From positions 1 through 38,026 of the forward strand of contig JALUWM010000116.1 in the NCBI GenBank assembly GCA_027019465.1: DNA of 38,026 bases, given 5' to 3'. This DNA is from Campylobacterales bacterium (GTDB lineage Bacteria; Campylobacterota; Campylobacteria; Campylobacterales; Nautiliaceae). Below the pieces are notes generated by a model, which did not search any database, had not been told where the DNA came from, and worked only from the letters and a program-made list of their open reading frames with translations. Shown here piece by piece: positions 1 to 38,026 of this stretch. Both the position numbers and the translations under genes were made by a program. The stretch's first letter is position 1, and each line of letters begins with the position of its first letter.

Positions 1-997
1 CTTCAATAGAATTTATTTTTGTATTTAATAATTTTTCTATATATTTTAAATCTTTCTTTAATTTTTTTTCATTTTGAGTTGCAACATAATTTTTGATGCT
101 ATCTAAAATAAGTTCTCTTAAAAACTCTGGGATTTCATTTGTTTTTAAATTATCTGTTTTTGAATCAAGTCTTTTTATTTTATCCACAAAAGTATAAAAA
201 TTATTAACTAAAAATTCAAGTTTATCAAATGAAATATTCTCTTTTGATTCTTCATCAATTGTTTTCAAAATAATCGCAAGATTTGAAAGTCTTAAATTTA
301 ATGAAGCACCTTTTAGTGAATGAGAAATTTTATGCATTGCTTCATAATCTTTGGCTTTTATTGCATTATAAAAAGCGTTTTTATTTGTTTCTATCTGACT
401 CATAAGATCGCTATATAATTCTTTAATGGTTTCAATATCCATTTCAAAATCATTAGCTGCTTTTTCTAAATCTTCTAATATCAGTTTTTTTGCTTTTTCA
501 TTATTTAAAGAGAGTATTTTTTCTATTTCTTCAAATTCATCGTCAAAAATAATTGAAATTTCTTTAGGCTCTTCTTCAATTTCTAAAGGCACTGGCTGAA
601 TTGTTTGAGAGAGTGGTTCTGGGGGTAACTCTTTTGTCGGGTTAATCTCAAATGAGTGTTCTAAAGAAGGAACTTCTATAACTTCTTGTTCTTTTTTTTG
701 TGTTTCTTCGGATGAGAGTGGTTTTATTTGTGTGGAAAAAATATTTTCTAAAGAAATTTCATTATTTTCGGTTTTTGTTTCTAATTCATAAATATGTAAA
801 TCATCTATGCTTATAACAGGTATCTCTTTTACATCAAAATTTTTATTTTCTATTGTGATTTGAGTCTGTTGGAGGCTGCTTAGTGCTAAATCAAGCTGAG
901 AAATTTTTTCACTTATATCTGTTAATGAGCAATTCAAAATCTGTAAAAGTTTTTTATCCACCGCTGTTATCTGGTTGTTTTGAAAAATTATTATCAT
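1..997 (-). CDS. Hpt (histidine phosphotransfer) domain protein, 3' end beyond the window
   Basis: Open minus-strand frame from ATG at 997 (MIIIFQNNQITAVDKKLLQILNCSL...) running off position 1; contains the phosphoacceptor-type motif AMHKISHSLKGASLNLRL; ATGA overlap with the upstream PAS gene. Missing from the ORF track because it is open at the edge. Confidence 0.75.
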   Translation of the reverse strand, partial: MIIIFQNNQITAVDKKLLQILNCSLTDISEKISQLDLALSSLQQTQITIENKNFDVKEIPVISIDDLHIYELETKTENNEISLENIFSTQIKPLSSEETQKKEQEVIEVPSLEHSFEINPTKELPPEPLSQTIQPVPLEIEEEPKEISIIFDDEFEEIEKILSLNNEKAKKLILEDLEKAANDFEMDIETIKELYSDLMSQIETNKNAFYNAIKAKDYEAMHKISHSLKGASLNLRLSNLAIILKTIDEESKENISFDKLEFLVNNFYTFVDKIKRLDSKTDNLKTNEIPEFLRELILDSIKNYVATQNEKKLKKDLKYIEKLLNTKINSIE

Positions 998-1425
998 TTT
1001 TCTTCCTTCTGTGTAAGTTCTTTATATAACTTTTCGTATTTTTCCTTATCTTTTTCAGAAACCGGTTTTCTGGCACTTATATATCCAACTTTATTTCCGT
1101 TTTCATCAAACATAGGCTGAATTGTAGCTTCTACCCAGTAATATTTCCCGTCTTTTCTTAAATTTTTTACAAAGCCTCTCCATTGCTCATTTTTTTCAAT
1201 AGTTTCCCATAATTTTTTAAAAGCCGCTTTTGGCATATCAGGGTGTCTTACTAGATTGTGAGGTTTTCCTACTAATTCTGATTTGTCATATCCAGCAAGT
1301 TTACAAAATGCTGAATTAACAAATGTAATTATACCTTTTAAATCGGTTTTACTTATAATCGGTCTGCCGACCACTCCTACCTCTTCAAAGGTGACTTCTT
1401 CATTTAGAGGCACTATTTTTGGCAT
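994..1425 (-). CDS. PAS domain protein, CetB/Aer-like (energy-taxis sensor without a transducer domain)
   Basis: 143 aa; FVNSAFCKLAGYDKSELVGKPHNLVRHPDMPKAAFKKLWETI...WRGFVKNLRKDGKYYWVEA is typical of the Aer/CetB PAS subfamily. Confidence 0.8.
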   Translation of the reverse strand: MPKIVPLNEEVTFEEVGVVGRPIISKTDLKGIITFVNSAFCKLAGYDKSELVGKPHNLVRHPDMPKAAFKKLWETIEKNEQWRGFVKNLRKDGKYYWVEATIQPMFDENGNKVGYISARKPVSEKDKEKYEKLYKELTQKEEK

Positions 1426-1512
1426 TTTTTCGTCCTTTATTACATTAAGATTAAAGCACTTCTTTGCAATTTTACCTAAATTTTAGTAAAATTCAAATAA
1501 AAAAGGTAATTT

Positions 1513-1953
1513 ATGAAAATTTTATTAATAAAAGATGTAAAAGGTTTAGGAAAAGCTGGAGAAATTAAAAACGCAAAAGATGGATATGCAAGAAATTTTT
1601 TAATTCCAAAAGGTTTTGCAAAAACTGCTACAAAAGAGGTAATTGAAGAGTGGCAAAAAGAAGAGGCTAAAAGAAAAGCCCAAATGGAAGCTGAAATTAA
1701 TGAATTTGGCGAAATTAAAAAAACAATGGAAAACACTAAATTTGTTATTAAACATAAATTAGGGGCAAACGGCCAGCTAATAGGCTCTGTTACAAATAAG
1801 GAAATAGCAAATATGCTAAATGAAAAAGGTTTTGATATAGATAAAAAACATATAGCTCATACTACAATAAAAGCGCCCGGAAGCTATGAAATTGATGTAA
1901 AATTAGGGCATGGAATAAGTGCAAAATTAAATCTTGAAGTAGAAGGTGAATAA
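1513..1953 (+). CDS. rplI: 50S ribosomal protein L9
   Basis: [37 protein letters not shown]9 N-terminal signature. Confidence 0.97.
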
Positions 1954-2501
1954 TGGCAAATATTCATTTAGAAGCTACAACTATACTTGGATATAAAAAA
2001 GACGGAGTAGCAGTTATAGGTGGAGATGGACAGGTTACGTTCGGTAATTCTGTTTTAAAAGGGAATGCAAAAAAAGTAAGAACACTTTATAATGGGAAAG
2101 TTTTATCTGGATTTGCAGGAAGTACGGCTGATGCTTTTATTTTATTTGATATGTTTGAAAAACATCTTCAAAACAGAAAAGGGGATTTACTTAAATCAGT
2201 TGTTGATTTTGCAAAAGAGTGGAGAAGAGATAAATATTTAAGAAGACTTGAAGCTATGATGATTGTTTTAAATACAAAACATATTTTTATTCTCTCAGGT
2301 AACGGGGATGTTGTTGAACCCGAAGATGGAAAATTAGCGGCTATTGGAAGCGGTGGAAATTTTGCTATTTCAGCGGCAAGAGCATTGGATAGGCACGCTG
2401 AATTAGAGCCTGAAAAACTTGTAAGAGAATCTCTTCAAATAGCAGGGGAGCTTTGCATATATACAAATACGAATATTACACTTTTAAGTTTAAAGGACTA
2501 A
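1953..2501 (+). CDS. hslV: ATP-dependent protease subunit HslV
   Basis: [24 protein letters not shown]... with [17 protein letters not shown]; start overlaps the rplI stop. Confidence 0.96.
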
Positions 2502-2502
2502 A

Positions 2503-3816
2503 ATGAATTTAACTCCAAAAGATATTGTTGCATATTTAGATGAATATGTGGTAGGGCAAAAAAATGCTAAAAAAACAATAGCAATTGCCCTTAGAAACAG
2601 ATACAGAAGATTAAAATTATCAAAAGAGTGGCAGGATGATATTTTGCCAAAAAATATTCTTATGATAGGACCAACAGGGGTTGGTAAAACAGAAATTGCA
2701 AGAAGAATGGCAAAAATGATGAAAGTGCCATTTGTAAAAGTTGAAGCTAGCAAATATACAGAAGTAGGGTTTGTTGGAAGAGATGTTGAGAGTATGATTA
2801 GGGATTTGGTTAATAATGCTATTAATTTAGTAAGAAAAGAGATGCAAGAAAACTCAAAAGAAAAAATTGAAGAAGAAGTTATTAATGAAATTACAAAAAA
2901 ACTTCTTCCTCCTCTTCCAAAAAATGCACCTCAGGCAAAACAAGAAGAGTATCAAAAAACTTTTGAAAAAATGAAAGAGAGAGTAAAAAAAGGAGATGTT
3001 GACCATCTTAAAATCACAATAGAACTTGATGAAGATATGGCTATGGATGACTCTTTGCCGCCTGATATGATAAAAGCACAAGAATCTATTGTAAAAATTA
3101 TAGGGGTATTTAATAAAAATAAAGAAAAAAAAGAAGTTACTGTAAAAGAAGCAAAAGAACTTTTACAAAAACAAGCAGCAGATAAAATTATTAATAAAGA
3201 CGATGTAAAAAAAGAAGCTCTTAAAAGAGCGGCAAACGGAATTATTTTTATTGATGAAATAGATAAAATCGCAGCAACAGGGAATACAAGACAAGATCCA
3301 AGCAAAGAAGGTGTACAAAGAGATTTACTTCCAATAGTGGAAGGCAGCACTGTTAATACGAAACATGGTTATATTAATACGGATCATATTTTGTTTATTG
3401 CAGCTGGAGCTTTTCATGTAAGTAAACCTAGTGATTTGATTCCAGAGCTTCAGGGTAGATTTCCTTTAAGGGTTGAACTTAACTCTTTGGATGAGGAAGC
3501 GTTATATAAAATTTTAACAACTCCAAAACACTCTTTAATTAAACAGTATCAAAAACTTCTTGAAGTTGAAAAAGTTGAGTTGGTTTTTGAAGAAGAAGCT
3601 TTAAGAGAAATTGCAAGATTTGCATTTTTAGCAAATGAAAAAACAGAAGATATAGGTGCAAGAAGACTTCATACTGTTATAGAAAAAGTATTAGAGGACA
3701 TTAATTTTAATGCAGATGAATATCTTGGAAGTGATTTTGTAATTACAAAATCTTATGTAAATGAAAAATTGGACGATATAGTAGAAAATGAAGAAATAAC
3801 AAAATATATTTTATAA
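2503..3816 (+). CDS. hslU: ATP-dependent protease ATPase subunit HslU
   Basis: MNLTPKDIVAYLDEYVVGQKNAKK; Walker A GPTGVGKTEIARR; ends ITKYIL, matching the HslU C-terminal tail. Confidence 0.97.
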   Translation: MNLTPKDIVAYLDEYVVGQKNAKKTIAIALRNRYRRLKLSKEWQDDILPKNILMIGPTGVGKTEIARRMAKMMKVPFVKVEASKYTEVGFVGRDVESMIRDLVNNAINLVRKEMQENSKEKIEEEVINEITKKLLPPLPKNAPQAKQEEYQKTFEKMKERVKKGDVDHLKITIELDEDMAMDDSLPPDMIKAQESIVKIIGVFNKNKEKKEVTVKEAKELLQKQAADKIINKDDVKKEALKRAANGIIFIDEIDKIAATGNTRQDPSKEGVQRDLLPIVEGSTVNTKHGYINTDHILFIAAGAFHVSKPSDLIPELQGRFPLRVELNSLDEEALYKILTTPKHSLIKQYQKLLEVEKVELVFEEEALREIARFAFLANEKTEDIGARRLHTVIEKVLEDINFNADEYLGSDFVITKSYVNEKLDDIVENEEITKYIL

Positions 3817-3857
3817 AAAAGACAGGGAATAGAAAAAGGAAAAGAAGGTAAAAAATA

Positions 3858-4739
3858 ATGATAAAAAGCGGTTTTGTAGGAATTTTAGGTAAACCAAATG
3901 CCGGGAAATCAACACTTCTTAATTGGCTTTTAGGAGAGAAAATAGCTCTTGTTTCTCCTAAAGCAAATGCCAGTAGAAAAAGAGTAAATGCTATAGTTAT
4001 GCATAATGATAACCAAATAATCCTGCTTGATACTCCAGGGCTTCACGAAAAAGAAAAACTATTAAATAAATTTATGTTAAAAGAGGCACTAAAAGCATTA
4101 AGTGATAGTGATTTGGTTTTATTTTTAGCAGATGTAAAAGATAATTTAGATGGATATAAATGGTTTTTAGAACTTAATAAAAAAAATATTCCTCATATTG
4201 TTGTTTTAACTAAAACAGATTTAGTAAATAAAGAGGAAGTAGAGAAAAGAATAAAAGAATATAAAAATTTAGGCAAAGCTTTAGATGTTATTGCGATTAG
4301 TGCTGTTAGTGGAGAAGGAAAAGAAGAGTTGCTTGATACTATAGTTAAGTATTTACCAGAACATCCTTACTATTATGACCCTGAAATTATTTCTACAGAA
4401 AATATAAAAGATATTTATAAAGAGTTAATTCGTGAAGCTCTTTTTGAAAAATTAGGTGATGAACTCCCATATGAAACAGATATTATAATAGATAAAATAG
4501 AAGAATACGATAGTTTAGATAAAATTTATGCTACAATTATAGTCGAAAGAACTTCCCCAAAAGGGATGATTATAGGAAAAAAAGGTAAAAAAATAAAAGA
4601 GATAGGTATATATGCTAGAAAACTTTTAGAAGAATTTAGTTCTAAAAAAATTTATTTAGAGCTTTTTGTAAAAGTTGTTCCTCATTGGAGTAAAAATAAA
4701 AAAATATTAAAAGAAATAGGTTATGAATTTAAAGATTAA
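3858..4739 (+). CDS. era: GTPase Era
   Basis: GKPNAGKSTLLNWLLGEKIALVSPKANASRKRVNAIV, DTPGLHE, C-terminal KH domain (GMIIGKKGKKIKEIG). Confidence 0.96.
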   Translation: MIKSGFVGILGKPNAGKSTLLNWLLGEKIALVSPKANASRKRVNAIVMHNDNQIILLDTPGLHEKEKLLNKFMLKEALKALSDSDLVLFLADVKDNLDGYKWFLELNKKNIPHIVVLTKTDLVNKEEVEKRIKEYKNLGKALDVIAISAVSGEGKEELLDTIVKYLPEHPYYYDPEIISTENIKDIYKELIREALFEKLGDELPYETDIIIDKIEEYDSLDKIYATIIVERTSPKGMIIGKKGKKIKEIGIYARKLLEEFSSKKIYLELFVKVVPHWSKNKKILKEIGYEFKD

Positions 4740-6279
4740 AAAATTTGATTTTGGATTTTTAAACAATAGGTATAATTATGATTATAATAAAGTCATAGGT
4801 GTTAAAAATAAAGAACGTTATATACTATATAATGATAAAAAACTTCTTAGAATTTATCGGGAAAATTTAAAATCTCAAGCTCTTTTATCAAGTTATGTTC
4901 CAATAGAAGATGCTATTTTTTATAATTTCACTATAGAAAGTACTGTTTTAGAAAAAATAGATTTAGAGGCTTTTATTGAAACAAAAGTTTATGAAGAAGC
5001 AGGTCTTTCAGAAACCGAAAAATATATTATAAAATATAAAATTATTGATAAATTAAACAATGAAAAAGAAATTTTAATTCAAACAGTTATTGTTCCTGAA
5101 AATTATATAAAAAGTAGTTATGATTATATTTTAAAAGAAGCTGGATATATAGATTATATTTCTTTTCCGGCTTTTGCTTATAAAACACTTTATGATGAGA
5201 ATATTTTACAAAAAGCAGATGATGTTTTTGTTGTGGTTTTATTTGATAAAATATTTTTTACTTTTTATTCAGAAGGAGAGCTTTTATATATAAATACAAT
5301 AAGTGATGGACTTAATAAAATTTATGATAGATTAGAAGAGTTAAAAATTAAAAATTTTGATAAAAATTTATTTCAAAAACTTCTTTCTAAAAAAGGATTT
5401 CTAAAAGAGAAATATTTTAATAAAGAAAATATTATATATAAAACTATTGCTGAAGAATTCCAAAAAAGAATATATCTTATAAACGAACAAATTCTTAATG
5501 TTATTGAGAATTATAATATTGATAAAATTGATAGGATTTTTATAACATCAGAATATGGTACTATTCCTGGTATTAATGATTATATTAAAAAAAGTTTAAA
5601 TATAAAATCTTTTGGTTTTGAGTTTTATGAAAAATATAATTTAGATAGACTTTTAGTAGATCCATTTTTATTTTTAGGAATGCTTGAGAGTTCCTATGCT
5701 TATAAAACAAATAATTTAAAATATAATTATTCTTTGTTTTTAAGAAAACCAAAATTTATATATAGAACTTCCGGTATTTTACTTTTATCTACAGTTGCTA
5801 TAACAGCTCTTTTTTCTTCATATCCTTTTTATTTGTATATAAAAGGCTTAAACTTTAAAAAAAGAGCTATAAATACAAAATTAAAACTTAATAAAATAAA
5901 TCTTCAAAAAAATATTTTAAAGAGTAGAATTTTAAGATATAAAAAAGATATAAAATATGTAGAAAAAGACATTAAAAAGAATGAAGAAGCAATCAATAAT
6001 TATGAAAATCTTATAAATAATATTTATAAGTTCAAATTTTCTTATTTACCAAAATCTCAAGAAGTTGTCGATTTGACTATGTTAATGAATAAATATAATA
6101 TTTTTCTTAAAACTATGTCTTATAAAGATGATATTTATTTAATGAATGTTTATAGTTATGATGATGATAAAATAGCAAAATTTATAAATGCTTTGGTAAA
6201 TAGCGGATTTAATGTTTATTTTGATAAGATTATTAAAAAAAATAATAAATATACCACAACTATTAGGATTGAAGAATGA
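4723..6279 (+). CDS. MshI/PilM-PilN-like pilus or secretion inner-membrane platform protein
   Basis: 518 aa; long N-terminal cytoplasmic region, one TM (GILLLSTVAITALFSSYPFYLYI) then a coiled coil and PilN-like tail; first of an ordered block matching mshI-J-K-L-M-N. ATG lies inside the era 3' end. Confidence 0.6.
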   Translation: MNLKIKKFDFGFLNNRYNYDYNKVIGVKNKERYILYNDKKLLRIYRENLKSQALLSSYVPIEDAIFYNFTIESTVLEKIDLEAFIETKVYEEAGLSETEKYIIKYKIIDKLNNEKEILIQTVIVPENYIKSSYDYILKEAGYIDYISFPAFAYKTLYDENILQKADDVFVVVLFDKIFFTFYSEGELLYINTISDGLNKIYDRLEELKIKNFDKNLFQKLLSKKGFLKEKYFNKENIIYKTIAEEFQKRIYLINEQILNVIENYNIDKIDRIFITSEYGTIPGINDYIKKSLNIKSFGFEFYEKYNLDRLLVDPFLFLGMLESSYAYKTNNLKYNYSLFLRKPKFIYRTSGILLLSTVAITALFSSYPFYLYIKGLNFKKRAINTKLKLNKINLQKNILKSRILRYKKDIKYVEKDIKKNEEAINNYENLINNIYKFKFSYLPKSQEVVDLTMLMNKYNIFLKTMSYKDDIYLMNVYSYDDDKIAKFINALVNSGFNVYFDKIIKKNNKYTTTIRIEE

Positions 6280-6917
6280 ATATAACTATTTTCGATAAAA
6301 TAGATTCTTATTATGAACTTAAAGGTAAAAAAGAGTTTTATTATACTCTTTTAGCTGTTATTTTAACTGTTGGATTCATTATATTTTATTTTATAACTCC
6401 AAAAGCTTCTGATTTTGCAAATTCAAATGAACAAAAATTTAAACAATTTACACAAAATTTAAATCAAAATATTATGGAACTTAATGGATTTAAGGCTCAA
6501 AACATAAGAATACAAAGAGAATTAAAACAAATGCATACGCAACTTATTACATTAAATAAAAATAGAATGTATTATTCTCAGCTTGTAAATCTGCTCGATT
6601 TTACACATTTTAATAAACAAAAATGGGGTCAATTTGTTAAAAACAGTATAATTGATGCAAAAGCTGGGGGTCTTGAGGTTAAACTTGTAAAAAATTTATA
6701 TGATGAGAATAAAAGTATTCAAAAAAATATTTTATCCAATAAGTTGATTGTTAAAAAAATAAATTTTGCCTTAAATCTTGAAGGTACATATAAAAATTTT
6801 ATTTATTATATGTATAAATACGAAAATATAAAACCTCTTATAAGGGTTAATGATTTTAAAATTATAGCACCAAATAAATATTATATAGAATTCTCTTTGT
6901 ATGGATATAAACTATGA
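6276..6917 (+). CDS. MshJ/PilO-like protein
   Basis: 213 aa; N-terminal TM (FYYTLLAVILTVGFIIFYFI), coiled coil, PilO-like alpha/beta C-terminus; position after the MshI-like gene. Confidence 0.55.
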   Translation: MNITIFDKIDSYYELKGKKEFYYTLLAVILTVGFIIFYFITPKASDFANSNEQKFKQFTQNLNQNIMELNGFKAQNIRIQRELKQMHTQLITLNKNRMYYSQLVNLLDFTHFNKQKWGQFVKNSIIDAKAGGLEVKLVKNLYDENKSIQKNILSNKLIVKKINFALNLEGTYKNFIYYMYKYENIKPLIRVNDFKIIAPNKYYIEFSLYGYKL

Positions 6918-7345
6918 AAAAGTTATTATTTTTAATAAGTGTTTTAGTATGCACTCTTTTTGCTGGTAATAATAAATATCTGAATTATACGAGTGAGTTG
7001 GTGCATTATCATTTTGAATTAAAACAATTTAATAAAATAAAAGCTCCTTTTGAGAAAAAAATTATAATAAAAGGGGCTCAAAAAATAAAAGTATTTTCTG
7101 GGCTTGAGAAAAGAATAAATATTAAATTGATATCCGTGTTTAATAAAAGTGCATATGTTTTAATAAATAAATATTTAGGAAATAAATTAATAAAAAGCTA
7201 TAAAAAGTGGGTTAAAAAAGGAGATGTTTTTGAAAAATATTATAAAGTGAAAAAAATTATATTAGATAAAATAATATTAGAATATAAAAGTAAAATTATT
7301 ACAAAAACTATTAATAAAAAAATTCCAGGGATAAAGGAAAATTAA
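6914..7345 (+). CDS. Small secreted/periplasmic protein, MshK/PilP-like by position
   Basis: 143 aa with N-terminal signal peptide (MKKLLFLISVLVCTLFAG); between the PilO-like and secretin genes. Confidence 0.4.
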   Translation: MKKLLFLISVLVCTLFAGNNKYLNYTSELVHYHFELKQFNKIKAPFEKKIIIKGAQKIKVFSGLEKRINIKLISVFNKSAYVLINKYLGNKLIKSYKKWVKKGDVFEKYYKVKKIILDKIILEYKSKIITKTINKKIPGIKEN

Positions 7346-8724
7346 TGAAAAAAATATTGATATTTGTGTTTTTAAGTATTTTTTTGTTTGCAGGAGGATG
7401 TGAAAATAAATTTTTTAGTTATGCAAATAGTATGAATAAACAAGAACGCTTAAGTATAAATTCTTTTTTAAAATTGCTTCTTACTCAAAAGTGTAATATA
7501 AATATTGTTTATAAAGATGATATAGCTAAACAAATAGCAAAAGAAAAAATGCCTTATATACGAATTAAAAATTTTACATTAAATCAAATATTAAATATTA
7601 TTTTAACTCAAAAAAATCTTTTTTATAGATTAAAAAACAATACTATTGAAATAAGTTATTTTAAAACTAAAACATATAAAATTAATTTTATTTCATCTAG
7701 CAGGAGCGGAAGTTCTAATTTAGATTCGTCTGATAATAAAGTGACAAATAATTATAATTTTAATTTTTGGAGTAAATTAAAACAACAAATATCTATTCTT
7801 TTAAAAAGTAATATAAAAATTGATCCTAATTATTCTATGCTAAAATTGAATGATCTTAATACTTTTTCTCCAATTATCAATAAAGATGCAGGATTAGTTG
7901 TTGTTACGGGAACTATGAAACAGTTAAAAGCAGTAGATTCATATGTCTCTAATTTAATGAATAATCTTCAAAAAGAAGTTTTAATAGATGTTCATATTTA
8001 CAGTGTAGAATTGTCTGCTTCTCATCAAACAGGTATTAATTGGGCTCAACTTGCCTTAAGTATAAATAAACAAAATGTTCCTTTAAGAGGTAAATATATA
8101 GGCGGATCTTTATCTGTATTTAATTCCGCTACTTTTAGTATAAATGGACTTTTGAATTTTCTCTCTACAAACGGAAATGTAAATTCTATTTCAAATCCTA
8201 AGATTATGACTCTTAATGATCAAAAGGCAATTATAAGTGTAGGAAGCACTATTTATTATAAATATGCATCTTCTGTAGTAAGTAATCCAAATACACCTCC
8301 TGCCACTCAGTATACAATCGGTTCTAAATTTGTAGGAATAGTCCTTGATATTACACCTCAAATAAGTGACAGTGGTAATATAGTCTTAAGTATACAGCCT
8401 ACAATTAGTGCTTTTAGGAATTTAACCCAGTTAAACAATGCTAATAGAAATATGCCTCCTGATACAAAAGATAATACGATGCTCAGTATTGTAAGACTTA
8501 AAAATAATCAAACTTTGGTTTTAGGAGGATTAATAACAACTGATAGACAATTTGAGGTAAATGGTGTTCCTGTATTAAAAGAAATACCTTTAATAAAATA
8601 TCTTTTTTCTTCTAAAAGTGAAATTACTTCTAAAAAAGAACTTGTATTTGTTATAACACCGCATATTATTAATCTTCATAAACAAACAACATTAAGGGAT
8701 TTAGGCTTTGGTAAAATTCGCTGA
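7345..8724 (+). CDS. Secretin (MshL/PilQ/GspD; CtsD-like)
   Basis: 459 aa with signal peptide; secretin core features GSSTIYYKYASSV / VGIVLDITPQISDSGNIVLSIQPTIS / LVLGGLITTDRQFEVNGVPVLKEIPLIKYLFSSKSEITSKKELVFVITPHII. Confidence 0.9.
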   Translation: MKKILIFVFLSIFLFAGGCENKFFSYANSMNKQERLSINSFLKLLLTQKCNINIVYKDDIAKQIAKEKMPYIRIKNFTLNQILNIILTQKNLFYRLKNNTIEISYFKTKTYKINFISSSRSGSSNLDSSDNKVTNNYNFNFWSKLKQQISILLKSNIKIDPNYSMLKLNDLNTFSPIINKDAGLVVVTGTMKQLKAVDSYVSNLMNNLQKEVLIDVHIYSVELSASHQTGINWAQLALSINKQNVPLRGKYIGGSLSVFNSATFSINGLLNFLSTNGNVNSISNPKIMTLNDQKAIISVGSTIYYKYASSVVSNPNTPPATQYTIGSKFVGIVLDITPQISDSGNIVLSIQPTISAFRNLTQLNNANRNMPPDTKDNTMLSIVRLKNNQTLVLGGLITTDRQFEVNGVPVLKEIPLIKYLFSSKSEITSKKELVFVITPHIINLHKQTTLRDLGFGKIR

Positions 8725-9445
8725 GGCTAAAAATTTATTTAGAGATGTTGTTGATCCGGAGAAATATATTCCTCTTACTTCTTCTGAAAAAATAAAAATT
8801 GATTTATTAGCTGGAATAAATCAAAAAGAAAAAATGATACTTTTAACAGGTGAGGCTGGAAGTGGTAAAAGTTTATTATTAAGAAGTATTTATGAGCAGC
8901 TTAAAACAAAAAAAGATGTTTTTTTTGTTAGTAATCCTTATATGGAAATAGATTCTATTTTAAAACTTATAAAAGAACTGGATATCAAAAAGCATCATAT
9001 TTTACTTTTAGATGAGGCGCAACTTTTAAAAGCGGATACATGGGAAAATCTTAGAATTTATGCAGATAAAGGTAATATAACCATTGTTTTTGCTACCCAT
9101 GACACAAATGTATCTGAACTTCTTGCAAAAAAACATTTTAAAACCAGAATTAACTCTATTATTCATGTCAAAAGTGTAAGCAAAGTAGAAATGGAAAATT
9201 TTATATTTAGTAAACTTTTAAAAAATAATTATAATGAAATAGCTTCAATGTTTACAAAAAATAATTTAAAGCTTATTTATAAATATACCAAAGGTTCTCT
9301 TAGGGCTACTAATCAAATGATTTATAAACTTTTTGATGTAATGGATTATTTTTATAATAAAAATCCCTATAAATTTAATTTAAAAAAAATAAAAAACAAA
9401 TATATATATATTGCCATAATGGATTTAAAGGCAATTAATGCATAG
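8708..9445 (+). CDS. AAA ATPase, MshM/ExeA-like (CtsP-like)
   Basis: 245 aa; Walker A LLTGEAGSGKSLLLRSIY, Walker B HILLLDEAQLL; apparent TTG start within the secretin 3' end. Confidence 0.75.
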   Translation: MVKFAEAKNLFRDVVDPEKYIPLTSSEKIKIDLLAGINQKEKMILLTGEAGSGKSLLLRSIYEQLKTKKDVFFVSNPYMEIDSILKLIKELDIKKHHILLLDEAQLLKADTWENLRIYADKGNITIVFATHDTNVSELLAKKHFKTRINSIIHVKSVSKVEMENFIFSKLLKNNYNEIASMFTKNNLKLIYKYTKGSLRATNQMIYKLFDVMDYFYNKNPYKFNLKKIKNKYIYIAIMDLKAINA

Positions 9446-10178
9446 ATATGATAAATTTGAAAAACTTTATTATAAACATATATTGTTTAAATATGCTGTT
9501 ATTATAAGTATAATAATTCTATTTTTATCAGGATTTTTTATTTTAGATAAAATACAAAAAATAAAAAAAAACGTAAAACATAATAATACAGAACAAAAAG
9601 AAATAAAAAAAAGAAAATCAGAAAAAAAAATTGTTAAAAAAATAGAAAATATTAAAAACAAAAGTAAAGAAGAAAATAAATCTCTTAAAAGTTTTCATTT
9701 TATTTTGCCAAATTTATCTAAAATACTTTTAACTAAAAAAGAATTTCAACAAAATAAAAATAGTAAAAAATCTATTTCTAAAAAAAATATTCCAAAAAAG
9801 GAAAACAATCATAAGAAAAATAAAATAAAAGAAATTCAAATAAATCATAATGTAAATATTGATACTATAAAAATAGTAGAAAAAACGCCTGATTTGAAAA
9901 CTCTTATACAAAAATTCAATACTATGAAAAATTTTGATTTAGCTATTCTTATTTCAAAAATTTATTTTAAAAAAAAAGATTTAACAAATGCACAAATATG
10001 GGCTTTAAAAGCAAATAATATAAATCCTTCTTCATATAAAAGTTGGATTTTGTTTGCAAATATTTTATTAAAAGAAAAGAAAACTAAAAAAGCAAAAAAA
10101 ATATTAAATGCATATATTAATTCTTATGGGCAAAATGATATAATAGAAGAAAAATTAAGGAGTTTAAATGATAAATAG
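9438..10178 (+). CDS. MshN-like TPR protein with TM and lysine-rich linker
   Basis: 246 aa; N-terminal TM (YAVIISIIILFLSGFFIL), K/N-rich linker, C-terminal TPR (AQIWALKANNINPSSYKSWILFANILLKEKKTKKAKKILN). Confidence 0.55.
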   Translation: MHRYDKFEKLYYKHILFKYAVIISIIILFLSGFFILDKIQKIKKNVKHNNTEQKEIKKRKSEKKIVKKIENIKNKSKEENKSLKSFHFILPNLSKILLTKKEFQQNKNSKKSISKKNIPKKENNHKKNKIKEIQINHNVNIDTIKIVEKTPDLKTLIQKFNTMKNFDLAILISKIYFKKKDLTNAQIWALKANNINPSSYKSWILFANILLKEKKTKKAKKILNAYINSYGQNDIIEEKLRSLNDK

Positions 10179-10965
10179 TTTAATTTTGGTGCAAATAAAA
10201 AATTTGCCGCCTTTACCTAATAGTGTTTTAGAAGTTCAAAAAATAACAAATGATCCAAATGCATCAATAAAAGATTTGGTTAATGTAATTAAGGATGATC
10301 CTTTAATTACAGCTAATTTATTAAAAGCTGCAAATTCTCCTTTGTATGGATTTACAAGGCAGATAAAAACAATCGATCAGGCTGTTTCTCTTTTTGGAAT
10401 GAGTACTGTTAAAGGATTTGTAATCTCTTTTGCTGTTAGAAATGCTTTAAAATTTGATTTAAGTGCTTATGGCATTACAGAAAGTCGTTTTCATGATGTT
10501 TCTATTAAAAGAAATGCGCTTGCTCTTAATTGGTACAAAAAAGAACGTTCAAAACTTGATATTATAGCTACTGATTCGTTTTTAATTGATGTTGGAGCCG
10601 TTGTTATCTCATTAGTTTTAAATTCGCAAGCTCAGGCTGAAGAGTTTAAAAATGAGCTAAATATTGAAAATAGATACGAAATAGAAAAAAAATATGTAGG
10701 TGCTACTACTTCTGATGTAACTGCAGAAATTTTTAAACACTGGCATTTTAGTAAAGATTTAATTGAACCTATAGCAAATATTGATTCACCAGAAGAGAGA
10801 GCGGAATATGTTGAATATGCGGCGAGTCTTAAGATATTAAGAGAAGCTGTGAATTTATTAGAAGATGAAGAAAATGCAAAAGATAAAGCCTTAGAACTTA
10901 TTAAAAAATATAATTTAAACGAAAATTCTTTTTTGGATGCTTGGGATATGGTTGAGGAAAATTAA
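10168..10965 (+). CDS. HDOD domain signalling protein
   Basis: LPPLPNSVLEVQKITNDPNASIKDLVNVIKDDPLITANLLKAANSPLYGF: HDOD signature. Confidence 0.92.
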   Translation: MINSLILVQIKNLPPLPNSVLEVQKITNDPNASIKDLVNVIKDDPLITANLLKAANSPLYGFTRQIKTIDQAVSLFGMSTVKGFVISFAVRNALKFDLSAYGITESRFHDVSIKRNALALNWYKKERSKLDIIATDSFLIDVGAVVISLVLNSQAQAEEFKNELNIENRYEIEKKYVGATTSDVTAEIFKHWHFSKDLIEPIANIDSPEERAEYVEYAASLKILREAVNLLEDEENAKDKALELIKKYNLNENSFLDAWDMVEEN

Positions 10966-12911
10966 TGAAAGAATTTTTATATAAACTTGTAAAAGGTCTT
11001 GAAGGTAAAGATATTCCAAGGGATAAAAGGGATTTAGTTAATGACCTTTTAGCTATTAATGTTTTAAGTGATGGAAAAATTATTAAATTAAAATCTTCTT
11101 TTAGAGTAGGAAAGGTTGAAATTACCAAAAAAGGTTTTGGCTTTTTAGTTCCTTTTGGAGTAAAAGAGAAAGATTATTTAATAGAAAGCTATGATTTAAA
11201 TGGAGCTAGTAACGGTGATTTTGTAATAGCAAAAAAGCTTTTTAAAAAAGGAAGGCCAAAAGTAAAAGTTATCTATATTTTACAAAAAGCATTCTTAACA
11301 AGTGTTGTTTATCTTGATTTTAAAATAAAGAATGGCAAAAAAGAGCCTGTTTTAAAAAATATAAAAACAGATCTTGAAGTTTTTGTAAATGAGAAAAAAA
11401 AGATTTTTAAATCTCTTCCAAAAGGGGCTGTTTTTAAAGTTAATAACTATACTTCTAAAATAGAAGAGGTTTTAGGTGTGTTGGATGACCCTTTGGTTGA
11501 TGAAAAAATTTCGCTTGCTCTTTATAATAAAAAAGAAGAATTTAGCAAAAAAGCATTAAATGAAGCAAAAGCGTTTGGAAATTATATTGATAAATCTTTT
11601 TATCCAAATAGAGTTGATTTAATTGAACTTTCTTTTTGCACAATAGACCCTGTAACTGCAAAAGACCACGATGACGCTATTTATTTTGATAAAGAAAAAA
11701 ATGAACTTTTTGTGGCTATAGCAGATGTGAGTGAATATGTTTATTTAAATGGAAATATTGATAAAGAGGCTAAAAATAGAGGGTTTAGTATCTATTTTCC
11801 ACATAAATCTGTTCCTATGCTCCCTCGTGAGCTTAGTGAAAATATGTGCTCTTTAAAAGAAAATGAAGAAAGACTTGCCTTTACTTTTAAATTAACTCTT
11901 AATGAAAAAAATGAAATTATAAAAGAAGAACTTTTTGAAGCAATTATAAAGTCAAAAAGAAAATACTCTTATGAAACAATAGATAAATTTTTAGAAAAAA
12001 ATTTTGAAAATAAAGATAAAGTTGATGATGAAATTTTATCCTGGCTTTTGCCTTTATGGGAGAAAATTAAGCATATAAGAAATAAAAGATTAAAAACAGG
12101 ATTAGATTTTGCAAGTGATGAAATAAAAATGGAACTTGATGAAAATGGTGAAATTAAAAATGTTTCTTTAGAACAGGAAACTCCTTCTCATAAACTTATA
12201 GAAGATTGTATGCTTTTAGCCAATAAAGCTGCTGCAAATTTGATAGATTTTGGAATTTTTAGGGTTCACGATAAGCCTTCACAAGTTACTATTGATGAGC
12301 TTTATCAATCCTTAGTAGCACTTGGAATAGATGTAAAAGAGGATGAAAAAAATTTTGTAAAAATTGTAGAAGATATCCAAAAACAGGCCAATGATCTTGG
12401 AATTAAAAAATATGTGGATAAACTTATAATCCGTTCTCAAAAACAGGCTAGATATGACGCGGTTAATACAGGCCATTATGCCTTGGGATTTGAGAGATAT
12501 TCTCATTTTACATCTCCTATTAGAAGATACTCAGACCTTACTTTGCACAGAATTTTAAAAGCAACTATCAAAAAAGATAAAAAACAATTGGAATATATTT
12601 TAAGAAATATAGAAGCTTTGGTTGTAAAAATAAGTGAACTTGAAAGAGAAGCTATGAAAGTAGAATGGGATTTTTATGACAGAAAATATGCCAGATTTGC
12701 CGCTAAGCATATAAGGGATGAGTTTGAAGGAATTATTGAAGATGTCCAAATCCCTCCTATTGCAAAAATAACGGAAGATAAACTTTTAGGGGCTAGAATA
12801 TTTCTTAAAAACAGGGCTAAGTTTGATTTGTTTGAAAAAGTAAATATAGAAATTGATAGTGTAAATATAGGCACAGCCAAAATAAAAGGTTATGCAAAAA
12901 CAGATGTATAA
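10965..12911 (+). CDS. rnr: Ribonuclease R (RNB family exoribonuclease)
   Basis: 648 aa; RNB motif DPVTAKDHDDAIYFDKEKNELFVAIADVSEYV, YSHFTSPIRRYSDLTLHR. Confidence 0.94.
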   Translation: MKEFLYKLVKGLEGKDIPRDKRDLVNDLLAINVLSDGKIIKLKSSFRVGKVEITKKGFGFLVPFGVKEKDYLIESYDLNGASNGDFVIAKKLFKKGRPKVKVIYILQKAFLTSVVYLDFKIKNGKKEPVLKNIKTDLEVFVNEKKKIFKSLPKGAVFKVNNYTSKIEEVLGVLDDPLVDEKISLALYNKKEEFSKKALNEAKAFGNYIDKSFYPNRVDLIELSFCTIDPVTAKDHDDAIYFDKEKNELFVAIADVSEYVYLNGNIDKEAKNRGFSIYFPHKSVPMLPRELSENMCSLKENEERLAFTFKLTLNEKNEIIKEELFEAIIKSKRKYSYETIDKFLEKNFENKDKVDDEILSWLLPLWEKIKHIRNKRLKTGLDFASDEIKMELDENGEIKNVSLEQETPSHKLIEDCMLLANKAAANLIDFGIFRVHDKPSQVTIDELYQSLVALGIDVKEDEKNFVKIVEDIQKQANDLGIKKYVDKLIIRSQKQARYDAVNTGHYALGFERYSHFTSPIRRYSDLTLHRILKATIKKDKKQLEYILRNIEALVVKISELEREAMKVEWDFYDRKYARFAAKHIRDEFEGIIEDVQIPPIAKITEDKLLGARIFLKNRAKFDLFEKVNIEIDSVNIGTAKIKGYAKTDV

Positions 12912-13815
12912 AAAAGAATTTGATTCCCTAAAAGAGATTCCTAAAAAGGTTATTTTTTATGGAAATGAGTTTTATCTTCAAAAATATGAAAATAAATTGT
13001 TAAAAAAATATAAAAATGAAAATATTATAAAAATGTCTTATGATGAATATAATTATGAACAAGCAAAAATTCATCTTAGTGAAAATTCTTTGTTTGGAGG
13101 GCAAAATATTTTAATTATAAAACACAATAAAATTCCTCCAAATATTGATAAACTTTTTAAAAATGGTAATTCATCTCTCTTTTTTTTCTATTATGGAAAT
13201 AAATTGCCTAAATTAACTAAAACTGTTGTCAGATTTTTTGAGCCCGATATAAGAGAACTTATAATATTTATTGATGAAAAATCAAATGAATTAAATATCA
13301 CTCTAAGTAAAGAAGCAAAAATGTTTCTTATAAAAAGTATTGAGCCTTTGTTTTTGGAAAAAGAGCTTGAAAAACTTTCTCTTTACAAAAAAGATATAAG
13401 CGTAAATGATGTAAAAGAACTTGCTTTTTTATATAAAGAAGATACGTTTGAGGATATTATCGTTTCTATTTTAAAAGGGGAAGATTTTGAAGAAAAACTA
13501 GAAAATATTCTTATAAAAGTGGATTTCACAAGGTTTTTAAGTGCTATAACGCGTTATATAAAAGATTTATACAAATATCATCTTTATATTAAAAAAACAG
13601 GAAATTCTTCTTTAAAAGGTCTTTTAGGTTATCAGTTACCGTTTAATATAGAGAGGCAAAGGGTTAGTCTGGCTGTAAAGTTTAAAGAAAAAGATTATTA
13701 TAAACTTTTAAAAAATATGATGGATTTTGAACTTAGAATGAGGCTTGGAAAATCAATTCCCGAAGCTCTTTTCTGGGAAGCTATTGCCTATTTAAAAACA
13801 TTTAATTCTTTTTAA
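12892..13815 (+). CDS. holA: DNA polymerase III subunit delta (HolA-like)
   Basis: 307 aa; FYGNEFYLQKYENKLLKKY...LFGGQNILIIK; overlaps the rnr 3' end as commonly seen in the group. Confidence 0.75.
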   Translation: MQKQMYKKEFDSLKEIPKKVIFYGNEFYLQKYENKLLKKYKNENIIKMSYDEYNYEQAKIHLSENSLFGGQNILIIKHNKIPPNIDKLFKNGNSSLFFFYYGNKLPKLTKTVVRFFEPDIRELIIFIDEKSNELNITLSKEAKMFLIKSIEPLFLEKELEKLSLYKKDISVNDVKELAFLYKEDTFEDIIVSILKGEDFEEKLENILIKVDFTRFLSAITRYIKDLYKYHLYIKKTGNSSLKGLLGYQLPFNIERQRVSLAVKFKEKDYYKLLKNMMDFELRMRLGKSIPEALFWEAIAYLKTFNSF

Positions 13816-14166
13816 TTATTTGATAAACATTTTTTTTAGTTTTTGAGCTGCTTTTGTCATACCTAATTTCATTCCGGAATATCTCATTATTTTTGCCATT
13901 TGTTTATATTTGTCTTTATCATAACAGGTGTTTGGACATTTTCTACATTTTGGTTTTGGATCATTAGGACATTCTTGAAGTTTTGAAATTGCATATTGCA
14001 ATAAATTATGACATTCTTCACATAAAGACACCTCAAATTTTAAAGAATTATCTAAATAAGGTACAACATAATCTTCTTTTTTTTGATTTGTATGTTTATC
14101 ATTACAATGTATAGAAAAAAATTTTTTTAGTGTATTTACTTCATTTTCGAATTTTTCAAAAGTCAT
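13816..14166 (-). CDS. YgbA family protein (nitrous oxide-stimulated promoter family)
   Basis: 116 aa; CEECHNLLQYAISKLQECPNDPKPKCRKCPNTCYDKDKYKQMAKIMRYSGMKL matches the E. coli YgbA Cys/MRY pattern as I recall it. Confidence 0.85.
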   Translation of the reverse strand: MTFEKFENEVNTLKKFFSIHCNDKHTNQKKEDYVVPYLDNSLKFEVSLCEECHNLLQYAISKLQECPNDPKPKCRKCPNTCYDKDKYKQMAKIMRYSGMKLGMTKAAQKLKKMFIK

Positions 14167-14183
14167 TTTTTGCCTTTTTTTAA

Positions 14184-14189
14184 ATCATA
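14184..14189 (-). promoter_or_regulatory. Putative -10 element (TATGAT) of the ygbA-like gene
   Basis: Minus strand TATGAT about 18 nt upstream of the ATG at 14166. Confidence 0.45.
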
Positions 14190-14211
14190 TAATAAAATTA
14201 ATTTTTTTTCA

Positions 14212-14225
14212 TTGATTAGCGTCAA
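14212..14225. promoter_or_regulatory. Crp/Fnr-family binding site TTGAT-TAGC-GTCAA
   Basis: 9/10 match to the TTGAT-N4-ATCAA Fnr/Dnr consensus; centre 14218.5 is about -41.5 from the TSS implied by the -10 at 14184-14189; overlaps the RM stop codon (14222-14224). Confidence 0.55.
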
Positions 14226-17020
14226 AATTTTTCTATTATTTTTATTTCTTCATTATTCAAATTATAAAGTTTATAAACCATTTCATCAATTTTTGAAATA
14301 GATTCATTTACTTTTTTTTCTAACTTTTCAATCTCATCTAAAATTTCTATTTTTTCAGTTGGGGTTAGTTTATCAAGATATTTTTTATATTTTTTGATTT
14401 TCTCTTTTGAAGTTAAAATTATATCAACTAAATTGATAAAAGGTTGTTGCTCATTTTTAGTTAGTTTTGGAATTGGGAGTTTTTCAAATTTATTGATTTT
14501 AATTTCCCCATCAATTCCACCTCCTGAATAGAATTTATAAAATATTTTATATATAAAATCTGAATTTAAAAAAGCTGTTATATATTTCAAATTTTCTCCT
14601 GTTAAAATATAACCCGTTGCTTCTATATAAAATTTTTTTGTATCAAAGCAAAATTGAGGTGATTTTACAATTCTTGAAAAGACGATTTTTTCTTTTTCAA
14701 AATCTTCTAAATAGGCACAATTTCTAAGGTTATAAAGAGTTGCTCCTTTATCACTTCTTTTTGCTAATTTATCAAAATATTTATAAAGATGTTCTTTTAT
14801 TGCCGGATAATTATTTACATCAACCGATGGATTATTGTGAGTATTTATTAAATAGAACCCCTTAAAATCACACTCATACTTTTTAATATCTCTACCTCTT
14901 AAAAGTGGCTTAATAATTTCAGCACTTTTATTATCTTTTTTGATTAACTCATTCTTTTTCTCTTCATCAATAATAAAGGCTTCGTTAAGCCCTGTTTTAA
15001 TTCCAAAATTTATCTTAATATCCCAATTTTTTAAAGGAGTGCCAAGTTTTTCTATTTTTTTCTTAATTTCAAGCTCTTTTGGAGTTACAAAAACAAAACT
15101 ATCTATACTTAAATCATCTTGCTTCATTTCAAAGCAGTTTTGAAAATCTTTTAGACAAACTTTAAAAATATTATCTTTTTTATAGCCTTTTTTTAAAATT
15201 GTGATGGCACTATCAACCGAAGCATCTTCAAAAACTTTTACCCCGCTAAAATCCACAATATTTTTTATAGAAGTTTTTGTTAAAATTAGTTCCCTTAAAT
15301 TTTTACCATATTTTGCTCTAAAAAATTTATTAGAGCAAATAAATCCATTAAGCCCATTTTCTTTTAAAATATTGTAAGCTAATTCATAAAAATAGACAAA
15401 TAAATCAGCTGTACCACTAAACACTTTATAGAGTTTTTTTAGAATAGGTTTTATATCTTTTATCCTCTCTTGTCTTACATAAGGAGGATTTCCAATCACC
15501 ACATCAAATCCGCCTTTACTCATAATTTCAGCAAAAAGTTCATTCCAATCAGCACTTAGGGAATTTGCACATTTTATATTTGATGATAAATCAGATAATG
15601 CCCTATCTCTTTTTGCAGTTTGAAGCCAAAGACTAAGTTTTGTAATTCCTACACTTGCTTCATTTATATCCACTCCAAAAAGATTTTTTTCTATAATTTC
15701 TTTATCCACATCCATAAATTCAAACAGATTTGCCCCGCTTTTTATAAGTTCATTTTTTATAAATTCGTGCTCTTTTAGTAAGTATCTAAATGCAGCATTT
15801 AAAAATGCTCCACTTCCACAAGCAGGGTCTACTATTTTTAGATTATCCAAAAATTCTCTATATTTATGAAGTTTTTTTATAGTCGGCTTTTGTAGTTTTA
15901 ATTCTCGCTTTTTCTCCTCACAAAGTTTTTCTACCGTATTTTTAACAATAAACTCTGTTACAAACTTAGGAGTATAAAAAACTCCATCTTTTTTTCTTTT
16001 ATCTACTATTTTATGACCTTCGATTAGCTCTTCTTTAATAGCTTCTAAGTCACTTAAAGACTGCTCAAAAATATGCCCTAAAACTTCAACATCTATATCT
16101 TCACTAAAATCATAAGCCGATAAAGTAGCTAAATCATCTTTTATAATTTCATTATCAATTATTAAACTTTCTACTAATTTATCGGGTTTAAATAGATTTC
16201 CGTTATATTTTGGGATATTTAGTTTTTCATTTCCTTTATCGATAAATTGAAAATATTTTTTATAATATTCGTATAAAGGTGTTTCATCTCCCCATTTATG
16301 AGTTTCTTCGTAATGTTTAATAATTGTAAAAATAGTGTTAGCAGGAATCAATCCTCTATCTTCGGCAAATAAAATAAACATAAATCTATCAAGTAGTTTA
16401 TTTACAGCGTGTAAAATTTCTTCTTTTGAAATAGTTGGATTGTTTTTAAGTAAATTATTTATAAGATTTAATCTAAATTCACTATATTTTTTATAAACCT
16501 CTTTTGTTATTTCCTCTTGAGTTTTTGAGTTTTCTTTTAGCTTTGCAAGAGCGTGGGTTTGAATAATGTTTTGATTTGTCAAAGCGTATAAAATAGGATA
16601 ATTTTCTCTTTTAGTCAAATCAATAGAAAAGCACTTATCACTGCTGTCTATGTAAATATCAAATTGTTTAAAATTGGAAATAAAAACATACTCACAATTA
16701 GGTTTTTCATTTTTGTATCTAAATGCTTGGGCGATAATATCTCTGTTTGAAATATCTTTATTGCTACTTTTTAATTCAATTATGGCAATTGGATTATTGT
16801 TTTTATCAAAAATTACCCCATCTGCTTTTTTGGAATCGGTAGAGTTTTTAACCTCTCTTTTGTAATTCCAATTTAAAAATTTTCCTAAAAGAGCTAAAAA
16901 CTCGGCGCCGTTTGCGTCTTCTGCTATAAATTTGTTTTTGGTGACAAATTCATAAATTTTATCAAAATTAGGAGTTTTAAAAGATTTTACAAAATTTTTA
17001 AGTAAAGATTTTTGAAACAT
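14222..17020 (-). CDS. Type IIG/Eco57I-like restriction-modification enzyme (nuclease + N6-adenine methyltransferase + specificity domain)
   Basis: 932 aa; N-terminal PD-(D/E)XK-like GVIFDKNNNPIAIIELKSS; motif I KIVDPACGSGAFLNAA; motif IV DVVIGNPPYVRQE; TaqI-like C-terminal specificity region. Confidence 0.9.
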   Translation of the reverse strand: MFQKSLLKNFVKSFKTPNFDKIYEFVTKNKFIAEDANGAEFLALLGKFLNWNYKREVKNSTDSKKADGVIFDKNNNPIAIIELKSSNKDISNRDIIAQAFRYKNEKPNCEYVFISNFKQFDIYIDSSDKCFSIDLTKRENYPILYALTNQNIIQTHALAKLKENSKTQEEITKEVYKKYSEFRLNLINNLLKNNPTISKEEILHAVNKLLDRFMFILFAEDRGLIPANTIFTIIKHYEETHKWGDETPLYEYYKKYFQFIDKGNEKLNIPKYNGNLFKPDKLVESLIIDNEIIKDDLATLSAYDFSEDIDVEVLGHIFEQSLSDLEAIKEELIEGHKIVDKRKKDGVFYTPKFVTEFIVKNTVEKLCEEKKRELKLQKPTIKKLHKYREFLDNLKIVDPACGSGAFLNAAFRYLLKEHEFIKNELIKSGANLFEFMDVDKEIIEKNLFGVDINEASVGITKLSLWLQTAKRDRALSDLSSNIKCANSLSADWNELFAEIMSKGGFDVVIGNPPYVRQERIKDIKPILKKLYKVFSGTADLFVYFYELAYNILKENGLNGFICSNKFFRAKYGKNLRELILTKTSIKNIVDFSGVKVFEDASVDSAITILKKGYKKDNIFKVCLKDFQNCFEMKQDDLSIDSFVFVTPKELEIKKKIEKLGTPLKNWDIKINFGIKTGLNEAFIIDEEKKNELIKKDNKSAEIIKPLLRGRDIKKYECDFKGFYLINTHNNPSVDVNNYPAIKEHLYKYFDKLAKRSDKGATLYNLRNCAYLEDFEKEKIVFSRIVKSPQFCFDTKKFYIEATGYILTGENLKYITAFLNSDFIYKIFYKFYSGGGIDGEIKINKFEKLPIPKLTKNEQQPFINLVDIILTSKEKIKKYKKYLDKLTPTEKIEILDEIEKLEKKVNESISKIDEMVYKLYNLNNEEIKIIEKF

Positions 17021-17022
17021 TT

Positions 17023-17484
17023 TTATACCTTAAAGTCATCAAAATTTTGTCTTATGGCCTCATATAAAATTATTCCTGTGCTAACGGCTAAATTAAGACT
17101 TCTGCCTTTATCTGTCATAGGAATGGTTATACATTGGTCTTTATATTTATTTAAGATATTTTCGTCAATTCCTTTTGTTTCACTCCCAAAAACTATAAAA
17201 TCTTCTTTATTAAATTTTGCTTTAAAATAGGGCTTATTTGTTTTTGTAGTAGCAAAGTGCATTTTATTAATATCATTTTTTTTAAAAAACTCATCTATAT
17301 TTTCCCATACTTTCAAATCAAGTCTTTCCCAATAATCAAGTCCGGCTCTTTTAACGGCTTTTTCGCTTATATCAAATCCAAGAGGTTTAACTAGGTGAAG
17401 TTTCGCTCCTGCATTGACACAAAGTCTTCCTATATTTCCGGTATTTGGCGGAATTTGAGGATTAATTAAAACAATATTAAACAT
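17023..17484 (-). CDS. trmL: tRNA (cytidine/uridine(34)-2'-O)-methyltransferase TrmL
   Basis: 153 aa SPOUT protein: LINPQIPPNTGNIGRLCVNAGAKLHLVKPLGFDI...VFGSETKGI...IPMTDKGRSLNLAVSTGIILYEAIRQ. Confidence 0.94.
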   Translation of the reverse strand: MFNIVLINPQIPPNTGNIGRLCVNAGAKLHLVKPLGFDISEKAVKRAGLDYWERLDLKVWENIDEFFKKNDINKMHFATTKTNKPYFKAKFNKEDFIVFGSETKGIDENILNKYKDQCITIPMTDKGRSLNLAVSTGIILYEAIRQNFDDFKV

Positions 17485-17599
17485 TTTTTTGCCTTTTGAT
17501 GATATGTTCTAAAATTCTTGCTATTTTTTTGGGATTTTTAGAAAAGACATTTTTAAGTCTCTCTTTTAAAATTTTTTGTTTTATTTCTGTTTTTTTCAT
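17477..17599 (-). CDS. Small ORF (40 aa) between purU and trmL
   Basis: ATG at 17599 to TAA at 17477-17479: MKKTEIKQKILKERLKNVFSKNPKKIARILEHIIKRQKNV; 2 nt after the purU stop and overlapping the trmL start. Not in the ORF track (too short). Confidence 0.5.
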   Translation of the reverse strand: MKKTEIKQKILKERLKNVFSKNPKKIARILEHIIKRQKNV

Positions 17600-17601
17600 T
17601 T

Positions 17602-18429
17602 TTATAAAATAATTGTTTTATTTGCATATACAAAAATTCTGTCTTCAATAGCTTTTTTTATAGCACGGCTAAGGACTATTTTTTCTATATCTCTGCCTTG
17701 TATTCTCATTTCTTCCCAGCTCATTTCGTGATTAACCCTTGTAATATCCTGTTCTATAATAGGTCCGTCATCAAGGTTGTTGTTTACAAAATGGGCGGTT
17801 GCTCCTATGATTTTCACACCTCTGTCATAGGCTTGTTTGTATGGATTTGCACCTATGAATGCCGGCAGGAAAGAGTGGTGGATGTTTATTATTTTGTTTG
17901 GGAATTTTTCAACAAAATTAGGTGTTAAAATTCTCATAAATTTAGCCAAAATAATAAAATCAGGATTAGTAGGCTTAATGATTTTTAACATCTCATTTTC
18001 GTGTTCTATTCTTGTTTTATTTTCTGCCGGGATATAATGAAAAGGAATATTAAATTTTTCAACTAAATCTCTTAAATTGTCTCTATTAGCAATTACCCCT
18101 AAAATTTCTATATCCAAATCGCCGCTATATTGTTTTATTAAAATATCTCCAAGAGCGTGAGCCTCTTTTGTAGCTAAAATAAAAACCCTTTTTTTTCTTT
18201 TTTTGTGAATTTTGATGTTTGCGCAGTCAATTTCGTTTAATATTTCATTTCTTAATTTTTCTTTATCAACAACTCCCGCAATTACAGCACGGAAAAAAAA
18301 TTTGTTATTCTCTTTATCAACAAATTCCTGTTGTGTTTCTATGTTAAAATCATTTTCATATAAAACTTTTGAAATTTTATAAACCAGACCTTTCTTGTCG
18401 TCACAATCGATTAAAAGAGTATATTTCAT
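17602..18429 (-). CDS. purU: Formyltetrahydrofolate deformylase
   Basis: 275 aa; ACT domain then formyltransferase fold: INIHHSFLPAFIGANPYKQAYDRGVKIIGATAHFV. Confidence 0.94.
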   Translation of the reverse strand: MKYTLLIDCDDKKGLVYKISKVLYENDFNIETQQEFVDKENNKFFFRAVIAGVVDKEKLRNEILNEIDCANIKIHKKRKKRVFILATKEAHALGDILIKQYSGDLDIEILGVIANRDNLRDLVEKFNIPFHYIPAENKTRIEHENEMLKIIKPTNPDFIILAKFMRILTPNFVEKFPNKIINIHHSFLPAFIGANPYKQAYDRGVKIIGATAHFVNNNLDDGPIIEQDITRVNHEMSWEEMRIQGRDIEKIVLSRAIKKAIEDRIFVYANKTIIL

Positions 18430-19520
18430 CTATTGCCTTTTTTTATATAAATTATATCATAACTTCTGATTTCATTAAGAATGGATTCTCTTGGATTTTT
18501 AGGGTCAATATTTCTTGGTTTATATTTTTTATCCCACAAATTATTCTCTTTTATCCATTTTTCACAGCAATTTAAATTTAAAATGCTAAAAGTTTTTAGT
18601 GGATACTTTAAAGATAGGGCATAAAAAAATCTGTTTGTGACAGTTTTCGGGCATTTTTTTATATTAATTTCTTTAATAAGTTTTTTAGGCATATTTAAAG
18701 CGTTTTTTATTTTTTCCATTGGCAGATGTTTGTAATATCTTAAATGATATAAAAAAAAAGAGGGTAGGGGGTTTATTTTATAAATTTTGGCTAAATGATA
18801 AAACTCTTTAAAATTAAATTCTAAATTAAATAGCTTTTTTGCAATTTTTAAAACAATAAAATAGTAAAATCCAAAGTAGAGATATTTTGATTTGAACATT
18901 TTTTCAAATTCCATATAGATTCTTTCCTTACTTAAATCACTTAAATCAATATTTTGACATAATTTAACAGTCTCTTTTGCAACTTTGAATTTAAGACGAG
19001 AGGCAAACTGCATAGCCCTTAAAACTCTTAGTGGATCTTCTTTAAATTTTTCATCATCAATATGGCGGATTATTTTATTATTAATGTCTTTAATTCCGCC
19101 CCAAAAATCAAGAATTTCATTTGTATAGATATTTTTCATTAGAGCATTCATTGTAAAATCGCGTCTTTTAGAGGCTTCTTTTTTATTATTAGTTAAATTG
19201 ACTTCAAAGCCTCTGTGTCCTTTAGCTGTTTTAGTTTCGGTTCTAGGAAGTGCTATATCAAAATTTTTCCATTTATAAACAAAAAAACTTTTTCCAACCC
19301 CTTTAGCACCTATTTTTTGCATTAGTTTTTCAAATTCATTTGGAGTTATATCATAAATTTCTATATCAAAATCATGTGATTTGATGCCTAAAATCTCATC
19401 TCTTACACATCCACCGACTAAATAGATTTTTTTTGTATAATTAGTAAAAATTTTTTTTAAAAATGCTAAATTTTCATTTTTCACTTTTAACTTTTCACTC
19501 TTTAGAGAGCTTTTCATCAA
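18426..19520 (-). CDS. cca: CCA tRNA nucleotidyltransferase / poly(A) polymerase family
   Basis: 364 aa; IYLVGGCVRDEILGIKSHDFDIEIYDI, RRDFTMNALMKN. Confidence 0.9.
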   Translation of the reverse strand: MMKSSLKSEKLKVKNENLAFLKKIFTNYTKKIYLVGGCVRDEILGIKSHDFDIEIYDITPNEFEKLMQKIGAKGVGKSFFVYKWKNFDIALPRTETKTAKGHRGFEVNLTNNKKEASKRRDFTMNALMKNIYTNEILDFWGGIKDINNKIIRHIDDEKFKEDPLRVLRAMQFASRLKFKVAKETVKLCQNIDLSDLSKERIYMEFEKMFKSKYLYFGFYYFIVLKIAKKLFNLEFNFKEFYHLAKIYKINPLPSFFLYHLRYYKHLPMEKIKNALNMPKKLIKEINIKKCPKTVTNRFFYALSLKYPLKTFSILNLNCCEKWIKENNLWDKKYKPRNIDPKNPRESILNEIRSYDIIYIKKGNR

Positions 19521-19749
19521 TCTTTGCTAAAAGATATTCTAAAAAGTTTAGGGTTACATCAAGTTTTATTTCAAGATTTTCAGTATTAGGGGATTGAAGT
19601 CCGTCAAAAAGTATTAAAACTCTTTCCTTTAAATGTTCTAAAAATTCTCTGTCGCACTCATTTGAATTTTTTTTATCAACTATCTCTTCTACTATTTTAT
19701 CTTGTTCTATTTCTTCAATTGTTTCTAAGATAGTTTCTTTTAAATCCAT
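19495..19749 (-). CDS. Small acidic protein with a CiaD-like C-terminal domain
   Basis: 84 aa; EFLEHLKERVLILFDGLQSPNTENLEIKLDVTLNFLEYLLAKIDEKL resembles the C-terminal part of Campylobacter CiaD (Cj0788); adjacent to cca and purU as in Campylobacter (both recalled, not searched). Confidence 0.5.
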   Translation of the reverse strand: MDLKETILETIEEIEQDKIVEEIVDKKNSNECDREFLEHLKERVLILFDGLQSPNTENLEIKLDVTLNFLEYLLAKIDEKLSKE

Positions 19750-19988
19750 TTTAAATCTTTTAAATAATTTTCAAAATCAAATCTGTTTTTTTCATTAATT
19801 TTATCAAATTCTTGTAATTTTAAAATATTTACCTCTTCAAATTTTTTTCTTTCTTGAAGTCTTTTAATATTTTTTTTTAATTCTTTATCATTTGGATTTA
19901 GTTTTAAAAGTTTTTTGTAAATCTCAAGGGCATCTTTTTTAAAGCCCTGAGATTCTAAAATTCTTGCATATGTTTTAGTTAGCGGCAT
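19740..19988 (-). CDS. Short TPR-like protein
   Basis: 82 aa; [40 protein letters not shown]: one TPR unit. Confidence 0.65.
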
Positions 19989-21039
19989 GTTCTGCTATTA
20001 AACTTCCCATTTCTTCTGTTGTGACAACTTCTTTTGCATCAAAAGAAGCCAAATCTTTTGTTCTATATCCTTCTTGCAAAACATTTTTAATTGCTGTGTT
20101 TATTCTCTGAGATGCTTTATTCTCACCTAGGAAATCTAGCATCATAGCTGCACTTAAAATTGTGGCTATAGGGTTTGCAATTCCCTGTCCTGCAATATCA
20201 GGAGCACTTCCGTGAATTGGTTCAAACAGTCCAACTTTTCCACCTATACTTGCACTTGGAAGAAGACCGATGCTTCCTATAATCATACTTGCTTCATCAC
20301 TTAAAATATCTCCAAAAATATTTCCTGTTAAAATAACATCGAATTGTTTTGGATTTCTTACAAGCTGCATTGCCGCATTATCCACATACATATGTTCAAG
20401 TTCAACTAAAGGGTATCTTTTATGAATTTCTTCAACTGTTTCTCTCCATAATTCACTAACTTCCAAAACATTTGCTTTATCAACCGAAGTTACTTTTTTT
20501 CTTCTTTTCATAGCTTCTTCAAAAGCCACTTCTGCTATTCTCTCAATCTCTTCTTTTGTATAAATCATTGTATTAAAAGCAACATCAGCCATTTTTTCTC
20601 TTGGTTGTCCAAAATATATACCGCCTGTTAATTCTCTTACTACTGATAAGTTGACATCTTTTATAACTTCAGGTTTTAGTGTTGAGGCATTAATAAGTTC
20701 ATCAAAAATAATAGCTGGACGGATATTTGCAAAAAGCCCTAAAGATTTTCTAAGTTTAAGTAAACCAAATTCCGGTCTTTTTTCTTTTGGCAGATTATCC
20801 CATTTTTCTCCTCCTATAGAGCCAAAAAGCACGGCATTTGAATTTAGACAACCCTTAATTGTTTCATCAGGACACGGATTATCAAATACATCAACAGCGC
20901 TTCCTCCAAGTAAAAATTCATTATATTCTAAATTAAAACCCTCTTTTCCTGCAACTGCATCTAAAACCTTAATAGCTTCATCAACAATTTCAGGACCTAT
21001 ACCGTCACCTTTTATTACCGCTATTTTATAATTATTCAT
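19975..21039 (-). CDS. leuB: 3-isopropylmalate dehydrogenase
   Basis: [24 protein letters not shown]...[14 protein letters not shown]...[25 protein letters not shown]. Confidence 0.96.
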
Positions 21040-21535
21040 TCTCTTCCTTTAAAGTCTCTTTTGCGTAGTTTATAAGTCCTCCAGCTGCAATTAATTCTTG
21101 CATAAAAGGAGGAATTGGAGAAAATTTATATTCTTTGTTTGTATCTATATTTGTAACAATTCCTTTATCAAGGTCAATTTTTACTAAATTACCTTCATTA
21201 AATTCATCCGTATTTAAAAGTTCAAAAATAGGAAGTCCCATATTAAAACTATTTCTGTAAAAAATTCTTGCAAAACTTTTTGCAATTACAGCCGCTACTC
21301 CGGCAGCTTTTAGAGCAATAGGAGCATGTTCACGACTGCTTCCACTCCCAAAATTATATCCGGCTACGATAATATCGCCGGGTTGCATTTTTTTTGCAAA
21401 TTCAGGATCTGCATCTTCCATTACATGCTTGGCAAGTTCGTGTGGATTAGATGTATTAAGATATCTTGCCGGAATAATCAAATCTGTATCTATATTGTCT
21501 CCGAATTTCCATATTTTACCCGTAATAATATTCAT
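21032..21535 (-). CDS. leuD: 3-isopropylmalate dehydratase small subunit
   Basis: [23 protein letters not shown]...[33 protein letters not shown]. Confidence 0.96.
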
Positions 21536-21591
21536 AAGGGTCCTTTTTTAATTTGAATTTTAACAAAAAAATGACAAAAGAAAAAATTTTG

Positions 21592-23178
21592 CTAATTTTC
21601 ATTAAGTAATTTTTTAAATTTACTAGGCGGTTTATAGCCTGTGATTTTTAAGATTAATTTATGATTTTTAAAAATAAGCACCACAGGAGGTCCTATAATT
21701 TTATATTTTTGAATTATTTTTTTTAAATTTTTATCGGGACTTGTAATGTCAATTCTTACTAATTTATAATTTTTTAGTATATTTTTTATTTTAGGATTTG
21801 AAAATGTGTTTTCTTCAAGTTCCTTGCATGCTACGCACCATTTTGCGCTAAAGTCAACTAAAACGGTTTTGTTGTTTTTGATAATATTTTGTAATTCATT
21901 TAAATTTGAAATTTTTTGCCATTTTGTTTTTTGCATTATTGTTTGGTTGTTTAAGTGTAAAAAAGGTTTATAAAAAAACATTATTCCCGTTAAAATAAGA
22001 AAAAATCCGATTGTTTTAACAATAACTTCTTTATAATTTTGCATTTTTGAAAAAGGATTTAAATAAAGGCCACTTCCTATAAATAAAATACTCCATAAAA
22101 TTGAAGTTATAGTTTCAGGTAATATCCTGCTTATCATCCAAATAGCAACACCTAGCATAACAACACCAAAAATTTTATTTATAGCCATCATCCAGTTTCC
22201 AGCTTTTGGCAGTAGTTTTCCAGCCCCTAGCCCTAAAATCAAGAGCGGAACGCCCATTCCAAGGCTCATTACAAATAAAGCCACTCCCCCAAGTAGGGCA
22301 TTGCCTGTTTTTCCTATATAAATCAATGCTCCCGCAAGAGGAGGGGCAATACAAGGCCCTACAATTAAAGCCGATAAAATTCCCATAATCATAACGCCTA
22401 TTATTCCGCCTTTGTTACCTGCGGCATTACTTTTTTGCATTATTTTTGTTTGTAATGAAGCCGGAAGTCCTATTTCAAAAAATCCAAACATACTAAGTGC
22501 TAAGGCTACAAAAATTAAACTAAAAGAAACAATTATAAAGGGATTTTGAAAAAGTGCCTGGATGTTACTTCCAAAAAGTCCTGCTAAAATTCCGGCTATT
22601 GTGTAAGTTACAGCCATACTTAAAACATAAATCAAAGAGATAAAAAATCCTTTAAAAGCAGTTGAATTTTTATTGGTGTTTTTAACAAGAAGTCCTGAGA
22701 GAATAGGAATGGTTGGAAAAATACAAGGAGTTAAACTAAGAAGTAGTCCAAAAACAAAAAAACTCCCTAAAATTATCCAAATAGATTTATTGAAAAGAGA
22801 TACTATTTTTTGTGTTTGGGTTTTTTTAGTAAATTGTTTTATTTTGTAAGTTATTGTTTGAGGAGTATAACATACTAAATCACTACATCCTTGATATTTT
22901 ATAGTTATATTTTTTTTAGGAAGTTTAAGTGTTATTTTATTAAAATATACATCATCTCCAAAAGAGTCTTTTTTAGGTGGTGGTAGGGTTATTTTATATG
23001 GTTTATTATCCACAAAAACTTTTAAGGATTTTTTGTAAATATGTATTTCTTTTGCCATTTTAAGAGTAAATATTACATTGTTTTTTGTTTCTTTGAAAGA
23101 TGGTTTAAAAGCTTCTTTAATACTAAGAGGAGCGGCAAATAAAAAAAGAGCAATGAATAAAAAGAAAAATTTTTTCAT
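21592..23178 (-). CDS. dsbD: Thiol:disulfide interchange protein DsbD
   Basis: 528 aa; N-terminal DsbD-alpha region, multi-TM core, C-terminal thioredoxin with FSAKWCVACKELEENTF. Confidence 0.93.
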   Translation of the reverse strand: MKKFFFLFIALFLFAAPLSIKEAFKPSFKETKNNVIFTLKMAKEIHIYKKSLKVFVDNKPYKITLPPPKKDSFGDDVYFNKITLKLPKKNITIKYQGCSDLVCYTPQTITYKIKQFTKKTQTQKIVSLFNKSIWIILGSFFVFGLLLSLTPCIFPTIPILSGLLVKNTNKNSTAFKGFFISLIYVLSMAVTYTIAGILAGLFGSNIQALFQNPFIIVSFSLIFVALALSMFGFFEIGLPASLQTKIMQKSNAAGNKGGIIGVMIMGILSALIVGPCIAPPLAGALIYIGKTGNALLGGVALFVMSLGMGVPLLILGLGAGKLLPKAGNWMMAINKIFGVVMLGVAIWMISRILPETITSILWSILFIGSGLYLNPFSKMQNYKEVIVKTIGFFLILTGIMFFYKPFLHLNNQTIMQKTKWQKISNLNELQNIIKNNKTVLVDFSAKWCVACKELEENTFSNPKIKNILKNYKLVRIDITSPDKNLKKIIQKYKIIGPPVVLIFKNHKLILKITGYKPPSKFKKLLNEN

Positions 23179-23203
23179 AAAAAAACCTTTTTGGCTAATT
23201 ATA

Positions 23204-23992
23204 CTATCTTTTAAGATTATTTACAGTTTGAAGCATTTGATCACTTGTTGTAATTGCTTTACTTGCAGCATCATATGCTCTTTGACCGGTAATTAAATCT
23301 GTCATCTCATCAACAAGCTGAACATTACTCATTTCAAGAAATCCCTGTCTTATACTTCCAAGACCGCTGCTTCCTGGATTATCTACAATAGGGTCACCTG
23401 ATGCGGAAGTGTTTATATATAAATTACTTCCTAAAGAATGAAGACCTGCTGGATTTATAAATTTTGCCAGTTGGATTTGTCCAATTTGTTGCATTTGGGT
23501 TTGCCCGGCTTCCAAAATAGAAACAGTCCCGTCTGTTCCTATTGAAACTTGAACAGTGTCTGCAGGGAGTGTGATATTTGGAATAAGTTTATATCCGTCA
23601 CTTGTAACTAAGTTTCCGTTTGCATCTAATTTAAAAGCACCATCCCGGGTATAAGCGATTCTTCCATCAGGCATTTGAATTTGAAAAAATCCATCTCCTT
23701 GAATAGCTAAGTCTAAGTTATTATGTGTCTCTTTAAAATTTCCCTGTGTGAAAATTTTAGTAACTGCAGTTGGTCTAACACCAAGACCTACGCTTATTCC
23801 TGTAGGTGACTGGGTTGTGGAGGAAGTGGAAGTTCCTGCATATTCCATTGTTTGATAAAAAAGATCTGCAAATTCAGCTCTTTGTTTTTTGTATCCTATT
23901 GTGTTTACGTTTGCTATATTATTTGATACTACATCTATTTGTGTCTGTTCTGCTGTCATTCCTGTTGCTGCTGTGTATAAACTTCTTATCAT
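23204..23992 (-). CDS. flgG: Flagellar distal rod protein FlgG
   Basis: MIRSLYTAATGMTAEQTQIDVVSNNIANVNTIGYKK...VQLVDEMTDLITGQRAYDAASKAITTSDQMLQTVNNL. Confidence 0.96.
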   Translation of the reverse strand: MIRSLYTAATGMTAEQTQIDVVSNNIANVNTIGYKKQRAEFADLFYQTMEYAGTSTSSTTQSPTGISVGLGVRPTAVTKIFTQGNFKETHNNLDLAIQGDGFFQIQMPDGRIAYTRDGAFKLDANGNLVTSDGYKLIPNITLPADTVQVSIGTDGTVSILEAGQTQMQQIGQIQLAKFINPAGLHSLGSNLYINTSASGDPIVDNPGSSGLGSIRQGFLEMSNVQLVDEMTDLITGQRAYDAASKAITTSDQMLQTVNNLKR

Positions 23993-24060
23993 TATTGCTC
24001 CTTACTTTTACTGAAATTTTATTTTACTTATTAATTCATCCACATATTTACTCTTAACTG

Positions 24061-24846
24061 TTATGCTCTAACATTTGCTAATTTTTCTATTGCGTCACGG
24101 TTTAAATCATCCATAAATGTTGTCATTACTTTTTGATATTGTTCTACTAGTCTGTTTGTAGAGATTAGATCAGTCATTTCTTTTATTGGATTTACATTTG
24201 ATTTTTCTAAAAACCCTTGTAGAGTTGTGTTTGTTGTAACTATTTTTGCATTATTTGGATTAAATTGCCACATATTGTCTCCGACTTTTTTAAGTGTGTT
24301 TAGATTTTTAATGCTGATAATTTTAAGAGTGGCTATTTTTTGTCCGTTCACATACACATTTGCATTTTTGTCTATTGTAATGTTCTTGGCATTGAGAGGT
24401 ATTTGTATTGGTTTATTTTTTATATTAAGAATTTTAAAGCCTTCTTTATTTATTAAAAATCCATTATTATCTAGATTGAAATTTCCAGCACGGGTTAATT
24501 TTTGGCCGTTTTCGTTGACTACAAAAAAAGAATCTTTTTGTTTTAAGGCTACATCAAGAGGATTTCCTGTTCTTTGAATATTTCCTATGGAAAAATTTGT
24601 ATATTCGCTTGATACAATAGGGACTTTATTTAAGTTTCTGTTTAAAAATTCGGCAGCTTTTTGTGTATTGTTTTCAAGCGGTAGCTGATCTCTTTTTTCT
24701 TTAAAGATTCTTTCATAATCGCCGATAATTATATTGTCCTGTTTAAAGCCGGGTGTATTAACATTTGCCAAATTATTTGAAACAACATTTAATCTGTTAA
24801 ACTGTGTAACCATTCCTCCGGCTGCGTCATAGTATCCGTTAATCAT
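24061..24846 (-). CDS. flgF: Flagellar basal-body rod protein FlgF (FlgG2-type)
   Basis: MINGYYDAAGGMVTQFNRLNVVSNNLANVNTPGFKQ...SNVNPIKEMTDLISTNRLVEQYQKVM. Confidence 0.9.
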   Translation of the reverse strand: MINGYYDAAGGMVTQFNRLNVVSNNLANVNTPGFKQDNIIIGDYERIFKEKRDQLPLENNTQKAAEFLNRNLNKVPIVSSEYTNFSIGNIQRTGNPLDVALKQKDSFFVVNENGQKLTRAGNFNLDNNGFLINKEGFKILNIKNKPIQIPLNAKNITIDKNANVYVNGQKIATLKIISIKNLNTLKKVGDNMWQFNPNNAKIVTTNTTLQGFLEKSNVNPIKEMTDLISTNRLVEQYQKVMTTFMDDLNRDAIEKLANVRA

Positions 24847-24882
24847 AAATTAACCTTTTTTGTATAAAATATATTTCATACA

Positions 24883-24898
24883 AGCAAAAGATGTTCCA
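24883..24898 (-). promoter_or_regulatory. Sigma-54 (-24/-12) promoter of flgF-flgG
   Basis: Minus strand TGGAACATCTTTTGCT against TGGCAC-N5-TTGCT: one mismatch, GG-N10-GC spacing intact; 37 nt upstream of the flgF ATG. Confidence 0.8.
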
Positions 24899-24909
24899 AA
24901 ACTTTATTG

Positions 24910-24915
24910 TATAAT
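24910..24915 (+). promoter_or_regulatory. -10 element TATAAT of rpoD
   Basis: TATAAT in TTTATTGTATAATAAC; the same 16-mer occurs upstream of yebC (33681-33696). Confidence 0.65.
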
Positions 24916-24993
24916 AACGCTCTTAAAAGAATTCGATAAGTGAGGATAATAATCTTTATTTATGGGCTTCTATATTTATTCTAAGGAGAATTA

Positions 24994-26808
24994 ATGGCAC
25001 TTCCAAAAGAACTTACAAAACTGTTTCAAGATAATAAAAAAGGTGTTGTTACATATGAAAAAATTGTGGATATTTTACCAAAAGCACCTACAAAGCCGCA
25101 AACAAAAGAGATTTTAAAAGCTGTTAATGAAAATAATATCAAATTAAAAACAGCTGCTGAGGTTGCAAAACTCAAAAATCTTGAAGATGTAGTAAAAAAC
25201 GAAGAAGAAAGAGAAAGAAAAAAAGAGGAACTTGCTGAAGAGATTTTAAAAGATAAAGAGCTTTTAGAATGGAGTAGATCTGATAGTCCTGTTAGGATGT
25301 ATCTTAGAGAAATGGGGCATATTCCTCTTCTTGATAAAGATGAAGAAGTAGAAATTTTTAGAAGAATTCAACTTGGTGAAGAGATAATTCTTGATGCAAT
25401 TTGTTCAATCCCTTTTTTAATTAATTTGGTTTTAAAATATAAAGAACCTTTGCTTAACAGAGAAAGAAGGGTAAAAGAACTTTTTAAAAGTTTTGTTGAT
25501 GAAGAAGAAGTTGAAGATGAAACAAGTAAAGAAGGTAAAAGAAAGAAAAAAATCTCAATAAGAGAAAAAAGAATTAATGAACTTTTTAAAAATCTTGAAA
25601 AGGCAAAAAAAGATTGGGAAAAAGTTTTAGATGAATACGATATAGCTATTAATACAAAAAACAGAGATGAAATTGAAAATTTACATAAAATTTTACAACT
25701 TACATTTAAAAAGAAAAAGGTAAAACTTGCTCTTGAAGAGATAGGTTATACCTCTAAACTTATTAATGAAATAGTAAAAACAGTTGAAACTTCATTAAAA
25801 GGTGATAAGGATTTTGGAAAAGAACTTAAGAAAAAAGAATATAGATTACCACTTTTTAATGAGCAGTTGAAAACTCTTCATAAAGAGATTTTAAGTAAAA
25901 TTACTAATCTGAGTAAAGAAGATATAGCCGCAATGGTGCCTGAACATACAATGGTAAATATTTATATGGATATCAAAAAACTTGTAGAAGCTAAAGAAGC
26001 AAGTGATAATACATTTGGAATGGAGCCTGAGAAACTTGAAGTTATTTTAGAACAGCTAAAAAGAGGCAAAAAAATAACAACAGAAGCAAAAGAAAAAATG
26101 GCAAGGGCAAATCTTAGATTAGTGGTTAGTATTGCAAAAAAATATACCAATAGAGGGCTTCCTTTTCTTGATTTAATTCAAGAAGGAAATATAGGGCTTA
26201 TGAAGGCTATTGATAAATTTGAATTTGAGAAAGGATATAAATTTTCAACTTATGCAACATGGTGGATTAGACAGGCAATATCTAGGGCAATAGCAGATCA
26301 GGCAAGAACAGTTAGAATTCCTATTCATATGATTGAAAATATAAATCAAATAAATAAAATAATAAGAAAGCATGTCCAAGAAGAAGGAAAAGAACCTACT
26401 TTGGATACAATTGCAAAAGATATGCAAATACCAATAGATAAAGTAAAACAGATTCTTAAAATTTCAAAAGAGCCGGTATCTTTAGAAGCACCTGTAGGAG
26501 AAGAAGAAGATGGGAAATTCGGGGATTTTATAGAAGATAAAACATTTATAAATCCTTATGAAGAAGTTGTGAATGAAGATTTAAGAAAACATATTGATGA
26601 TATTTTGCAAAATTTAAATGATAGAGAAAGAGAAGTTATTAAAATGCGTTTTGGTTTAATGCCTGATAAAAGTGAAAGAACGCTTGAAGAGATTGGAAAA
26701 GCCCTTAATGTAACAAGAGAAAGGGTTAGACAAATAGAAAGCAGTGCTATTAAAAAACTTAGACATCCAAATATTGGGAAACTCCTTAAAAATTATATAG
26801 ATAGCTAA
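24994..26808 (+). CDS. rpoD: RNA polymerase sigma factor RpoD (sigma-70)
   Basis: 604 aa; [16 protein letters not shown]-type region 1.2, [63 protein letters not shown]. Confidence 0.98.
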
Positions 26809-26816
26809 GGGCTAAA

Positions 26817-27608
26817 ATGAAAAAATGGAAATTAATAGAAAAGTTTTTAATTAAATTTATTTATGAAGAAATTACTAAAACAGGGCTTAAAAAAGGAATT
26901 TTAGGACTTAGCGGGGGAATTGACAGTGCTGTTGTGGCAGTTTTGGCAAAAAAGGCGCTAGGAGATAATTTTAAAGCTTTTTTGCTTCCTAGTCAGTTTT
27001 CCAGTAAATCAAGTATTGAGGATGCTAAAAAGCTTTGTGAAAAATTTGATATAGATTATGAAATTATTTCTATTGCACCTTTGCTTGAAGCATATAAAAT
27101 TGATGATAAAGTTAGATTTGGAAATTTTAGTGCAAGAATGAGAATGGCAGTTCTTTATGATAAATCTGCTGAACTTAATGCTTTAGTAATAGGGACAAGT
27201 AATAAAAGTGAACTTATGCTTGGATATGGGACACTTTTTGGAGATTTGGCAAGTGCACTAAATCCGATAGGGGATTTATACAAAACAGAAATATTTGAAT
27301 TTGCCAAGTATCTAGGTGTAAATGAAGAAATTATTTCAAAGCCTCCTAGTGCCGATTTATGGGAAGGGCAAAGCGATGAAAATGAACTTGGTTATACATA
27401 TGTGGTGCTTGATGAGGTTTTAAGAGATTTTGTGGATAACAGAGCTACAAAAAATGAACTTTTGGAAAAATATGATAAAAATTTAGTTGAATTTGTGCTA
27501 AAAAAAATATATCAAAATCAATTCAAAAGAAAACCGCCTATTATTGCAAAACTTAAAGCAAGAACAATAGGACACGACTTTTTATATGAAAGAGATATCA
27601 GATTATAA
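26817..27608 (+). CDS. nadE: NAD+ synthase
   Basis: GILGLSGGIDSAVVAVLAKKALG...GTSNKSELMLGYGTLFGDLASALNPIGDLYKTEIFE...PPSADLWEGQSDE. Confidence 0.96.
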   Translation: MKKWKLIEKFLIKFIYEEITKTGLKKGILGLSGGIDSAVVAVLAKKALGDNFKAFLLPSQFSSKSSIEDAKKLCEKFDIDYEIISIAPLLEAYKIDDKVRFGNFSARMRMAVLYDKSAELNALVIGTSNKSELMLGYGTLFGDLASALNPIGDLYKTEIFEFAKYLGVNEEIISKPPSADLWEGQSDENELGYTYVVLDEVLRDFVDNRATKNELLEKYDKNLVEFVLKKIYQNQFKRKPPIIAKLKARTIGHDFLYERDIRL

Positions 27609-28481
27609 ATGAAAAAAGTTTATTCTTTTTTTGAAGATATGCTTTTTTATCCAAAATGGTATCACTGGCCTTTTATTTTTATTTTACTTCCTTTTTCTTT
27701 TATTTATTATTTAATTGTTTTAATTAAATTTCCAAGAAGTTATGAAAATTTAAATATTCCTGTAATTTCCATAGGAAATATAATAGTAGGAGGGAGTGGA
27801 AAAACTCCTTTAACCAAGGCTATTATCAATTATTATAAAAATAAAAAAATAACTGTTATTTTGAGAGGATATAAAAGAAAAAGCAAAGGTTTGGTTTTAG
27901 TTAAAGATTTTAAAAAAATTTTAGCTGATGTTGATATTAGCGGGGATGAAGCTATGGAGATAGCTTTATTTACTAATGCGGCTGTAATTGTAAGTAAAGA
28001 TAGAAAAAAAGGTATAATTGAAGCTAAAAGAATAGGGGCTGATTTTGTTATTTTGGATGACGGATTTGATAAGCCTTTTAGAAAATTAAATATTGTAATT
28101 GATAAAAAAATAAAAAATCCTTTTGTTTTGCCTGCTGGTGGATACAGATATCCAAGGATTTTTTTAAAATTTGCAGATATTGTTTTAAAAGATATTAAAA
28201 GAGAAATAAAAGTTCCTAGCGGAGATATATTAATAAGCGGTATTTCAAATCCTAAAAGGCTTTTAAGTTTTTGGAATAAAGAGTATAAAATTTTTCCAGA
28301 CCATTATGAATATAAATGGAAAGATTTGAAAAAATATAAAAATAAAATAGTTGTAACTACTGCAAAAGATTATGTAAAACTTAAAAAATTTCCCCTAAAT
28401 TTAAAAATTATAGAATTAAATGTTAAAATACCTGCGCAAGTTATAAAAAAAATAGATGATTATTTGATAAAATTTCAATAA
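27609..28481 (+). CDS. lpxK: Tetraacyldisaccharide 4'-kinase
   Basis: VPVISIGNIIVGGSGKTPLT-type motif; VILRGYKRKSKG; GADFVILDDGFDKPFRKLNIVI. Confidence 0.92.
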   Translation: MKKVYSFFEDMLFYPKWYHWPFIFILLPFSFIYYLIVLIKFPRSYENLNIPVISIGNIIVGGSGKTPLTKAIINYYKNKKITVILRGYKRKSKGLVLVKDFKKILADVDISGDEAMEIALFTNAAVIVSKDRKKGIIEAKRIGADFVILDDGFDKPFRKLNIVIDKKIKNPFVLPAGGYRYPRIFLKFADIVLKDIKREIKVPSGDILISGISNPKRLLSFWNKEYKIFPDHYEYKWKDLKKYKNKIVVTTAKDYVKLKKFPLNLKIIELNVKIPAQVIKKIDDYLIKFQ

Positions 28482-28492
28482 AAAGGCAATTT

Positions 28493-29062
28493 ATGGGTAT
28501 TAAAGATGAATTAAAACAAGATACTAAAGAATTAAAACAAGATGAAGAACTTATGGTTAAAGTCTTTAAATTAGAAAAATTTGTAAGAAAATATAAAAGG
28601 CATATTATCTTAACAGCTATTTTATTAGCTGCTTATTTAATAGGTTACAATATTTATAATTATATTCAAAAACAAAATCTTATAAAGGCAAATAATGCAT
28701 TTGAGACACTTTTACAAAATCCAAATGATAAAAAGGCCTTAGAAATTGTTAAAAAAGATAAAAAACTTTATAATTTATATCTTTTTAATAAAGGTGAATA
28801 TTCAAAAGTAAATTCAAAAGAGCTTGAAGCTCTAAAAGCTTATGAAATTGCAATGCAAAAAGGAACAAAAGAAGCACTTGAGGGATATCTTTTAAATCCA
28901 AGTTATAAAATATTAAAAAACCCTGTAAGATTTACTTTAATAAGAATATATTTAGAGGAAAATAACAGAAAAAAAGCGTTGGAAGTTTTTAATAATATAA
29001 ATCCAAATTCTAAATTTAAAACACTTGGTGCATATCTTCTTCATTATGGGATAGTAAAATGA
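28493..29062 (+). CDS. YfgM-like single-TM TPR protein
   Basis: 189 aa; N-terminal basic region plus TM (HIILTAILLAAYLIGYNIYNYI), short periplasmic helical repeats; directly upstream of a BamB-like gene. Confidence 0.5.
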   Translation: MGIKDELKQDTKELKQDEELMVKVFKLEKFVRKYKRHIILTAILLAAYLIGYNIYNYIQKQNLIKANNAFETLLQNPNDKKALEIVKKDKKLYNLYLFNKGEYSKVNSKELEALKAYEIAMQKGTKEALEGYLLNPSYKILKNPVRFTLIRIYLEENNRKKALEVFNNINPNSKFKTLGAYLLHYGIVK

Positions 29063-30030
29063 GATATTTTTTATTTTTAATACCGGTTTTTTTATTTTTA
29101 GGATGTGCAAATAAAGAATTTGAACCTAAAAATCCTATTTCAAGAGAACTTCCTTATAAAAATCATAAAACGCTTTATGACTATACAAAAACAACAGAAA
29201 CTTTTAAAACTTCTAAATTTAATTTTGGATTTGGTAAAACTATTTTTTATGATGAGAAAGGGCATAAGTTAGGGAAATTTAAAAAAATAGCTAAAAATTT
29301 GGCCAGTTATGATGAGAAACTTTTAATTATTGATGAAAATAAAACTATAAAAATGCCTTATATGATTTATTCAGCAACGCAAAATAAAGATAAAATAGCT
29401 TTAGTTTTTGAAAATAATGCATATGGACTGTATTCTTTAAAACAACATAAAATGATTTTTTTCCAAAAAGGAGGGGATGCTATAGCTGCTCAATATTTAG
29501 GAGCGTCTCCTGTATTTTATCAAGGACTTATTTTATATCCATTATTGAATGGGAATATAGCTGTTATAGATGCAAAAACAGATAATTTTATTAGAAATAT
29601 TGATATTTCTAATGAAACGATAATAGATAATATAATTTTCTTAAAAATAGTAAATAATAATCTTTTTATGGCGACACCTAAAAAAATAGTATTGTTTAAT
29701 CCAAACTTTTTAATTACTTATAAGGATGAAATAAAACATATTATTTCTTATAAAAATAATTTATACATTTTTAATGTAGAAGGTAAAATTATAAAATTGA
29801 ATTCCAATCTAAAAAAATTAAAAGAAAAAAACCTTCCGTTTGCAGATTTTTTTGCTCCTGGAATTTGCAGAGGAAATATTTATACTGTTACTAGTAATGG
29901 ATATTTACTTAAAATTACGCCTGATTTGAGTATTACTGTTTATAAAACAAATCAATTTAATACAAGTGAACCTTTAAGAATTAAGGGATGTAAAATATAT
30001 AATCAGGATAAGGTCTTTTTTATTGAGTAG
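29059..30030 (+). CDS. Lipoprotein, BamB-like beta-propeller (putative)
   Basis: 323 aa; lipobox LFLGCANKEF; repeated propeller-like strands (LYPLLNGNIAVIDAKTDNFIRNIDIS, NNLYIFNVEGKIIKLNSNLKKL). Confidence 0.5.
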   Translation: MRYFLFLIPVFLFLGCANKEFEPKNPISRELPYKNHKTLYDYTKTTETFKTSKFNFGFGKTIFYDEKGHKLGKFKKIAKNLASYDEKLLIIDENKTIKMPYMIYSATQNKDKIALVFENNAYGLYSLKQHKMIFFQKGGDAIAAQYLGASPVFYQGLILYPLLNGNIAVIDAKTDNFIRNIDISNETIIDNIIFLKIVNNNLFMATPKKIVLFNPNFLITYKDEIKHIISYKNNLYIFNVEGKIIKLNSNLKKLKEKNLPFADFFAPGICRGNIYTVTSNGYLLKITPDLSITVYKTNQFNTSEPLRIKGCKIYNQDKVFFIE

Positions 30031-30850
30031 ATACATAGAAAGTTTTTTAGAATATCTTCTTATAAATAAAGCTGTAAGTAAAAATACATATGATGCTTAT
30101 AAAAGGGATTTAATTCAGTTTGAAGAGTTTTTAAAAAGACCAATAGTTGAAGCTGATACAAGTAATATTATCTCTTTTTTATCCCAAATAGACAACAAAC
30201 GCTCGTTAAACAGAAAATTAAGTGCTATTAATTCATTTTTTGATTTTGCTTATAAAAGAGAAATTGTAGATGAAAAATTTAATATAAAACAGGCGAAAAT
30301 TCCAAAAACTCTCCCTAAGTTTTTAAGTAAAGAAGAGATTTTAAGAAGTGTTGAGCATATAAATTATAAAGATTCTTCATGGTTTGAATTAAGAGATAAG
30401 GCACTTATTTTATTTTTATATGCAACGGGACTTAGAATAAGTGAAGCGTTAAATGTAAAACTTAGCGATATTGAAGATGGCTGGGTTAAAGTCACTATGG
30501 CAAAAGGGGAAAAGCAAAGAGTTGTTCCAATAGCTGATGTGGCTTTGAGAGCTATAAACGAGTATCTTCATAAAAGACCTTGTGGCAGTGAATATGTTTT
30601 TGTAAATAAAAATTGTAATAAATTAAGCAGAATCAGTGCTTTTCATATAACAAAAAAATATCTTAATGTTTCACCTCATACCTTAAGACACTCTTTTGCA
30701 ACTTCTCTTGTTTTAGGGGGGGCGGATTTAAGAATTGTTCAGGAACTCTTAGGTCATTCGTCACTAAACACTACACAGATTTATACCCATATACAAAAAG
30801 AAAATTTAAAAGATAGCGTTTTACAATATCATCCTCTAAAAGATTTATAA
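30023..30850 (+). CDS. xerH: Tyrosine recombinase XerH/XerD family
   Basis: 275 aa; YATGLRISEALNVKLSD, SPHTLRHSFATSLVLGGADLRIVQELLGHSSLNTTQIYTH; TTG start overlapping the upstream stop. Confidence 0.85.
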   Translation: MSRYIESFLEYLLINKAVSKNTYDAYKRDLIQFEEFLKRPIVEADTSNIISFLSQIDNKRSLNRKLSAINSFFDFAYKREIVDEKFNIKQAKIPKTLPKFLSKEEILRSVEHINYKDSSWFELRDKALILFLYATGLRISEALNVKLSDIEDGWVKVTMAKGEKQRVVPIADVALRAINEYLHKRPCGSEYVFVNKNCNKLSRISAFHITKKYLNVSPHTLRHSFATSLVLGGADLRIVQELLGHSSLNTTQIYTHIQKENLKDSVLQYHPLKDL

Positions 30851-31143
30851 TGAAAGAAGTTGTAGATATTTTAATTAAAAATAAAATTATCTGTAAAGAG
30901 TTAAAGCCTCTTGAATTAAATACACGAAAAAAAATAAAAGCATATCTTGGAGTTAATATTAAAAATGAATACTGTTTTATTTTAAAAATCGATAAAAAGA
31001 GTAGAATTTTAAAAAAAGATATTGAAGAGTATTTTAAAATTGTTCCTGAAATTAATTTTAGACATAAAAAAAAGATTTTAATTACAAGTGCTCCTATTTG
31101 TTCTAAATCAAAAGAACTTTTAAAAGATTGGAGAATTTTTTGA
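30850..31143 (+). CDS. Conserved-looking hypothetical protein, 97 aa
   Basis: ORF overlapping xerH (start) and coaX (end); no family recognised. Confidence 0.6.
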   Translation: MKEVVDILIKNKIICKELKPLELNTRKKIKAYLGVNIKNEYCFILKIDKKSRILKKDIEEYFKIVPEINFRHKKKILITSAPICSKSKELLKDWRIF

Positions 31144-31757
31144 TTTTAGTTGATATAGGAAATACACATTATCATATCTTAGAAGATAATCAAATTTATG
31201 ACTTAAAAGAGATAAAAAAATTTAATGATAAAATCTATTATATAAGCGTAAATAACAAAAAAGAACAAAAACTTTTAGAATTAAATCCAAGTGCAATTAA
31301 TCTAAAAAATTTTGTAAATTTTAAAACTAGTTATAAAAATTTAGGGATTGACAGAATTATGGCCTGTATTCCTGTAAAAAATGGTGTTGTAGTAGATGCC
31401 GGAAGTGCTGTAACGATTGATATTATGCAAGATGGAATACATAAAGGCGGAATTATAATGCCAGGAATTTTTGCTTTTAAAGAAGCTTTTGTTAAAATTT
31501 CAAAAGTTTTGAATATGGATATTAAAAAATTTGATTTAAATAAGTTACCGCAAAACACAAATGAGGCTCTTTTATATGGAAGTGTTGGAAGTATTTTAAA
31601 AATGATAAAATCTTTTAATTCGCCTTACTATTTTACAGGAGGGGATGGGAAGTTTTTAAGCTCTTTTGTGGATGGAATTTATATAAAAGATTTGGTTTTT
31701 AGGGGAATGGAAAAAACAATAAAGGAAAAAAATGACAATAGCTTTACCAAAAGGTAG
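31140..31757 (+). CDS. coaX: Type III pantothenate kinase
   Basis: LILVDIGNTHYHI...NLGIDRIMACIPVKNGVVVDAGSAVTIDIMQDGIHKGGIIMPG. TTG at 31140 preferred over the ORF-track TTG at 31128 (GGAG at 31130-31133 spaced correctly; TTGA overlap with the upstream stop). Confidence 0.88.
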   Translation: MILVDIGNTHYHILEDNQIYDLKEIKKFNDKIYYISVNNKKEQKLLELNPSAINLKNFVNFKTSYKNLGIDRIMACIPVKNGVVVDAGSAVTIDIMQDGIHKGGIIMPGIFAFKEAFVKISKVLNMDIKKFDLNKLPQNTNEALLYGSVGSILKMIKSFNSPYYFTGGDGKFLSSFVDGIYIKDLVFRGMEKTIKEKNDNSFTKR

Positions 31758-32343
31758 AATTGCCGAGGATGTTTTGGCAATTTTTAAGAAAATTTTTAAT
31801 GAAGATTTTGAATTTGAAAACAGAAAACTTATTTTAAAAAAAGCCGGTTTTACATTTTTGAATGTAAGAAACTGGGATGTTGCAACATATGTCCAAAAAC
31901 AAGCCGCTGATATAGGGGTAGTTGGATATGATGTGATTACCGAGCTTAATTCTGATGTTTTAGAACTTATGGATTTAGGTTTAGGAGAATGCAGGGTTAG
32001 TATAGCGGGAATTAAAGGAGATGAAAGTTATAAAAATAAAACGCGTATAAAAGTGGCTACAAAACTTCAAAATATTGCAAAAAAATATTTTTCAAAAAAA
32101 GGTATTCCAATAGAAATAATAAAACTAAACGGCTCTATTGAACTGGCTCCGCTTGTTGGGCTTAGTGATGTTATTGTTGATATTGTCCAAACAGGTGGCA
32201 CACTTAAAGAAAACGGAATGGAAGAAAAAGAGGTTATTATGTACTCATCCGCAAGAGTAATTGCAAATAAAAATTCATTTAGTACAAATAAAAAAGAAAT
32301 TTTGGATTTACTTGAAGGAATAGGAAAAATTCATGGGGCTTGA
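31732..32343 (+). CDS. hisG: ATP phosphoribosyltransferase, short form
   Basis: 203 aa; MTIALPKGRIAEDVLAIFKK...ADIGVVGYDVITE...IVDIVQTGGTLKENGM. Confidence 0.96.
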   Translation: MTIALPKGRIAEDVLAIFKKIFNEDFEFENRKLILKKAGFTFLNVRNWDVATYVQKQAADIGVVGYDVITELNSDVLELMDLGLGECRVSIAGIKGDESYKNKTRIKVATKLQNIAKKYFSKKGIPIEIIKLNGSIELAPLVGLSDVIVDIVQTGGTLKENGMEEKEVIMYSSARVIANKNSFSTNKKEILDLLEGIGKIHGA

Positions 32344-33010
32344 GTTATATTCTGAAATTGAGGAGCTTTTTTTAGATAAAGAAGCGGCTAATATGCTTTG
32401 GGGGAGTTTTTTAGATATTGCAAAAGAATTAAATATAAAAAATCTTTTAGATATAGGATGCGGCGGGGGAGATTTTTGTTTAATGGCAAAAGAAGCCGGT
32501 ATTGATGTAAAAGGTGTTGATTTAAGCTTAGCTCAGGTAAAAAAAGCTACAAAAAAGGGCTGTAACTGTGAAAATATCAATATCTGTGAAATGAATGAAA
32601 AGTTTGAAGCTGCTAGTGCTATTTTTGATGTAATAAATTATATGGATAAAAATGAACTTAAAAAATTTTTTTCGTGTGTGGAAAAAGTAGTAGAAAAATA
32701 TTTTATATTTGATGTTAATACTTTTTATGCAATGGATGAGTTGGCTATTGGAAATTTAAAAGCCGAAGACGATAAAAAGTTTGCCACGCTTTTTAGTGAA
32801 TTTGAAGATAATAAACTTATTACCGAAATTACCCTTTTTGAAAAAAAAGAGAATAATTCTTACATAAAAAAACAAAAATCAATAACGCAGTATTATTATT
32901 CATTGGAAGATATTGAAAAATTGATTAATATGAAATTAAAAAATATGATTCCAATTTCTTTATATGGAAGTAAAGAAGCTGAAAAGCTGATTTTGGTTTT
33001 TGAAAAATGA
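32333..33010 (+). CDS. Class I SAM-dependent methyltransferase
   Basis: NLLDIGCGGGDFCLMAKEAGIDVKGVDLSLAQVKKA: motif I. Confidence 0.85.
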   Translation: MGLELYSEIEELFLDKEAANMLWGSFLDIAKELNIKNLLDIGCGGGDFCLMAKEAGIDVKGVDLSLAQVKKATKKGCNCENINICEMNEKFEAASAIFDVINYMDKNELKKFFSCVEKVVEKYFIFDVNTFYAMDELAIGNLKAEDDKKFATLFSEFEDNKLITEITLFEKKENNSYIKKQKSITQYYYSLEDIEKLINMKLKNMIPISLYGSKEAEKLILVFEK

Positions 33011-33013
33011 TTA

Positions 33014-33658
33014 TTATCTAGCTTTAAAAACCTCTTTGCTTATGCAAAAATCTGTTACAAAACATTTTTCGCATTTTGGATTTTTAGCGGTGCAGATATA
33101 TCTTCCAAATAAAACAAAAGCCTGATGAAGTTCATTAAGGTCTGTTTTAAAAGCTTTTACTAAATCTTTTTCCGTTTCTGTTACATTTTTTGCATCGGTA
33201 ATTCCTAAGCGATGAGTTACTCTAAAGACATGCGTATCAACAGCCATTTTGTTTGCACCTTCAAGTTCAATCAAAAATACATTTGCCGTTTTATTTCCAA
33301 CCCCCGGGAGTTTAATTAATTCTTTATGCTCTCTAGGGATTTGGCCGTTATATTCGTTTTTTACTTTTTTTGCCATTTCTATTATGTTTTTTGCTTTATT
33401 ATTAAAAAACGAGCAGGATTTTATAATATTTTTTACATCATCTAAAGAAGCATTTGCTAAAGAATTAATATCTGGGTATTTTTCAAAAAGAGCAGGTGTA
33501 ATAATATTTACTCTTTTGTCGGTGCACTGGGCACTTAAAATAATATCTATTAAAAGTTCATAATCGTTTTTGTATTTAAGCTCCGTTTTACTTCCTTTAT
33601 AATGTTCTAGAAATCTTTTTTTAATTTCTTCAAGCTCTTTAGGGGTTCTTAAAACCAT
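33014..33658 (-). CDS. nth: Endonuclease III
   Basis: MVLRTPKELEEIKKRF... IILSAQCTDKRVN, LPGVGNKTANVFLIELEG...VDTHVFRVTHRLG, Fe-S C-X6-C-X2-C-X5-C. The internal ATG at 33658 is preferred; the longer ORF runs into the yebC region. Confidence 0.93.
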   Translation of the reverse strand: MVLRTPKELEEIKKRFLEHYKGSKTELKYKNDYELLIDIILSAQCTDKRVNIITPALFEKYPDINSLANASLDDVKNIIKSCSFFNNKAKNIIEMAKKVKNEYNGQIPREHKELIKLPGVGNKTANVFLIELEGANKMAVDTHVFRVTHRLGITDAKNVTETEKDLVKAFKTDLNELHQAFVLFGRYICTAKNPKCEKCFVTDFCISKEVFKAR

Positions 33659-33687
33659 AATTAATCCTTTTATGCGTTTTTTTATTG

Positions 33688-33693
33688 TATAAT
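33688..33693 (+). promoter_or_regulatory. -10 element TATAAT of the yebC gene
   Basis: TATAAT in TTTATTGTATAATAAC, identical 16-mer to the rpoD promoter. Confidence 0.6.
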
Positions 33694-33719
33694 AACAAAT
33701 ATTTTCAAAAAGGAGAGAT

Positions 33720-34436
33720 ATGGCAGGACATAATAAATGGTCTAAAGTAAAGCATATCAAAGCTAAAGAAGATGCTAAAAAGAGTAAAATATTTACAAAA
33801 CATGTAAGAGCTATAATGACTGCAGCTAGAAGCGGCGGTGGTAATCCTGATACAAATGCGGCGTTAAGACTTGCAGTTGACAGGGCAAAAGCGGATTCTA
33901 TGCCTACAAACAATATTCAAAGGGCAATTGATAAAGCTACTGGAAATATTGATGGAATGGTTTTAGAAGAGATTGTTTATGAAGGATATGGACCAGGAGG
34001 CGTTGCCGTTATGGTTGAGTGTCTTACAGACAATAAAAACAGAGCCGTAGCGGCAGTCAGACACGCTTTTAAAAAAGCTGGTGGAAATTTAGGGACTAGC
34101 GGAAGCGTTGCTTGGATGTTTGAAAAAAAAGGTATAATTGTTTTGAACAAATCAAGTAAAGATGAAGAAATTGAAGAAAAAGCTATTGACGCAGGAGCTG
34201 AAGATATAAAAGATATGGGTGATGTGTTGGTTATAGAAACAACGCCTGAAGATTTTAATAATGTTTTAGAGGCTGTGAGTTCAATAGAAGATGTTGAAAT
34301 ACTTGAAAGTAATATTCAACTGGTAGCTACAAATGAAAGTGATGTTGATGATGAAACAGCAGAAAAAGTGGAGCATTTAATAGAGGTTTTAGAAGACATA
34401 GATGATATTCAAAATGTCATTCATAATATGGCATAA
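33720..34436 (+). CDS. yebC: YebC/PmpR family protein
   Basis: [70 protein letters not shown]. Confidence 0.97.
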
Positions 34437-34459
34437 AAAAAATTAAAAAAAGGATAAAT

Positions 34460-35335
34460 ATGAAAAAAGTTATAATAGGTTCAATGATATCAGCAGCGGC
34501 ACTTTTTGCATTTCCTGGTATGCAAGGAATGGGAGGAATGCATGGTAATGGAATGATTGGAAAGCCTTTAAAAGGTCTTACAAACAATACAGTATTAGCT
34601 ACAGTTGATGGTAGAAAAATTACGGTTGCTGAAATTAATGATTATGTTCAAGGAATTACTGGAGATAATAGAATTAGACTTCAAGAATTACCTGCTCAAC
34701 ATATTAAAAAATTTGTATCTCAATATATTGATACGCTTGAACTTTACAAAAAAGCAAAATCAGTAGAAAAAACACCTCAGTTTAAAGCGGCAAAAATGAA
34801 ATTGGCTGTTGATATGTGGCTTAAAAATCAATATCAAAATATGAAAATATCAGATAATCAAGTAAAAGCTTTTTATGAAAAAAATAAAAATATTTATTTT
34901 AGAACAACTCCAAAAATCAAAGCAAGACATATTTTAGTAAGAAATGAAAAAGAAGCTGAAAAATTAATCAATGAATTAAAAGGACTTCACGGAAAAGCTC
35001 TTGAAGATAAATTTGCAAAACTTGCTAAAGAGTATTCAATAGGACCAAGTAAAGTTAATGGTGGAGAACTTGGATGGTTTAATCCAAAACAAATGGTACC
35101 TGCATTTTCAAAAGCTGCAGAAAAACTAAAACCTGGTCAAATCACACTAAAACCTGTTCATACAAGATTTGGATATCATGTAATTTTAGTTGAAGGTAAA
35201 CAAACAAATTCTTATATTCCTTTTAATAAAGTTAGAGCTCAAATTATTAATTATCTAAAACAACTTAAATTAAAAGATGAACTTCAAAAAATACAATCTA
35301 GCGAAAATGTAAAATATTCTATTCCAAACAGCTAA
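34460..35335 (+). CDS. Periplasmic parvulin-type peptidyl-prolyl isomerase (PEB4/SurA-like)
   Basis: Signal peptide; KIKARHILVRNEKEAEKLINEL...LAKEYSIGPSKVNGGELGWFNPKQMVPAFSKAAEKLKPGQ...TRFGYHVILVEG. Confidence 0.93.
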   Translation: MKKVIIGSMISAAALFAFPGMQGMGGMHGNGMIGKPLKGLTNNTVLATVDGRKITVAEINDYVQGITGDNRIRLQELPAQHIKKFVSQYIDTLELYKKAKSVEKTPQFKAAKMKLAVDMWLKNQYQNMKISDNQVKAFYEKNKNIYFRTTPKIKARHILVRNEKEAEKLINELKGLHGKALEDKFAKLAKEYSIGPSKVNGGELGWFNPKQMVPAFSKAAEKLKPGQITLKPVHTRFGYHVILVEGKQTNSYIPFNKVRAQIINYLKQLKLKDELQKIQSSENVKYSIPNS

Positions 35336-35345
35336 GGAGAAATTT

Positions 35346-36413
35346 ATGAGTTTTAGGGATTTAGTAAAACCCGGAGTTTTAAGTGGAAGTGAAACGGCAA
35401 AAGTTATGGACTGGGCAAAAGAAAACGGTTTTGCTTTTCCTGCTATTAATATAGTGGGGACAGATTCTGCAAATGCCGTAATGGAAGCAGCAAAAGAGGC
35501 TAATTTACCTGTTATTATTCAATTTAGTAACGGAGGAGCTCACTTTTGGGCTGGAAAAGGACTTAGCAATGAAGACCAAAAAGCGGCAATTTTAGGTGCT
35601 GTTGCAGGGGCTAAACATATCCATACATTAGCCAAGTCTTATGGAATTCCTGTAATTTTACATACAGACCACGCAGCTAGAAAACTTTTACCTTGGATTG
35701 ATGGGCTTATTGAAGAAAATGCTAAACATTACGAAAAATACGGCAGACCTCTTTTTTCTTCTCATATGCTTGATTTAAGCGAAGAGCTGCTTGAGGAAAA
35801 TGTTGCTACTTGTAAAGAATATCTTCAAAAAATGGCTCCATTAGATATTATGCTTGAAATTGAACTTGGGGTAACAGGCGGAGAAGAAGACGGAGTGGAT
35901 AACAGCGGAATTGATAACTCTAAACTTTATACTCAACCAGAAGATGTGGCATATGCTTATAAGGAACTCAGCGAAGTTAGTGATTTATTTACTATTGCTG
36001 CAAGTTTTGGGAATGTGCACGGTGTTTATAAACCTGGACATGTAAAATTAGAGCCAGTTATTCTTAAAAATTCACAAGAGTATGTAAGAAAAGAGTTTAA
36101 TTTAGACAAAGAAAAACCTATTAGATTTGTATTTCACGGAGGAAGCGGAAGCGAGCTTAGCAAAATTCAAGAAGCACTTGATTACGGTGTTGTTAAAATG
36201 AATGTTGATACAGATACCCAATGGGCGTTTTGGGAAGGCGTAAAAAATTATGTTGAAAAATATCACGATTATCTACAGTCTCAAATCGGAAACCCAGAAG
36301 GTGAAGACAAACCAAACAAAAAATATTACGACCCTAGAAAATGGCTAAGAGAGGGTGAAGTTTCTATGAAAAATAGAGTAATAGAAGCTTATAAAGATTT
36401 AAGGGCTATTTAA
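35346..36413 (+). CDS. fba: Class II fructose-bisphosphate aldolase
   Basis: 355 aa; HTDHAARKLLPWIDGL, EIELGVTGGEEDGVDN, FVFHGGSGSELSKIQEALDYGVVKMNVDTDTQWAFWEGVKNYV. Confidence 0.97.
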   Translation: MSFRDLVKPGVLSGSETAKVMDWAKENGFAFPAINIVGTDSANAVMEAAKEANLPVIIQFSNGGAHFWAGKGLSNEDQKAAILGAVAGAKHIHTLAKSYGIPVILHTDHAARKLLPWIDGLIEENAKHYEKYGRPLFSSHMLDLSEELLEENVATCKEYLQKMAPLDIMLEIELGVTGGEEDGVDNSGIDNSKLYTQPEDVAYAYKELSEVSDLFTIAASFGNVHGVYKPGHVKLEPVILKNSQEYVRKEFNLDKEKPIRFVFHGGSGSELSKIQEALDYGVVKMNVDTDTQWAFWEGVKNYVEKYHDYLQSQIGNPEGEDKPNKKYYDPRKWLREGEVSMKNRVIEAYKDLRAI

Positions 36414-36475
36414 GCTCTTTTTTACTTTTTCGTTATTTAGTCAGTGCCTTTTTTATAATCAATTGTTAATTTTGA

Positions 36476-36481
36476 TATAAT
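36476..36481 (+). promoter_or_regulatory. Candidate -10 TATAAT upstream of the ATPase
   Basis: TATAAT about 51 nt upstream of the ATG in a 118 bp AT-rich intergenic region; AT richness makes this weak. Confidence 0.35.
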
Positions 36482-36531
36482 TACTTTAAAATAATTTTAA
36501 TTATTATAATTTAAAAACGAATAAGGTAATT

Positions 36532-37863
36532 ATGTTTGTAAATAGAAAAAAAGAGTTTCAAATTTTAGAGAATGAATATAATAAAAATCAATTTAGATTC
36601 TTAGTTTTGTACGGTAGAAGAAGAGTAGGAAAAACAACACTTATAAAACATTTTCTAATAAAACATAAAGGTATCTATTTTCTCGCTACAATAGAAAATG
36701 AAGCACTTTTAATAGAAAAATTTAAAAATATCGTGGCTGATTATTTTGATGATAATTTTTTAAGAAGTTTGCCTATAAATTCATTTGAGCAAATTTTTCA
36801 GTATATTTCAAATAAAAATGAAAAATTAATAATTGTAATTGATGAATTTCAATATCTATCTAAAATAAATTCTGCAATTTCCTCTATTTTTCAAACTATT
36901 ATTGATGAATATTTAAAAAATAAAAATATTTTTTTAATTTTATGCGGAAGTATAATATCTCTTATGTATAAAGAAACTCTTTCATATTCATCTCCTCTTT
37001 ATGGAAGAAGAACGGCTAATATTAAGCTTTCTCAATTAAATTTTAAATATATCAAAGAATTTATTGATAAAGATATTATTACTCAAATTGAAATTTATTC
37101 TATTTTAGGCGGAGTGCCAAAATACTTAGAAATGTTTGAATTTGAAGAGGATATATATAAATCTATTGCAAAAAATATTTTAGATAAAGATAGCTTTTTA
37201 TATAATGAGCCATATTTTTTACTTCAAGATGAAGTGAGTGAAACTCTTACATATTTTTCTATTTTGGAAGTTATAGCAAACGGAAATCATAAAATAGGGG
37301 ATATTGCAAAAAAGCTTCAAAAGCCTGTAACAAATATAACCTCTTTTATAAAAAAACTAATAGATTTAGAAATTATCTATAAAGATATTCCAATAACAGA
37401 AAATCACAAGAGTAAAAAAGGACTTTATTTTATAAAAGATAATTTCATTAGATTTTGGTTTAGTTATGTATTTCCTTATAAATCTCAACTTGAAATAGAA
37501 AATATTGAATTTGTATTAAATAAACTAAAACTGACTTTTAGTGAGTTTGTAGCAAAAACTTATGAAGATTTAGCAATAGAATATGTTTTGAGTAATTTTG
37601 AAGTAAATAGATGCGGTAGATGGTGGGATAAAAATACAGAAATTGATATAGTGGGAATTGCAGATGATTTTGTTATTTTTGGGGAATGTAAATGGCAAAA
37701 TAGAAAAGTTACAATGAAAATTTTAAATGATTTAATTGAAAAATCTAATAAAATTGAATCTACTAATAAAAAATATATTCTATTTTCTAAAAGTGGATTT
37801 AGTGATGAATTGATTGAATTTGCGAGTAAAAATGAAAATATCTTTTTAAAAAAGATTATTTAA
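36532..37863 (+). CDS. Archaeal-type ATPase (ATPase_2) with DUF234 / PD-(D/E)XK-like C-terminal domain
   Basis: 443 aa; NRKKEFQILENEY, LYGRRRVGKTTLIKHF, IIVIDEFQYLSK; wHTH middle (ANGNHKIGDIAKKLQKPVTNITSFIKKLIDLEII); C-terminal RWWDKNTEIDIVGIADDFVIFGECKWQ. Confidence 0.88.
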   Translation: MFVNRKKEFQILENEYNKNQFRFLVLYGRRRVGKTTLIKHFLIKHKGIYFLATIENEALLIEKFKNIVADYFDDNFLRSLPINSFEQIFQYISNKNEKLIIVIDEFQYLSKINSAISSIFQTIIDEYLKNKNIFLILCGSIISLMYKETLSYSSPLYGRRTANIKLSQLNFKYIKEFIDKDIITQIEIYSILGGVPKYLEMFEFEEDIYKSIAKNILDKDSFLYNEPYFLLQDEVSETLTYFSILEVIANGNHKIGDIAKKLQKPVTNITSFIKKLIDLEIIYKDIPITENHKSKKGLYFIKDNFIRFWFSYVFPYKSQLEIENIEFVLNKLKLTFSEFVAKTYEDLAIEYVLSNFEVNRCGRWWDKNTEIDIVGIADDFVIFGECKWQNRKVTMKILNDLIEKSNKIESTNKKYILFSKSGFSDELIEFASKNENIFLKKII

Positions 37864-37920
37864 ATTATTTCACCCTAAAGGTCAAGAGAAGTTTCAGAAT
37901 TAATTATACCAATCCCCAAA

Positions 37921-38026
37921 TCATTTCTTACAGTTAAATTTATAATTCCAAGCATCAATAATCCAATCATAACCACAAAGCTGTTTTACACTTTTTTTAT
38001 TGTTCATCCAATTTATTAAAGCATCA
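37921..38026 (-). CDS. C-terminus of an unidentified protein, 5' end beyond the window
   Basis: Open minus frame ending at TGA (37921-37923): ...DALINWMNNKKSVKQLCGYDWIIDAWNYKFNCKK*. No family recognised. Confidence 0.4.
   Translation of the reverse strand, partial: DALINWMNNKKSVKQLCGYDWIIDAWNYKFNCKK

Follow-up and report, generated by a model that had tools for sequence, protein, structure and literature searches.

Several described systems come close to the arrangement analysed here. For the delta-proteobacteria, the available part of Rodionov et al. (2005, PMC1274295) describes an HcpR1 regulon in which Crp/Fnr control of hcp operates through the site TTGAC-N4-GTCAA. By that description the likeness to our case extends to the missing FNR cysteine cluster and to the inclusion of hemerythrin-like genes, and helix residues P/S180 and E181 of HcpR1 go with TTGAC half-sites; ygbA is not named among the regulon members in that part of the paper. 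Within the Campylobacterota, the Nss family (NssR of Campylobacter jejuni; NssA, NssB and NssC of Wolinella succinogenes) consists of Crp/Fnr proteins involved in nitrate, NO and N2O responses, and here the likeness lies in their description and in their site, TTGA-N6-TCAA (PMC11539149, PMC6682613). Regulators and sites of this kind are known from Wolinella and have served to interpret Nitrosophilus, whose exact sites start 48-49 bases before the predicted starts (PMC11539149, PMC6682613). For Nss proteins, nap, nrf, nos, nor or globin genes have been described as targets, whereas here they are hcp and ygbA, and C. jejuni NssR differs in having TTAAC-N4-GTTAA together with A180/Q181, according to the same part of PMC1274295. 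In Nautilia profundicola, a har/hcp promoter motif, CATTGACcgcaGTCAATG, was interpreted in 2009 as a site of the NnrR/DNR type; the available part of that description does not connect it with ygbA, with a distance to the -10 or with any one regulator (PMC2628731). In E. coli, ygbA likewise belongs to the NO response, but its regulator there, NsrR, is a repressor of the Rrf2 family and has a different site, in contrast to the Crp/Fnr-type class II site considered here.

The DNA analysed (the window, 38,026 nt in its entirety) appears to belong to a MAG of a deep-sea vent member of the Nautiliaceae, a 70%-complete assembly; among named genomes, its YgbA has its closest hits in MAGs of Nautiliaceae and Campylobacterales. 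The earlier note had proposed that a Crp/Fnr box in the class II position precedes a YgbA-family gene in this window, and each element of that claim stood. The gene matches Pfam PF11756 at 55 bits and exceeds the cut-off of NCBIfam NF007718, and the box and the -10 hexamer are where they had been placed (Table 1).

Table 1. Positions of ygbA, its upstream neighbours and the elements of its putative promoter in the window
Feature	Position	Strand	Basis or remark
ygbA, 116 aa, YgbA_NO family (PF11756)	13816..14166	(-)	Pfam and NCBIfam match
Likely ribosome-binding site AAAGG	14173..14177	(-)	sequence, inference
-10 hexamer TATGAT	14184..14189	(-)	22 bp past box; N22 kept in relatives
Crp/Fnr-type operator TTGACGCTAATCAA (TTGAY-N4-RTCAA)	14212..14225, centre 14218.5	(-)	sequence and 13/19 family orthologues
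Type IIG restriction-modification gene, between trmL and ygbA	14222..17020	(-)	boxed relatives: trmL directly before ygbA
trmL, tail reads FDDFKV	17023..17484	(-)	relatives' trmL 3' end encodes box (F-D-x-x-Q-stop)

Read on the minus strand, towards ygbA (14225-14212), the box is TTGACGCTAATCAA (TTGATTAGCGTCAA on the plus strand, 14212-14225); nine of its ten defined positions agree with TTGAT-N4-ATCAA and all ten with the relaxed form TTGAY-N4-RTCAA. The gap to TATGAT is exactly 22 bp, and this hexamer implies a transcription start near 14177, which would put the centre of the box at about -41.5, the classical activator (class II) position for Crp/Fnr regulators. Relative to that implied start the box occupies about -48 to -35 and the -10 hexamer -12 to -7, so that the box begins about as far upstream as the Nitrosophilus sites do. 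Since the ygbA ATG lies at 14166, the leader would be very short, about 11 nt. An equally good -10-like hexamer, TATTAT, follows the box at 17 bp, and we prefer TATGAT because the N22 spacing is kept in relatives. A weak -35-like element, ATGAAA, lies 17 bp ahead of the -10 and begins at the base immediately after the box. Basal transcription of ygbA is therefore possible, and a dimer on the box would cover part of the -35 region. Two other readings of these bases were rejected: as a plain -35 element, TTGACG is too far from the -10 (30 bp), and as a terminator hairpin, the 5-bp stem of the box does not appear when the region's fold is predicted, and there is no T-run immediately after it.

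A short inverted repeat could arise by chance in AT-rich DNA, and the 38,026-nt window alone holds eight one-mismatch sites against 5.7 expected, which is no more than chance. The case for the box therefore rests on comparison with relatives. An orthologue of ygbA is present in 19 of the 21 Nautiliaceae genomes, and 13 of these 19 are preceded by TTGAY-N4-RTCAA, starting 59-80 nt before the ATG; when the same 150-bp upstream regions were subjected to 500 dinucleotide shuffles, a mean of 0.05 and a maximum of one were boxed. In 12 of the 13 boxed promoters a -10-like hexamer (at least 4/6 matches) follows at exactly N22, the distance that a class II promoter requires, the spacing in genome G005 being 23. 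Across the 21 genomes the combination of box, N22 and TATNNT occurs 45 times, compared with totals of 81 for ten longer and 137 for twelve shorter control spacings (about 8-11 per spacing), although the genomes are related and neither these counts nor those of conservation are independent trials. The excess over the shuffles together with the fixed spacing refutes a chance match, to which we assign a negligible probability, and on this comparison the ygbA box is a genuine conserved site; a lack of the box upstream of orthologues, which would have refuted the earlier note, was not observed. At the remaining six family ygbA genes the box is missing, and another ORF precedes ygbA in at least four of them. 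In some boxless relatives (L020, L024, L031, L033) the ORF directly ahead of ygbA is another one, about 160 aa long and without a clear match in Pfam.

Conservation could also reflect protein coding, since in most relatives the box forms the last codons of trmL (F-D-x-x-Q-stop) and might be kept only for the TrmL C-terminus and stop codon. The reading frames refute this. In genus g3 the box lies within trmL but in another frame, and in the present genome it lies outside trmL, in a third frame, over the stop codon of the type IIG restriction-modification ORF (14224-14222). As the frame of the box within the ORF upstream of ygbA thus varies among three, it is the DNA that is conserved and not the peptide; moreover, the same box stands before hcp, where there is no trmL, which makes a purely coding origin very improbable. 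The box region of this genome, TTTGACGCTAATCAATGA, would itself encode F-D-A-N-Q-stop, resembling the trmL tail of relatives. From this we infer that the restriction-modification gene was inserted in such a way that the operator stayed beside ygbA and trmL came to end in FDDFKV. Operator and trmL have here been separated naturally, and the promoter survived the arrival of a 2.8-kb gene beside the box. The restriction-modification gene, absent between trmL and ygbA in boxed relatives, ends in the operator and leaves it intact.

At hcp, each of the 18 readable promoters of the family has the ygbA-type box, invariably with TANAAT at N22, and in genomes G017, G018 and G019 the sequence before hcp is identical to the N. 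profundicola motif (available part of PMC2628731). Before ygbA, G017 and G018 lack the box. In several genomes boxes also face the bacteriohemerythrin gene beside a candidate regulator, with one mismatch in the present genome. A matching regulon, whose absence would have refuted the earlier note, is found at hcp and, in several genomes, at bacteriohemerythrin genes. The regulator gene in question encodes a Crp/Fnr protein, A, present in nearly all genomes of the family, where its gene and hcp mostly share a contig and lie no more than a few kb apart; the bacteriohemerythrin gene often adjoins it, and in this genome A (G000:C65:9727-10359) lies between the two. Both features of an HcpR-type regulon, a Crp/Fnr gene near hcp and a box before hcp, are therefore present. 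The recognition helix of A, PETLSR, predicts TTGAY half-sites. The FNR N-terminal cysteine cluster is absent from A, which has two cysteines only (CAMDSD, DVCMQ), neither in such a cluster. The Crp/Fnr paralogue that the earlier note wanted identified is most likely A.

Another candidate could be a second paralogue, B, which has a PETLSR or AETLSR helix and occurs in most relatives (L059-L068, L200-L202); the present assembly, 70% complete, yielded no copy of it. In a tree of A, B and other Campylobacterota homologues, B stands on a separate branch from A, and A groups with the other homologues. With its ETLSR helix B could bind the same site, and the class II operator, though real, might then be bound mainly by B or by both proteins, with oxygen, iron or redox state instead of NO as the signal. 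The nearly identical recognition motifs of A and B fit this explanation, as does a similar box, TTGATATATRTCAA, conserved in relatives with N22 before feoAB (L017 1501-1514; G000:C171:14248-14261), which would suit iron or redox control and may be the site of B or a shared one. However, the flank of the feoAB boxes, RTCAAAAA, differs from RTCAATG, the boxed genes that adjoin A are hcp and the bacteriohemerythrin gene, and in other families it is A-like and not B-like proteins that adjoin ygbA. We give this explanation some, although a fairly low, probability.

We consider it quite probable that the box is a class II operator of the Nss/HcpR/Dnr type, through which a Crp/Fnr activator, probably NO-responsive, controls both ygbA and hcp. 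The families involved (HcpR, DNR, Nss) are what suggest NO as the signal. Under nitrosative stress a Crp/Fnr dimer, NO-bound and probably haem-carrying, would become activated and bind TTGAC-N4-ATCAA, the inverted repeat whose centre is at about -41.5. From this position it would make contact with RNA polymerase where the -35 region is poor, so switching on ygbA, hcp and probably also a bacteriohemerythrin. An alternative is a repressor operator, at which the bound protein blocks the promoter until NO relieves it, as with NsrR at E. coli ygbA (cited in the available part of PMC1274295). There is also a precedent at hcp itself in HcpR2 of Desulfovibrio desulfuricans, which has been described as a repressor (PMC5701242). 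The centre of the box is, however, at the activator position. As for NsrR itself, no Rrf2 gene was found in this incomplete genome, and the relatives mostly have a single one, which adjoins flhA-like genes in the three that were inspected; no NsrR-type gene was seen linked to ygbA, which speaks against control by NsrR. Repression of either kind seems quite unlikely to us, and we favour activation by A.

At the level of the class, 249 genomes were sampled and YgbA was found in 61 of them. Another Campylobacterota family, f6, contains six ygbA genes that stand back to back with a gene for an A-like regulator, and a perfect box lies between the two in all six; a -10 at N22 is not clear there. A perfect box with N22 also precedes ygbA in two genomes of f3 and in a seventh of f6, others have one-mismatch boxes at N22, and at many other ygbA genes among the sampled genomes no box was found. 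Judged from these sequences, box-type control of ygbA is common in the class but not universal.

The ygbA box, kept in most relatives and matching the one before hcp, is genuine, though as a control site of a familiar kind it is no surprise. With the hcp box published in 2009, the link to ygbA appears to be an extension of that finding; a partial literature search found no paper placing a Campylobacterota ygbA under such a site. We know of no established biochemical role for YgbA. The conserved promoter layout shared with hcp connects YgbA with the handling of NO in vent Campylobacterota and allows a simple test of its function there. It seems somewhat likelier than the contrary that ygbA is under a Crp/Fnr class II activator in the Campylobacterota while it is under the NsrR repressor in E. 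coli. The gene would then have been recruited independently into NO regulons whose regulators are unrelated, and this would argue strongly for a role of YgbA itself in NO defence, alongside Hcp.

Boxes with similar geometry occur before other genes as well. Some, with a spacing of 21-22 bp, precede a gene about 280 aa in length that matches rubrerythrin weakly (L009, L070, L087), and a perfect box with N22 and TATAAT precedes a carbon-nitrogen hydrolase gene (L015; G000:C160:18434-18475).
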